A stretch of DNA of 63,354 nt from Pinguiococcus pyrenoidosus (Eukaryota; Sar; Pinguiophyceae; Pinguiochrysidales; Pinguiochrysidaceae): contig JAAMXY010000608.1 of assembly GCA_019677205.1 (NCBI GenBank), positions 1 through 63,354 on the forward strand. Direction: 5' to 3'. A program made the translations under genes and the position numbers. The first letter of the stretch is position 1, and each line of letters starts with the position of its first letter. Below the pieces are notes generated by a model. It saw nothing but the letters and a program-made list of their open reading frames with translations, made no database searches and was not told where the DNA came from. Of this stretch, positions 1-63,354 are shown piece by piece.

Positions 1-305
1 CAGTGACCCGTTTGTTGGTCTTGTCTTTCTTGTCTGTCCCAGCCTGTAAGATAGGAAGGTTGCTTCCTGGACAGCTTGCACCGATGCTGTTCTCGCATCC
101 CACAGCGGCAGATCACGAAGGGCCAGTGGGGCTCTGGTCTCTGGGGAGTCGGGCTCCGGTCGAAAAAAGGGCTCTCATCCGCCTCCTGCACCTGCCGGCG
201 CCACTTGGATCTATCAGCTCCGTTCTCGCGATTCCCTCGTCTTCATAGACGGAATGTGACCGAGCGTTGCATGGGCCGCTTGCGCTTGACGAGGATTCCA
301 GGAAC
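1..305. other. 5' flank, no gene seen
   Basis: No reading frame here shows recognisable protein features. The stretch is the upstream region of the gene starting at 306 and probably holds its promoter and 5' leader. Confidence 0.4.
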
Positions 306-3300
306 ATGAGGACGTCTCCCTCTCGGGCGACAAGGCGCCGGGGTGGGAAAGTGGGGGGGAAATCCCTTCGAGACCGCAAAGTGACGCCACCCCCTTTTCT
401 TCAACTCGGAGGGCAGCAGCTCGGGTTATCATCCTTAAACGGCTCCGAGTACGACGGGGAAGATGTGCGCGAGGCTCTGCGGCCTCAGCTGCAGACGGCC
501 GCGCCGAGCTCTTTGTTCACTTGGGCCGAGAGCGGCCGGGCTCCCTTGCCGCAGATGAAGTCTTCGAAGGACTCGCCGGCCTCTCGTGCGGGGACCAGAC
601 CGTGGCTTGGCCACGAGGCGCCCGAAAGCTCGCATTTGTCCTTGGATTCGCCCAGTGACGCCAGCGGCGCCACCCCGAAGTGCACGGTATCCGGCTTGAC
701 GACCCAGAACGCCCTCACCGTGCGCAGCGCATCGGGCACCTTCACCCGGATCGGCGGCCGCTTCGACAAGACCGAGGTGCCCAAGACGAGAAAGGACGCC
801 CGGCAGCTGGAGGCCGAGTACCATGCAGCCCTGGCGCTGCTAGACAAGAGCAAGGCAGGGCGCGCGGCGGTCCATCCGGGAGAGACGGAGCTCTTCGCGC
901 TCCAAGGAGAAGTGGACGCCAGCTTCGCGGAGCGGAAGACGCTCAAGGCGCTGCTGTCCGCCGCTGCGGAGCAGTCACCACCCAACTCGATGCCGAAGCT
1001 GGGGATGGATCAGGCGGCGTGGAAGGCGGCCAAAGAGACACTTGTGGCGTGTCTGTACACCCAGAAGCACACGGATCTGGTGCTAGGACAGCTGAGCGAG
1101 CAGCTGTCCGTGTCTTGCGTGGAGCACGGGCGCCTGCAGCGCGCGCTGCGCTCGCACTACGCCAGCGCTTTTCAAGCGCTGTGCCGACTCTTCTCCGACG
1201 CGCTGTGGTTCCAGGAGCAAGCGGCACAGTCCGTCTGCGCTCTCGAAAGGCATTTGGCCGAGGCGGAGCACCGGCATCAGCGGCAACTCCAGGACGTCGT
1301 CAGGCGCCACGAGCACGAGATCCTGGACGCGGACAAGACGCTCTCCCAGTTTCGCCGAGAGGCGGAGGCTGCGGCGGCGGCGTCCATTGCGGAGACGGAG
1401 CGTCTGCGAGAGACGCTTCGGACGCTGAACGACATCTTCCGCGACATCCAGAGCAACGATGACACCACATCCACACACGACTCCCGCGCGCGAGTGAAGC
1501 GTCTGGAGGCGCAGCTGGCCACGCAGGCCGAGGAGCTCAAGACGCTGCGCCAAGCGCAGACGCGAGCCAGGAACAGCGAAGTCACCGCTCTGGTGGCACG
1601 AAAAGAGGCCCAGGCCGCGCGAGAAGAGCAAGCGGCGTTGCTGGCACAGCTGCAAGAGAAAGACCTGTTGCTCCAGACGCTCATGCAGCGCGAGACGGAG
1701 CGCCTGGCCGCCGAAGAGGCGCAGCGCGCGGAGGCAGCGGAACGCAGCGCTCAGCAGCCTGAGGTAGACGCCGATCTGCCTGAAGAAGAGGTGGCCGCGG
1801 AGATGAAGAAAGGAAAAGACGAGGTCATGTCCAAGCTGTTCCTGAGGTGGAAGAAGCAGCTGGACGCAGAGATGGAGCTCATCTTGACGCCCCCGAAAGC
1901 GCGCAAGGCGCCGCCGCGCGTGGCCTGCCAGGCCTTTCGCATGCTGCTGCCCAACTTGGGTGACTATAAGCCGCCGAGAGCCGTCCGCTGGACGCGCAAG
2001 TGCATGCGCTGCCTGTTGCACGCCCAACTGCGCCAGCGTCAGCTACTGCAGTCATCCTCTCTGCTGACGCCGCGCTTTCCCGAGTTTGTCTACGCGTGGT
2101 TCGAGCCTCCGGAGCACGAGCTGCTGGCGCTGGAGGCGCTATGCGACCGAGCGGCTTTGCTGCGCACGGCGGACGAGGACCGCTGGGGTTTCTACTTCGG
2201 CGTCAAAGCGCTGTCTCGCGAGAGCGCCGAGGCCAAGCTGTTCTACACCCTGCTGGACGAGACGCACGGAGACGACTACGCCAGCTTCTTCTTCCACGCC
2301 GTCGCGCTTGTGCGCGCGGCGGCGGGAAACAGCCTGCGCGCGCAGTGGCACGACACCAGCGACGCACCCACCGCCGCCGCTATGCCTGGTCTTCAAGACC
2401 GCGAGAGACTGGAGCCGGCGGAGACAGACCCAGGCAGCCACTACGACGCGTGGAGGGCCCAGTGCGTGGCGCGCGGCCTCGACGGCGGCCAAGAAACTCT
2501 TTGGCTGGACCTGGACGTCGCGCTGTCGGTCACGCAGCAGCTTCTTCGAGAGGCTCCAGAGCAGCAGCGGCAGCTGTTGCGCGGCGCAGTGCTCAAGGCG
2601 GCAGTGTCTGCCGAGGAGCGCTTGCCTGGGGGCGCCGAGCGCTGCGTGGACTTGTTTCTCTACCTGCGTCTGCTCATGCATCTCTTTCAGCAGGAGCAGG
2701 CGCGCCGCAGCGCCACGCTGCGACTTATGTTCGAGACAGCCGACCAGGCGCCACTGGCCACGACTGCGCCTCCGGGCGGTGCTGGCAAGTCTGGCACCGG
2801 CTTGGACTTCCCGCAGCTTCTGAGCATCATGCGCACGTTGACGCCGCAGGTCAGCACCGCAACGTGCGCCGCCGTGTTCCGCGACGCCTTCGAGGCGGGA
2901 GATGGCCAAGTGGCGCTAGACGCCTTTGTTGCTGCTGCGCAGCGGCGGCAGTTCTTCAGCAGCACGCTCAAGCTGCAGCCACATGTGCTAGGTCAGCACG
3001 ACTTATCCCCTGACAGCGGGGGCGGCGGAGGCCAGGCGGGCCTCCGCGCCGCCGTGCACTTTCACTTCACGGTGAACCTGGCGTTCTTCAAAGAGGTGGG
3101 CAGTCGGCTTCCAGAGGCGGCCCGGAGACATGTGGAGAGCCTCGTGCAGGACGTCAGCGACGTGCTGGGCTCCTCGAGCAGTCCTGACGACCAAGTGGGG
3201 AGAGCGCTTCGCGACGGCAATCGGGCGCTTTTCGCCTATCGCCGCTTGCTGCTGGCGCTGTTACAGCAGCGCATGCGTGTGCACGAGCAGAGCGCAGTGG

Positions 3301-5126
3301 GGCCGTGCCGTCTGGTGGACGGCAGGGCCATTGGGGCCAGTCGCCTCTTGGCGCAGAGCACTCGGGAGCTGGAGCTGCTGGGCGAAGTGCTCGCGGAATT
3401 CACCACGGGCCGCAAGGCGGCCGGAGTGTGGAAACTAAAGAGGCAGCTGGCCATCTCCAAGACGCAGAGCGCCTGGCGGAAGCGCCTGGAGAGGCTCCCT
3501 GGACCGCCCTTGCGCGTCATCCTACGGATGCGAAGAGGCTACATGTGCGGCCGCGGCGCCATCCAGAAGCGGAGGGTCTTCTATCTCTCCCGTTGGACGA
3601 CCGACATGATCGCAGCGTTCGTGGTGGATACTTTATGGCAGTTCTGTGCAGGCGACGGATCTATGGCACGCGGTGGCGACGGCGCCGCCCAGGAGGTGGG
3701 TAAGGAGGCGCCAAGTTGGAACGTGAGGGTCCTTCTCGGTGTCGACGACGCCGAGGCCGGGGAGAGGCTGTCGGCGCTGCTTCTGCAGTTCTTCCTCAAG
3801 CGCTTTGGAGTGCTGAGCGTGGCGGAGAGACTGCTCCACGACCTGTTCTTCAACGTCCGAGCGCTGGCGCAAAGCAGCAGCCGCGTCCGCCTCTTTGCGC
3901 TCTTCACTGGCGTGGAGCCGACTCCCCCTGGGGATGATGCCAACGGCGATGGGAGAGACTCCTCGCTTCTCTCGAGTCCCTGTGCCTTTGGGTTCTACCT
4001 CCAAGCCCTGGCGACTGTCGCTCACTTCGCCGCCTTTGGAAGAGGAGCGCCAAAGTTCTTCCCCAGCACGGAGGTGTCCAGGCAAGGACAAACGGCGTGG
4101 CAAGCGCCGTGCTCCCTACTCCACCGCGCGGCGAACTCGCTGCTGGCCGGAATCGTGGGCGCTCGGCATGCCGGCTTCGCCAGGCTCCAGGATCAGACGG
4201 CGTCCATGAAGAAGGGCGAGCAAGGACTTGTCGACGTGGACGACTGGCTTTGGATGCTCATGATGCTCTGGTCGTCGCTTGCCAGGGACTACCTGGACGC
4301 ACTGAAACGACTTCTGGATGTCAAGTCGCCCCTCGAAGTCGAGGCGCTCCTCGTATGCGAAGCCAATTTCGCCGCCTTTGCAGCGCAGCTGCCAAGACCT
4401 CTGCACGATGACCGACCCGACCAGCGAATTGCGTCGTCCATTCGCCAGGCATACACGAAGGCGATACATCTTGCAGAGGGGCTGAAGAGGAAGGCGCCGC
4501 GGGAAGCCGTGGAATTGGGATGCCAACTATTCGTGCTGGGCGCCATCAGCGGGGAGCGCCTGACGCCGGACGCTCCAGAAGGCCCGCCGGACGTCACTTC
4601 ATCAGATCTCGTTGCAGCTGTGTTGGAAGCGGACTACGATGTCGAGCGCGGCGTTGCCATTGCCGCTTGCCTGTGGACCCAATTCAAAGACTGCACACGG
4701 GAGTTCATCCGAAGCGTGGAGGATCGCGTGGAGCAGGCGCCTCAGGAACAGGATGCGGAAACCAAGAAGCTGTTGGGGGCCGCAAAAACTGCACACACGT
4801 TCCTGAGCGATCGGGAGGAGACGCTCGACTGCTTCATGACCGCGCTCTTCTCCTCCACAAGACGGGAGCGGAACTCGCTTAGTGGCGACAACTCTCCGGT
4901 GGATCGCACGAGCGCCAGCGCGGCCGGAGCAAGGCCGGAGGGGCTGTCAAAGGAGGAAGTCATCGAATGCAATATGGCGCTACGAGAGCTCTACGTCTCC
5001 GTGTTTCAGCTGCAGCTGCGTACCACTCCTGGGGTGTCGCCTGCTGAAATTGAGTTCATCCGTGATCCCTGGGTCGCCGGCAAGAGACCGCGCGATAGGC
5101 AAAGAAGAAGCTTCTTTCAGCAGTGA
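306..5126 (+). CDS. large coiled-coil protein of unknown function
   Basis: One uninterrupted frame of 1606 codons runs from the ATG at 306 to the TGA at 5124. I chose this ATG because the frame upstream offers only a TTG. The first ~170 residues are Ser/Pro/Arg-rich and look disordered. Roughly residues 310-520 are a heptad-rich coiled coil dense in Glu, Ala, Gln and Arg. The last ~1050 residues are mostly helical and Leu-rich, with no repeat I can name. A segment near residues 830-880 (FPQLLSIM, then DAFEAGDGQVALDAF) looks like one degenerate EF-hand-like loop. I do not recognise the family. Size and composition would fit a cytoskeletal, ciliary or scaffold protein, but that is inference. 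The absence of introns over 4.8 kb is notable beside its intron-containing neighbours. Confidence 0.85.
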   Translation: MRTSPSRATRRRGGKVGGKSLRDRKVTPPPFLQLGGQQLGLSSLNGSEYDGEDVREALRPQLQTAAPSSLFTWAESGRAPLPQMKSSKDSPASRAGTRPWLGHEAPESSHLSLDSPSDASGATPKCTVSGLTTQNALTVRSASGTFTRIGGRFDKTEVPKTRKDARQLEAEYHAALALLDKSKAGRAAVHPGETELFALQGEVDASFAERKTLKALLSAAAEQSPPNSMPKLGMDQAAWKAAKETLVACLYTQKHTDLVLGQLSEQLSVSCVEHGRLQRALRSHYASAFQALCRLFSDALWFQEQAAQSVCALERHLAEAEHRHQRQLQDVVRRHEHEILDADKTLSQFRREAEAAAAASIAETERLRETLRTLNDIFRDIQSNDDTTSTHDSRARVKRLEAQLATQAEELKTLRQAQTRARNSEVTALVARKEAQAAREEQAALLAQLQEKDLLLQTLMQRETERLAAEEAQRAEAAERSAQQPEVDADLPEEEVAAEMKKGKDEVMSKLFLRWKKQLDAEMELILTPPKARKAPPRVACQAFRMLLPNLGDYKPPRAVRWTRKCMRCLLHAQLRQRQLLQSSSLLTPRFPEFVYAWFEPPEHELLALEALCDRAALLRTADEDRWGFYFGVKALSRESAEAKLFYTLLDETHGDDYASFFFHAVALVRAAAGNSLRAQWHDTSDAPTAAAMPGLQDRERLEPAETDPGSHYDAWRAQCVARGLDGGQETLWLDLDVALSVTQQLLREAPEQQRQLLRGAVLKAAVSAEERLPGGAERCVDLFLYLRLLMHLFQQEQARRSATLRLMFETADQAPLATTAPPGGAGKSGTGLDFPQLLSIMRTLTPQVSTATCAAVFRDAFEAGDGQVALDAFVAAAQRRQFFSSTLKLQPHVLGQHDLSPDSGGGGGQAGLRAAVHFHFTVNLAFFKEVGSRLPEAARRHVESLVQDVSDVLGSSSSPDDQVGRALRDGNRALFAYRRLLLALLQQRMRVHEQSAVGPCRLVDGRAIGASRLLAQSTRELELLGEVLAEFTTGRKAAGVWKLKRQLAISKTQSAWRKRLERLPGPPLRVILRMRRGYMCGRGAIQKRRVFYLSRWTTDMIAAFVVDTLWQFCAGDGSMARGGDGAAQEVGKEAPSWNVRVLLGVDDAEAGERLSALLLQFFLKRFGVLSVAERLLHDLFFNVRALAQSSSRVRLFALFTGVEPTPPGDDANGDGRDSSLLSSPCAFGFYLQALATVAHFAAFGRGAPKFFPSTEVSRQGQTAWQAPCSLLHRAANSLLAGIVGARHAGFARLQDQTASMKKGEQGLVDVDDWLWMLMMLWSSLARDYLDALKRLLDVKSPLEVEALLVCEANFAAFAAQLPRPLHDDRPDQRIASSIRQAYTKAIHLAEGLKRKAPREAVELGCQLFVLGAISGERLTPDAPEGPPDVTSSDLVAAVLEADYDVERGVAIAACLWTQFKDCTREFIRSVEDRVEQAPQEQDAETKKLLGAAKTAHTFLSDREETLDCFMTALFSSTRRERNSLSGDNSPVDRTSASAAGARPEGLSKEEVIECNMALRELYVSVFQLQLRTTPGVSPAEIEFIRDPWVAGKRPRDRQRRSFFQQ

Positions 5127-5335
5127 CCTGAAAGGCCACAAGGAGGAACAAGAAGAAAAGAGAGAAACGATCAACCCTCGTCTCTTTTGTCGACAGGACT
5201 TCCTCTCCGCTGCTGACTTCCTTGTTGCTCTCCAAGTCATTGGCATGCCCGTGGTTGAGGTAGAAGCAGGCCAAGGTACACGCGACCAGGGGCGGAACCA
5301 GCGGGACCGAGTCTTCTTTTGGCCCTCCATGAACA

Positions 5336-6249
5336 CTACCGCTTGACCCATGCGCCCGCTTTCCTGGCCTTCTTCAAGCCTGGTTTCTTCTCTTCCTTCA
5401 CGCGCGCATCTCTCGTGAGCAAGCCGGCCTTCTTCAAGATCGGCCGATAGCCAGGGTCCCATTGCTGCAGCGCACGCGCCACGCCCAGCTTCAGCGCGTC
5501 GCCTTGTCCGGTCGTGCCTCCTCCCCTAACCCGCGCCTGCAGCGAGTTGCACAGCAGATTACACCAGAGTCTAGCTGTTTGCCCCAGCGTAAAAAGAAGA
5601 AAAACAACCAGAAAAAAAGGAAAAACAACCTAGAAGGGTACCTGCAAGTCAAACACGCCCAGGGTGTCCGTCTCCCAGAACGGCTCCAGCACTCGCTGCC
5701 GCATGCTGAAATCCTTGAAGTAGTTGGCCAAGCTCCGCCCATTTATGGTGATCTGGAGGATCGGACGTTGCTTAAGAGCTGCGGCGTTTTCAAGCGTATG
5801 GCAGCTGCGTGCACTCGCCCACCTTGCCCGCTCCTCGATACAGACTCACTTCCGCCGAGCTGGATTTCCTCCTCCCGATGGCGAAGACTCGCGAGCTTCT
5901 CTGTTTGCCCTCGGTGGCCTCGTCAGCGCTCAGCGGCTCCATTGGGACATTTTCAACCTGAAACTTTGTGTTTGGGTCGCAGAAGATTACGGATCAGACC
6001 ACGCCACCGAACGACACCACCCAAAAGACAAAGAGAAAGGCCGCAAACCTTGTGGTAGTCTCTGGCCATCTCCAGCAGATGCTCCGCGGCCGCAGACAGC
6101 TTGGCAGTGGCGTCGTGACTGCCGGACGAGCTCCGAAGCGTGGATGAGAACCCACGACTCGACACCGCGGCTCGCGGCGCCGCGGCCATCTCAACACGAG
6201 GCGCGAGAAAGCGCGAACGCAGCCAAAGTGCGCGACCAGAAAGAGCCAT
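5336..6249 (-). CDS. MRPS9: mitochondrial ribosomal protein S9 (uS9m)
   Basis: Four exons (6249-6049, 5957-5823, 5752-5642, 5536-5336) join in phase into 215 aa. The C-terminal exon reads [20 protein letters not shown], then [29 protein letters not shown], the signature of bacterial-type S9 with its basic tail reaching the P site. The third exon from the end carries the family motif [10 protein letters not shown], and the next starts ITINGR, split from GAGK exactly as the protein requires. The first ~40 residues ([17 protein letters not shown], then RGFSS) are an Arg/Ser/Ala-rich amphipathic presequence with a typical matrix-protease site, so a mitochondrial rather than plastid address is likely. 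The gene is divergent from the P450 gene, with only 204 bp between start codons. Introns are 105, 70 and 91 nt. Confidence 0.93.
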
Positions 6250-6453
6250 GTTGTGCAAAGATATGGCGCGAAATCGCCAGCTGCGGGCTGCGGGCTGCGC
6301 CTTCAGTATCGATCTTGAGTTCAGTATCGCAATGGATCACGAGACCTTCGATTTGGATCCAATCGAAGAGAAAGAGAACCAGAAATCAGGGCCACAGAGC
6401 GCTTCAAGCGCGTGTGAAGTAGGCTTCGAGTTCCCCGGACGGACTCTGTGGAG
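6250..6453. promoter_or_regulatory. short divergent promoter region (uS9m / P450)
   Basis: These 204 bp separate two divergent start codons and must hold both 5' leaders and core promoters. I see no TATA-like box. Two near-identical TCAGTATCG units lie at about 6303-6330. Confidence 0.45.
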
Positions 6454-8123
6454 ATGATGGAATCGGGGACCTGGTCGGTGGCTTTCACCCTAATTTCGGC
6501 AGCGGTAGCGCTTCTGCTAGCTTGGATTCTTCGGTGCAAGTCCGGCGCTAGCAAGTACAAGCAAGTTCCAGGCGGCTTGCCGATCTTCGGACAGCTGCTG
6601 CGCGTGCTGGACAGCGCCCAGCTGGCGGCTACATTTGACGAGTGGTGTGAGAAGTACGGCACCTGCGAATTCTGGGTCTTGGACACCCGCTTCCTCCTGG
6701 TTTCCGATTTCGCCGACGTCCAGAAGCTCATTGCGGCAAGGCCGCGTACCGTGCGACGGTATAAACGTGTCAAGGACGTGGTGGACAGCCTCGCACCAGG
6801 CTTGGCGACTGCGGAGCCGCCGGATTGGTCCCGCGAGCGCCGAATGTTCTCTCCGGCGTTCTCACATGGCCGCTTGGGGACCTACGTCCGGCAGATTCGC
6901 CTGGTCGCGGGGCGTCTGTTGAGCGCTCTGGAGGAGAGACGCGCCGCGGAGGAGGAGTTCAGCGTGCTCCCTGTGGTGTCGAAGGCCACGGCCGACGTCA
7001 TTGGCTTGGTCGGCTTTGGCCAGGACTTGAATTCGCTTGGACAGCCTTCGCCCGAGTTGGACAGTGTCGCCGCCACCCTCCGCGTCCTTGGCGACCGCGC
7101 GCTCTCGCCGTTTCCCTACTGGAAGATCCCGTTCTTCGGCGATCGAATCGATGGATTCCACCAGCACAAGAAGGTCCTCCACGATTGCATACGTCGCGTG
7201 ATTGGCGATGCGCGGGGCGGATCCGGCTCCCCCGATACGGTGCTCCAGAAGTTTCTCGAGCAGAGCCAAGAAGAGCAAGATCCGATCAGCGAGACTCGCC
7301 TCATCGGGAACATCGTGACCCTCTTCATTGCCGGGAGCGACACAACGTCCTCCACGGTGGCTTGGGCCTTGCGCCACCTCGCTTGTGATGAGCAGCTGCA
7401 GAGAGACGCCCACGCGGAGGCGGCTGCCTTCACCTTCACCGATGATACCTCCTTCGACGACATCTTGGAGCACTTCTCCCTGCTACGGTCCATCATCCAG
7501 GAGGTGCTTCGCCTGGAGGGACCCGTGCCATTCTTCACGTTGGAGAACTCAACTCCAGTCGAGATCGGTGGAAAGGTACGCCCAAGAGCCAATGCCCCGA
7601 CAAGTGGCCGTCGCTTCGGCCGGGTGGAAGTGAAAGATGGAGCGGGCAAGCTAGACAAGGAGCGTCCCATGAGGCTAACGACGTCTGCGTACACTGCAGG
7701 TATGCAATCCTGGAGAGTATATCCTCGTCTGGAACGTGCGCCACTTCAGTTTCAGTGAGGCCTCGGCAGCTTACGTCGGTGCCGAGCCTAAGCAGTTCGA
7801 TGGGCGGCGCTGGCTCGCGCCGGACGGAAAGGAGGTGAAGGCGCTGCCAGAAGCAGTCACGCCGTTTGGCGCAGGAAGGAGGAAGTGCCCAGGAAGGTAC
7901 GCACGGGTACTTGCGCGAAACCCCTGGAGGGAAGAGACTGTCGCTCAGCGTCTGTCCACTATGCTCTAGGGACTTCGCCGTTCTCGAAGCCATCACTTTC
8001 CTTGCAGAAATACTGCGCCGGTTCGAGCTGAGCACGAGCGACATGGGGGAACTTCGCTGCGTCCAGGAGCTTCTGATGCGTCCAGAGAGAGACATTCGGA
8101 TCAGGTTCGAGCCCAGGAAGTAG
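6454..8123 (+). CDS. cytochrome P450 monooxygenase
   Basis: Three exons (6454-7575, 7700-7896, 7970-8123) give 490 aa. A hydrophobic N-terminal helix (VAFTLISAAVALLLAWIL) is the usual ER anchor. The I-helix oxygen-binding motif AGSDTT lies near residues 293-298, the ExxR motif is EVLR, and the heme-binding loop is FGAGRRKCPGR, with the thiolate Cys near residue 437. The heme loop is cut by intron 2 between Gly and Arg and restored perfectly by splicing, which supports the model. Introns are 124 and 73 nt. Substrate cannot be read from sequence. The family acts in sterol, fatty-acid, carotenoid or xenobiotic oxidation, usually on the ER. The start is the first of two adjacent ATGs. Confidence 0.93.
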
Positions 8124-8277
8124 GCATCGAGCGCTTGCAAAGCGCTCGCAAAAAGGAAAGCTCAACGACAATCGTCATATGCCCACATTCAAACCGCCCT
8201 AGTCGAGCTCCTTGTTCCGCAACGGCAGACAGCACCCGCACTGCCTCCGAGCGGAAGAAAACAAAACGCTTCGCTTT

Positions 8278-9477
8278 CTACACGGCGGACTCCACTTCCG
8301 AGTCGGTGTCTGCAGACTTGGAATCCTCCTGCGCAACTGCAGCAGTCTCAAAATCGAGGTGCACCATCTCGTCGGTGTCCCAAAGATCGTCGTCGTGGGC
8401 TACAAAAACGTAGAAGAAGATCGTGGCGACCATGACTGTGCCGCCCACAATGTTCCCCAGCGAGGCTGGGATGAGGTTGTACGCGAAGACCTCTTTCCAC
8501 GTGAGGTCCGATACGTCATTGATCAGGCCGATCATGTAGAATCCCATGTTCGCGGGAGTGTGCTGCAGTCCCATGGCCACGAAGCCTAAAACTGGCGGTA
8601 GTACCGCAGCAAGCTTGCCCGGGATGGTCCTGCGCAAACAGTGAAGCAGTCCAAGGAGAAAGACTAAGGACCGGAAGCGCGAGCAGCGGGCGGTGCAGGA
8701 GCGTTTCATGCGGTTCGTACCTTGCGGAGGACGCGAGGAAGACCGCCATCCCCACGAGCCAGTTGCCGGCCACTGCCGATACAAAACAAGCTCCCCACCC
8801 AGCGGTACCTCTGTCCATGAACTTGTCTATCTTCTTGTGCATGACTTCGTCCAGGATGTCCGTCACCGCGTCTTCTTCCACCAAGGCCAAACCGCCCTTG
8901 AAAAGGCTCCCGACCAGGATGGTGCCAAGAAGGTTGCCCAGCCACACGGTCAGCCAGAAGCGGCCGCAAGCGAGGCAATGCTTCTGCAGCACGTGGCTGG
9001 AGACTCCCGCCGCGCCTTTCCGCCAGGCGGCGCGGAAGAAGTGCAGCCACACTGGTAAAACGACGTTGATCTGCAGATGCAACGGCTGCGTGAGCTCGGC
9101 TCTTGAAGCCCGCTTAGCAGACCACCGCCTACCTCGGTGAAGAGAGCAGCGCTGCTGTTGACCACGAGGAAGAAGCCTGCCGCGAAGCCGATGCCCAGGA
9201 GAAGATTCCTTGGCCCGGTGCTCTCCACCTCGGCCGCCAAGAAGACGCTCAGGCCGGCCCCGAAAGCCACGAAGCTTCCCGCCACCACGGCCAGCAAGAG
9301 CTGCACTACGAAGTGACGCTCCAGATGCTCATTCGCGTTGCGAGCCATCTTCACCAGAACCTCGACGGGCGTCCTCCGGATGTCCGGCTTAGGGTCAGAG
9401 CGCTTGCCAAATTCCATCTTCAGAGTCCGCATGTCGGAGCGCGCGCCGCCCGGCTGCCGATGCTTCTGGTGATCCAT
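8278..9477 (-). CDS. formate/nitrite transporter (FNT) family channel
   Basis: Three exons (9477-9133, 9070-8721, 8629-8278) encode 348 aa. Family hallmarks are NWLVG in the fourth membrane region, then NLIPASLGNIVGG with a following hydrophobic helix and an acidic, Asp/Ser-rich cytosolic tail ending SEVESAV. At least six hydrophobic segments are visible, as expected for the aquaporin-like FNT fold that forms pentameric pores for formate, nitrite, lactate or hydrosulfide. The ~60-residue hydrophilic N-terminus is longer than in bacteria. Introns are 62 and 91 nt. The gene converges on the P450 gene, with 154 bp between stop codons. FNTs are scattered among eukaryotes (apicomplexans, some algae, fungi). 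The substrate here is unknown. Confidence 0.9.
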
Positions 9478-10204
9478 GGGCGCCGCAGGAGATCCCACAG
9501 GTCAGTCAAGTCCCTTGCAGAAGGAGACTCACTGAAGAGGTTGCTCGAGGCCGCCGGGTCTGCGCGCTTCCAGTTAGTCTCGTCTCCTGCGTCTTCCGTT
9601 CGACGGAGGTTCAGCCGAGGAAATTTCCAGACGGGGAAAACTGCGGCAAAGAATCGGATTTCCTGGCGATCAGAGATCCCGGAAGGAACCCTGTGCGGCT
9701 CTTCTTCCCCTGTGTTTCACAGCGACGGAGACTGGGCAACTTGGCCGGACCAATCGTGAAGATCGGCATTCGTCATCCGGTCATTATATTCAGCCATGGT
9801 GGCCTCGTCGCCGCCATCCCAAGTGACGGAGGCATGAATCCTGAAGCGCGCCGAAAAGTTAAAAAAAAAAAAGGATTCTACTGCCGTCGAGCGCCCTCTT
9901 GCGGTGCTGTTCTACGGAAACTGACCGTTGGCCTGTGGATGGAGATTCTTCTTCTTCCTCCTTTTCTTCGCCTTCGGGACTATTGGTCTTCGTTCGTGTT
10001 TTGCTCTGCGTCACCAGACTTGAGCGCGGAGGAGCACGTCGTGTGAATGACTCGAGAGAGAGGTACAGAGAGAGAGGAAGAGAGAGAGAGAGACAAGAAG
10101 AGAGAGTGCTCCACTCGATAGTCGAGGTGACCCCGGCAACTTTCCTCCCTTGCGAAGGTCGGGGTTTTCTACTGGTACCTCAGCACGAGCGCAGTGAGCT
10201 TGCC
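9478..10204. other. 727-bp spacer with GA-rich tract
   Basis: This lies upstream of the FNT gene and downstream of the next minus-strand gene. It contains an A12 run near 9860 and a (GA)n-rich tract at about 10050-10112. No convincing coding sequence is seen. Confidence 0.5.
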
Positions 10205-12816
10205 CTATCCGTACCGCTTCGACCACGGGTATTGCGAGGGTGGACGATCATATCGCGTTGCAGCCCTCCTGTCCGCAAAGCTATCCGGATCGCGCGCTGC
10301 TTCCACAGAGCTCCGAGACCATTCTTGTTCCGCCCGCCACGGCATTGGGGCGATCCTGTGGGACCGGGCCGTGGGCTGCGGCGCTGGGAAAGGCTTCGGC
10401 TGGAAAACCCTTGGTCCCGAGCTGGCCGTCTCACCATTTCTGTGTCTCTCTGGCTTCCTCCTCTTTGCGGTGGATCCGCCTTGGGTTTCCTCGGCCGAGC
10501 GCTTGGTAGGAGCACTCTGGGGATATCGCTGCGCATCCGGTGTCCGGGAAGCTTCACTGGCACTTTTCGGCAACTCCTCGCTCGGCTTCATGGAGCTGGT
10601 CTCACCGTCGGCGGCATCGGGAGGCGCACCGTTGGGCGCACCGTTGGGCGCACTCTTGGTCTCCCGGATGATGTAGCCGTCCACACGGTGGTAGGGAGTA
10701 TAGTCCTCCGTGACGTACGTTCGAATGCCGTCGTCGACGTAGAAATACTCGACGGACTCTTCCGCCTTTCCTGACCCGTCGGGGTCAGAGCTGCGCCACT
10801 TCATCTTGTAGCCTTCCTCGTCTTCTTCCACGTCGGAGTCGGAGTCGGAGTCATCACCTTCTTCCCTCCTCCGCTTGAGGATTCTCTCCTCTTCCTTCCA
10901 AACTTCGGTGCATGGTCGATTCTTGTGCTGTATCTCGCGCTCGGGGCTGGGCTTCGACGGAGTGTGGTACGTACACGCGGATGCGTGGTTGGATCTCTCC
11001 CCTTCTCGATCGGCGGTCGCCAGATCAAGCCCGTGCTGATCGCTCCAATTCACGCTGACCTGTCGTCGCCGCCGTACCAGAAGGCCTTCCGGAAGTTCTT
11101 TGCCCCGTCGCAAGCTCCAGGTGCACCGCGGCTGCGTCTGTCGCCAGCACCGGAGCGGTTGATTCCCTATCCGCAGCACCCAGAAAGGCGCTCCCACAGA
11201 CTTCAACTCTTCGGCGATCTCTTCCTCCTTCTGCCTGTCTTCGGGGCTCTGTTGCTCGTCGCACTGGTTTTTCTTGAAATACTCTTGCTCCACGTCCATT
11301 GTCTTGGCGAGGCCCTGCGCATCCCATTCCCATGGGCCTTCTGTGCGAAGGGGCGGGCGATTCGACGGCTTCAGAAGGATGGACGCTGAGGGACGCTTGC
11401 CTGCGCCCTGAGAGTCGGATGACCTGCTCTCCGAAGACCGGCCTCGACGGAACTGCGCTCCTTTCGCTCCCTTTCCCTGGTGGTGCCAAGAAGCAGAGCA
11501 TCCTCAAACGTTGTGGCTTACAGCGGCGAAGCAGGTCGCTTACCTTGAGTCCGTGACCAAACGCAAGCGGAAGGGAACCGGACTGGCTTTCCACGCTTTC
11601 ACTCTGCCAGAGCTTCGGCGGTTTCATGCCCGGCGAAAACTCGGAATGAGGTGAGGCTCTTGTCGCCGAAGAGCCTGTCGAAGCCTCCCGCTGAGACGCA
11701 CGAGTGTTGGGGTCTTGTTCAGCAGACCCAAAGGTTCTCGGTGTCGGCGTCTTTGACCCAGTCTGAGCTTGTGCTTGTGCTTGTGCTTGTGCTTGTGCTT
11801 GTGCTTGTGCTTGTGCTTGTGCTTGTGCTTGTGCTTGTGCTTGTGCTTGTGCTTGTGCTTGCATGTTGGCCAATCTCGCGCTCGGATCTCCTCCAGGACG
11901 TCCACGCATTTTGGGTGCCGGAGAGCTAGCCTCCGGCATCGGTGCTATGGCGGTGTTGGGTACGCGCGCCGAACTGGCGGGGAAGGCTGCTGCGGCATTT
12001 GTGCGGCGGCTCGAGTCGCGTTCGTCCGGGTGCCGGCCTGGACGTTCCTGGGGGGCGCTCGCTTCGCCAGCCGACCTTTCGCTGGGCAGTGGCTGCGGAA
12101 TGACGACCAGGAGCCACTTGAGCTCCCTCAGCTTCGCCGGGATCTTCTCCACGAGCTCGTCCGATTCGTCACCGAAAGTCAGGTACACGATGTGCTCTTC
12201 TCCTCTGACGAGCGGCAGATACCGATTCTGCTTGCTCTTCCGCCTTTGCAGAGTCAGCTCAAAGTCAGAGGGCCCGAGGACGCCGGAGGCACCGTCCGTC
12301 GTTGCATCTGAGCCACTCCTCGCGTCCTGCTTCGCGGCGTCGATGGCCTCCTTGAGAAGCAGCAACACCATGGCCTCCTTGTTCTCCACCGATGCTATAT
12401 GAGGGAGCAGTCCATGTCAAACGCTATTCGCAAAGCAAATCGGCACTCATGCTTGTGTCTCTCCGTCGCGTACCGAGAATGAGGTCACGATGGGGGATGC
12501 TGACGCCCTCGGTGTTCCAGTTGGCGAGCTTCTCCAGACTGATCAGCAGCCCGCCATTCTCGTCGACGAAGCTGCTAGTCGCAAGTGTTTTTCTGAGCTC
12601 CAGCGAGCCTTTCTGGAGCACCTGCGCAGCGCCTCGAGCCAGGAGGTATCGGCGAGGCTTCCCGGAGACGAACTGAAGATTGATCTGCCGAATGGAATCC
12701 GAGTTCTGCTTGCTCCTGGCGCTGGCTGGCTTCAGGGCGAACGGCTTGTACTTGTTATCCTGCGCACGTCGCCTCTTCAGCATCTTAGAGAGCGTTGGCA
12801 GCACCCGCTTGGACAT
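10205..12816 (-). CDS. unknown protein with Ala-Gln repeat and acidic/basic tail
   Basis: I assemble exons 12816-12474, 12394-11544, 11476-11198, 11166-11060 and 10946-10205, about 773 aa. Splices at 12473/12395 and 11543/11477 are solid. The 31-nt gap at 11167-11197 is the weakest part. The start could also be the ATG at 12870. The N-terminal ~150 residues look folded (INLQFVSGKPRRYLLARG, LISLEKLANWNTEG) and continue into a region with IVYLTFGDE. A run of about 16 Ala-Gln dipeptides follows, then a Ser-rich linker, WEWDAQGLAKTMD, an acidic SDSDSDVEEDEEG block, and an Arg/Pro-rich C-terminus ending YPWSKRYG. Composition suggests a nuclear, nucleic-acid-related protein. I do not recognise a family. 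Confidence 0.65.
11768..11864. repeat. CTTGTG hexanucleotide array (coding)
   Basis: About 16 head-to-tail copies of CTTGTG, CAAGCA on the coding minus strand, encode (Ala-Gln)n inside the unknown protein. The unit is six bases, so copy-number change keeps the frame. Confidence 0.95.
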
Positions 12817-13325
12817 CGCTACGCGGCCGCCGCGGCGGCCTGCGCGGGGCCTGCCGCGCGACGCGTACATGGGATCCGACTCGGACACGACCGCAAGAAC
12901 GCGCCACCGGGCGCTGTCGGACTCCTTGCGGAAGCCGCTTCGCCTCCCAAGTCGGAAATCACACAGATACGATGCGGAAAGAGCGGCGACGTCCCTCAGA
13001 ACAGCCGCACGAACACGAAGAAGAGCCGAATGTCTCTGCTCGAAAAGGCGGGAAAAGATGAAGACGGGAACTCTTTGGCCCTTGCCGAGAGGAGTACCAC
13101 AGGTACGAAAAGTGCTGTTTCTGAATCTTGTTTTCATCTTTCATCCACTGGACAGAAGACTCCGGGGACAGAGCGCGGAAAGGATCGATGGACAGACGAC
13201 GGAAAGTGGCACCCTCGCTCTGCCCCTGAAGGGAAAATGGCCCAAAGCCACGAAGGCGCTCTCACGTCTTCAATCTGGAGTGCTGCACTTGTGCAGGGCG
13301 TGAGACTGCTCCGCAAGAGGCCAGC
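12817..13325. promoter_or_regulatory. divergent promoter region (unknown protein / eIF2B-alpha)
   Basis: About 500 bp lie between two divergent genes. The minus-strand frame stays open up to 13137, so part may be 5' coding sequence of the unknown protein. Nothing else is recognisable. Confidence 0.4.
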
Positions 13326-14414
13326 ATGTCGGAGGAGGCCGGCTCCGCGCTGGCGGAGCTGAGGATCCTCATGGAGGAAGGAAACTGTCCGATGGCGGTG
13401 TGTGCCATGCAGACGCTTCTGTCCGTCATCCGCCGGAGCGACGCGAAGACGATGATGGCGCTCCAGGAGGGCCTCACGGCTGCTCACGAAGAGATCTGGG
13501 ACGAGTTCTCCGACGTGACGGCTCGTCCGCTCCCACTGGGCCGGAGCCTGACGCCGGTCTCCTTGCGCTCCGGGCTGGAGCTCTTCCAGAGGTACATTAC
13601 GCGGGTGAACGACGACATCGAGGCCAAGGCTTTCGAGCGAAACGAGGCCGTCGACTTTGAGAAATGCAAGGCCCGGCTGGCTCGGGGCGGAGCGAAGTTC
13701 ATCGAAGAGATGCAGGCGGCGCCGGAGGTCATCAGCGGCCTCGCCGCTCCGTTCATTCCGGAGGACGCGATGGTGCTCACCCACGGCTACTCACCGCTGG
13801 TGGTCGCTCTGCTGGAGCGGGCAAAGCTGAACGGCAGGAACTTCAGCGTCGCGGTGACAGAGGCACGGCCGCTGGGGTCCGGGGCGAAGATGGTCGCGGC
13901 GCTCAACGAGGCCGACATCCTTTGCATCCTTGTCTCCGACACCTCGGTGGCGTTCTACATGGAGACTGTGGATATCGTGGTACGTGGCCGTTCCATACCA
14001 GCCATCAGACAACATTGCGCGGCATGTGGAGCTGACGTGTTTCGCATCTTGCAGCTCGTAGGAGCTGAAGCTGTGGTCGAATCCGGCGGCGTGGTCGGCA
14101 CGATTGGGACAGCGTCGATCGCGGCGAATGCAAAGGCGCTCTCGAAGCCCTTCTACGTGGCTGCAGAAACCTTCAAGTTTGCGCGATTGTACCCCCTCCG
14201 GCAGAACGACTTGCCGAGCTACTGTAAGTTTCTCATCCGAGCCAAGCCAGCGGGCCTTAGCGACGACGAGAAGGAGGCGCGGAGGAGTGTGAAGCCGGTG
14301 GAGAGCCCCAGCTGTGACTACACAAGCGGTGACCTGATAACGCTGCTATTCACCGACATTGGCGTGCGAACACCTGCGGCGATATCGGACGAGTTGATAT
14401 CATTCTACCAGTAG
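13326..14414 (+). CDS. EIF2B1: translation initiation factor eIF2B, alpha subunit
   Basis: Two exons (13326-13979, 14055-14414) give 337 aa. Diagnostic stretches are VTEARPLGSGAKM, then after splicing VDIVLVGAEAVVESGGVVGT, then KPFYVAAETFKFARLYPL and SCDYTSGDLITLLFTDIGV with the terminal SDELI. The 75-nt intron is a multiple of three with no stop, so a naive reading adds 25 foreign residues in the middle of VDIV-LVGAE. The conserved junction shows it must be removed. The protein is a regulatory subunit of the decameric GTP-exchange factor for eIF2 in the cytosol and senses eIF2-alpha phosphorylation. Length is slightly above the usual ~305 aa. Confidence 0.95.
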   Translation: MSEEAGSALAELRILMEEGNCPMAVCAMQTLLSVIRRSDAKTMMALQEGLTAAHEEIWDEFSDVTARPLPLGRSLTPVSLRSGLELFQRYITRVNDDIEAKAFERNEAVDFEKCKARLARGGAKFIEEMQAAPEVISGLAAPFIPEDAMVLTHGYSPLVVALLERAKLNGRNFSVAVTEARPLGSGAKMVAALNEADILCILVSDTSVAFYMETVDIVVRGRSIPAIRQHCAACGADVFRILQLVGAEAVVESGGVVGTIGTASIAANAKALSKPFYVAAETFKFARLYPLRQNDLPSYCKFLIRAKPAGLSDDEKEARRSVKPVESPSCDYTSGDLITLLFTDIGVRTPAAISDELISFYQ

Positions 14415-14598
14415 CAGGAGGTCGAGACGAAGGACGAAGGACAGGCTGCACGGGAACGAAGAACCCGAAACCAACACTTAAAGAAAGCGTTTCTTCCTCG
14501 GGCCCTCCACTCAGCCTTGAAGGCCTGGGCCCGGAACGCCTCCTACTTCCTCCACCACACACCACAAGACCAGCGTGCGAGCTGCATCGCGTGGCTAC

Positions 14599-16295
14599 CT
14601 ACAGCCGGGACGTCGGTCTCGAATTCCGGGCCAGCACGGCCTTCATTTCCACGGCCGAGGCCGGCGTGTCGCGCGGCTTGTAGAGCAGGTAGACCAGGCT
14701 AAGGCAACTTAGAATGAGGAAGATGTAGATGAAGACCTTCTCCGCGAAGAAATACGTGAAGAAAACCATGTATCGGATCTGGTTTTTTTTGTTATGGGGG
14801 TGGGGGGAAGGCAAGAGGGGCAAAACGCATGGGAAGGTCAGGTGCATCGTGATCGACTCAGCGTCGGCAGTGAGCATCTCGCGCCTACCTGTCCATTGAA
14901 GATGTTGGCGGCATCTGTGTTGGCGGCGTAGGCGCTGAATGCCTCCGTGCTGAAGTGCACGACGGGGATGCTGCACAGCAGGAGCAGGCCGATGTTGAAG
15001 AGGAAGGAGTTCATGTAGGTCGCGTTGTACTTCATGGGGTGGAGCTCGATGCAGAAGCAGCGGACCCCGATCTTGAAGCAGCCCTTCACCACGGCGCACA
15101 TGAGGTACAGGGCGAAGAGCGCCACCGAGAGGATGCCGAAGAGCGGGAAGAACTGGTCGTACCACTCGAAGTATTCGTTGAGGAAGGCGGTTGCCGGTGG
15201 CTCGACCAGGATGAAGAGGATGATCTGCAGGATCCAGAGCAGCGAGAAGACGCACGACAGCACGCCTGCGACCAGCTGCATGTAGGGGATCAGCGGGTTG
15301 AACTTCTTGTGGTTCGCAAAGCTGAGCTTGAGGGTCTCGTAGTCCTGCTCGAGGATGTACACCATCTGCTTGAACTTGTTGATGGTGATGGTGTCCTGCT
15401 GCCGGCGTTTGCGCTTCTCCCACATGCTGTGGCCCGATTTGGCGAACTCCGAGCGCTCCTTCTTCAGCAGCTGCGCGATCTCAATGAGATCCTTGCTGCG
15501 CTTCTGGATCCCCTTCTCCTCCTCGCGGAATCGGCGCTGGTCGATGCGCTTGGGCCGGTAGACGTAGCTGAGGATGAGGTCGATGGGCAGGGCTGCCATG
15601 CCGACGCCGCCGAAGATGACGAAGAAGAAGTAGCCCACGAACGCCATGAGCGCGATGAGGTACACCGGGAAGGACACCGGCAGCTCCACGGTCTCGTCGG
15701 ACTCGCTGAAGCTGGCGTTGCCCGTCACGTCATCCGTGTTCGTCATGGTGCAGCGCACGATGTCGGACAGGCACCCGCTGGTGATCGGCACGTCCTGGAA
15801 TGCCGAGAGGTTCACGGAATGCTCCCGCACGGGGATCTGCGTGATCCCGATGAAGAAGAACATGCAGAGCAGGATCACGAGCGCGATCGCGAGCGTGAAG
15901 AAGGTGTAGGTGACGGCGCTGCACAGCGGCGAGCGGGTCTTCTCCAGTCCGTCGTCGGCCTCGTAGTAGAAGATCGCGAAGGGGAACACGATGATCACAA
16001 GGAACGCCATGATGCAGTAGAGAATGAACCACGCCAGGCGCATGTTCAGGTCTCCGCAGTCGCTGTTGAAGCCCTGCGCGCAGCCGACTTCCCCGCTGCT
16101 GTTCTGCACATCCAGGGGAAGCAGCAGGATGGTGATCTGAATCAGGAGGAGCCCAAACACGCAGAGGACCTTCGGCGCGTACGCCTGATTCTTGTCGGCC
16201 GGGTGCTGCCATTCCACGATCAGGTACACATTTCCGATGGTGAAGGCGATGGTCACCACCACCAGAAAGATGATGATGAAGATGTCGAGCGCCAT
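14599..16295 (-). CDS. LMBR1/LIMR-family multipass membrane protein
   Basis: Two exons (16295-14889, 14778-14599) encode 528 aa. The N-terminus MALDIFIIIFLVVVTIAF starts the first of about nine transmembrane helices. A central cytosolic helical region (EEKGIQKRSKDLIEIAQLLK) and conserved Cys pairs in the luminal loop (SEVGCAQGFNSDCGDL context) match the plant LIMR / animal LMBD1 group. The final exon adds IRYMVFFTYFFAEKVF and a basic tail with TPASAVEMK. The family sits in lysosomal, vacuolar or plasma membranes. LMBD1 is linked to cobalamin export and receptor trafficking, but the role in algae is unknown. The intron is 110 nt and contains a T8 run in a T/G-rich stretch. It ends convergent with eIF2B-alpha, 184 bp apart. 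Confidence 0.9.
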
Positions 16296-17388
16296 TGCGA
16301 AGGACCGAAACCAAGCAGGCAAACGCGCTCTACTCCTCTGACGCCTCTTGGGCCTCGCGTCCACTCGAAGCTCGGGGACCTTGACGCTGGCGCTGAGCAG
16401 GGAGCTGCCTTCGCGCACAAACCAGTTCAAACCGTTCCAAGCTCGCGCCGCCGCAGTCAAACCAAGGAGAGATGACCGTCGGTTGCTCTGCTATGCGTGC
16501 ATAGCACTGCCGAACAACGCCGATCTCCGCTACGAAAGGAATCTGAAACTTGGAGAAGAAATGCCTTTGTACCCCTGATTTATGGTGAATAGATACAACC
16601 TACAATTTTACTTTTATGTGTCGCCAATCATGATGAAGGCTTCCCTCCTTTTGTAATTTTACGCATTCGAGTCCGCATGTCCTTCTGTCACTTGAATCAC
16701 TGCGCTGCCTCTTGGCGACTTATGTCTATCGCTATGAGGATGGATATAGGAAGTCCAGTCGAACTTTAAAAATATCAAATATCATTTTAGTTATATTCTA
16801 TACTAGTTATTTATTCACATCCAAGTCTGCAAATAATATTTTTTATGTAAAAATATTTGAAATAAGGGTTTCTCTTGACCATTTTATAATTGTTTATGAA
16901 ATATCCAAAATAATCTACAACCGTAGTTTAAGCGGTTCAACCAATCGACGAGCCTCTTGACTGCCATGGGGATTTCGGATTTGGGAACGGCTTGTCTGTT
17001 TTTCGGAATCCCAGAAAATCTTCAAACTGCAAATTAACAGCCCAGCCTCAACAACTTGTATCCCTTTGAGCGACGCGCCGTGGAATTCTGGAGAGGCGCG
17101 CTCCTGAGCCAGATTTCCGCCTGTAGCTTCCGCGGCCGTCCCTCTCACACCTTTTTCACTGTCTGTAAGAGCCGAGTTCAGTGTCGGGCGGCATATCCAC
17201 GCGCGGGCTACCGGCTGATACGCGGCAATTAGCCTTCTGGGAAGCCTGCGTTTCCCCGATCGCTTGGGGCAGTTCGTACCAACGATCGTGTACGCGCTTG
17301 AAACTGAAGCCAGAAGCCAGTATCCAGTGGCTTCTTGTCAAGTGTTGGCACAGGAGCATTTGGGATTAGCGCGTGACGTAAAGTAGAA
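16296..17388. promoter_or_regulatory. 1.1-kb divergent spacer with a ~200-bp AT-rich block
   Basis: This separates the LIMR and J-domain genes. From about 16740 to 16940 the sequence drops to strongly AT-rich DNA (TTTAAAAATATC, ATTTTTTATGTAAAAATATT), unlike the GC-rich surroundings. A 70-nt AT-richer stretch also lies at 16570-16665. No gene or tRNA is apparent. Confidence 0.55.
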
Positions 17389-19269
17389 ATGGCCGAGGAG
17401 AGCACGACGCCGGCGGCGTCTGCGCCAGTGGCGGCGGAGGAGCCGCCGAAGACCAGTGAGGAAGACAAGCAGGACGCGCTGGATATGCCGTCCAACGACG
17501 ACGTCTTCTTCAAGGGAGAGAACAGCGGTCCGCGCCACCTTGGCGACGGGCTCATGCGCGGAGCCATGCACGTCACCGAAGGCGTGGCGGCGGGAGCGGC
17601 GATGCTGGTGGTCTCTCCAGTCGTCGGCGCTCGCGAGGAGGGAGCCACTGGCTTTGTGAAAGGCCTGGGCGTCGGCATATTAGGCGCGGTCGGCCTTCCG
17701 CTTTTCAAGACCGGAGTGGCGGTGAAGGAGGTGGTCCAGGGAGCCATCAACACGCCAGCTGCGGTCCGCGCGAAGACGGGAAACAAGGAGTGGGATGAGC
17801 GGACCGGCACCTACATCACGTACAGCCTGGCGGAAGAGACCAGGGAGATCGAAGCCGTCGATGTGGACAAGACGTTCGCGACGGAGCGGGCCATCTATCG
17901 TGCGGAGCTGGGCCTCGATGACGAGGCGGAGAACAAGGAGAAGGATGTCAAGGAGCGGGAGTACTACGACGCGCTGGGGGTGCAGCCGGATGCCACCGAG
18001 GCCGAGATCAAGAAGGCGTACCGCAAGCTCGCCCTGAAGCTTCACCCGGACAAGAACCTGGATAACCCAGACGCGAATGAGAAATTCCAGAAGGTCAGCG
18101 AAGCCTACCAGGTGCTCTCCGACCCCCGGCGCCGCGCACAGTACGACGCGGAAGGGAAGGAAAACCTGGACCAGACGGACATGATGGACGGCAAGACCTT
18201 CTTCGCCATGGTCTTCGGCTCGGAGGCCTTCGAGCCCCTCGTCGGCCAGTTCAAGCTCACGTCGATGATGTCGGCGGAGGTGATGGGCCCCCAGGAAACC
18301 AAGTTCCGTCAGCTGAAGCGGATCCTGCGCTGCGCGAACGAGGCTGTCCGCCTCGCCCTGCCTCTCACGGATGGAACCATGACGGAGGAGGCCTTCGGAG
18401 CGAGCATCCGCAAGATGGGCATCGACCTGGCTCAGAATGAGTTCGGCCTAAGACTCCTGCACGTCGTCGGCTTCTGCTACAAGATGGCCGGGGACAAGCA
18501 GCTTGGTCGCGAGTCCGGCCTGGGACTGGGAGGCCACTACCACTCCATCAGGCAGAAGGGCCATATCCTCTTCAATCAGTTTCGCGCATTGGGGGCGGGC
18601 GTCAACGCAATCCGGCAGCAGATGGCGTTGCAGCAGAAGGCGACGGAGGAGGAGGCCAAGGAGAAGGAAGCCGCCGCGCAGCAGGCCTCGAACAGCACGG
18701 CGGAGAATGCGCAGGCGGCCGCTGTTCCGGCTCCAAGCGAGCCGCCTGCGACGAGCGACAAGCCCGCCAGCAGTGCAGCGCCGGAGGAGACCGAGGAGGA
18801 GAAATTAGCAAGGCAGGAAGAGTTTGTGCAGCAGCAAGCTGCCGCCGCGGAAGGTGTCGTGGAGGCTCTCTGGCGAGTCAGCGTCCTCGATATCGAGGCC
18901 ACGCTGCGGTCGGCCTTGCACAAGGTGCTGCACGACCGGAGCGTCTCGAAGGAGATGATCACGAAGCGCGCCAAGGCTGTCTCGATCATCGGCGACGTCT
19001 TCCAGTCGGTCACCGCCGAGGAGGCGGATGTGGATATCACCATGCCGTCAATGGCGAGCTCCATGGCGGCAGCGGCAGCGCAGGCGGCAGCCGCAGCAGC
19101 TGCAGAGGAGAAGGCAAGGAGCGAGGCCAACGCTAGTGCCCAAGCTCCAGACCAGGCGGCGAGTACCTCGGCGACTGTCGATGGGAGCGCCGGCGCGGCC
19201 CCCGCAACTGCCGCGGAGGCCGCGAAGCCGGCCGCAGCAGCGCAGACCGGCGAGGGGGACCTAGACTAA
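17389..19269 (+). CDS. J-domain (DnaJ/Hsp40) protein with C-terminal X-type domain
   Basis: A single exon encodes 626 aa. A J domain begins at REYYDALGV and has the catalytic HPD at residues 219-221, followed by the end of helix III and [11 protein letters not shown]. After it come [19 protein letters not shown] and a helical region typical of the DnaJ-X domain of yeast Caj1-like and plant homologues. It lacks the Gly/Phe and zinc-finger regions, so it is a type III J protein. An unusual N-terminal glycine-rich segment (residues ~45-125, [16 protein letters not shown] and [17 protein letters not shown]) resembles the hydrophobic Gly-rich repeats near VPS13 C-termini and may bind membrane. The tail is Ala/Gln/Glu-rich. 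It would stimulate an Hsp70 ATPase. Partner and compartment are unknown. Confidence 0.92.
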
Positions 19270-19659
19270 CAGCCTCTGTTGAGAAGATTTTGCCACATGC
19301 TTTCACGCCAAGAGCCCTCTTGCGTGTGTTTCAAGCAGTATGGAAGTGCTCAGTTGATAGGATACCGTGTCGGCACAAATGAAGGAGCACAGTCGGTTTC
19401 CTTTACCTCTGCTGGATCGAAAGGGCGCTTGCCTCGTCGCTCTTGCGACGAAAGGTTACATTGCACTGCATATCACTGCACTGCATATCACTGCACTGCA
19501 TATCACAGCACTGCACAGCACTGCACGGACCGCGCACAGAACCAAAGGGCTTTGCTTACTATGTCTTGTGCTGCTCAGCCTACCGGAGGCGATCTCAACT
19601 GCAATCTTTGAGCTGCCAAGCTCTTTCATTCGCTACGATACGATCAGCGCTTTCATTCA
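19270..19659. other. convergent spacer with tandem repeats
   Basis: These 390 bp lie between two convergent stop codons. Apart from the 15-bp tandem repeat listed separately and two similar blocks around 19621-19672 (CATTCGCTACGATACGAT and CATTCACTACGGTACGAT), nothing is recognised. Confidence 0.5.
19462..19528. repeat. 15-bp tandem repeat (TGCACTGCATATCAC) x3 plus decayed copies
   Basis: Three exact head-to-tail units are followed by shorter AGCACTGCAC units. It lies in the 3' spacer between two convergent genes. Confidence 0.85.
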
Positions 19660-20882
19660 CTACGGTACGATTCCCGACCGGTGTCTCGTGACGCCGCCGA
19701 TGTACAGTGTTGGTAGGCTAGTGCGTGCCGTCTCCCTTCGACTCGTGCTGCGTTGTCCCAGCTGCCCGTAGCTGATTCTGGGCCGCAGTTTCCCCCCAAA
19801 GCTGTGTGTCTGATATTGCAGTGTTCTCCTCGGCGCCGTCCCGAAAGTGTGCCCTACGGGGAGTGATCTGCTCAGAAGTCTCCGTCCACTGGAAAGCCGC
19901 CGATTGGGATGGACATACTCCTTGCCCGTTGGGCCGCTCGTCATGGGTCTGCGGTACAACTTGCATCTGTCGATTGCGAACCCTTCGGAAGGCCGCCTCC
20001 CGGACGCCGCAGTCCTCGGGGAGGCTTCCATCATCTTGAATGAAAAAGTCGGGTGATGCTCGCTCTGCCGACGCGGCACCGGAAAGGAATAGGCACGCGT
20101 CCAACTCAAGTCTCCCGACGTTTTCCCCATGTCTTGGCCTTCGGTGCTTGAACTCGACGAAGACACCGTGTCGCACTCACCATTCACGAAAGTGTTGGAC
20201 ACGGAGAAGATCGTCTCTACGGGGCTTGGCTCAGCATCGAGAAGGCCGCCAGGCAGCTTCCTCGTGGCAGCCTCCTCCACCGCAGGCCTTGCTCCCTCCT
20301 GCAAGCTCTTCCCATGCGAGGGCCGCTTGACCTTCTTCAGCGACAGTCCTGTCCCCTGCAGACTAGGGTCTGCTTCGCCGCTCTCCGACTGCGTACGTGT
20401 CTTCGAGGCCCCCGTCTTCGCCCCGGGCAAGTTTGCATTTGCCAAGTGTTGAAGCATCTGCTGGTCAACGGGTTTCGATGGTGTCTGCGCACGCCTCGGC
20501 GCTTCGGCGCTGTTCTTCCTAGCCAGCCACCTTCCCGTGATACTGCCTGCCGCGGAGCACGCATCTGGAAGGCTGACCATATCGAGTCGAGTAACCGAGG
20601 GCCGCGTAGAGCTGCGCTCTGTGGGAATCTCACTCCCCGGCGCATACGCAGCGATTAGGCGCTTCGACGCAAGCTCGTGCACGCAACTCTCCCTGGACAG
20701 CGTCAAGTTGGTGCTCCCTCCGCCTCCTCGTGAACTGGATGACGACAGGGAAGAATCGAAGCTGGTCTCCACCGCATCGTCCCGAGATAAGCCCCGCATG
20801 CTGTGTAGTTTGCGCGGACTCCCCGTTCCGTTTTCTTTCCTTGCAGGACTCTTGCTCTTCTGCTTCTTCTTCTTCTTCTTCT

Positions 20883-20954
<72 letters not shown>

Positions 20955-23355
20955 CCTGTGGCTGCTCTAGCCTAGCCACCACAGTAGACAAGTCTTCGCT
21001 CGACGTCGAGCTCTCCTCAGTATCCGTCTCCTGCGAGGTTGCGCTAGAGTTTGACGATGTGCTCTCGTTCTCGTCAGCGGCTTTGTCGCTTTGGATCCGG
21101 GTTGTAATTGTACTCGATCCACTACGCACGTGGCTATCCTTCCCACGTCTCATCAGCGCCTTTGGCAATCGCTTCGTCACGGCGGTGGACGGAGAGTCCG
21201 AGTCTGCTCGAGAGAGCAGTGATCTTCGAGAGAGTCGGGCCATGACGGCCTGCTGATGTGCTGCGCGTTGATCGCAGGTCATGGCGTCTCCCTGCGTCTG
21301 CTTGTAGAGACTCCGAAGACTCTCGTTTCGGTCTTCCCAGCTTGTCAAGCCAGACCCGATTACCTCGCCCATGGCTATCCCGGGCGTGCCCGCTAGCATC
21401 AAGGACGCCGCCCGTTTCAAGTAGACCGCAAAACCATCGGCACGGATGCCGGACCCATCGACTTCCACCGGCTCTTCTGAGGCGCGCAGGCCATAGCCAA
21501 GTCCAATCCCGAAGAGACCCGGGGCGACGGTGGGGTTGGCCACCGCCTCTATGTCGTGGGGAGCGTCGACCCTCTCTGGAGGCGCCACTTGCTCCTCCTC
21601 CTCCTCCTTGGACGCCTCCTCCTTGGACGCCTGGAGCGGAGCCTCTGAGTCGGCCGCTTCGGAACCTGCGCTCTTTGGCGATGCGCCGTCCTGCTTCGGC
21701 GACTCGATCTTTCGCGATTCGATGTATGGAAACATCCGGGTCAGCCGCCCGGCGTCGTCGACGCATACCTGGGACTTGTCACGACGAAAGGAAATTCGCT
21801 TCCCTTGCATGTCGTAGACCGGGATCTCATTCGTGGTGTAGCCACAGGCCCACACAATGGCCGAAGCCTCGTCAAAGACGCGATGGATCAGCGTGGTGGA
21901 GCCCTTGTCGCGAACTTGAAAGAGCCTGACGCGAGGTTCCTTGCCCCTCCGGACGTTGTTGTACAAGGTCTTCGCGTCGCCCCGAAGGCCGCCGAAGGTG
22001 TGTACTTGTCCGTGGCGGTTGACGGTCTTGAAGTTGTCGAAGCCGTCCTGCTCAGCGTCGCGACGCGAGTTGTAGAAGACGCGCATCGGGGATCGATGCA
22101 AAATGGAGATGCTGTTCGGCTGCCATTGAAAGCGCCCCAGCTTGCCGCACCGTGCTGGCCCTGGTACGATATACTCGGCACCAGTGGCAGATGATGAGCA
22201 CGAAGCGATGGATCCCGTGCGCGACGTTCTCCTCATTCGGATAGGTTGTGGCTGAGCCGGCCTTGTCGGACATATGCACTTGTCGCAGGTCAAGTCTTGA
22301 CTGCTGGTCGCCATGGCGCTCTTTGCAGATCTACTGGATACAGGGCAAGCAAAGGCTGGATACGCCTGAGCAGTGAGCGGATCAAAGGAGCAGATGCAGT
22401 AGGAGGACGTCCGCGCGTCTCCCACGGCTGCTGGCGAGCTGCTGGGGTTCTCCGATGACTTGTCGTCTTCGGTCTTCGGCATCTCAATCGTCAAGTTGTG
22501 CAGGCACACCCAGGCCGTCGAGAAGGCTGAATGTGAGCCTCCGACGATCGCCACCCGCGGCGGGCCGGCGTGATCGACCAGGAGCTTCTTCAGGGACGTC
22601 AGTCCTTCCGCGCGGAGCAGTCGATCACTGGTGAGCAGCTTGTCGCGATGGGCAGCGTTGGGCAGATACGGCGGCTGCTGATAGCCACCCGTCGCGAAGA
22701 TGACCTGCTTTGCGTATACGACCCAAACGAGCGCTCCCCGGCTCTCAAAGGTCCCGCAGGATTGGCGACGCCACTTCGCCGCCGTGGTGTCGTGGTCGTC
22801 TGCCGTTGGCACCACCTCCATCACGATCCGCCAGAGCCCTCCCTTGACGCGCTCAACCCGAGTGGCCTTGCATCCGCTGAGCACCTCGCTGTCGCGGGAC
22901 GCCCTGACTTCCTTCACCACCGTCTGCGCCACCTCTCGAAGAAAGCTCCCGATGAACGGCAAGGGCCCCTTGTCATTGCCATACTCCCCCAGGAGAGGCG
23001 CGTACTTTGACGTGCAGCGCAGCGCTTCGAGGCAAGTGCTGGTGACCCTCTCAGGCGGACACAAGTCTTCCCGATCCCCAAGGACGCTGGAGGCGAACTT
23101 CCCCGCCCACGTGTTGGACTGCACGATATAGTCTCCGAGGTTGCCGCCGCCAAAGTCCGAGGAAGGCCGCTGATCTAGCCAGACCACCCCGGCGAAGCCC
23201 AGCGCCTTGTCGAAGGCGAGGGCCTTGTGGAAGACGCCAAGGCGAATGGCCCGCACGAAGTACGCCAGCCCTGCTGGACCGCCGCCCAGGACAGCCGTCT
23301 TGAAAGGCCGCTCCAGCGAGCCGTTCTTGGCCGTCTTGGGCTCTGGCGGCGGCAT
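19660..23355 (-). CDS. FAD/NAD(P)-binding oxidoreductase with long low-complexity tail
   Basis: An open frame of 1231 codons starts at the ATG at 23355. The N-terminal half is a flavoprotein. It has an FAD-binding GGGPAG at residues 24-29, a second nucleotide-binding stretch (RVAIVGGSHSAFS), ISILHRSPMRVFYNSR, and the late ATG-type motif AIVWACGYTTNEIP, an arrangement like N-hydroxylating or disulfide-reductase-like monooxygenases. The C-terminal ~650 residues are Ser/Arg-rich, with about 23 consecutive Gln followed by about 8 Lys and many RxxS sites. Around residues 310-390 the sequence (Cys/Ser-rich, RTSRTGSIASC) looks unlike the rest and may be one or two unspliced introns of length 3n. The substrate is not predictable. 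Confidence 0.8.
20861..20952. repeat. TTC and CTG trinucleotide runs (coding polyK/polyQ)
   Basis: A CTT/TTC run passes directly into about 22 CTG units. On the coding minus strand this reads (CAG)n then (AAG)n, giving a long Gln run followed by Lys in the FAD oxidoreductase tail. Confidence 0.95.
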
Positions 23356-23927
23356 TAGACTCGCGCCTGCAACCAGCGCCCAATGCTAGGCGTCAGGCAT
23401 GGCGACCAGAAGCAGGCAGCAGTGGCGTGGTGGGAAGTCGGCGGTCGCTCGGCATGAAAACCCCTTCAAAACGTAAGCGCCGCACTCAGCGAACATTTGG
23501 GTCCGGCGGGCTCTGTAGTATGGTCCGGGAAGGTCCGGACCGACGTCCGGACGTCACAAACCCGCGAAGTTAGTGCTGACATGACCTCGCAGTTTCTTTT
23601 TCTGCAGTAACGCCAGCCAACGGCAGCAGCTCAAAGCGGCTGCGCCCGCTTGTTGTGCCGGAACAGCTGACTTGCGCGGATGCGCAATGGGTTCGGATCA
23701 ACAGACGGACCTCCTGCGCGGTCCCCTCTCTCTCCAACAGGCCATTCTGACACGCAGAAGATTCGTAGTATCAGCAAATGTCTTTGCGCAGATGCGTTGA
23801 AGCCATCTCCTTGTGGGTGTGAGGTGAGGAGCTGCGGCTGCCGCAAGTCGAGAGATACGCGCTGCGCCTGACCTGCTTTTGATCCTTTTGCCCCCTTCGC
23901 TGCATCGTGTTTCGCAGGCGTTGCAGC
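23356..23927. promoter_or_regulatory. divergent promoter region with GTCCGG repeats
   Basis: These 572 bp lie between divergent start codons. At 23521-23557 the hexamer GTCCGG occurs several times in direct and inverted orientation (GGTCCGGACC is a perfect palindrome), a possible binding-site cluster. No gene is seen. Confidence 0.45.
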
Positions 23928-25550
23928 ATGCGCATAACGTCCACTTCATCCCTTTGGGCGCTTTCGGCCGTTTTCGTCGTGTTGGCGGTTGCTTGGAGGC
24001 AGGCATCAAGGCCGCCGTCCAGTGGTGCCAAAGCGTCGGAGCCACCGACCGTCTTCTGGCCGCTCCGAATTGACCAACAAGGTGATGCGTCGCGAGGATC
24101 TTCCGTCGCGAGGATCTTCCGTCGCGAGGATCTTGCGTCGCGAGGATCTTCCTTGAAGAGCCTTGAAGAGCCTTGCCTGATGCTACGATTCCCGCAGAAC
24201 ATCCGGCGAAAGTAGCTGGCTTGGAACATCTTGCCAAAGGATGGACGCTGGCCAACCTTGGAGATGCGTTGCTGAGCAGTGTCAAGGTCCAGGAACTTAA
24301 GAATGCCGAGGACATCGCGGCGTTCACCTACTATGATACCAAAGGAAGCTGGGCGACGCTGGCTGGCATGGCGCCGGGTTTTGCGACAGTTCGTCTCAAT
24401 GCCAGCGAGGTGTGGGAACCGCCGCTGGTTGCCAGAGGCGATGGCACAACCTCGAGGACTGTTGGATACTGGACGTCCGCGAGGGGCGGCGTCCCGCCCG
24501 CCTGGCAGCCAAGGTTCCGGGCAGCTGTTGAGCAGCTCACGAGGATGGGCCGGAGTCCCGGGTCGCCGGTCGCATACCTTCGCCTCGGTGCGTGCTGCAA
24601 CACTCCGCGCCACCAGGTTGCCGTCCAATGCTGACAACCGCGCGATAGGGTCGCCGGGCTATGTTGTCACTCCGCATTTCGACTATGACTACAACATCCT
24701 TGTTCAGCTGCACGGCCAGAAGACCGTCTGGCTGTGGAGCCCAGCCGTCGACGTAAGCACGTGGGTTGGCATGTCAGATGAGATCCGCGCTCGTGCTGAT
24801 CGTCTTGTGGCTGCAAAACTTAGAGCGAAGCCCGGCCGACCTTCATCCCCTACCCTCGGATGCATCCGTCTTGGCGGCAGGCGGCACGGCAACGGCACCC
24901 GTCACGACAACGACAACGACAACGGCACCCGTCACGACAACGACAACGACAACGACAGGCAGCAGGGCACCACCTGGAAAGAGCGGCAAATTCCTCGTCC
25001 TCGACCACTTTGGAGGCGGCCGAAGAGCAGGTTTACTCTTTTGTTCGAGATCGCGCCACGACGCCACAGGAGACGTACCGAGTCACGCTAGCGGCGGGCG
25101 AGACCGTGCTGATTCCGCCGGGGTGGTGGCATGCCGTCTACTCCGCCAGCCCGTCTCTTGGCCTCAACGTCTGGTTCGAAGGGCCCACGCACAAGCTCAC
25201 GAGACAGCTTGAGCGCGTACCGCTGCCGTTCGCCCGCGCAGAGCCTGTCGACACGGACGTCACCAACAAGCTCTTGCATTTCGTGGAAGCTGTTGCAGAC
25301 AAGACTTGTGAGGAGGTGCCTTCTATGAGGAACGCCTTTGCGGTGCCGGGGGCCTTCCAGACGTGTGGAGCGAGCATTCTGAGCAAAGTTGCCGAGCGGG
25401 TGGCCGCGGCTCTAGGTGACGGAGAAGAGTGCACGGTACGCAAGGTGACAAGGAGGGGTTTGAAGTCGGGGAGGTGGATTTGGGAGGAGCGTGTGGTAAG
25501 CTTTTCGTCTAATCTTGCCTTTTCTTGTCCGAATTCAGATGGCGCTTGGC

Positions 25551-25599
<49 letters not shown>

Positions 25600-25832
25600 C
25601 CACCACCACCACCAGTGGCGAGGCCCTTTCGGGAAGCGACGCGGGCAAGATCAAAAAGGCGGCCGCGGGCATTGCGAGTGCAGTGCGCAGCAGTGCAGAG
25701 CGCATTCCGCCAGAAGGGCTGCTTCATGTGGTGCTGGATACGGTGGAGACGAGCCTGTCTGCGCTGTTGGGGTCTTCGTCAAGTCCGTGCGTTTTCCGAG
25801 AGATGATCCGATCTTTCAATGAAGGACGATAA
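23928..25832 (+). CDS. JmjC-domain 2-oxoglutarate oxygenase with signal peptide
   Basis: Five exons (23928-24081, 24198-24587, 24649-24752, 24824-25495, 25539-25832) splice in phase into 537 aa. Iron-binding residues are present: the HxD pair in TPHFDYDYN (His191, Asp193) and the distal His in GWWHAVYS (about 319). The 2-oxoglutarate Lys is in LHGQKTVWLWSP. The domain resembles the FIH/JMJD hydroxylase group more than histone demethylases. The start MRITSTSSLWALSAVFVVLAV is a clear signal peptide, so the enzyme enters the ER, Golgi, plastid or exterior rather than the nucleus. A CGACAA-type repeat encodes two HPSRQRQRQR units inside the catalytic fold, and the last exon opens with an AGC run giving about 15 Ser then 5 Thr. 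It probably hydroxylates a protein in the secretory path. Confidence 0.87.
24088..24151. repeat. 16-bp tandem repeat in JmjC intron 1
   Basis: Four near-identical copies of GTCGCGAGGATCTTCC lie head to tail within intron 1 of the JmjC gene, followed by a duplicated TTGAAGAGCC. The repeat makes up about half of the intron. Confidence 0.9.
25551..25618. repeat. AGC/ACC trinucleotide run (coding Ser-Thr)
   Basis: About 15 AGC units are followed by ACC units at the start of the last JmjC exon, read as Ser then Thr in the gene's frame. Confidence 0.9.
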
Positions 25833-26054
25833 CCTTTGCTTCCGCGCACTCCAAGGTCGACTGCTGCGAACACTCCTCCATTCGGTTGGTTTAGATAACT
25901 AAAAGTGCGTTTCGCGGTTGGAAGAAGCTCTGGCCTTCTGCTGCCGTCGTATCCAACGGCGCCGCTCGAAAGTTGTGTAACACCCTCGCCATCTCGTTGA
26001 CAGCGGGTCCGGCATGGACCTGGGAGCCCTCCGGGTGCCAAGCGCTTCCTCGGC

Positions 26055-26571
26055 TTAAGCGACCGCGACGCTGTCGCCCTTCCAGAGTCCGTGCTCGTTG
26101 CAGTAGGCGTAGGGCGTGAGGTCGGCGGCGCCCTCGGGCGTGTCCACCTCAAGGGTTCCTTGGGCAACGCCGTCCATCTCTCCAACCTTGTACTCCACCG
26201 CGGCGACGACATCACCTGATGGCGCAATTTCATCAGCTGCCACGGCTTGGGAGCATAGTACCAGATACGGAGCTTAAAGAGACGCGTACCGTCCGGGTTC
26301 TTGATGTAGATGTACTGGATGAAGTGCGAGTCGTCCATGCCGTGGGGCACCACCACCGACGCCTTTCCGTCAGCGAGACTCAGGAGAGGCACGTGCTTTC
26401 CTAGTGGTGTGCGTGATAAGGCGCGTGTCGGACGCGTGCCAGCGCAGAGGGATACTCCAGTCGGTACGCGGTACCTTCCTTGCCGGCCCAAGGGCCCGGC
26501 GCCTCGGCGGTGAGGACCTCGTTGTCCGCCTCCATGGCCGCGATGGCCGCAAGAACCTCGCTGTCTGCCAT
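26055..26571 (-). CDS. superoxide reductase (neelaredoxin type)
   Basis: Three exons (26571-26475, 26400-26290, 26236-26055) give 129 aa. All five iron ligands of the SOR centre are present in family order: His35 in GKHVP, His52 in PHGM, His58 in DSHFI, then Cys115 and His118 in AYCNEHGLW. Lys34 corresponds to the catalytic Lys. There is no N-terminal desulforedoxin domain, so it is the one-iron class. The enzyme reduces superoxide to hydrogen peroxide without making oxygen and needs an electron donor such as rubredoxin or another reductase. No targeting peptide is obvious, suggesting the cytosol. SORs are typical of anaerobic bacteria and archaea and rare in eukaryotes. The two short introns (74 and 53 nt) show this is a settled nuclear gene. 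Confidence 0.92.
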
Positions 26572-26874
26572 TCTGAACAAGATGGAAGCGCCCGAGACTC
26601 AAACCGAACGTCGAAAGAGGGATTCGGCGGTCGGAGCGTCTGGGAATCGTTGGAAATCTTTCGGCACCAGCCAAGGTTTTCAAAATAGGGCTCCCCAAAC
26701 ATTTTGGTGGATAGGATCTCCTCAAATCGTTTCGATATTATTACTATTTTGATATGATCAAGATCCTATGAGATGAATGTACATACCGATCATGGTGATC
26801 GATGAAATGATGCGGTGTAGAGAGTGTGACGCTTTGGCGCCGTTTTGGCTTGTGAAGCGCGAGGCCGTATTCCG
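26572..26874. promoter_or_regulatory. spacer with AT-rich island
   Basis: Upstream of superoxide reductase. An AT-rich stretch lies at about 26715-26775 (TTTCGATATTATTACTATTTTGATATG) in GC-rich surroundings. Confidence 0.45.
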
Positions 26875-27084
26875 ATGTTGCGCGCTTCGAGGGCCCTTGC
26901 TAGACGGAGAGCTTGCATGAGGACGACGGGGCTTCGTCGCTCCTTGGTCGTGCGTAGAATAGCTGTTGTCCGACCTGGGGCGACGCAGGTGCGGCGAAGG
27001 CCAGCGTTGCCACTGGCAGCCGTCGGCGCTGAAGCACTGGAGCTCGGCAGAGACGTAGACGTCGCCGAGGATGATGGCACGTAA
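26875..27084 (+). CDS. possible small basic protein (doubtful)
   Basis: A 69-codon frame starts MLRASRALARRRACMRTTG and ends EDDGT. The Arg/Ala/Leu-rich start resembles a mitochondrial presequence and the end is acidic. The stop codon overlaps a good splice donor (GTAAGT) with a matching acceptor (CCCCAG) at about 27147, but the spliced frame also stops at once. No family is recognised. It could equally be non-coding. Confidence 0.25.
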   Translation: MLRASRALARRRACMRTTGLRRSLVVRRIAVVRPGATQVRRRPALPLAAVGAEALELGRDVDVAEDDGT

Positions 27085-27357
27085 GTGGAGATGCTGGTTG
27101 CTGTGGAGCAGACTGCCAGTGACCAATTCGTCGTCACTTTTCCCCAGTTAACGCCGCCCCCTCTGTCGTGCGAGCAGATGACCGAGGCGGCGGAAGGGAG
27201 CACAGGCTAGATCACTGATGCTTTGGAACGGGCATTGATGCTTTGGCACGGGCATTGATGCTTTGGCATAGAGCAGGGAATGTGAAGAACGCCCTTGTTC
27301 CGTACTTTCCGCTTCAAACGTATCTCACGACAGCTTCTTGACTCGCGGCCGGGAGCG
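27085..27357. other. spacer with 20-bp tandem repeat
   Basis: This is the 3' flank of the CLP1 gene. Apart from the repeat at 27217-27268, nothing is recognisable. Confidence 0.4.
27217..27268. repeat. 20-bp tandem repeat (GATGCTTTGGMACGGGCATT) x2.6
   Basis: Three successive copies start at 27217, 27237 and 27257. The first differs at one base and the third is truncated. Confidence 0.9.
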
Positions 27358-28915
27358 TTAGTCCATCCACTTGATGGTTCCCATGAGCAACACACCGCTG
27401 GGCAGCGCACCGGGGCATGGCGCAAGCACGGACATCACCCTCTTCTCCAGATTCACCGACGTCACGTGAATGAAGCCCGCTGCGTTCCGCAGCAGCACGT
27501 CTTCCCCGTCCTCGGAATGCACAACTGCGAGCACGCTGTACAAGAGCTGCTCGGATGGCTCCACCTGGATGGGCGCGATGTGGAAGCCGCTGTCGTTGTC
27601 GTCCGAGCTGCCCATCGGCAGAGCGGCGGCAGCAGCTGCCGCCGTGCCACTGTCCACCGCGCGGAAGATCTTCACGGCGTCCAGTGACACCTCCAGAAGG
27701 CACGGCGCCAGCGCCGACGGAAGCGCTCCGGATCCGTTCTCATCCAGCGGATCGGCTTCGTCGGCCTCGATCTTGGCCGCAGGCGGCCCATAGAAGTATT
27801 CCTGATAGGCAGAAGCCGTCAGATCTGTCCGTTGTGCGCTCATGTAGGCGCACACGAAAAACGAAAGCCGCAGCCCGTACCCGGATCTTCGCGTTTCTTG
27901 TGACTCGACGATAGTCTCGGCTTCTCGTCACAACGCCCCCGCTCCTCGGGAGCTTGATCACGGTAACTGTGCTCGGCATGCTGTTTCTCAGCTCCACAAA
28001 AAGGCGATCCTCTCCCTACAGAGAGAGGCGTCGATTGCTGAGCTTCTCGCGCGCCGTGGTGCGCGATCGTATCCACATGTCGCAACCCCAGCTGGCTACT
28101 TACCAGCACGAGGATCACGTCCACACCCAGATTGTTGGCGCACAGCTTCAGGGACTCCAGTCCGGCGCCCTCCACCCACCCACAGGAATTGATGATGCAG
28201 CCGCTGGTGCGCGTGTGAGTGTCTATCCGGCATCTCGCATCGATACTCTCGCCGAGCTTCTTCACGAGGTAGTTGTAGTAGTCTGCGTTCTCGCCGATCG
28301 AGTTGTGGCCGTAAAAGTACACCAGCGCCGAGCCCTCAGCTGAGTCGTCCTCGACTCGAAGCGTGCTGGGATCCATGGGCACGCACGCGATGGTGCCGGG
28401 GATGCTGATCGACCCTTGGCCGACGTCAAGGTCCACGTACACGGGGTTGCGTCCGATCCGCACGGCGTAGGAGCACAGGATCCGCGCCAGGGTGGACTTG
28501 CCGGCGTCGGTGGGCCCCACAATGAGCACACGCGGGCCGTTCGTCCTCTTGCTCATCGCCTCGTCTCGCTTCGCTTCCAGCTGCATGTGCGTGTTGGCGC
28601 AGATCTCCATGATGGTCTCTCCGCTGGTGTAGGAGCTCTTGGGCTCGCCAAAAACGTCGATGGTCGCACCCTCCCAGGTGAAGATGGCGAACTTGCGGTG
28701 CACGAACGACAGCAGCTTCTTCGCAGGCAGCTCCAGCCCGAAAAGCTCGGCAGCGCCGCTCGTCAACATGATGCTCACGGGTCTGCTCCGCGCCGAGTGG
28801 GCGTAAGTGTTTTTCACAGAATCGAAGGCCAGTGGAAAAGCTACCTCTCATCGTGAGCCTCCAGCCGGAGTTCGCTGCCCTTCGGGAGCACCACCATCTG
28901 AACAGGTGCGGCCAT
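27358..28915 (-). CDS. CLP1: CLP1, RNA 5'-OH kinase / pre-mRNA cleavage factor II subunit
   Basis: Four exons (28915-28845, 28782-28104, 28015-27881, 27801-27358) splice in phase into 442 aa. The N-terminal beta-rich domain (IMLTSGAAELFGLELP, FTWEGATIDVFGE) precedes the family P-loop GPTDAGKST at residues 113-121 and VDLDVGQGSISIPGT. The C-terminal domain has IREYFYGP, split exactly between Arg and Glu by an intron, and ends AGFIHVTSVNLEKRVMSVLAP. CLP1 works in the nucleus, bridging cleavage factors at pre-mRNA 3' ends and, in some organisms, phosphorylating tRNA exons. The P-loop Lys-Ser-Thr is intact, so ATP binding is likely. The large second intron-exon block is consistent with the conserved order, and length matches the family (~425-450 aa). 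Confidence 0.95.
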
Positions 28916-29329
28916 GGGAGGAAGCGAGTAGCTGGTCCGGCCGTAGGACGGCGGCACCGGTCTTCTGCGGCGTGCAAGCGCGCCCGAGGGCCCACAGCAA
29001 ATCAACCACTCAAGGAGAAAGAGGTTGAGAAGAGAAGGTACCGGTGCGCGGCGCCGGAGCACCATATAGGTGGGACAAGAGAAGGCTCAAATGGCGGGAA
29101 GAGGGGGCTTTTAAAGCTTTCTGAAAAGCTGGTAAATGTTTGAATATTTTGAGGGCATTGTTCTCGCGCGACATAGACTGATATGCATAAAAAGTGACAT
29201 TATTCAGATTAAGTTATTATATTAGCTGAGTTTCATGTAAAATCTAAAACAATTTAAAATATGCCATTCTCAAATCTCTGCCTTTCAGTTCGTAACCCTA
29301 GGAGGTGACGAGACGCCGAGATCTTCACG
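28916..29329. promoter_or_regulatory. divergent promoter region with AT-rich island
   Basis: These 414 bp lie between divergent starts of CLP1 and the MFS gene. Positions ~29140-29285 are AT-rich (TTATTATATTAG, AAAACAATTTAAAATATGCC), abruptly different from both flanks. Confidence 0.5.
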
Positions 29330-30949
29330 ATGCTGCTTAGGATGCTCCGGTTTTTGCCCATCCTGGCGATACTCGCTGTCTCCGCCGCCTTCCCGCGGCT
29401 GCCGCGCCAGCTTTCGCCCGGAGCCGCCTCCAGAATCGCGCAACTTCAACTTGGCCAGCCTGCTACGTCGCTGGTCTCGGCCAGACAGGGGAGGCCTCAG
29501 CTCCGAGGAGGGGCGCTCCAGGCCACGCCAGCCTTGGTGCCAGATGTGCTCTTCAATCGGCTGTTCGTGGGGCTCGTGGGCGCCGCGGTTGCAAGCAAGG
29601 GACTTGCAGCCCTCCAGGCAGGGCTGACCAAGGGCCCCTCGGAGCGGAAGCCCGCCGCGGCCTTGGCGTTGCAAGTGCGCTTTTTGGCAGTCTTCTGGCT
29701 GCTTCGGATGGCGGAGTGGCTGCATGGCCCCTACTTCTACGAGGTGTACGCCAGCAAGATTATCGATGGCGTGCAAGTGAGCCCCGGGCTGGTCTCCAAG
29801 CTCTTCCTCGTGGGCTTTGGCTCCACGGCGGTGTTCGGACCCTTCCTAGGCCGAGCCGTGGACGCGCGGGGCCGGCGATTGGGCACGCTGGCTTTCTGCG
29901 TCTGCTACACCATCGCGGCGCTCTCCACGAGATCGGAGCTCATCAGCGTGTTGGTGCTTGGGCGACTCTTCAGCGGCTTGGGCACAAGCCTGCTCTTCTC
30001 AGCCCCCGAGGCGTGGCTGGTTGGCGAGGCGCAGCGCACGGGGCAGGACAAGTACCTGGGGCAGACCTTCGGGTGGGCGTGGGGAGGCGACAGTCTGGTG
30101 GCCATCTCGGCAGGCGCCCTGGCCGGCGCCGCGGCGGACCAACGGGGGCCGTCCGGACCATTCGAGCTGAGCGTCGGCTTCCTTGCCCTGGCTGGCGTCG
30201 TCGCGCTTGCGCAGTGGAAGGAGAACGTTGCACCGAAGGGCACAAGCAGCGAAACGGGGGCGCCGTCGGAGGGGAAAGCGGAAGGGGAGGCGGAAGGGAA
30301 AGCGGAAGGGGAGGCGGAAGGGAAAGCAGAACCGGAGGGACCGAGCATCAAGGAGGCGATCAACGTCATGGCCAATGACAAGAAGATCGCGCTGGTCGGG
30401 GCGGTACAGGCGCTTTTCGAGGGCGCCATGTACATCTTCGTGCTCCAGTGGGCACCAAGCCTTGGAAGCGTCGTCGAAGGCGCAGTACCTTTTGGAAAGG
30501 TGTTCTCCTGCTTCATGGCTTGTTGTCTCCTGGGATCGACCCTGTTCGGCGCGCTCACCGCGAAGAAGGTCTCCGCGGAAACCATTGGGACCGGGTTCCT
30601 CGCCACCGCCACGCTGTCCATGGCTGCCTCGGTCATCGGCTACCAGCAGCAGAGCCTTGGCGTGCTGGTCGCCGCCTTCTTCCTCTTCGAAGCATGTGTG
30701 GGCATGTACTTCCCCACCATCGGCACGTTGCGTTCGAAGTACCTCCCCGACACACACCGCTCGGTGCTCATGAACATTTTTGGAGTGCCCCTGAACCTGA
30801 TCGTAGTGAGTGTCTTCCTTAGTATGAACAAGCTGGGGGTGCAGGGTGCCCTGTTGGTCTCCACGGCAGCATTGGGGCTTGCCTGGGTGGCGCAGATCGG
30901 CCTCCTTCTCACCGGGCGGCAGCAAAAAGAGCAGGAAGGGAGCGCGTAA
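29330..30949 (+). CDS. MFS transporter, MFSD5/MOT2-like, with plastid-type presequence
   Basis: A single exon encodes 539 aa and about 11-12 transmembrane helices. Family signatures are WLHGPYFYEVYA, GFGSTAVFGPFLGRAVDARGRR and GRLFSGLGTSLLFSAPEAWLVGE, which match eukaryotic molybdate-anion transporter 2 / MFSD5. The N-terminus (LRFLPILAILAVSAAFPRLPRQ) is a signal peptide ending in an Ala-Ala-Phe-Pro context followed by a Ser/Arg/Gln-rich, acid-poor stretch, the bipartite form used for complex red-lineage plastids. The usual family starts directly at its first helix, so this extension is extra. The central loop carries a 12-bp tandem duplication coding GEAEGKAE units. Molybdate as substrate is a family inference. 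Plastid-envelope location is inferred from the presequence. Confidence 0.85.
   Translation: MLLRMLRFLPILAILAVSAAFPRLPRQLSPGAASRIAQLQLGQPATSLVSARQGRPQLRGGALQATPALVPDVLFNRLFVGLVGAAVASKGLAALQAGLTKGPSERKPAAALALQVRFLAVFWLLRMAEWLHGPYFYEVYASKIIDGVQVSPGLVSKLFLVGFGSTAVFGPFLGRAVDARGRRLGTLAFCVCYTIAALSTRSELISVLVLGRLFSGLGTSLLFSAPEAWLVGEAQRTGQDKYLGQTFGWAWGGDSLVAISAGALAGAAADQRGPSGPFELSVGFLALAGVVALAQWKENVAPKGTSSETGAPSEGKAEGEAEGKAEGEAEGKAEPEGPSIKEAINVMANDKKIALVGAVQALFEGAMYIFVLQWAPSLGSVVEGAVPFGKVFSCFMACCLLGSTLFGALTAKKVSAETIGTGFLATATLSMAASVIGYQQQSLGVLVAAFFLFEACVGMYFPTIGTLRSKYLPDTHRSVLMNIFGVPLNLIVVSVFLSMNKLGVQGALLVSTAALGLAWVAQIGLLLTGRQQKEQEGSA
30270..30335. repeat. coding repeat GGGRAAGCGGAA in MFS loop
   Basis: Alternating GGGAAAGCGGAA / GGGGAGGCGGAA units, about five in all, encode GKAE/GEAE repeats in the cytosolic loop of the MFS protein. 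Confidence 0.85.
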
Positions 30950-31050
30950 AGGTATACAAGCTTGTTACGTCGTTCTCCAACACCTGTGGTGTGGCCTAGC
31001 GTCGATACACTGACTTCTGCACACACAAGCGCCAACAAACAAAACATATA

Positions 31051-32349
31051 CTAGAGCTGATCACGAACGCCAGTGCCAACTTCAACCTCCTCCGCCAGGC
31101 GCTCTCTTGTCCAATCTGGAACGTCCAACTGCAGGAAGTGCTCCAGGGCGCTTTCAACCACCGCCGGTGCTGTGTCCGAGTCTAGATGGAGGTGATGCCC
31201 TCCAGGTAGGAGCACGAGGTCGTGTTGGGGCACCGCGCCAGCGCGTCTCTCGATGAACTCGGGCTCCTTCGGCCATCCTACGAGCCAGCAGAAGCATCAG
31301 CAGCAGCAGCAGCAGCAGCAGCAGCACTCAAGTGTTGGCCCTCTCCGCCAACAAACCTTGCCCAAGCGCCGGATCGGCAATGATTGTACGAACGGGGCAG
31401 GCAATCATCTTCAGGGTCTCGAGCACCTGCTCCTCGGTGAAATACGACGGACTGGAGCCGAGGACGCGGGAATCGTGGCGGAAGACCCATCCCTTGAATG
31501 GAGCATCGGTGGGTCCATTGCGACGCGGGAAGCTGAGGCCGCTCCTAGCACAGCACCTCTTCCTTCTGCACTGCCGCCCTCCGGACGAGCTTGGCCGCAG
31601 CGTCTGGCGTGAGCTTTTGCGTCCCCGGGAGCTGCTCCACCGTTCGCAAGCGCTGCGCCACGCAGGCCTCGAACGACTCGTAGACTCTCCCGCCGCCAGC
31701 TTTCGCTCGCGTGACCAACTTGAGACGGCTTTGCATGCCAGAGCGAAGGGACGCCGCGGACTTGGCCGGATTTTTCGAAAGGGGCCCCAGCATGTCAATG
31801 CAGACCACTCCCGCGATTCTCTCTGGATTCGTCGTCCGCCAAAGGACCGGAGGATTAGCACAGCTGTTCGCACTTGCCAGGTAGGCCGAAGCGCCGCCGT
31901 CCGTTTTACCAGGTACAGCAGCGGCGATCATGGCTGCCGCGGCGGCCCCCATGGAGTGTGCGAGGAGCCCATACTTCTGCCAACCGAGGCTCCTGGCCAC
32001 CTGCCAAGCGCCAGCTTGAGCTGTGAAGCCAAAGGCCGGCCTGCGCTGTGCTTCGTCTCCTGTGCAAACCCACCTCCGTCGCGTAGAAGGGCAAGTCCGC
32101 GATGGAGTACTCCGCATCCAAGGAGCGATGGCTGCTCCGGCCGTGCCCAGGCCAGTCCATCGCCACGACCAGCAAGCCTTGCGCCGCGAGGACCGGGCCC
32201 ATCTCGTCGAAGCTATTGGCGTTGTCCAGCCATCCGTGCATGGCCAGCACTGGGCGGCCTTCGCGTCCGTAGGCCTTGGCCGCGATCTTCACGCCGTCGA
32301 TCAGGGTCACGCTGAACTCGCTGACGTCCACGGAGGTGGACATGCTCAT
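31051..32349 (-). CDS. alpha/beta hydrolase, serine hydrolase-like (SERHL) family
   Basis: Five exons (32349-32070, 32020-31910, 31822-31557, 31492-31357, 31277-31051) join in phase into 339 aa. The second acceptor could instead be six bases downstream. The N-terminal [15 protein letters not shown] and [10 protein letters not shown] are hallmarks of SERHL/kraken hydrolases. The nucleophile elbow is [10 protein letters not shown] (Ser in His-Ser-Met-Gly), later regions are [13 protein letters not shown] and [10 protein letters not shown], and the catalytic His region is [11 protein letters not shown]. Substrate is unknown. Peroxisomal or cytosolic esterase roles are proposed for animal members. 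Intron 4 (31278-31356) contains a GCA/CAG run of about 10 units. I started at the first ATG in frame. Confidence 0.88.
31296..31327. repeat. CAG trinucleotide run in SERHL intron 4
   Basis: About ten CAG units (CTG on the transcribed strand's sense) lie inside the last intron of the hydrolase gene. Confidence 0.85.
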
Positions 32350-32910
32350 GGAGACGGGCTGCAAACGCCAGCATCTGCGGAGACGGGTGCTGGGATCACT
32401 TGGAATCGGCGCCTCAGGGCTCTTATGCGTCGCACCTGTGGGCGCAGCAATGCGCCAGCGTCAAGAGAGGCTGGACCCGATGCAGCATGCCCGCTCTCTC
32501 GGCATTGGCGCTGCTAAAGATGCCGCTGTGGCCTGCGGAACCTGCGAGAGAGGTCCGGATGCGTCTTCGGCGAGATGGGATTGGCTTGAGAACTGATTTT
32601 AAAATAATCTAATATTTTATCGAGGTATCAATCAGCATCATCGAAATGAGGCAGTTTGGAAGTCGATTGCTGATTAGTCTCTGTCGTCGATCGTCTCTCT
32701 GAGCTCTCTTGAGCTCTCTGAGCTTGGAAGCGACGTTGCAAAGGATCGACTCTCGCCAGACGCGCTGCCGGTCACTCTTCCTGCTAGCGCTACTCGCGGC
32801 TGGACAAAAGTGCAGAGCAGAGACCTTTCCACAAGGAATGATGCTGGAACTTTGTTCTTCCCGGCCTCTCCATCGGCGCTCCCACGCAGCACCGCATCAG
32901 AAGCAGGAAT
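32350..32910. promoter_or_regulatory. spacer upstream of SERHL gene, with AT-rich island
   Basis: AT-rich DNA at about 32593-32640 (GATTTTAAAATAATCTAATATTTTATCG) stands out. The stretch also holds the 3' flank of the reductase gene. No coding sequence is seen. Confidence 0.45.
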
Positions 32911-33675
32911 CTAGAAGATGAAGGGCACAATGTGCTTCCGCTCCGCCGGATAGTCGGAGAACTTCTTGTTGTACCAAGCGGTCGTCGACTTTGCACGCCC
33001 AGCGAGGTACCCGCAAAACGTAAGGAACGTCGTGATGGCCAGCGGGTGCAAGCTGACCGCAGCCACGCCGAGCCACGCCACCAGCTCGCAGAAGTAGTGC
33101 GGTACCGTGACGTAGTCAAAGAGGCCGCCCTTGGGAATGATGTACTTGCCAGGCGCCTCCTTTCGCAGAGAAACCAGCAGACTGTGGTGATAGTAATTGC
33201 CAAGCTCGCCCAAGACGAAGAGGACTAGGCCCAGCGGCAGAGCCCACGCCAGCTGGTCATACTGGCCGGCGTCCACGCTCCTCTGCGACCAGACCAGGAT
33301 GTGGCTCACGATGGCGTAGTAGATCCCAATGAGCCTCCCCTGCGTCAGATCAGCCGTGCCCGAGAACTGGTGCAGGAAACGGACCTCCAGAAGCCGTTTG
33401 CCGAAGTGCACCAGCAGCAGGCTGGGGATGATGAGGCTTTGCTCTGGCAGGTCCGGGGTGAGAGCCGCATTCGCCGTGGCGAGCGACGCATACGCCAGAG
33501 GCGTCGAGTAGATCCAAGTCATCACTTCCTTGGACGGGGCTTCCAGCTGAAGCTTGGCCTCCTTGGCGAACTTCGAGTACGCCGCGTTCTGCCCGCTGCC
33601 CTCTCGCTGGAAGTTTGCACCCGTCATCGCCAGCTGCAACACGGCCAGGCCGCCCTGCAACAAAGTCGTCGGCAT
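32911..33675 (-). CDS. 3-oxo-5-alpha-steroid 4-dehydrogenase-like membrane reductase
   Basis: An uninterrupted frame encodes 254 aa from the ATG at 33675 (upstream in frame there is only a GTG). The C-terminal half carries the family pattern: LGNYYHHSLLVSLRK, then YIIPKGGLFDYVTVPHYFCELVAWLG, and the terminal AWYNKKFSDYPAERKHIVPFIF. These are the NADPH-binding and catalytic features of steroid 5-alpha-reductase, polyprenol reductase and trans-2-enoyl-CoA reductase. Six to seven hydrophobic segments fit an ER membrane enzyme. The closest general match is the SRD5A1/DET2 type, but sterol, polyprenol or very-long-chain enoyl substrate cannot be told apart here. A short 5' exon is possible. Confidence 0.88.
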   Translation of the reverse strand: MPTTLLQGGLAVLQLAMTGANFQREGSGQNAAYSKFAKEAKLQLEAPSKEVMTWIYSTPLAYASLATANAALTPDLPEQSLIIPSLLLVHFGKRLLEVRFLHQFSGTADLTQGRLIGIYYAIVSHILVWSQRSVDAGQYDQLAWALPLGLVLFVLGELGNYYHHSLLVSLRKEAPGKYIIPKGGLFDYVTVPHYFCELVAWLGVAAVSLHPLAITTFLTFCGYLAGRAKSTTAWYNKKFSDYPAERKHIVPFIF

Positions 33676-34765
33676 CGTGCGAGGAGGAGCCTGCAGCGTC
33701 GGCACTGGTGCACCGCCCGACGGACTGTCGCCTGGCGAAGGAAGTCTTCCACGTCACGAGACTTCGGATCCCGTTTGCAGCGTATTTGGTCCATGTTATG
33801 CCGTGATAAGGATCGAAGAGCGAAATCGCCATGGCATTGGTCACAAGTTGAGAGGAAATCCTCTTGTGAAGCCATACCTTGAAACCGGGTTTGAACACAG
33901 ATTATTTTCATATCACAAGGCTTTGGAGTGATGGCTCTAGACATTTGCGTACTTCCTGAACTTGTACCCAATCTTTCGCCTGCGATTCCTGTGCGTCTCC
34001 TCGGGAATGGACTGCTTCTTATCACCGTTTCACAAAGCAGAGCCAAGGGGGAAGCGTGCTCTCTTTTCCCGGGCAGCTCCGGCCGAGGTGGCCAATCTCT
34101 CACCTCACGTTATGTCGGCAATTCCTGGTCGCTCGTTAGAAAGCCAATGGTGTAGAGCAGAGGATTTGAGCGCGGGCGTCAAGTCGCATCTCGGAGTCTC
34201 GGAATCTCAAAATCTCAAAATCTTCAGCGCAGACACCCTCCTCCCCGCCTCGAACTCTCCTTGTCCTCCAATCGAATGGGGAAGGAAGCCTTTCCCGGGA
34301 TAGTCAAGGCACCGCTGGTCTCGCTTTTTCTCTCTTTTCGGATCTTTCCGGGAACTGCCGCAGAAGCGGCTTTTCTTGGCTTCTCTCCCCTCGGCATCGC
34401 CGCCGCCTCACTTCCCTTCCTACTCTCTCCCAGATATCGCAGTGGTATCTCGGCATTTCTTGCTCGTCGGAGTACTTCGCGCGAGGCCGCGGGACCTTGT
34501 ACCGAAGAAGACGGGATGAGCTTGCATGACACCACTGCCGAGGCGAAAGCTGAGAAGGTGCCGCTTTCTGACCATGCATGCGCCATGGTTTCCAACCAGT
34601 GCTGATCCTCACGTGTCGTCTCGCAGCCGTCGGCAACGCAAGCACAGCCTCCGAGCCACGGGAAGAAGGTAGGAAAGCGTCTGGTCAAGTCCAACCTCGA
34701 AGCATGGATGCAGCTTTGTCTCCTTGCCTCTAACAGCGTGTTGGTGTTCTGGAAAACGTTTCTAG
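33676..34765. other. 1.1-kb spacer, probably holding 5' exon(s) of the lipase gene
   Basis: It contains the promoter regions of two divergent genes. A probable first exon of the lipase lies somewhere before 34766; a stretch ending at the donor after 34672 (GGGAAGAAG/GTAGGAAAG) is one candidate. Nothing else is recognised. Confidence 0.35.
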
Positions 34766-36869
34766 GTCTGCCTTCTCGTCGTTCTCCTCTTCTGTGCAGT
34801 CTTGGCGAACTTCGGCTTCACGATCCTCGCCATCAAGATCACACAGCAGCTGGTCGTGGACGATGTACGTTGTAGACTCCCGCATCCCAGCGCCGTTGCC
34901 ATCCAGTTCCTTGCTCTGAAGCCCCTCGGCACTCTAGGACTCTGGGAATGCCGAGACCAGCGATGGAGACCCCGTGAGAACTCTATCGGTGGAGTCCTAC
35001 GTGGAGCTTTACGACATCCCGCTTCTCACCATCAATGCGCTCTCGTCCATCGACGCCGTAGCGCTGCGCACGCCAACCGGTGCCGAGGTCGCGTTCAAGA
35101 TCGGCAAGGTCGAGAAGTCTCGCTCGTCCGCGACGGCCACGCTCTTCAGCACGGACGAGAGCACCCAGCTCGACATCAACACCATCACTCGGACTGCTGT
35201 GCTCACGCAAGACGGCGAGTTCTCTATCCTCTCGGAGGACAGCAGCTCTCGCCGCTTGCGCAACGAGCAGGTCGGCCATGGCGGTCCTCGGCTCCACAGC
35301 GCGGACGACCTCGAGGCCCATCGCTTCAGCTATGAAGTGGCATCGGATGGAAGCGTCCAGCGACGCAGACTCAGCGACGAAGATGGACTTTTGGCCGACT
35401 TCGCCCGGATTCTCATGGACGAGGACGACGCCGACGATGCCTTCCAAAGCATCGACGAGGCGGTCTACCTGAGCGGGCAGTACTACGGCATGGGGACCGG
35501 GCAACTGGAGCTAACCGAGGAGATGCTCCAGAGCTTCGGCGTCGACACGGACCTCGTCGACATTGGCAGCACTTCCTTCGATATCTTCTTCTGGCAGCAA
35601 GCGAACGGGAATCTGCTGCTTCGCATCGCGCGCGAAAACAGCGACACCAGCGTGATGCAGAACGTCCTCGTTGAGGCAACCGCCGACAGTACATTCGTTT
35701 ACGTGTACTTTGGCGCCAGCCTACAGCGGTGCGAACGGCGCTTTAGCTCCATTTTCAATACCAGCAGCAGCGTTCCTGAGAGTCCCGTTCTGGATCTTGC
35801 GAACGGGCAGCTCGGCGACATCACGTTTGATCCAAGCGCAGTCATGGAGGGCAGGCCTTGGAACGCTTCTAATGTTGAGCTCCCCGACCGTGGAGCATGC
35901 CGCGCCATCGACGTAGAGTTCGCGATGCACGTGACCTCCAACTCAACCTTTTCATACTCGACACGCCGGCTGGAGGGGGGCAAGACGAGCTTCAATGCCA
36001 AGCTGGCGTCGGCGCAGCACTTCCACGGGGACCAGGGCGCGCGCAACTACCGCAAGCTGATCACCGAGGATCCCAATCTAGAGCACTTGGAAGCGCAGCA
36101 CGAGCAGCAGGGCTTCCGACACAGCCTACGGGAGTATGCCGATCTCCTTGCCACTGCCGAGGAAATTCACGAGAAGCAGCGCCGTCGGCTCATTGACCAA
36201 AAGGCTGCAATCGACTTCCTCCAGACGGAGGAGGGCTACGTTTTCGTCGAGAACACGAGATTCCTTCTTCCGGCGGAATACCCCTGCACGGTCATCATTC
36301 TCGGCAGCAACGATTTCGACGATTGGTGGCAGAACATCGCGGGTACCTTCTCGGTCACGACCTTCCAGAGCATGATCACCGGTCAGAACATTGACGTGCA
36401 GGGAGGCTTCTTCGAGCACGCCAATACGATCTTTGAGTACCTGGTGGACAATGGCTCCCTGGACGGCTGCAGCATGCCGGAGTTCGCCGGGCACAGTCTC
36501 GGAGGCGCAGCGGCGGAGGTCCTGTCCCACATGTTCGGTGGCAAAGCCATGTCGTTCGGTGCACCGGCAGTGTACTACTCGCCGTCGGCGATCCCACCCT
36601 GTCCCAGCTACCGCGCTCGCTATCTGCATGGTGACGATCCCGTGCCGACGACGCCGCCCAACTTCGAGCACAACCTGCTCGCCGTGCGGTACGAAGACGA
36701 TCTCTTCGGCTACTGGGGCTGGGTGAGCTGCGAGTGGTGGAGCTGCTACCGCTACACGGACGTCCCTGGCGTGGAAAACACCGACTGCCGCGACTGGGGC
36801 TTCGGTATCAATGTGCAGAATCACTTCACCGATCGATACAAGGAGTGGATTGACGCGTACACCCGCTAG
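34766..36869 (+). CDS. secreted class-3 lipase (5' end unresolved)
   Basis: Exon 34766-34864 begins after a TTTCTAG acceptor and encodes VCLLVVLLFCAVLA, the core of a signal peptide. It splices in phase (74-nt intron) to 34938-36869, 644 codons including stop. The C-terminal ~220 residues are a fungal-type lipase/esterase domain: a strand with TVIILGSNDFDDW (class-3 lipase oxyanion side), the nucleophile motif GHSLGGAA, the acid in YLHGDDPVP and the His in VQNHFTDRY, all of the Ser-Asp-His triad. The ~400-residue N-terminal part is unusual, acidic and rich in beta-type sequence, and I do not recognise it. The initiator codon must lie in an upstream exon. It probably hydrolyses extracellular or vacuolar lipids. 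Confidence 0.85.
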
Positions 36870-37428
36870 GCTCTTCTGCCCACTGTGTGTCGGAAGCGCG
36901 AGCAGAGTTGTTACTGTGCTTCCCTGAAGGAGGCCTGTGTACAACGAGAGAGGCGAAGCGAAGCAATTTTCCTTTTTGGGACGCTGCTGGCCACTCATCT
37001 CAGGAGGCGGACACTCCGCCGGCGGGGACTGCTGAAAGAGCAGCAGCTGCTTCGAGGGATCCGCTGCGTTTCCTGAGACAGGCCGCAAGCCCCCACCGGA
37101 AGATACCCTGCATCCAGCACCATGCAAAGACCCTAGTCACGCCATCATCAGCCACGCCACCTCCCTTGTGCGCCGTCTGCGGCGCTCTTCACATAGCGGC
37201 GGAGTCCCGCGTCCACGCTCGGGACAGACGGACTGAGCCGGCCCCAAACCGGGACAGACGGAATCCTCGACTCGCTGAAGAGATGGAAACAAGAACCGTT
37301 TTCTCGTTGGCGTCGCAGCCATTGAACTTACGTATGCGGCTTACCATTGCGTCTTTTGCCACTGGCTGCGCCGGAATTTGTCCTCTCCCGCGGCTTCTTT
37401 TCGCACGGGATCCTGTGGAGGTGTGAGA
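36870..37428. other. intergenic spacer, nothing recognised
   Basis: These 559 bp lie between the lipase stop and the HAT/TPR start. A GAGGCGAAGCGAAGC stretch and CGGGACAGACGGA duplicated at about 37220-37262 are the only structures noticed. Confidence 0.45.
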
Positions 37429-40209
37429 ATGGGGGTGTCCCATCTCCTGGTGTGTGCACTTGTGCTTGCGGGCGCGGCGTGCTTCCGCCCCCCTCGGGCT
37501 CCTAGATCCGACCAAAGGCTTCTCGTCGCCCGCGACCTGCCGGTTGACGCCGATGCGCAGCGTGCGGGGCTCTTCCAGAAGAGATCGGGCGAGGAGAGGC
37601 GGGGCAGGAGGCGGGGCCGGCTGGGGCAGCAGGAGGTCATCGATATGTTCCACCAGGCCAAGTCGCTGCTGAAGAAAGGGGAGAAGGAGCAAGGCCAGGA
37701 GCTGCTCTACAAGTGCCTCAAGCTCGACGCAAGCGACGGCCACAGCTGGATGATGCTGGCGAAGATCGAGATCGAGACGGGCAACCGCACCGGGGCCCGG
37801 AATGTGTTCACCGAGGCCGTGAAGCACGTCGAGAACGTGCACCTGCTGCAGGCTTGGGCAGTCATGGAGCGCGACGAAGGTCACGTGGACGAGGCGAGGG
37901 ACCTGTTCGCTCGCGCAGCTGCGCTCGACCCGGGAAACAGCTACGTGGCACACGCGTGGGGCGCCATGGAGGAGAGGCAGGGAGATATACGACGTGCCAA
38001 GCAGATTTATGAATCCGCGCTGCATACCAGCCCCACGCCGACCGTCATCACGTCGTTTTCGCTGCTGATGGCCTTTCACGAGAACAACCCGGAGGATGCG
38101 CTGCGCTTGCTCCGCGAGAAGGCCATGGATCCGTTCTTTCGGGATCGCTCGGATGAGCTCTACTTGGCCATGGCGCACATCTACGAGAACCGGCTCTTGA
38201 AGCCGGACATGGCCTCGCTGGTCTTCGAGGAGGCGCTCCGACGCAACCCCGATGGCGCGCACCTGCGGATCCACGCGGCCCAGCTGGAGATGCGCCAGGG
38301 GAACCCGGAACGTGCTGAAGAGCTTCTCCACGAGGCGCGGAACACAGAAAGCAGCGCGCCGTATCTGTACAACACGCTGGCAGCCTTCCAAGCGCGGGAC
38401 GGCCGCATCGAAGAGGCTCAGGCCATGATCCGAGAGGGCATTGAACGATTTCCCTTCGATGGCGCTCTGCTTCAGACGGCTGGGACGCTTGCCCACCGCG
38501 CCGGGGACTTGCAGCGGGCGAGGGAGCTGTTCCAGGAGGCGCTCAAGTTTCGCAAGCACGGAAGCTGCTACGTAGCCTGGGCCGTGGTCGAGGAGGCTTG
38601 GATTCGACGGAAAGCCGTTGAGAAGGCCGGCAGGAAGAAGAATACAGCCGGCTACGACAAGAAGCTGAACGAGGCGCTCAACGAGGATCTCGGCTTTGCG
38701 GACATAGAAGATGACCTCATTCCCCAGATTCGTGCCGCCGAGAGCCCAGGATCGGAAGGGGTGGCGGCCGTGTCAGCTGCTGCCTCTCGGGCGACAATGC
38801 CCGAGACGATGGATGACGATCTGTCCGCCCTCATCGCCGCCGTGAACTCAGAAGCGGTTGACGCGCCCGAGGTTGCTCTGTTCAGCGCACCGAAGAAGCG
38901 CACGCTCGACGACGTCTACCAAGCACCCATAGAATTCGACAAGGACTGGGCAGCCACCGCCCTCGAGCCGGTGAGACGGCTCTTCCAGGAAGGGATCAAC
39001 CACGACCCGAACCATGGGGCGTTGTACAACGCCTACGCGGTCATGGAGGCGCGGTACGGGAACATCACCGGCGCGAGGGCCATCTACTCGGCCGGCCTCG
39101 CTGCGGGCGTGAAGAGGCGCGTGGTGTCCCTGTATCACGGAGCTGGGAATCTGGAGGCTGCCAACGGGAATGTGGAGGCTGCGCGTCGACTCTGGAAAGC
39201 CGGGATCGCCGTGGGCCTGCGGATCTCCCTCGCGATGGAAACCACCCATTTCTGCTATCACTCGCTTGGCATGAGCTACCTCAGTCCGCAGCAGCGGCAG
39301 CAACCAGGAAGCCCCACGGCCGGCATTCTTGCGCCGAATGCGACGGCAGCGTCGCTGATTTTCGCTGAGGGCTTGAGCAGGTATCCTGCCAGCAGTGTCC
39401 TGCTTCTCGGAGCAGCGTTGACCGAGGTGAAGCGCGGCGACATCGCCCACGCCAGGGACTTCTTTCGAAAGAGCGCTGCGGCGGACCGCCGGCATGCCCA
39501 GGCGTGGCAGGCTTGGGCAGTGACGGAGACTCGCGAGCGCAACTACGAGGCGGCGGCGACGCTGTTTGAGTGCGGCATCGAGAACTGCCCGAGTCACGGA
39601 GCGTTGTACCAGGCTTACGGCATGCTGCAGCTGTACCGCGGAGACGTCAAGGCCGCCCGCAAGCTCTTCGCCACGGGCATCTCGCGCGACCCGTCCCATG
39701 TTCCGCTGTATCAGGGTTGGGCGTGCCTTGAGCTCCGGAGCAAGCAGCACAAGCGGGCTCGCGAGCTGCTCTTGCACGCGCTTGCGCAGGATCGAAAGCA
39801 CGCGCCGTGCTGGGCTGCCCTCGGGGAGCTGGAGCGCCAGGCGGGCCGTCCGAATGATGCTCGTGAGACCTTCCGCAGAGGCATGTCAGAGTGCCCCAAG
39901 TCCGCCCAGCTGTACCGTGGAGCAGCCCGCCTTGAAGCAGAGCAGCTGAACTTCGGCCGTGCGAGGCGCCTGTTTGAGGAGGGACTGAAGCGGTCTCCCT
40001 ACGACGCGCCGCTGGTGTCGGCTTTCGCCGAGTTCGAGGCTTCGCTGGGCAACATCGAGGCTCTGGCCAGTCTTCACCACCGAGCTCTGGAGATCCAGGA
40101 GATCTTCAATGCAGATAGGAAGAAGGAGGAGCCTGCGGGAAAGGACAAGACAGACGTAGGCCGCGTTCTGCACGAATTTGGGGATAGTTGGAATCCCTTG
40201 TCAGCATAA
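37429..40209 (+). CDS. plastid HAT/TPR-repeat RNA-processing-type protein (HCF107/Mbb1-like)
   Basis: A single exon encodes 926 aa. The start MGVSHLLVCALVLAGAACFRPPRAPR is a signal peptide with Phe at the probable cleavage site and a basic transit-like stretch, the bipartite code for complex plastids. The rest is at least sixteen 34-residue half-a-TPR units (patterns such as QAWAVMERDEGHVDEARDLF and QAYGMLQLYRGDVKAARKLF) with the W/A-rich consensus of HAT repeats. An acidic insert splits the array at residues ~400-500. In plants and green algae such proteins (HCF107, Mbb1) bind psbH/psbB messenger 5' ends and protect or activate them. By homology this one would act on a plastid transcript. 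The target cannot be read from sequence. Confidence 0.85.
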   Translation: MGVSHLLVCALVLAGAACFRPPRAPRSDQRLLVARDLPVDADAQRAGLFQKRSGEERRGRRRGRLGQQEVIDMFHQAKSLLKKGEKEQGQELLYKCLKLDASDGHSWMMLAKIEIETGNRTGARNVFTEAVKHVENVHLLQAWAVMERDEGHVDEARDLFARAAALDPGNSYVAHAWGAMEERQGDIRRAKQIYESALHTSPTPTVITSFSLLMAFHENNPEDALRLLREKAMDPFFRDRSDELYLAMAHIYENRLLKPDMASLVFEEALRRNPDGAHLRIHAAQLEMRQGNPERAEELLHEARNTESSAPYLYNTLAAFQARDGRIEEAQAMIREGIERFPFDGALLQTAGTLAHRAGDLQRARELFQEALKFRKHGSCYVAWAVVEEAWIRRKAVEKAGRKKNTAGYDKKLNEALNEDLGFADIEDDLIPQIRAAESPGSEGVAAVSAAASRATMPETMDDDLSALIAAVNSEAVDAPEVALFSAPKKRTLDDVYQAPIEFDKDWAATALEPVRRLFQEGINHDPNHGALYNAYAVMEARYGNITGARAIYSAGLAAGVKRRVVSLYHGAGNLEAANGNVEAARRLWKAGIAVGLRISLAMETTHFCYHSLGMSYLSPQQRQQPGSPTAGILAPNATAASLIFAEGLSRYPASSVLLLGAALTEVKRGDIAHARDFFRKSAAADRRHAQAWQAWAVTETRERNYEAAATLFECGIENCPSHGALYQAYGMLQLYRGDVKAARKLFATGISRDPSHVPLYQGWACLELRSKQHKRARELLLHALAQDRKHAPCWAALGELERQAGRPNDARETFRRGMSECPKSAQLYRGAARLEAEQLNFGRARRLFEEGLKRSPYDAPLVSAFAEFEASLGNIEALASLHHRALEIQEIFNADRKKEEPAGKDKTDVGRVLHEFGDSWNPLSA

Positions 40210-40518
40210 ATGGCTTTTTGGCAAGTTTTGAATGCTTGATCCGGAGGGTGACGGATGCGGATTTTTGGCATTGGTCGTACAGCGTGGATGAGCGTTAAGT
40301 CACGATTTAGCTGTGTGGCGAAATTGAGGGGCCAAGACCCGCCCCGCGAGTTCAACAGGACAATTCTGTTTTGCTTTGCTTTGCTTTGTTCGTGCGTCAA
40401 ATCGTTCACTACTCTACCCCTGCGTCCACGGAGGAGATATCAACACCTGCTTCCTTGCATACAGATTCCAGGCCGTGCAACCGCAGAGACTCCTGGACAT
40501 TTCAAGGAGATTTCCATT
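40210..40518. other. convergent spacer, nothing recognised
   Basis: These 309 bp lie between convergent stop codons. A short TTTGCTTTGCTTTGCTTTG repeat occurs at about 40370-40388. Confidence 0.45.
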
Positions 40519-41001
40519 TCACATGGTGAAGCTCATGAGCTCGACTTCGAAGATGAGGGTCGCGTTCGGAGGAATCACAGGTGGGTAGCCGACGCTACCG
40601 TAGGCAAGCTCGGGGGGCACGGAGACCTTGGCACGCTGGCCTCGGCTCATCTGCAAGATCGCTCGATCCAGCCCCTCGATCACATTTCCCGAACCAAGCG
40701 TGAACTCGAATGCCCGGCCCCTCTTCCGAGACGAGTCAAACTCCGTCCCGTCACTCAGCTTGCCCTCGTAGTGAATGCGAACCGTCTGCCCAAGGGAAGC
40801 GGGCCTGTCAAACAGATGGAATCTACCCAACCCAGATCCGAGCAAATCGGTTGAGCTTACCTGACCCACCGTAGGAAAGTTCGTCGCGTTGCCAGGTTTG
40901 ATTGTGACCACCGAGACCTCTGGCGCGTCGATTCCGTCATCTGCGCCTTCGAACTCCTGGTCCTCGGCGCCTGACTGGCTCTCAGCCTGAGCTTCCGTCA
41001 T
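40519..41001 (-). CDS. FKBP-type peptidyl-prolyl isomerase
   Basis: Two exons (41001-40861, 40785-40519) give 135 aa. The FKBP fold is evident from VRIHYEGKLSDGTEFDSS, FTLGSGNVIEGLDRAI and VPPELAYGSVGYPPVIPP with terminal LIFEVELM. Active-site positions Tyr (IHYEG), Phe/Asp (FDSS), Val-Ile (NVIEG) and Tyr (AYGS) are kept, so it should be catalytically active and FK506-sensitive. The 75-nt intron is a multiple of three and open, and reading through would insert 25 residues between PTVGQ and TVRIHY. The N-terminal ~25 residues are acidic and Gln/Glu-rich. No targeting signal is seen, so a cytosolic or nuclear location is likely. Confidence 0.93.
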   Translation of the reverse strand: MTEAQAESQSGAEDQEFEGADDGIDAPEVSVVTIKPGNATNFPTVGQVSSTDLLGSGLGRFHLFDRPASLGQTVRIHYEGKLSDGTEFDSSRKRGRAFEFTLGSGNVIEGLDRAILQMSRGQRAKVSVPPELAYGSVGYPPVIPPNATLIFEVELMSFTM

Positions 41002-41291
41002 TTTGGGGACCTTCTTTGCCTTGTCCTCCCGACTCTTCACGCGCGAACTAAGGACTGCTTCTGCCTTCCAAGGCCCCCAAGATCAGGCAAACCTCCCACC
41101 CAGCCTCGATCGGAGCCTAGAGCAACGCGCTGCCTCGGTCTTTCGAATCCATGCGCATCGGGGCAGGGTTCTTTTGCCCAATGAAAGATGGTGGGCGCCG
41201 GCGCGAAGAGAAGATGAGACACGGTGATTAGTTGGTGATTGGCCTTGTGTGGAAGTTGCGACCACCACGATTCAGCCCTTTGCTGCGGGAC

Positions 41292-41319
41292 GCTGGTCAC
41301 TGGTCACTGGTCACTGGTC
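41292..41319. repeat. 7-bp tandem repeat CTGGTCA x4
   Basis: Four consecutive CTGGTCA units, the last with a final G, lie upstream of the NADPH oxidase gene. Confidence 0.85.
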
Positions 41320-41710
41320 GGCCGTCATCCTTTGGGGAGGCTTGCTCCTGGCTGGATCTCAGGGCTTCAGATCGTGTGATCATGCGAAACCCCCGCTGCC
41401 ATCCCGAGACGAGAAGGCGGTTATCATTGGCGCAGTCCAAGCTGCAGAATTCCGATGGAGGCTGCCGCTGCATAGCACAGGGCACGGACCAACGAGCAAG
41501 GCCCAAAGCCCGAAGTCCACAAGCAAGCCAGCACACAGCTCGTGTCCTTTTGCAGCATAGTGTCGATGCCCGACGTCGATGCAAATTCTGAAAAGCACCT
41601 GAAGCACTGTGATAGGGTGTAGCCAAGCCAAGAAGTGCCGGTTCTACCCAACCGCAGGAAGGAGGCGACCGTGTTGGGTTGCATTGTGGCCCAGAAACTG
41701 CTCTAAATAG

Positions 41711-41747
41711 CAACGATCCCGGCTTGCATGAGCCGGGATCATCGTTG
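41711..41747. other. inverted repeat (hairpin)
   Basis: GATCCCGGCT at 41715-41724 pairs perfectly with AGCCGGGATC at 41731-41740 around a 6-nt TGCATG loop. CAAC/GTTG extends the stem after a small bulge. Function is unknown. Confidence 0.8.
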
Positions 41748-42057
41748 GGCTCCATTGGACTCCGGCAGCATCATGTCAACTTCCTTTATCCTTCCGCTCG
41801 ACAGTTCGGCTCTCCCGCCCGCGATCGCGTGTTGCTGCTGTGCTAGCCACGCCTTGTCAGTTGACAACAGCGCGTCTTCCGTCTCTTCGCGTGCGACGCC
41901 GCTCAGGCAGTCTTCCGCAGCATCATCCTCCGTTTTGGCTGGTGCGTGCCTCGTAGGAAATGCTATGGCGTTGCACACACGGGAAGCTTGGCGGTCCTGA
42001 AGAGAGCACCTTCTAGGTGGCTTTCCCTCAAGGACACCCAGATCTCGCGCGCACCTG

Positions 42058-42082
42058 ACACCTAGGTGTGACACCTAGGTGT
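42058..42082. promoter_or_regulatory. duplicated 12-bp palindrome 20 bp before the NADPH oxidase ATG
   Basis: The perfect palindrome ACACCTAGGTGT occurs twice in direct tandem with one G between. This is the usual look of a dimeric transcription-factor site or a 5'-UTR element. Confidence 0.5.
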
Positions 42083-42102
42083 GCCGTCCAGAATCCGAGA
42101 CC

Positions 42103-45100
42103 ATGCAAGCCTTGGCGCTTGCCCCGTACGAGGCGCCGAGTCCGAACTTCGTGTCGCTTGACTTCGGAGAGGTCCGACCAAGCAGTGTCCTGCCCACGTC
42201 GTCTTGCTCATGCTCACACGATTGCCTTTCATGTCCGATCACTTTCAATGCTCGATCAGATTGTGACTATCGAGGAGAAGCACGCCAATGGATACTTCTA
42301 CGTGCACAAAGATTCAGGCCCGGCGGGATGGGTTCCCGTTTCCATCGTCAGGGTGAGCAACCCGTCTCCCCTGCAGGGGAATGATGATATGCGCTCATCA
42401 GACTCGCCATACCTCTAGCTCGGAACGCCGCACACCGTGATTGGCGAATTCTCCGCTGAGAGCGAAGAGGAGCTCTCTCTTCGGGTCGGTCAGCTGGTCT
42501 GGCTGTTCGAGTCGGAGGTGGGAGACCGCTCTGGCCTACGTGCCTGCTGCTCTTGAGCCAGCTCTTCTCATCCATTCGGGTGCCCCTTCCTTTGTCACCT
42601 CTGCCTATTGCTCTCTCAGGCCGACTGGTCCTTTGGCGCGTCGAACGACATTCAGGGTTGGTTTCCCAGCAGCTTCGTCGAGAAGCATCACGACAGTCAC
42701 TTGACGATTCGGTAAGTCCACACGGCGTTGACGCGCAGAGCGCTTTCCACATCTCAATGGAACCTCACCGCATGACGATTCGCAGCCAGTCGACCAAGCC
42801 TGATCCGGGCAGTGCGAACGTGGGCGTCGTTCGCGACCGCGTGGAGCAGTCGAGGATGAAGAGCATGCGTTTCCACGTGGCCCACGACGACCTGCGACCG
42901 AGAGCGAGTCAAGCGAGGGCCAATCACGCAGTACAGACTCTGAACCCCATCTCGGAGACTAGGGACGATGTCGGTCCCAACCCGAGCGAGGTGCATCGGA
43001 GCCTCCTTCCGACGAAGGAGATCCCAAAGAAGGCCGCCAATTCGTCGCGGTTTTCCACCTTGCTCAAACCGACCCGTCGAGAGGGCACCAACGGTGATCG
43101 TCGTAAGTCTCTTGTCTGTCATTGGAATGTCGCCGATCTTGCATTGGACGTGTTTGGTTTGCCTGACCTGTCTCATCGCCACAGTGAGCCTCGCCAGGAG
43201 ATCGTCTCTGCGCGCAGCTCCAAAGATCGCCAAACGGGAACCGACATACGGCAAAGCGCTTGACGACGGAAATGTGTATGACCGCTTCGGCATCGAAGGT
43301 GCGAAGAGGCTTCTCGGCAGAGCATCTCTTAGCATCCAGAGCCGTCGCTGAAGTACGCTTTGCCCAATACAGGAGTCAAGTCCAAGCCACTGTCTTACAC
43401 GCTCTGGGCCCACAACATGGCGCTCACCACCGCCGTCCTATGCGCATTCCTCGCCCAGTTCGCCGTTCTTCTCGAGGAGCCGAAGGTCTGGGACTGCAGT
43501 GTAGACGGTGGGCGGAACATCAGCGACGTGTACCTCGTCCAGTCTGGCTGCGGCCAGACCCTCGACTTCACCTGCCCGGCTGCGGTAGACGACAACCGCA
43601 ACCTCGGCTGGACATACGCGGAAGACACCTACGGCACGGGACAGGATCTTCCCTGTTGCTGCACCGACGGAACTTCACCGGAACTCGACTTGAACGGCAA
43701 TACGCTGGTAGGTTCACAAGCCCTAAGATGGACAAAGACCGGACCCGGCCAGCGCTCAATCCCTTCCCCTCGAGGATAGGTTGGGTACATCTACATCTGG
43801 CTCGCCGCTCTCATCTTCGTGTGGGAGAACCCCACATTTGGCTTTGGCAATTGGCAACCGGTGAAGACAGAGCGAGTCGGCAGCGCCGCATGGGTGTCCA
43901 AACTCTGGGTCTTCTGCTTCAATCGACGAGTCAGGTGCCGCGCCTAGCCCCCAGCTTCTCTGCTGCGCCCGGAAGGTCAGCGAAGTACTCATATAATCTC
44001 GTGACGTAGACTTCAGTCCTTTCTGTACATCGGCGCCGGCTTCCTGGGATGGTTTAGCGACGCAACGATGCTCATCGGCCTAGGCCTCTTCGCAACGGGC
44101 CTGACGTATGCCATCGCCGGATACAAGCTTGAAGCTGGGGACAACGGAAGGAACCGAAAGAAAAAAAGACACGAAGAGCAGCTCACCAAACGCGAGGAAT
44201 TGGTAAGGAGGCTTTTCCACCGAGCGTCTGGTCCTCCTTGATTCGAAAGAACCGCTGGACCTCTGACCATCTCTCGACGCAGACGGAACGGGAGGAGGAG
44301 CTCAGCCGGACTTTCCTCGGCCGAGCGGATCTCTTCTTCGAAAGGAACCCTGAATGGATGTTTCTCTGGCGGCCCAAGACGTGGTACATACGGGCGTCCC
44401 AGGAGGGAGATCTTGCGACTTACGTCTGGGTCACGGTCTACGTTCTGGTCAACATCACCATCGTGGTGTACACAGTCTTCAAGTGGAATGGTGACCGCGA
44501 CAAATGGATCAAAGACCTCTTGGTGGGTTTGGCCGTGTTCGGCTATGCGATCTTCTCCGCAGAATGAACTGATGGTTCGCGGCATGCCTAGGACGGGACG
44601 CTGAATCTGTGCCAGGGAGACGGCGATGTGGAGGTGACCGCCGAATGCAAAGAGAATCGCCTCTTCGTGTACCGCGGTGTCATCTCCCGAGCCGGAACGA
44701 TTGCCAAGGGCTTCGGCATGTGCCTGAACTTCAACTGCTCCCTGATCGTACTGCCCATCCTACGCGGCTTCCTGCGCTGGTTGAACAACACCTGCCAGGT
44801 AGACTGCGGCCTCGTTCTTCTGCGCAGGAGCGCTCGCGCTGACGACGAGCGCCCTAGGTGAACACAGTGGGGGAGAACAGCAACCCGCTCTGTGCGAAAA
44901 TCCTCTCCGTGCCGATTGAGCGGTACATTCCCTTCCCAAAGAACGTTGAGTTTCACAAACTGATTGGTAAGCCACCCGTGAAAGCTGACTTGGGACGTCC
45001 TTGGGCCGACGTATGCGATGTCCCGAGCAGTGTGAGACGCTGACGCTCCTTTCAACGAAGGCAAGACCATCTTCATCTGCGCGGGTGGACATACGCTGTT

Positions 45101-47759
45101 CCACTTCTACAACTACTGGCTCACCAGCGAGTACAGCGCCGACCGCTTCGCCAAATGGGGATGGAGGGGCACGTCCTTTGTCACAGGTCCGCCGGTTCTT
45201 TCATGCCTGTTCTTGCAGACGCTACCAAGCGGCTCCAAGCCTGACCCAAAGCTTGCTAGGAGCCTTCATTTGCATTGCGATGTTCTTCATCTACTCCGCC
45301 GCGCCGTCCGAGGTGAAGCACAGCAACTACTACATCTTCTTCTGGAACCACCACTGGTTCCTCGTCTTCTTCTTCATGCTGCTGCTGCACGGGCCGATCT
45401 ACTGGGTCTGGGCGCTGATACCGCTGGTGGCGTACCTGCTGGAAAGATTGGTACGTACGCCGTCGAGCGGCGCAGAAGCGACGGAGAACTGACCCTGTCG
45501 CCGTGTAGGTCCAGTCCTTTCTGCGCGGGCGGCAGCCATACAAAGTTCTCCATGCGAGTTTCACGCCGAACTATCAGGGGATCAAGAAGAAAACAAGCCT
45601 CGGTACGGCGACATCGGTGTCTCGATGGGGTGGGGAGTTGGCTCTCTCCTTGCTGATCGCACGCTGCGCACGTTTCCCCAAAGGAATTCTCCATTTTCAG
45701 TTCTGCCCGACGGACACGCGTGACTGGGAACGCATGCAGGAGGGCATGTACCTGTATCTGAACTGCCCCACGGTGAGCCCCAACGAGTGGCACCCCTTCA
45801 CCATCTCGTCGGCCAGGGACGATCTCTTCGTGAACACCACGCTGGTCGAGAAGGTGACGGGCTTCCCGGTAAGCTCCAAGTCACGTCATCGGCACCCAAA
45901 AGTCGGGATAGTTGCTGAAGGACGTTTTCACGATGCGCACTGCCCGGAAAGGTCTATCTCGTGCCGGGCAGGACGAATGAGAAGCCCCGTTACCTTCGCG
46001 TCGACAAGCCGCACACGGATCCAAATATGAAGCCAAAGGACTTCTTGGAAAGGCACGAGGTACTCTGCGCTTTGAGCATGCCGCTACCCAGCTTCGGTGG
46101 CACCCGTAAATCGCGCTTTCCCCCCTTTCCAAGGTGGACTACATTGACTACGTGTCCTGCCACATCAAAGTCAGCTACAAGCCGTCCAGCTGGACGCGAC
46201 GACTCCACGAATATCTTAGGTAGGGCTCCTTTGCGCTTCGAAGCTCCGGCTCAGGCGACGAGAAAGCTTACGATGCAATCCTCCAGGGACATGGCTGGGG
46301 GCAGGAACCACATGCTTCCTGGAACCCCGCTCTTTGAGAACTACTATGACCCCGCCTTCAAGGATGAGGGCATCATTCCGTACAGCTGCTTCTTCTCCGA
46401 GTACGACGAGGTAAGCCTCCACGCACAAAATGCTACAAACGCTTCGTCCACACCAACGGCAAAGCTGGTGCTCGCAGAGAGGAGATTTGCAGATCGGCAA
46501 AATCAACGACGTGTGCCAGAACCCAATCATCCGTGTCGACGGACCCCACTCGGCGCCGTCGGAGCACTACTTGCAGTACAAGACCGTCATGATTGTCGGT
46601 GCAGGAGTAGGTGCGCAACGTCGCGCAAGCCTGAAGCAAAGGCGCCATCAGGAAGCTTACGCCATTTGCAGGCATGACTCCGTGTGCGAGCGTCTTGACC
46701 GCCCTTCTGAAGTATCGATGGCGGAAAGGTGGGGAACATCGCGCGATCGCATGCATGCCACCGGGCGTAAGCGTTTTCCGGTAATGGACAGGGCAGTCCC
46801 CGGAGATTCTGCATTTCTGCTGGCTGTGTGCCCACGAAGACCTGGAGGGCTTCGAATGGTTCGTGCACATGGTCACCGATCTGTGCTACCGCTTGAAGGT
46901 GAGAGGGCGGTTGCACCTTGCCCTCAAAGCAGCGGCAGGATCTGACGAAGGCCCCGTACAGGTCGCCCGCACGCTCGAGGATAGAAACATCGACGCGTCG
47001 GGACAGGAGCGCATGCACGCCTTCGCGCAGTACTATTGTGAGATCAACATCTTCGTCACTCGCGCGCCGAAGGAACCGAAGCCCTCGAAGCCTTTGAAGC
47101 AGCCCAAGAAGGTGCTTGAGGAGTTCTCAGGATTGGTGACCGAGTAAAGAGCCTCCTGTAACAGTTGTGTACCAAAGGACTACTCCGTGGAGGCATCTCT
47201 CAATGGAGTGGAGCCCGATTTCGATGCAGGGGAGCTCTTCCGCACGCTACAGAACCCACCGGTGAGAGAGCATCGCCGGACGTCATGACGGTCAGCGAGG
47301 GTGCTGACAGCGCAACAGGTATCCTCGAAGAAGTGGAAGGACATCCTCGGCATGTCGCGCACGAACACTAGCGCCGCCAACGCCAAGAATCGCCTCGGCG
47401 ACGTTTTCGTGTGGGGCGGCCGTCCGCAGTGGGATGACATCTTCAAACAGGTACTGCTCTCTTCCTTGTCGCGCTTCTCTTCCGGCAGGGAAGCTAAGTG
47501 GGGAGCGCGCTCTTCCTTCAGATTCGATGTGCCATGGAGTATCCCCACATCGGTGTCTGCTTCTGCGGAGCGCCGGTTATCGGCAACGATCTGGCCCGCT
47601 GCTGTCGCACCTACAGGTGAGCTTCGGCATTGAGGCTGTCCCCCGCTCCACCTCGGCGACTCATCGAAGCACGGTGTCTCTCTTGGTAGCCGAGAGGATC
47701 TTCCAGGCTTCGAGGACACGCGAGACTGCCGGTTCTTGCTGCACAAAGAGAACTTCTAG
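42103..47759 (+). CDS. NADPH oxidase fused to tandem SH3 and p22phox-like domains
   Basis: Twenty-seven exons splice without a phase error into 1268 aa. Exon ends are 42171, 42352, 42517, 42711, 43102, 43298, 43707, 43934, 44202, 44522, 44798, 44966, 45186, 45450, 45602, 45868, 46059, 46219, 46410, 46610, 46728, 46898, 47135, 47261, 47450, 47616 and 47759. Order: SH3 domain 1 (residues 1-54, ALAPYEA to GWVPVSIV), SH3 domain 2 (55-110, Trp90, GWFPSSFVE), basic linker (RRSSLR at 228-233), p22phox-like helices (281-305, 385-399, 440-476) with a Cys-rich loop after the first, then the NOX core. Heme ligands are His682/His696 and His758/His771 with canonical 14- and 13-residue spacing. FAD motif HPFT is at 859-862, GAGVGMTP at 1026-1033, and HKENF at the end. 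A PxxP-rich insert lies at 1120-1134. It would move electrons from NADPH across a membrane to make superoxide. Confidence 0.92.
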
Positions 47760-48106
47760 ACCCCGGCGACCGCCGCTCGTCGACCTCCTCATGCGTGATG
47801 ATGTGTCTTGCGTTCGTTGTCGGCCCGGCGGATCCTTGCTTTTTCCCTGGCCTCGTCATCCAAGGTGCGAACCAAAGACTGCTACAAAGTGGAGACGGCT
47901 TGGGATCACCGCTACGAAGAGGCGACAGACGAATCCATGAATGAGCCTCTCTCTCTTTTTCATTCATTCGCTCTGTTCCCTTATCGACACCATCTTCTGT
48001 CTCCCCCTCGGATTCTCCACTGGGCCCCACCGTCTCCAGCACGTCGCCTCACGAGAGTCCCCAAAAAGTCGATCCGGACAAGTGCGCGCACGCATGGCAA
48101 CGAAGG
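47760..48106. other. convergent spacer
   Basis: On the minus strand, about 47890-47800 reads as a short charged helical segment (LVRTLDDEAREKARIRRADNE) preceded by TTTGTAG. This could be a terminal exon of an unrecognised gene, but I could not join it to the small gene at 48107 in phase. Confidence 0.35.
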
Positions 48107-48409
48107 CTACATCGCCGCCCAGAAGTTGAGACCTCGGAGGAGCTCGGACAGCTCTTCGTGACCGGCCTCGATGAGATTGCGCGCGATGTCCGGCGTGAGC
48201 TTCTGACGCTGGACTACCGCCCACAAAATCTGTGCGCACGCGGTCTCTCCTAAGCTCGAGAACACCTCTGGCGTCAGAGCGGACGCGTGGTCCACCAGCA
48301 CGCGTAGGCACAGGTCCTGCAGCGGCGGAACTTCCGCGCGCGGCAGGCGAAAATGCCGGATCGTCACGTGTCCATCCGAATGGCGGATCACTTCCGGCTC
48401 TTCGTCCAT
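48107..48409 (-). CDS. small protein of unknown function
   Basis: A 100-codon frame starts MDEEPEVIRHSDGHVTIRHF and continues with helical sequence (LCLRVLVDHASAL, GHEELSELLRGLNFW). The helical part resembles the short region ahead of leucine-rich repeats in Rad7/F-box-like proteins, but no repeats follow. It may be a complete small protein or the first exon of a longer one. The start is divergent from MFAP1, with an AT-rich island between. Confidence 0.5.
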   Translation of the reverse strand: MDEEPEVIRHSDGHVTIRHFRLPRAEVPPLQDLCLRVLVDHASALTPEVFSSLGETACAQILWAVVQRQKLTPDIARNLIEAGHEELSELLRGLNFWAAM

Positions 48410-48693
48410 GATCAAAGCTTTAGAATAGCCTCATAGCGCAGGTCGACGTTCGGAGAGGGGCGTTCTTGGCGTTGCACCCCGAGTCCCGCAAAGGCGGTGT
48501 ACGTTGAGAAACTCCCTTGAGGGCCACGTCTTGTGACCGTCCTAAATACTTCGTTAATGATTGCCGAGACTGACTGATTATTCCATATATAATATGGAGA
48601 TTTATAATTTAAAATTATGTGTTGCGCTCAGTTCCCCCACACATGTCTTTCGAGGCCGTCTGAGCGTTGTGGGCGTCTCTTTTTCCGCGCCAG
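48410..48693. promoter_or_regulatory. divergent promoter region with AT-rich island
   Basis: AT-rich DNA at about 48541-48622 (CCATATATAATATGG, a 15-bp palindrome-like core, then TTTATAATTTAAAATTATG) sits 70-150 bp before the MFAP1 ATG. It is a likely core promoter. Confidence 0.5.
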
Positions 48694-50451
48694 ATGTCTT
48701 CAGGCTTCGGCGGGCGCGATCTAGCGCTCGCGCTGAGCTCGCAGGTCGGCGATGCCTACTCGCTGAGGCACACGAAGGACGCCTCGGTGCAGATCGAGGA
48801 CGAGCAGAAACCAAAGCTGGACAAGTCGCGCAAAGTGCTGCGCTATCGAAAGGGCGTCCAGCCGCGTTTCGCAACTGACAGCAGGTGCGTTATGCTGGCG
48901 AGACCTGCGTTCCATTCTTGTATCACATGTGGACGCTGTCGCCACAGAGATGACGACGACGGCTTCATTCGGCCGGAGATTGGCAGCGCCAGCGCGGGAA
49001 AAGTCCGACTTAAGAACGCCTACGTGCCCGCGGAACAGCCGAAAGTGGTGGACGTGGCGTCCGACCCGCGCCTGCTCCGCCTTCAGCGCTCGCGCAGGCC
49101 TGTAGAGTCAGAAATCGTAGAGGATAGCGGCTCGGAAAGCGACGACTCGGACGACAGCACGCAGCAAAACCGCGTGCGCGCCCGCAGACGGGTGGTTCAG
49201 ACGGAGATTCTCGAGGCCAGCGACTCGGACTCCGACAGTGAGGTGTCACCCGTCAAGTCCGAGGGGCCAACGGACCTCTCCCGTAGCAAGCTCAGCCCCG
49301 AGATGACGACGAAGCTGACCCTGCAGGTAGGCACGACGAAGCAGACGGACAGCACCGAACCCCAAAGCCTCATGACTTGCTCGCTACCGCCTCGTGTGCG
49401 ACAGGCGCCGGTTCCGAAGCCAATTGCCCCGAGGATAGAGTTCGAGCAGAAGCAGAAGCCTGGGCAGAAGCAGAAGCCTTTGCAGAAGCACGACGAGGCA
49501 CCGGAAGACGAGGATTCCTCGGAGAGCGCCACAAGCAGCTCCGAGGAGGAGGACGACGACGACGACGACGATGACGACTTGGATCTTATGGGAGGGAGCC
49601 TTCCGATGCTGCGTCCAAAGTTCATTCCGAAGGACAAGCGAAAGCTCAAAGGAGCGGAGGAGGAGAAACAGCGGAACGAAGAAGTGCAGTTCGAACTGGA
49701 ACGCGCACGGCAGGAAGAGCGGCGACGGGAAACTCGAAGACTGGTCGCGCTGGAAGTGCAGAGAGAAGCAGAGGCGGGACATGAGGTGAGAAGGTTTCAG
49801 GAGTATTTTGGCGCATCGGGGCCACGACTGAAACCGCTGTCTTGGCACCGTCAGGCGGATATCACCGACAACGACAGCGAGGCCGGCATGCCGGACGACA
49901 TGGATGTGGACGATGACGAAGTGGAGTACGAGAAGTGGAAGGTGCGTGAGCTGCGGCGGCTGGTGCGCGACAAGGAGGAGAGGGAGCGAAGGGCGGAAGA
50001 AGCTAGGGAGACTGAGAGGAGGCGGCAGATGACCGACGACGAGATCATGCGTGAGGACCGCGCGCTGGGAAAGCTGGCGGGAAACGACACGAGCCGAAGG
50101 GACGAGAGCAAGCAGGGATTCATGCAGAAGTACTACCATAAAGGGGCTTTCTTTATGGACGAGGAGTCGTTGGACAAGCTGAAGAAGTCCAAGGATCCTC
50201 GGAAGGAGGATGTGCGGAGGAGGGACTACACCGAAGCGACGGGCTTCGACAAGTTCAACATCGAGGCGCTGCCGGAGGTCATGCAGCGCGCAGGACGCAA
50301 GTTTGGTCTCAGGTCGCAGACGAAGTATACGCACCTGAACGCGGAAGACACCACAGATCATCGCGCCGAGCGCCTCGATGTGGTGAAGCGCTCCTTCGAT
50401 CAGAATCGCAGCGTCTTTGATGCCAAGAGGAAGAAGCAGCGGCGGACATAG
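48694..50451 (+). CDS. MFAP1: MFAP1 family spliceosomal protein
   Basis: Two exons (48694-48884, 48948-50451) give 564 aa. The C-terminal third matches the family: RPKFIPKDKR, DEVEYEKWKVRELRRL, then FMQKYYHKGAFFMDEE, LPEVMQ and SQTKYTHLNAEDTTD. The N-terminal half has acidic Ser/Asp blocks separated by Arg-rich stretches (SGSESDDSDDS, DSDSDSE) as in animal MFAP1. The 63-nt intron is a multiple of three and open. Removing it joins DSR to DDDDGFIRPE. MFAP1 is a component of the B-complex spliceosome and binds Prp38. The acidic run at 49548-49575 comes from a GAC repeat. Location is nuclear. Confidence 0.93.
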   Translation: MSSGFGGRDLALALSSQVGDAYSLRHTKDASVQIEDEQKPKLDKSRKVLRYRKGVQPRFATDSRCVMLARPAFHSCITCGRCRHRDDDDGFIRPEIGSASAGKVRLKNAYVPAEQPKVVDVASDPRLLRLQRSRRPVESEIVEDSGSESDDSDDSTQQNRVRARRRVVQTEILEASDSDSDSEVSPVKSEGPTDLSRSKLSPEMTTKLTLQVGTTKQTDSTEPQSLMTCSLPPRVRQAPVPKPIAPRIEFEQKQKPGQKQKPLQKHDEAPEDEDSSESATSSSEEEDDDDDDDDDLDLMGGSLPMLRPKFIPKDKRKLKGAEEEKQRNEEVQFELERARQEERRRETRRLVALEVQREAEAGHEVRRFQEYFGASGPRLKPLSWHRQADITDNDSEAGMPDDMDVDDDEVEYEKWKVRELRRLVRDKEERERRAEEARETERRRQMTDDEIMREDRALGKLAGNDTSRRDESKQGFMQKYYHKGAFFMDEESLDKLKKSKDPRKEDVRRRDYTEATGFDKFNIEALPEVMQRAGRKFGLRSQTKYTHLNAEDTTDHRAERLDVVKRSFDQNRSVFDAKRKKQRRT

Positions 50452-50554
50452 CGAAGTGCTGTCTTATCTGATCTTGCGCCCTCAGCGCTGTGGAAAGCCT
50501 GGCCCACTTGGCCTTTTCCCTTTGCTATGCTTTGCGTGTCATCCGACCATCACA

Positions 50555-52348
50555 TCATCCCAACGAGTTCGACATATTTACATCGCCGAACATGTTGCTC
50601 CTCGAGTCGTTGCCCTCCATCACGATGCTGTCCGGCTCGCCGAGCAGAGGCGTCCCGACGACCTGCTGCTGGCTGCGAACTTGACGGAGGATGCCCTTTG
50701 CTTCCTCCTGGGCAGACTGGCCATGGTACTCGAGCACCCGATGGCAGCAAGCCACGGCCTCGTTGAACTCGCCGCGCTTTCTGTGCCACTCTGCGAGGAA
50801 CAGGAGGGCTTCCACCGAGTCCGCACTCGGTGGCTCGCCGGTGCTGGCGTAGATTCCCTGTCCCTGCGCATTCCCAGCACGCATCTCAACGTGCTTCCTG
50901 TAGTTGCTGGCAGCCTTGTCCGGCGTGTTCCTCTCCACATAAAGTCTAGCTAGTCGGATGGTTGCCAGGCCCTCCTGGTCGTCGTTCGCGACGGCCCGCT
51001 CGTAGCAACGAATGGAGCACACCGTCCTGTCCAAGCGTTGGTAGCAGAACCCGAGCGCATTCCACATTCGAGCGTCGTATGGCTTCAACGCTGCAGCCTT
51101 GCCATAGTAGTGCAAGGCGTACGCGAACATTTGAAGGATCTCGTAGGTCTGGCCGAGGCCGTACCACGCGCGAAAGTCCCGCGGATTCACGTCGACGGCG
51201 CGCCGGTACGCTTCAATCGCCGCCCCCGTGTTCTTGAGCTCTAGGTACTCATGGCCTATCAGGATCCAGGCGGACAGGCACTGGCGATTGCAGCGAAGCG
51301 CTCGTCGGAAGTAGAGGACGGCGCGCTCGTGCTGCCGCTTGAGAGAGTAGTAGTTCCCTATGGCCACGCAGGTCTCGGCGCGAAACTTGTCGATTCTCGA
51401 AGCCTCTCGGGCGAGATGGGATAGCTCTCGTCTCGCCTCCTTGACGAAGAGTATGTCGCTGAGCACGTCGAGATGCTCGAGGCGATGCGGGTCTCTCTCT
51501 CTGGCTTGATTGAAGTGCGTCTCGGCCGCGTCGTATGCTCGCATGGAGTAGTGCGCCAGGGCCTTCGCGCTGAGAAGGTACGTGCTCTGAGGGAAGAGGG
51601 CCTCCAGATTCGTGAGAAGCTCGAGCGTGACCTGGGGCTGCTGCTGCTCGGACAGCACTTGCGACAGGAAAAACGCGTAGATCCATTGCTGCTCCTGCGG
51701 GATGCCCTGCTCCAGGCTCTCCGGCAAAACGTCCCGGTCCACGCAAAGGCCGCAGAGATCCAGCCAGGCGCTCCAGTTGATCGGGAACTGTCTTAGGGAA
51801 GCTACCAGCGCACCGATCGCTCGTTCCGCAAGCGACAGGTCGCGTAAGACCACCCCGAGCAGCCACAAGGAGAACGCGTCCAAGCCGTCTTGCTGGTACT
51901 GCTCCTGCAGCTCCTGCAGCAGCGGCTCCAGCGCGGTGTTCTGCGCGGCCTTCTTGCCTTCGAGAAGCTCACACTCCTTCCGGCGCTCGCCGGCGAGGTA
52001 CATGGAGTACCAGCGCAGAAACTTCTCCAGTGGGTTTAGAGAACGGACGCCGCCTCCGACGTCCAACAGCGACGCGCACCGCGCGTATTCTCGCGCATCG
52101 AAGACGGTTCGTGCCAGCAGATAAAGATCGGTCTGCAGAGAGAAGCTGCCCAAGGGCTTCTTGACCGCCGCAGGTGGGTCCAGAGACTGCCGGAGACCGG
52201 CCAGCTGCTCCGCCGCCCACTTGGCGCTCAAATTCAGACCGCGCAGCTGCAGCTCCACCACAGCGAAGCGCAGCTGCTCACGCACTGCATCCGGCCGCGA
52301 AGCGGCGTTGGATGCGGCGGCAGCGGCAGCGGCGGCTGCGTTGTCCAT
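50555..52348 (-). CDS. CDC23: anaphase-promoting complex subunit 8 (CDC23)
   Basis: A single exon encodes 597 aa from the ATG at 52348. An Ala-rich start is followed by the APC8 N-terminal domain (EQLRFAVVELQLRGLNLSAKW) and at least nine TPR motifs with the very conserved block SAWILIGHEYLELKNTGAAI, then AWYGLGQTYEILQMFAYALHY and WNALGFCYQRL. Length and layout match CDC23/APC8 in plants and animals. It is a scaffold TPR subunit of the APC/C ubiquitin ligase, acting in the nucleus at the metaphase-anaphase transition. No introns were found. The gene is divergent from the HDAC-like gene, with an AT-rich promoter between. Confidence 0.96.
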   Translation of the reverse strand: MDNAAAAAAAAASNAASRPDAVREQLRFAVVELQLRGLNLSAKWAAEQLAGLRQSLDPPAAVKKPLGSFSLQTDLYLLARTVFDAREYARCASLLDVGGGVRSLNPLEKFLRWYSMYLAGERRKECELLEGKKAAQNTALEPLLQELQEQYQQDGLDAFSLWLLGVVLRDLSLAERAIGALVASLRQFPINWSAWLDLCGLCVDRDVLPESLEQGIPQEQQWIYAFFLSQVLSEQQQPQVTLELLTNLEALFPQSTYLLSAKALAHYSMRAYDAAETHFNQARERDPHRLEHLDVLSDILFVKEARRELSHLAREASRIDKFRAETCVAIGNYYSLKRQHERAVLYFRRALRCNRQCLSAWILIGHEYLELKNTGAAIEAYRRAVDVNPRDFRAWYGLGQTYEILQMFAYALHYYGKAAALKPYDARMWNALGFCYQRLDRTVCSIRCYERAVANDDQEGLATIRLARLYVERNTPDKAASNYRKHVEMRAGNAQGQGIYASTGEPPSADSVEALLFLAEWHRKRGEFNEAVACCHRVLEYHGQSAQEEAKGILRQVRSQQQVVGTPLLGEPDSIVMEGNDSRSNMFGDVNMSNSLG

Positions 52349-52619
52349 GGCAGGAGAAGGGAAGAGAAGCCAAAGCCAAAGGCCAAGATCCAAGATCCAC
52401 ACCTTTGAATTTGCGCGGGAAAATTCCTCCGCTCTGGAGTTTTAAAACAATTTCAAAATATTTTATGCCATTGTCTAAGGATTTTATACGATGATGTATA
52501 TTCCAAAAATATTTCCTAAACTCTCATGCTCGTCCGAACGATCCCGCGTTGGTTTCGTGCGGCGCTCCCGCGCCTTCGAGACGACATTGGCTTATGCAAG
52601 GAGCATCGCGCGACGTGAG
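52349..52619. promoter_or_regulatory. divergent promoter region with AT-rich island
   Basis: AT-rich DNA at about 52437-52520 (TTTTAAAACAATTTCAAAATATTTTATGCC) lies midway between the CDC23 and HDAC-like start codons. Confidence 0.5.
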
Positions 52620-55596
52620 ATGGATCTCGAAGACAGACTGGACATTTGGAGCGAGGATGTGGGGCGCAAAAGGCGGCGTCGGCAGGGAGGACTTGGCATC
52701 GGAATGACGGAAGGACCGCAGGCCTCCTTGTCGACGCCGCCTCTCGCGTCATCTGGATCTCTCGGCCAGGCGATGAAGATCTTGGGTCTGCAGGAGCCAA
52801 GAGACGTGAGTACTCGTTTGTAAACTGCTGCAAAATCCCGATAGATTCGTGTTTTTAAGGCCAGCGAAATCTCCTTAGACTGGCGCTGATGTCGTTGCCG
52901 GGCGCTTGGAGCTCATGGAAAGCCTGTATGCGCGGATTTTGGGGCGCCAGTCCAGTTCAAAGACTCCTGATAAGCCGACGCAGCGCGAAGCGGACGCGAA
53001 CAGCGCCCTGGAAAGGCTCTGTCAGGCGATGGTGGCCCTCCGAGCGAGCATCCTGGAGAGCGGCAAGGCGAGCTCGGGCGAGCGGCGGCGTTCCATTGAA
53101 GGTCTGAGTGGCTTCCTGGACGTGCTCGCCGATCCGGTCTTCTCCGCGGACTGGAGTGCTCTGCACGAGGAGACCACGGACCAAGCGGGGCCTCTGAAGA
53201 GTGGTCGCCTGGACAAGATCTTCCAGGACGTTCATACGCTTGACCAGTTGAGCAAGCGAGAAGCCGCAACACAGCGCCTGCTTGACAAGATCACGAAGGC
53301 GAAAGACGCGGCCTCTCGCGCTCTCGAGGGTCTTCGGACGTCTGGCGTCCCGGAGACGTTCTACTACCATCCGTCTCCCACCGAGGTTCCGTTCCACAAG
53401 AGGGCGAGCGGGGCTGCCACGCCTCATGCCGAGGAGAAAGTCCTGCTGATGTGGCCCACAATCGCCTACAAAAGCTATTGCCGCCATCGCGCGCAGCAAG
53501 AACTGGAAGGCAAGCTGAAAACCCTGATCCGAAAGGAGGGAATCGCACGGGCAGAGGTGTCCAAGAATCAGCAGAGGCTCGCCTCGCAGGGAGGGCCGGC
53601 TGCCATCCAGACGGCGAAGGCATCGAAGGAAGCACTGGATGCGTACGTGAATAAGATCGAGGGCGTCATCTCAGCGGCACTTGCCGAGAGCGAAGAAAGG
53701 CATAGGGGTCTCGAGCAGCTTCGGGACGTCACGGCCGTTGTCGATGCACTCGACTTCGTCAGCCTCCAAGACCATGCGGACCGCTTCTTGAGCATCATCG
53801 CCCGCAGAGTGTCCAGTAGCGCCTATCTGACGGACGTCGAGCGGGAAGACGTGCGTGGAAGGCTGGAGCTCCTCTTCCAAACTTCGCGCACGTGCTCTGA
53901 GGGGCTGTCGGAAGCATGGCGGATCGGCTTGACTCAGCTCCGCGAGTCCGCATATGAGATCGATTCGTGCCCGAGAAGCGCAGAGCTCGTCACGGCAGAT
54001 CCTTTGCTCAGTCAGGGCGTCTATGAGCCGTCCCGCGAACGAGAGATCCTGAGGGTCAGCCTGGCTGAGAACGGATTGAGCTACGCCTGGAGCGGCCAGG
54101 ATGCCAGAAGCGGGCGCTCCGTACTGAGGAAACTCGCCGCCCGGACGACGATGTACTTCCATCAGATCGGATCGGTCGCGGACGACCGCGAGCAGGCTGT
54201 GCAGCTCTCACGGGCGATGGTGCAGATGAGGAGCGTGCTCGCAGGGGTCATGGAGAAGGCAAGGAAGGGCGGCCCGGACCGTCAAGTGTACCGAAGCTTC
54301 GAGCTGTGCGCTCGGGCAGAGGAACGCCTTCGGGCAGACCTCATCCGCATTCTCCAGCCCGTGGCCGCATCTGCAAATGTGGCGTTCGGCTATGCCCTTC
54401 TCTGTGCTCACTCGAGCACGTACATAGACCACTGCGCGCGGCCTTCGGAAACGACAGCTGCAGCTCTCCGGATGCATGCGATGAATCTAGCGCCGATGGC
54501 GCAGTCCTTGGAGACGACGCGATTTGGCAAGGCGGCCCATCTCACTGTAGAGACGCTTTCAAAGCAGCTTCATCAGCTCCGGCAGAAGACCAACCTGAGA
54601 CCCATCCTTGAGGTGTATGGTGACGTGGGGCCACAAATCAAGGCGCTGGAAGGGATCTACATGAGCGTGAGCAGCGGATCGGACGCGCTGCCGTTCCTAG
54701 ACTCGGAGTTTTCGACGCCCCTGCCAACCAGCGAGCTGGCCACGCTTGCTGAGACGGGCGGTGCGGATGCCCCCGACGCCCCCACGATCATTGACCGCTC
54801 CCTGGTCGACTTTTGCTTGGTGTGCGAAGCAATTGATCGGACGGTGCTGCCTGAGCTGCTTCTCCGGAAAGCCGCGGAGCAAGACGCACACGAGAGAAGC
54901 CCGGGGAGCACAATCTGCCTTGTTCGCTCCTGCGGCTCCAACGTGGGCAGGTTCGGGCCGCCTCTGTCGCCTGATGACGGGGGCATCGGGATCTGGAATG
55001 GTGGCATCAACATCCTCGCCACGTCTGTCTTCTACCTGAGGATCAAATGGGCCTTTCGTCGCGTCGCGGTGCTGGACACCACCTTGCGGCGCAGCGATCC
55101 GCTGTACGATCTCTTCAAGGACGACGCCGACGTGCTCGTGCTCCCGTTGAAGGCGTCGCTGGCAGAGACCGTTGGACCCTTTGATGAGTGGGACAGCGAC
55201 TGGATGATGATGAACGTTGGCACCACCGCTTCGAGATATCTCAACAAGGCGAGGCCGGCCCTGAGGAGGTGCAACCGGGCCATGGCAGACTTTCTCTTCG
55301 GCGTCTCCAGGAACCTCGGCGCCTTCGCCCCCGACGTCATCTTGCTCTCAGCAGGCCCCTCCGGAAGTGGCCGGCTCGGTTGGCTGATCCGGGAAATTCT
55401 GCAGGCCTGGGCGAAGAAGATCCCCACGATTGTGGTGGTCGAAGCCGACAACGACGTCCCCTTGGGAAACCATACAGCCCTGGCGGCGACCATCCTCGGT
55501 CTAAACTGCTCGCAAAGCCCACCAGCGGGCGCCAAAGTCCCAGACAGCAGTGATGGTGTCAGTACTACTTCGCCAGCACGAGGAGACCAAGACTAG
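52620..55596 (+). CDS. large helical protein with degenerate histone-deacetylase-like domain
   Basis: Two exons (52620-52805, 52879-55596) encode 967 aa. The first ~650 residues are mostly helical, Arg/Glu/Leu-rich and unfamiliar. The last ~260 residues follow the arginase/deacetylase order: GGINILATSVFYLRIKWAFRRVAVLDTTLRR, a DPLYDLF segment, and APDVILLSAGPSGSGRLG. The first matches the region where HDACs have an Asn-Asn helix then DxDxHHGNG, and the last where they have SAGFDAH. The zinc-binding Asp and His and the catalytic His pair are absent here (LDTTLRRSD, RSCGSNVG, SAGPSGS). I therefore infer an inactive HDAC-like fold used for binding or scaffolding. This assignment rests on motif order and is moderate in confidence; the alternative is an unrelated Rossmann-like domain. 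Confidence 0.75.
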
Positions 55597-56029
55597 CTTG
55601 CCAAGCGGCAGGGGAGACAGAGAAGAAGAGAGACAGAGAAGGGGGGGGGGGGGAGGGAGAGAGAGAAAGACAAGAAAGGGAGATCAGGTGTATACAGGGC
55701 GCGGAGATCTTTTCTACGCCGGCTTGTGTTGCTTAGACGAGACCAGAACAGCAGAGACATCAAGAAAGCGAGAGAATGAAAACGTCGCCGAGTCTCAGCG
55801 TTGCCGTTTCCTTGCTCCTGCCACCGACCCATCCAAGCACCTAAGCACCAACCCATCCGACCACCTTACCACCGACCGACCCACCCAGCGCGCATGGCCT
55901 CGTCACCCAGCAAGGACGACGCGCGAAGGACGCGGTGATGGGTGGCGCGCAGCACACAGGACGCGACGGTCTCCGACCAATCGACGTCGAAAGAGGTGCC
56001 CCTCGAACCATTTGGTCAGCTGATTCAGC
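55597..56029. other. spacer with purine-rich tract
   Basis: A GA-rich tract with a run of about 12 G at 55638-55650 follows the HDAC-like stop. Further on are repeated ACC/GACC(A) motifs around 55820-55890. No gene is seen. Confidence 0.45.
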
Positions 56030-57542
56030 ATGTCCCCATTCAGCGCCGTTGGCGGAGGCGTTGTGGACGCCGAGAACACTATGAGCGGGCGTGCCAGCTT
56101 CCGCGCGCCTCTGTACCTTTGCGGCTTGCTTTTGATCGGCCTGGCAACCTTGGCGTTTTTCTGGGAGCAGAAAGATGTCCGCAACGCCCGCAACTTTGTG
56201 CGCTTCTCACCCCAGGACGCTGAAGACATTCTCTACAACGAAGGCCTCCGGCAATCGCTGCCAACATCCGCAACGAACGCCGAGCGGCTTCAACGGGGAC
56301 AAAGAGCCATGAAGGAGCTTCGCGTGCTGATTGCGGGGCTGCTGGGGCCCAACGACCTCTGCGCGTTTCAGCGTCTGCGGCCGCAGTTGGATGACCTGGC
56401 CAAGCGCTTTCGGGAGAGCGACTATGTGGTGTTGGCGCCCAACAACATGATCAAGCAGATGGCGGTTGCCGAGGTGAAGTGCAGCCGGTGGCTGAGGAAG
56501 TGCAGAACGACCGAGAAGGGGCCCGTGGAAGCCGCTAGGCGAGGCTGGACTGCCGCGCTGCACATGGCGGCGGGCGGCTTGTTGGCCTTCCATGTCAATC
56601 AATGCAGGATTGGGAGTGGGACGGCCGTGAAACTTCTTCCGATGTTGAGAGAGTGGGAGAGTGTGTACGATCTTGGTCTTTTCGGCTGGCCTCCGTTGGT
56701 TTGGAGACGACTGGTGCAGTGGGAAAGAAGTGGACTTGGTGCCTCGCGCAGTTGAGCGGCTTCTCAACCTTCGATGGTTGCTGCCAACGCTTTTTGCTAG
56801 CCCCCAAGCGCTTACGCTCTCGTTTCTCCGCTAGGACGGCTTTCTTCGGGACCTGCACGAGTGGCGTCTTCAAGACACGGGGCGGAGGCGGATCATCTCG
56901 GAGGCGCCGAGCGTTGAGGACTGGAACCCGGTGTGGGACTACAGCTGCGACCCAACTTGCGGAGATTCTCGTGGACGCTGTGCGAGATGCGTGCGATTTC
57001 GACGGCTTGGAGCGTTGAGAAATCAGCTTCTCAAGCAGGCGAAGGCGATCAACCCGGACGTGCTCCTGCTCGTCGACCTTGACTTGTGGGCGGTGGACAT
57101 CGACGGCATCGCCGACTCCTTCGGGCGGGAGGAGAAGTGGAACATGATGTGCTCCAACGGCGTCTATCTCCACGGCTTGTACTGGGATACGACGGCCTTC
57201 CGCCTACCAGATGGAACGCGCCCACCTCGCTTGGAGATCCAAAGCAGACACGACAAGGCGGGTCGCGAGGGTAGCCTGCTGCCGCTGGCCAGTTGCTTCG
57301 GGGGGCTGGGCTTGTATCACCTTTCTGCGGCGCAGGACTGCTCCTACATGAGCGAATGGCCTTCGTCAGAGTACATGAAGGAGTGCGAGCACGTCGGCTT
57401 CAACAGTTGCATCCACGAGAAGTCCGGTGGAGTCTACAGCAACCCAGTGATGAAGGTGTACTATGGTCCGCACCACGCAAGGCGCTCGATCTTTCCAGAC
57501 TACCAGCCGGACTGGTGGTGCGAGCCAGCAGAACAAAGCTAG
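56030..57542 (+). CDS. type II membrane glycosyltransferase-like protein (middle exons unresolved)
   Basis: The 5' exon starts at the ATG at 56030 with a signal-anchor helix (LYLCGLLLIGLATLAFFW) followed by MKELRVLIAGLLG. The 3' exon runs from about 56835, after a TTTCTCCGCTAG acceptor, to the stop at 57540. It contains LRNQLLKQAKAINPDVLLLVDLDLWAVDIDGI, SNGVYLHGLYWDTTAFRLPDG and CSYMSEWPSSEY. The DxD-like LVDLDL and the following layout resemble GT-A mannosyl- or galactosyltransferases of the GT69 kind. Between about 56440 and 56834 the frame is poor, and one or two introns must be removed, but I could not fix the sites. A Golgi luminal enzyme is expected. Confidence 0.7.
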
Positions 57543-57868
57543 AGTTGGGAGAGAGAGCGTACAAAGAACCAAACCCATAGAGATCCATGCACAAGTCAGA
57601 CAGAGCCTCGCAGCCCTCCATTGAGTGGAGAGTTGCTGGGAAGGACAAGGCGATCTTTTAATCTAGAGTGGTCCTCTTGCTCCTGCTCCTGGCCGTCACT
57701 GTCCACCGAACGCGGGCCACCCACTCGGCACCACTACCAAAAGGGCGGGAAAACAAGGCATGCAAACTTCTCTTGAACTTGGAAAGGACACAAAGGACAG
57801 GGCGTAAAGGCGCTCTGGCGTTCCGTGCATCCTTCGATGCACACTGTACATACATGCCGAGCTGCAGC
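57543..57868. other. convergent spacer, nothing recognised
   Basis: These 326 bp lie between two convergent stop codons. I see no gene or repeat. Confidence 0.5.
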
Positions 57869-60800
57869 TTACGAGTACGTGCGTGGCAGGAGGCCGTGCT
57901 TCGCGCCCAGCTCACGTGCTTCTGCCTCGACAGCATTGAAAATCTCGTTGGCGCCATCCACGTTGCACACGGCGACAGCGCTGACTTTGATCTTACGACC
58001 GACCGCCTTCCCCAGAGGTCTCTTCCCAAGGGAGTACGTGATCAAGACGTTGTGCTCCATCGCAAGCTCGATGAGCTCGTTGACCGCATCGAACATGGCG
58101 CCTTCTCCTCCATTGACGTCGATGTTGTTGGCCAGTACGAGGATCCGGAGCTTGCCGCGGGGAATGTGCTTCTTCACCTCCTTGATCCCAACAATCAAGC
58201 GGCGGCCACGCTTGGCCTTGAACTCGTTGCCGCGGTGCTTCGCTCGGTCTTGAAGCTCCTGCAGCGTCGAGAGCATGGCCTTTATCCGCGCGTCGTACTC
58301 TTCTCCGCCAAAGACGGGAGCGTACTGTGGGCTTTGGGATCCCGTGGGCACCCTCGGGGCCTCGGGGGATTGGCGTGTCAGGTTCGGAACCTGCCGATGA
58401 CTCTGGTACGCCTGCGGCGTGTAGCTCAAGACATCTGCAGGGTTCGAAGGGTCCCCATGAGCGGCATCCCCCGGCGAGCCTCCGTGCTCGCCTCTCTTGC
58501 CATCCCTCGCCGCATTTGCCGGCACACGAATTGGCCTCGCGATCACGGCGAGAAGCTCCGGTCCAATAACCGCCGGCAGGTCCTCGTCATCCGTCCAGAG
58601 CCTCTCCGATACGGTGGCGTCCACAGCCTGCGGATCTGCTGCACTGCTTGGGCGCGCATCCATTTCGCTCGTCGATCCCTGAGCGGTTGGCGCCGCCACG
58701 GCTTCTTTCACGACGGCGGAGACGGCCTGCCCCCCGAACACGCGTCCGTCTAGGCCTCGCGCGGCGGACGTGGCCTGCGCGTGGTCTCCGTAGACAATCT
58801 CAACAACCACCCCCTCCGTATCCTCCCGGCGGACAAAGGCGATGTCCTTGACAAGCCCATAGCCCGAGCCTAGTTCCCTCAGATCCAATTCGATCTCCCC
58901 TCTCTCGTCCTCGTCCTCAATCTCCTCTTCGGTCACCATCTTGAGCAGCTGGACCGTAGACGTCGACGAGTTCTCCGGGTGTGGATCTTGCTCGTCAATT
59001 TGCATGGCGTCATGCGCCCCGTCGTCTTGGTGATTGCTGCTTGCCTCGCCGCTCCGGACGATTGCCAGAGGCGAGGGCAAGAGGAAGGGATGAATCGTTG
59101 CGCCGGCGAAGATCATGCCGGAAAGAGCGCGATTAGCCTCTGCGGCAATCAGCGGATTATGGAAATCGAGGAAGACAGCGACGAAGCCGTCTGAGATGTT
59201 CATCGTAGCATCATGGGCGTCCGCGGCCCGCTTCACCTCCACCCTGGCTTGGTGCTCCGGCGCGATGCGCCCCGCGAGTTCCCGCAGGTCGAAGACGATT
59301 TCTTCGTACTCGTCGTCATCTACGACCTCTTCAATGCGTACCATGTCTGGGATGCAAACTACGGAGGACTCCGGGACTTCGGAGGGCAGGCTTGCATCGG
59401 AGGGCGGATTCGCATCAGAGGCAGACCGATCAGCCAGTGCCGAGGCCGTGTGCTTCAGCTTCTCGTCCCACTTGAACGCCCAGCTGCGCCACACGCACGG
59501 GTCCACCACACCTCGTCGGCACGGATACAGGAGGGCCTGGATAGGCCGCCCGCCGAATATTTCTCCATGTAGCACTCGGGCAGCTCTTTCGCTTTCCTCC
59601 TCCCGCTCATAGTTGAGGAGCAGAGCGTACTCCGAGGTGCCGGCGCTGTCTCCGGCTTCATCCTCCGCCTTGATGGGGAGGATGCGCACATCGCACTTCC
59701 CGAAGGTACTCCCAAGCTCGCGAATGTCCATGATGATCTCTTCCTCTTCCTCAGGATCTTCGATATCCTCCGCGGAGACCAGGTCGAAGATCACGAGGCA
59801 TCGATGCGGGGCGCTTTGCTCTGCTTCCGCTTGCTGCTGGGGTGCGACCGCTTTTTCTTCGGCTTGCGGCTTGTCCACGGCGGCCTCCGTCGTTTCCATC
59901 TTGTGCTCTTCGTCAGCTGGATGGTCCTCCCGCTTTTTCGCGGGCGACCCGACCGAGAGATAGGCGGGAAGCCTGGCGGGCCACAGTGCAAGAGAGGCGT
60001 CCAGTCTGCGGCGCCGATAGAGCCGTAGGGGAAAGACCCCAGCTCTCCCGAACACGTTGCCCTTGAAAGGAGAAGGCGGCGTGTAAGCGTGCTGCAGCAT
60101 GCAAAGCATCTGGCTCTCATGCTTACCGATCCAAAGGGCTGACCATCGAGATTTGCCGCCGCTTTGCAGGCGCTCTCTGTGGAGCCGTACTCCAAGAAGA
60201 TCGTCATCGCCGTGTCCGTTTCGGTGCTCCTGTCCGTCTCCTGAGAACTGCTCTCGCCGCCCGGTCGCTTCACGCCCTGCAACAGCTCGCTCGATTCCCG
60301 CTGCACGGACACCATCGTGCCCAGCGCCAACGAGCGCTGGATCGCGTCCCGGTATGCATCGTTGAGCCTCTGCTGCCAGTTCACGACGAACTTCAGCTCC
60401 TCATCCTGCCTCGAGGCGCCCTGGCCTCTGATGCTGTCTAGCGAGGCCTTCGGAAGGCAAAGCTCCAGAATGACGACGGACCAGGTATCCGCCGTGCAAG
60501 CTGAGACCTTGAGAAACCAGGCGGCAAGGCGGTCTTTCAAGACCGCCTTCTTCAGCTTCGACAGCTGTCTCTTCGTCTTCCTGGGCTTCTGGACGCCCCC
60601 AACACGATGTTCTGCGCTTCTCCCGGGTCGAATCCCTCCCTCGCGCCGCTTTGGCCGCCGGTCGCGCTTCGCACTTACGGTCAGAATATCGAACACGCTG
60701 ACTTCCTTCCTCTTGCCGCGCGATTCGAGAGCCGGCTTGGGGGCGCTTGGCGACGTTTCCTTCGTCTCTTGCCCCGCGCGCAGTCCTGGGTCGCCGAACA

Positions 60801-61050
60801 CGCGCTGGGTGTTGTTCCAGCCGCGTCTCCGCACTTGCAGCCGCGCTTCCGCGTCCTGCGGAGTCGGACCGCCACGGAGAAGCGGCGCCTGCCGAGCTTG
60901 ACGTCGCGCCTGCCACGGATTCGGGCCCGCCGGAGGCACGTACACGGCATTCGGAGGCCGAGGAGGACGCTGCTCGCGGCCTGGAGGCCCCAGGCGCCGG
61001 GCTGGTCGGCAGTGGCGCCGCCAGCCGAGGGGCTCCCCTTGATCGTCCAT
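57869..61050 (-). CDS. SECIS-binding protein 2-like protein with repeated UHM/RRM domains
   Basis: Two exons (61050-60127, 60061-57869) give 1038 aa. The C-terminal ~110 residues are an L7Ae/SBP2 RNA-binding domain (KAKRGRRLIVGIKEVKKHI, LVLANNIDVN, SLGKRPLGKAVGRKIKVSAV). This pattern belongs to SBP2, which binds the SECIS kink-turn and recruits the selenocysteine elongation factor. Upstream are three clear RRM-like units and one degenerate unit spanning the intron. The last (LLKMVTEEEIEDEDERGEIE, then GYGLVKDIAF and GRVFGG) closely follows the U2AF65 homology motif, in which an RxF loop binds a ligand Trp. Between them and the L7Ae domain lies a disordered Ser/Pro stretch. The first exon is Arg/Pro-rich. 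The fusion suggests coupling of UGA recoding to splicing factors. Confidence 0.85.
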
Positions 61051-61784
61051 ACCAAAGCGTGCCCAACGAAGCGATTCTCGGCTCACGTGAGCCTACTTTC
61101 CGGTCAAACCAGCAAAGGCCAGCGCAGTCACAAGAAGACCCACAGAAGTCAGCCGAATATCGCGCGGCGCAGCGAGCGCGAGAGCTTCCGGAGAGGGATT
61201 TTGGCGGGAACCCCCAAACGCTGAGACTTAGCGAAAACCAGCATCCGTCCGCCGCGGTCGCCCGTCCGGAGCTCTCCGGAGACCGGATCTGAGAACAAAT
61301 GGTATGGATGCTGTGCCATGGCTGCCTAGCGGGAGAATCGTTCACCGAAGCTGAGCACTTCGTCTTTTTCCCGCGCAATGCGCCTTTGAACCACCCGCCG
61401 GGAGAATTGCTTCTTCGACGCCATGTCCCCACTTTCTGTGGAAGCAGTCAAGTGCCTTCTTGGACGTTCGGGAGCGAAAGGACAAGAATCCGACCACCGG
61501 AAGCTGGCCATATGGCGGGGAAGAGGCCAAACAAGAGACATGCAGGATTCTCCTGTGTACTTTGCGTACAATCCTGAGGATTTTGCCCTTCACAAGATCA
61601 TGACTGAGCGCTAGGAAGGCCGACGAGGCGTTGGAGCGCGGAAGTGGGATCCAACAGATCGAGTCGAATGGTCGAATGGTCGAATCGTTGACTGGTTGAA
61701 TGGTTGAAGGCTTGATCAGTTGATTGATCTGTTGGCAGACTAATTGATCGGCAGTGGCAAAGCTCTGGTGCGAGAAGCGAGGCC
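61051..61784. promoter_or_regulatory. divergent spacer with short tandem repeats
   Basis: These 734 bp lie upstream of SBP2 (minus) and the channel (plus). At 61656-61745 are imperfect repeats of GAATGGTC and TTGATCAG/TTGATTGATC. Short frames here lack protein character. Confidence 0.45.
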
Positions 61785-63272
61785 ATGTTGCCGCTCCATC
61801 TGCTCGTCGACCTCGCTCGAGGCCTACGGCGGGCATCCCGGACGACGCTGCGAGCGCGCGAGCCGATCCGGCAGCGGCCGGCAATCAGGAGAAGCCTGGC
61901 GCTGGATCTCTCGACCTTGCCGCCAGAAGTGAATCCGGAGCTGCACAATGATCCGTGCATCCGAGTGTTCCTTGAGGTAGAGACCAGACGAGCAGTGCAG
62001 CCGCAGCGGACGTACGCCCTTAGCCACGCGCTTCTCGTCGACAGGGTGCCGCATGGTGTCGCAGGACTACCATGTGCGACGCTTTCAACAGCAGCCTAAC
62101 GCTTTGCATCGTCCTGGCCGGGATCACGGTTGGCCTGCAGACGTACGAGGTCTTTGCCCAGGATCCCATTCTGGTAGGAGAGCAAGTTCATCCGAGCGCT
62201 TTGGGGGAATGCTTCCCGGCTGACAACGACGCTCTAGAACTTCTTGGACGCCTTCGTGTTGGTCACCTTTACGGTGGAGTTCGTCTTGAAGGTTTGGGCC
62301 GAGGGACTCGCCCCCTGGAGATACTTCGCTGGAGAGGAGTGGCGTTGGAACAATTTTGACTTTCTCATTCTGGTTTTGAGTTGGGACCTTGACATCGTTG
62401 TATCCGGGTCGGGCCAAGGTGGGTGAGGCTCGAACCCCCGCGGTGGCGTTCAGCAGATCTTGCCGCGGCTTCTCAGCGGCGCTCTGCTTCCTGCGCTGTA
62501 GGAACTGCTAAAGTGCTCCGGCTCTTTCGCCTCATGCGGGTAGCCAAGCTCATGCGCAAGGTCCCGCAGCTCCAAATGATCGTGATGGGACTTGTTGGGG
62601 GGCTCAAGAGCATCTTCTACATCCTTCTGTTGCTCGTGCTTGTCTTCTACCTCTTTGCCTGCTTCGGCGTGATATACTTCAAGAGGAACGATCCGTTCCA
62701 CTTCGGCACGTTGCCGTTCGCTCTGCTGACGCTCTTTCGCTGCTGCACACTGGAGGACTGGACCGACGTCATGTACATCGGTAAGCGCCTTGGCTGCTGG
62801 AACCCGGCCGGTTGCTCGAGAACCTGAGGTGCCGTGCCCACAGGCATGTATGGCTGCGACGAGTACGGTGGCGGAGTGTACTTCCAGGATGACCAACGAG
62901 GCGGCGCCTTCATGGATCGCTTCTCCTGCAAGAACCCAGAGAAGCAGAAGTGGATATCGGTGTTCTACTGGACATCCTTCGTCGTGATCTGCTCGCTCGT
63001 GATGCTGTCTCTCTTCATCGGTACGCTCACGCAGCTGCGGGAATGGTCAAATGACCTGGGCGTCAATCGTCGGATTGGAGCTGATTCGGGGCCGGCCTCG
63101 GATCTCCACAGGGACGGTGACAATGAGCATGTCCGAGAGCATGCAGCAGATGAAGAAGGAGGCCGAGATCGTCGGGCGAGAGAAGAGGCTGAGCAGGGCC
63201 AAGGCTGCGATAAGTACCACAGCATCGAATGCGAGCCGCCGGCCTTCGAGAGGCAAGTCCCACAAGGATCAG
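61785..63272 (+). CDS. voltage-gated cation channel, first domain (runs off the window)
   Basis: Six exons (61785-62011, 62065-62173, 62238-62418, 62502-62780, 62844-63020, 63112-63272) splice in phase into 378 aa and end at a donor, so the gene continues past 63354. S1 is [17 protein letters not shown] and S2 has the acidic VEF. S3 is [11 protein letters not shown]4 is [17 protein letters not shown], with basic residues every third position. The S5-pore-S6 part has [12 protein letters not shown], the selectivity filter type of Na/Ca channels, and ends in a long S6 ([21 protein letters not shown]). A charged cytosolic segment follows. It could be a single-domain EukCat-like channel or the first domain of a multi-domain channel; the missing 3' end decides. 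The Asp in LEDW favours divalent or non-selective permeation. Confidence 0.88.
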
Positions 63273-63354
63273 GTGTGTCCAGATATCCTTGAGAACCTCC
63301 GCGGCGTCCTTGTCGCTGTCCCTAAGCGTCTCGCTGCCTCCCTCTCCTTCCCCC
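63273..63354 (+). other. start of an intron of the channel gene
   Basis: A GTGTGT donor follows the CAG at 63272. The window ends in a pyrimidine-rich run (CTGCCTCCCTCTCCTTCCCC) that looks like the tract before an acceptor just outside. Confidence 0.6.

Follow-up and report, generated by a model that had tools for sequence, protein, structure and literature searches.

The locus and its predicted gene

The window, i.e., the whole stretch of 63,354 nucleotides analysed here, belongs to an assembly of 23.7 Mb in 768 contigs and carries, between genes for FKBP and MFAP1, a predicted gene whose product would combine two SH3 domains, a p22phox-like membrane domain and an NADPH oxidase (NOX) core. 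The features are as follows:

40519-41082 (frame), minus strand: FKBP, flanking gene
42059..42081, no strand assigned: doubled palindrome CACCTAGGTG-TGA-CACCTAGGTG, ending 21 bp 5' of the start codon
42103..47759, plus strand: predicted single SH3-SH3-p22phox-like-NOX gene, 27 exons, 1262 aa; GT-AG introns, consistent phases, every exon aligned to the relative P0001
42115..42352, plus strand: SH3-A (residues 5-54), exons 1-2; PF14604 at residues 5-53
42431..42685, plus strand: SH3-B (residues 59-109), exons 3-4, with W90 and GWFPSSFVE; PF00018 at 64-104, PF07653 at 61-109
42686..43380, plus strand: linker (residues 110-264), poorly conserved, without PxxP
43381..44145, plus strand: membrane domain of four helices, homologous to p22phox (exons 7-9, about residues 265-470); from profiles, PDB search and the fold of relatives
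43474..43701, plus strand: loop (residues 296-371) that joins helices 1 and 2, Cys-rich with six Cys, and with a single NIS sequon
44424..47759, plus strand: NOX core (residues 537-1262); heme H671/H685 and H747/H760; H689, T716-G717; HPFT 848; GAGVGMTP 1020; HKENF at the end
48664-50451, plus strand: MFAP1, flanking gene

Hand curation took the place of a simple dynamic-programming gene model, which had been trained on a poor codon set and predicted an incorrect chain of 884 aa (stop counted). All introns of the curated model are GT-AG and span 42-102 bp, the sole stop is terminal, and the single uncertain junction is intron 23 (47136-47177), which has only 42 bp. The 27 exons with consistent phases given in the preliminary description were thereby retained, while its length of 1268 aa changed to 1262 aa. 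Exon by exon, 27/27 matched P0001, the least conserved being linker exon 5 (21/91 aligned residues identical) and exon 4 (8/29). In a six-frame genome search, exon 7, at the start of the p22-like domain, was also matched by the Triparma protein P0004 (43378-43542, E 2.4e-4).

Upstream of the gene, the single palindrome site CACCTAGGTG has an expected count of 0.01 per shuffled window, and the doubled form occurs only at this position across the 23.7 Mb assembly. It could possibly represent a regulatory site.

Domains of the predicted chain

Both SH3 domains claimed in the preliminary description were recovered by a Pfam scan (PF14604, 5e-14, two stretches within residues 5-109, above cut-off), and its GWVP at 46 and GWFPSS at 100 keep their positions on the 1262-aa chain. 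Judged by eye against the SH3 consensus, SH3-A has GYF where most SH3s carry Trp. The best match spanning both domains in a PDB sequence search was p47phox (7yxw, E 1.1e-5; 1ng2, 2.4e-5), with single SH3s such as that of myosin IB (1.8e-5) at about the same level. Likewise, Foldseek with the predicted model of a Triparma relative (pLDDT 78.6, pTM 0.61) ranked p47phox first among SH3 matches (1wlp_B, 2.6e-6; 7yxw, 3.0e-6), with sorbin (3.5e-6) close behind and low TM-scores for all of these. The pair weakly resembles that of p47phox, a likeness in sequence and modelled fold which does not by itself demonstrate orthology. SH3-A already starts at residue 5, and down to a Pfam E of 1 no PX domain was listed; neither TPR nor PB1 domains scored above the Pfam cut-off in the 1262-aa chain. 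The "whole NADPH-oxidase complex" of the preliminary description therefore holds for a chain of SH3-SH3, p22-like domain and NOX, and "whole" goes too far.

That the four helices are homologous to p22phox emerged from profile comparison. The segment alignment comprised 19/21 relatives' segments of at least 140 aa, with P0014 and P0020 omitted, as was P0006 with its broken segment; in a second hhalign set, the segments of P0032 and P0033 (351 and 205 aa) extend beyond the domain. Only profiles detected p22phox, whereas a PDB search with the single p22-like segment was unsuccessful. In the VIA alignment of the whole protein, core matches filled the list and no p22phox chain was among the matches listed; the p22-like domain was consequently folded separately, and the predicted fold of relatives corresponds to the four helices of p22phox. 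A membrane segment had been noted at this place before, but as "three-helix", where the relative's predicted model has four helices. The Pfam p22phox model PF05038, proposed in the preliminary description as a check, was not listed for the product at E up to 1, nor for the segments of P0001 and P0002, and for 2/19 relatives it appeared below the curated cut-off (best E 0.3). A separate p22phox was likewise not detected with PF05038 across the same genome, in a search that ignores introns and with a model that misses the fused domain too. Set beside these Pfam results, the profile comparison and the predicted fold point to p22phox, and an unrelated membrane domain merely resembling it appears decidedly unlikely.

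The domain differs from p22phox in being part of the NOX chain and not a separate subunit. Human p22phox has a short loop between helices 1 and 2, where the Pinguiococcus protein has its Cys-rich, probably extracellular loop. Moreover, no PxxP follows helix 4 and a proline-rich SH3-binding tail is absent; in the whole protein, PxxP occurs only at 949, 1114 and 1119. The linker contains none, in comparison to nine in P0001 and 15 in P0002. P0001 also carries three copies of PPPRP, a motif common to the tail of human p22phox. A single class II motif, located at 1119 within an NADPH-domain loop, was considered as an in-cis SH3 ligand, but was not above chance and was discarded.

In the core, Ferric_reduct (660-757), FAD_binding_8 and NAD_binding_6 scored above the Pfam cut-off, so that, together with SH3, these HMM checks of the preliminary description came out positive. 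Its HPFT, GAGVGMTP and C-terminal HKENF are present (848, 1020 and 1258), and its heme histidines 682/696 and 758/771 are corrected to H671/H685 and H747/H760. These Pfam models are common to NOX enzymes and ferric reductases, so that the core could in principle belong to the latter class. However, H689, T716 and G717 (correspondence by eye) match His-119, Thr-178 and Gly-179 of NOX2 numbering, indicative of NOX according to the available sections of PMC3591440, and NOX2 and NOX5 are the closest solved relatives; a ferric reductase that makes no superoxide is hence very improbable. EF-hands were not found, either in the Pfam scan (E up to 1) or with a single motif pattern.

Relatives with the same order and phylogeny

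Searching with the 1262-aa chain (words from its first 500 residues) returned two proteins at E <0.001 among 8000 candidates scored, namely P0001 (ENA, 1231 aa), with 50% identity over 100% of the chain, and P0002 (JGI, 814 aa), which stops within the NOX core. Each is one predicted protein, known from its protein record alone, with the order SH3-SH3-linker-four helices-NOX. Searches with the P0001 core (28 proteins, P0001 included) and with residues 90-886 of P0028 (124 proteins, best 120 of 124 listed) gave a pooled set of 133, i.e., 132 and the Pinguiococcus protein. The p22-like profile matched 93/133 at E <1e-5, or 74/114 without the 19 proteins that built the profile; the 40/133 without a match include short or truncated proteins, Pythium insidiosum and Acrasis kona. 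Among the matches listed, eight proteins were annotated with EF-hands, and the p22-like domain occurred in 0/8.

N-terminal to the p22 domain, SH3 counts in the 93 proteins were 0 in 70, 1 in 17 and 2 in 6, as obtained with a small home-made profile which degenerate SH3s may escape, and with some of the proteins truncated. By eye, P0010 and P0015 have an apparent second SH3. Single chains with SH3, p22-like domain and NOX further include P0029 (Cafeteria), P0038 and P0051 (SH3 count 1, 1 and 2), whose names we take to be of transcriptome-assembly style.

These relatives bear on the question whether two or three neighbouring genes, for an SH3 adaptor, a membrane protein and a NOX, were fused by the exon model or the assembly. 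In favour of such a fusion are the gene model, predicted from sequence alone, the poorly conserved exon 5 and the majority of p22-bearing relatives without detected SH3. In contrast, P0001 and P0002 show the same order in single predicted proteins, the three transcriptome-style records hold all parts in one chain, and the p22-like domain precedes NOX in the 74/114 proteins, so that artificial joining is extremely unlikely. A single gene encoding SH3-SH3, a p22phox-homologous domain and NOX is supported by the predicted proteins, and SH3-p22-NOX is a real and conserved arrangement, apparently undescribed, within an enzyme family that is itself known.

The named p22-bearing members that were examined are Triparma verrucosa (Bolidophyceae), Chrysophaeum taylorii (Pelagophyceae), Cafeteria (Bicosoecida), Mucochytrium quahogii (Labyrinthulomycetes) and Hondaea fermentalgiana, presumably also a labyrinthulomycete. 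All five are stramenopiles, a small part of the 93. Judged from its relatives, the Pinguiococcus sequence itself belongs with the stramenopiles and probably with the ochrophytes; a 16-base 18S pattern and the 5.8S family had no match. In a tree of 53 of the 133 cores, obtained by a short search, three changes are required to account for the 39 rows with p22, as P0034, P0057 and P0110, with no p22 detected, fall inside the p22 clade. A second tree of 26 rows, i.e., 25/133 cores and human NOX2, left out these three, among others, and used a p22 end set by hand for P0032. Here, the 18 p22-bearing cores make up one side of a branch with support 100/100, the Pinguiococcus core pairs with P0001, and NOX2 falls outside the p22-bearing group, joining P0123 (named Entrophospora candida). 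Constraining NOX2 into the p22 clade was disfavoured with these few rows (AU p 0.0105). Judged from these few cores, the oxidase portion is not a gene of NOX2 type that arrived together with p22phox.

Proposed mechanism and comparison with known systems

Taken together, the gene very probably encodes an NADPH oxidase of the superoxide-generating kind with its p22phox-type partner in the same chain, N-terminal to the core and behind two SH3 domains. It resembles human NOX2-p22phox (flavocytochrome b558) in both homologous parts, core and four-helix partner, which are two chains there and one here. In cis, the p22 domain may pack on the oxidase helices as p22phox does on NOX2, which would fix a 1:1 ratio and stabilise the core. 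Because the number of helices before the core is even and the Cys-rich loop would lie outside, the N-terminus and thus the SH3s are expected to be cytosolic, where they could replace EF-hands as regulatory input, with SH3 contacts instead of calcium control. The catalytic core is the same in NOX5, RBOH and DUOX, but these have EF-hands.

Two options could be envisaged for this control. The SH3s might keep the enzyme off via an in-cis proline-rich stretch, an option open to P0001 and P0002, which have one. Alternatively, they might recruit an activator from the cytosol that is itself proline-rich. Since the Pinguiococcus linker lacks PxxP, its ligand would more likely reside in another protein, which favours the second option here. 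The SH3s could instead only tether or localise the enzyme and leave catalysis alone, a less probable but serious option suggested by their varying number (0 to 2) across p22-bearing proteins and by SH3-A lacking the usual Trp. Nothing argues against tethering directly, and the tandem order and the resemblance to p47phox favour regulation. Support is good for the catalytic core and for the p22phox part, whereas a regulatory role is hypothesised for the SH3s. Two adjacent SH3s are shared with p47phox (NCF1) and NOXO1, but here they are on the oxidase chain itself, lack a PX domain and match only weakly, with other SH3s near.

An SH3 on a NOX chain is also described for Naegleria/Acrasis (M17 of PMC3591440; P0107), though inside the NADPH domain of the dehydrogenase and not N-terminal, and P0107 has no detected p22-like domain. 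No SH3-p22-NOX type of fusion appears in the accessible portion of that article. Red-algal and stramenopile "preNOX" similarly lack EF-hands and have four extra helices, as given for red-algal NoxD in excerpts of PMC1940245, but these lie between the FAD and NADPH domains (PMC3591440, in part), whereas the Pinguiococcus helices precede the core. In line with the preliminary description, a search of open-access full text, outside which most subscription journals and preprints fall, yielded neither a report of a fusion between p22phox and NOX nor one of the order SH3-SH3-p22-NOX. Its further statement that protist NOX usually carry EF-hands is doubtful, as the NOX of five red-tide flagellates have none according to PMC6685483, where it is also suggested that "algae may have another mechanism" of control.

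According to PMC9421330, only opisthokonts have p47phox, p67phox and p22phox, a statement that the p22phox homology in stramenopiles contradicts. Extracts of PMC2121648 state that plants and Chromista have no distinct regulatory subunit and judge a proposed Dictyostelium p22phox-like protein unconvincing. There is an even chance, in our estimation, that p22phox and SH3-based NOX control far predate opisthokonts and that the stramenopile fusion kept or independently rebuilt the phox assembly, which in animals consists of separate subunits. If so, p22phox would either have been a partner of NOX ancestrally, with separation or loss in other lineages, or have been transferred as a domain between distant lineages, and both a calcium-control-first scenario and an opisthokont-only origin of p22phox would need revision. 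In any case, the homology makes the sequence of events in NOX evolution testable and provides a candidate control module fused to an EF-hand-less algal NOX, and structural studies would benefit from a NOX-p22 that is naturally a single chain.

Extracellular superoxide of algae has been linked with flavoenzymes and light, as stated in part of PMC12684733. In the present assembly, a second NOX-like gene lies on contig C359, where the examined stretch matched neither SH3 nor p22, and contig C164 carries a weaker NAD_binding_6 match.

Domain composition among the NOX relatives

PF07452 is annotated in three relatives, P0034, P0057 and P0076, in none of which the profile search detected the p22phox-homologous (p22-like) domain. 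Two of them, P0034 and P0057, fall inside the clade of p22-bearing cores in the core tree (53 of the 133 cores, short search), a placement that could possibly reflect loss or replacement of the partner. Long additional N-terminal regions, followed by SH3, the p22-like domain and NOX, are present in P0027 (1541 aa) and P0046 (1416 aa), and that of P0027 contains a beta-helix match.

The Hondaea relative P0035 is named 'NADPH oxidase 5' at NCBI; it matches the p22-like profile, and EF-hand annotation is absent from its listing. P0107 of Acrasis kona carries an SH3-like stretch within the NADPH domain, as PMC3591440 describes for the Naegleria NOX, and a Pro/Lys-rich loop of the window protein (about residues 1112-1128) is, by eye, similarly placed.

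A second NOX-like gene and a further domain match in the same assembly

Two further loci of the assembly gave matches:

C359:145500-151400 (L013), about 2688-5626: second NOX-like gene, matching Ferric_reduct and the FAD and NADPH domains
C164:110457-110858 (L002), minus strand: weaker match, to NAD_binding_6, scoring above cut-off at 28.3 bits

The C359 gene product ends in SENF, and neither SH3 nor p22-like matches were found in the two frames scanned. The L002 match lies within a 478-aa open frame.

Sequence elements upstream of the gene

Two elements precede the SH3-SH3-p22phox-like-NOX gene:

41293-41320: CTGGTCA repeated four times in tandem, the final copy with terminal G, found by eye
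42059-42081: palindrome CACCTAGGTG, present twice with 3 bp between the copies, the pair ending 21 bp ahead of the start codon

In shuffled versions of the window, one copy of the palindrome has an expected count of 0.01 per window. The paired arrangement is unique within the assembly.
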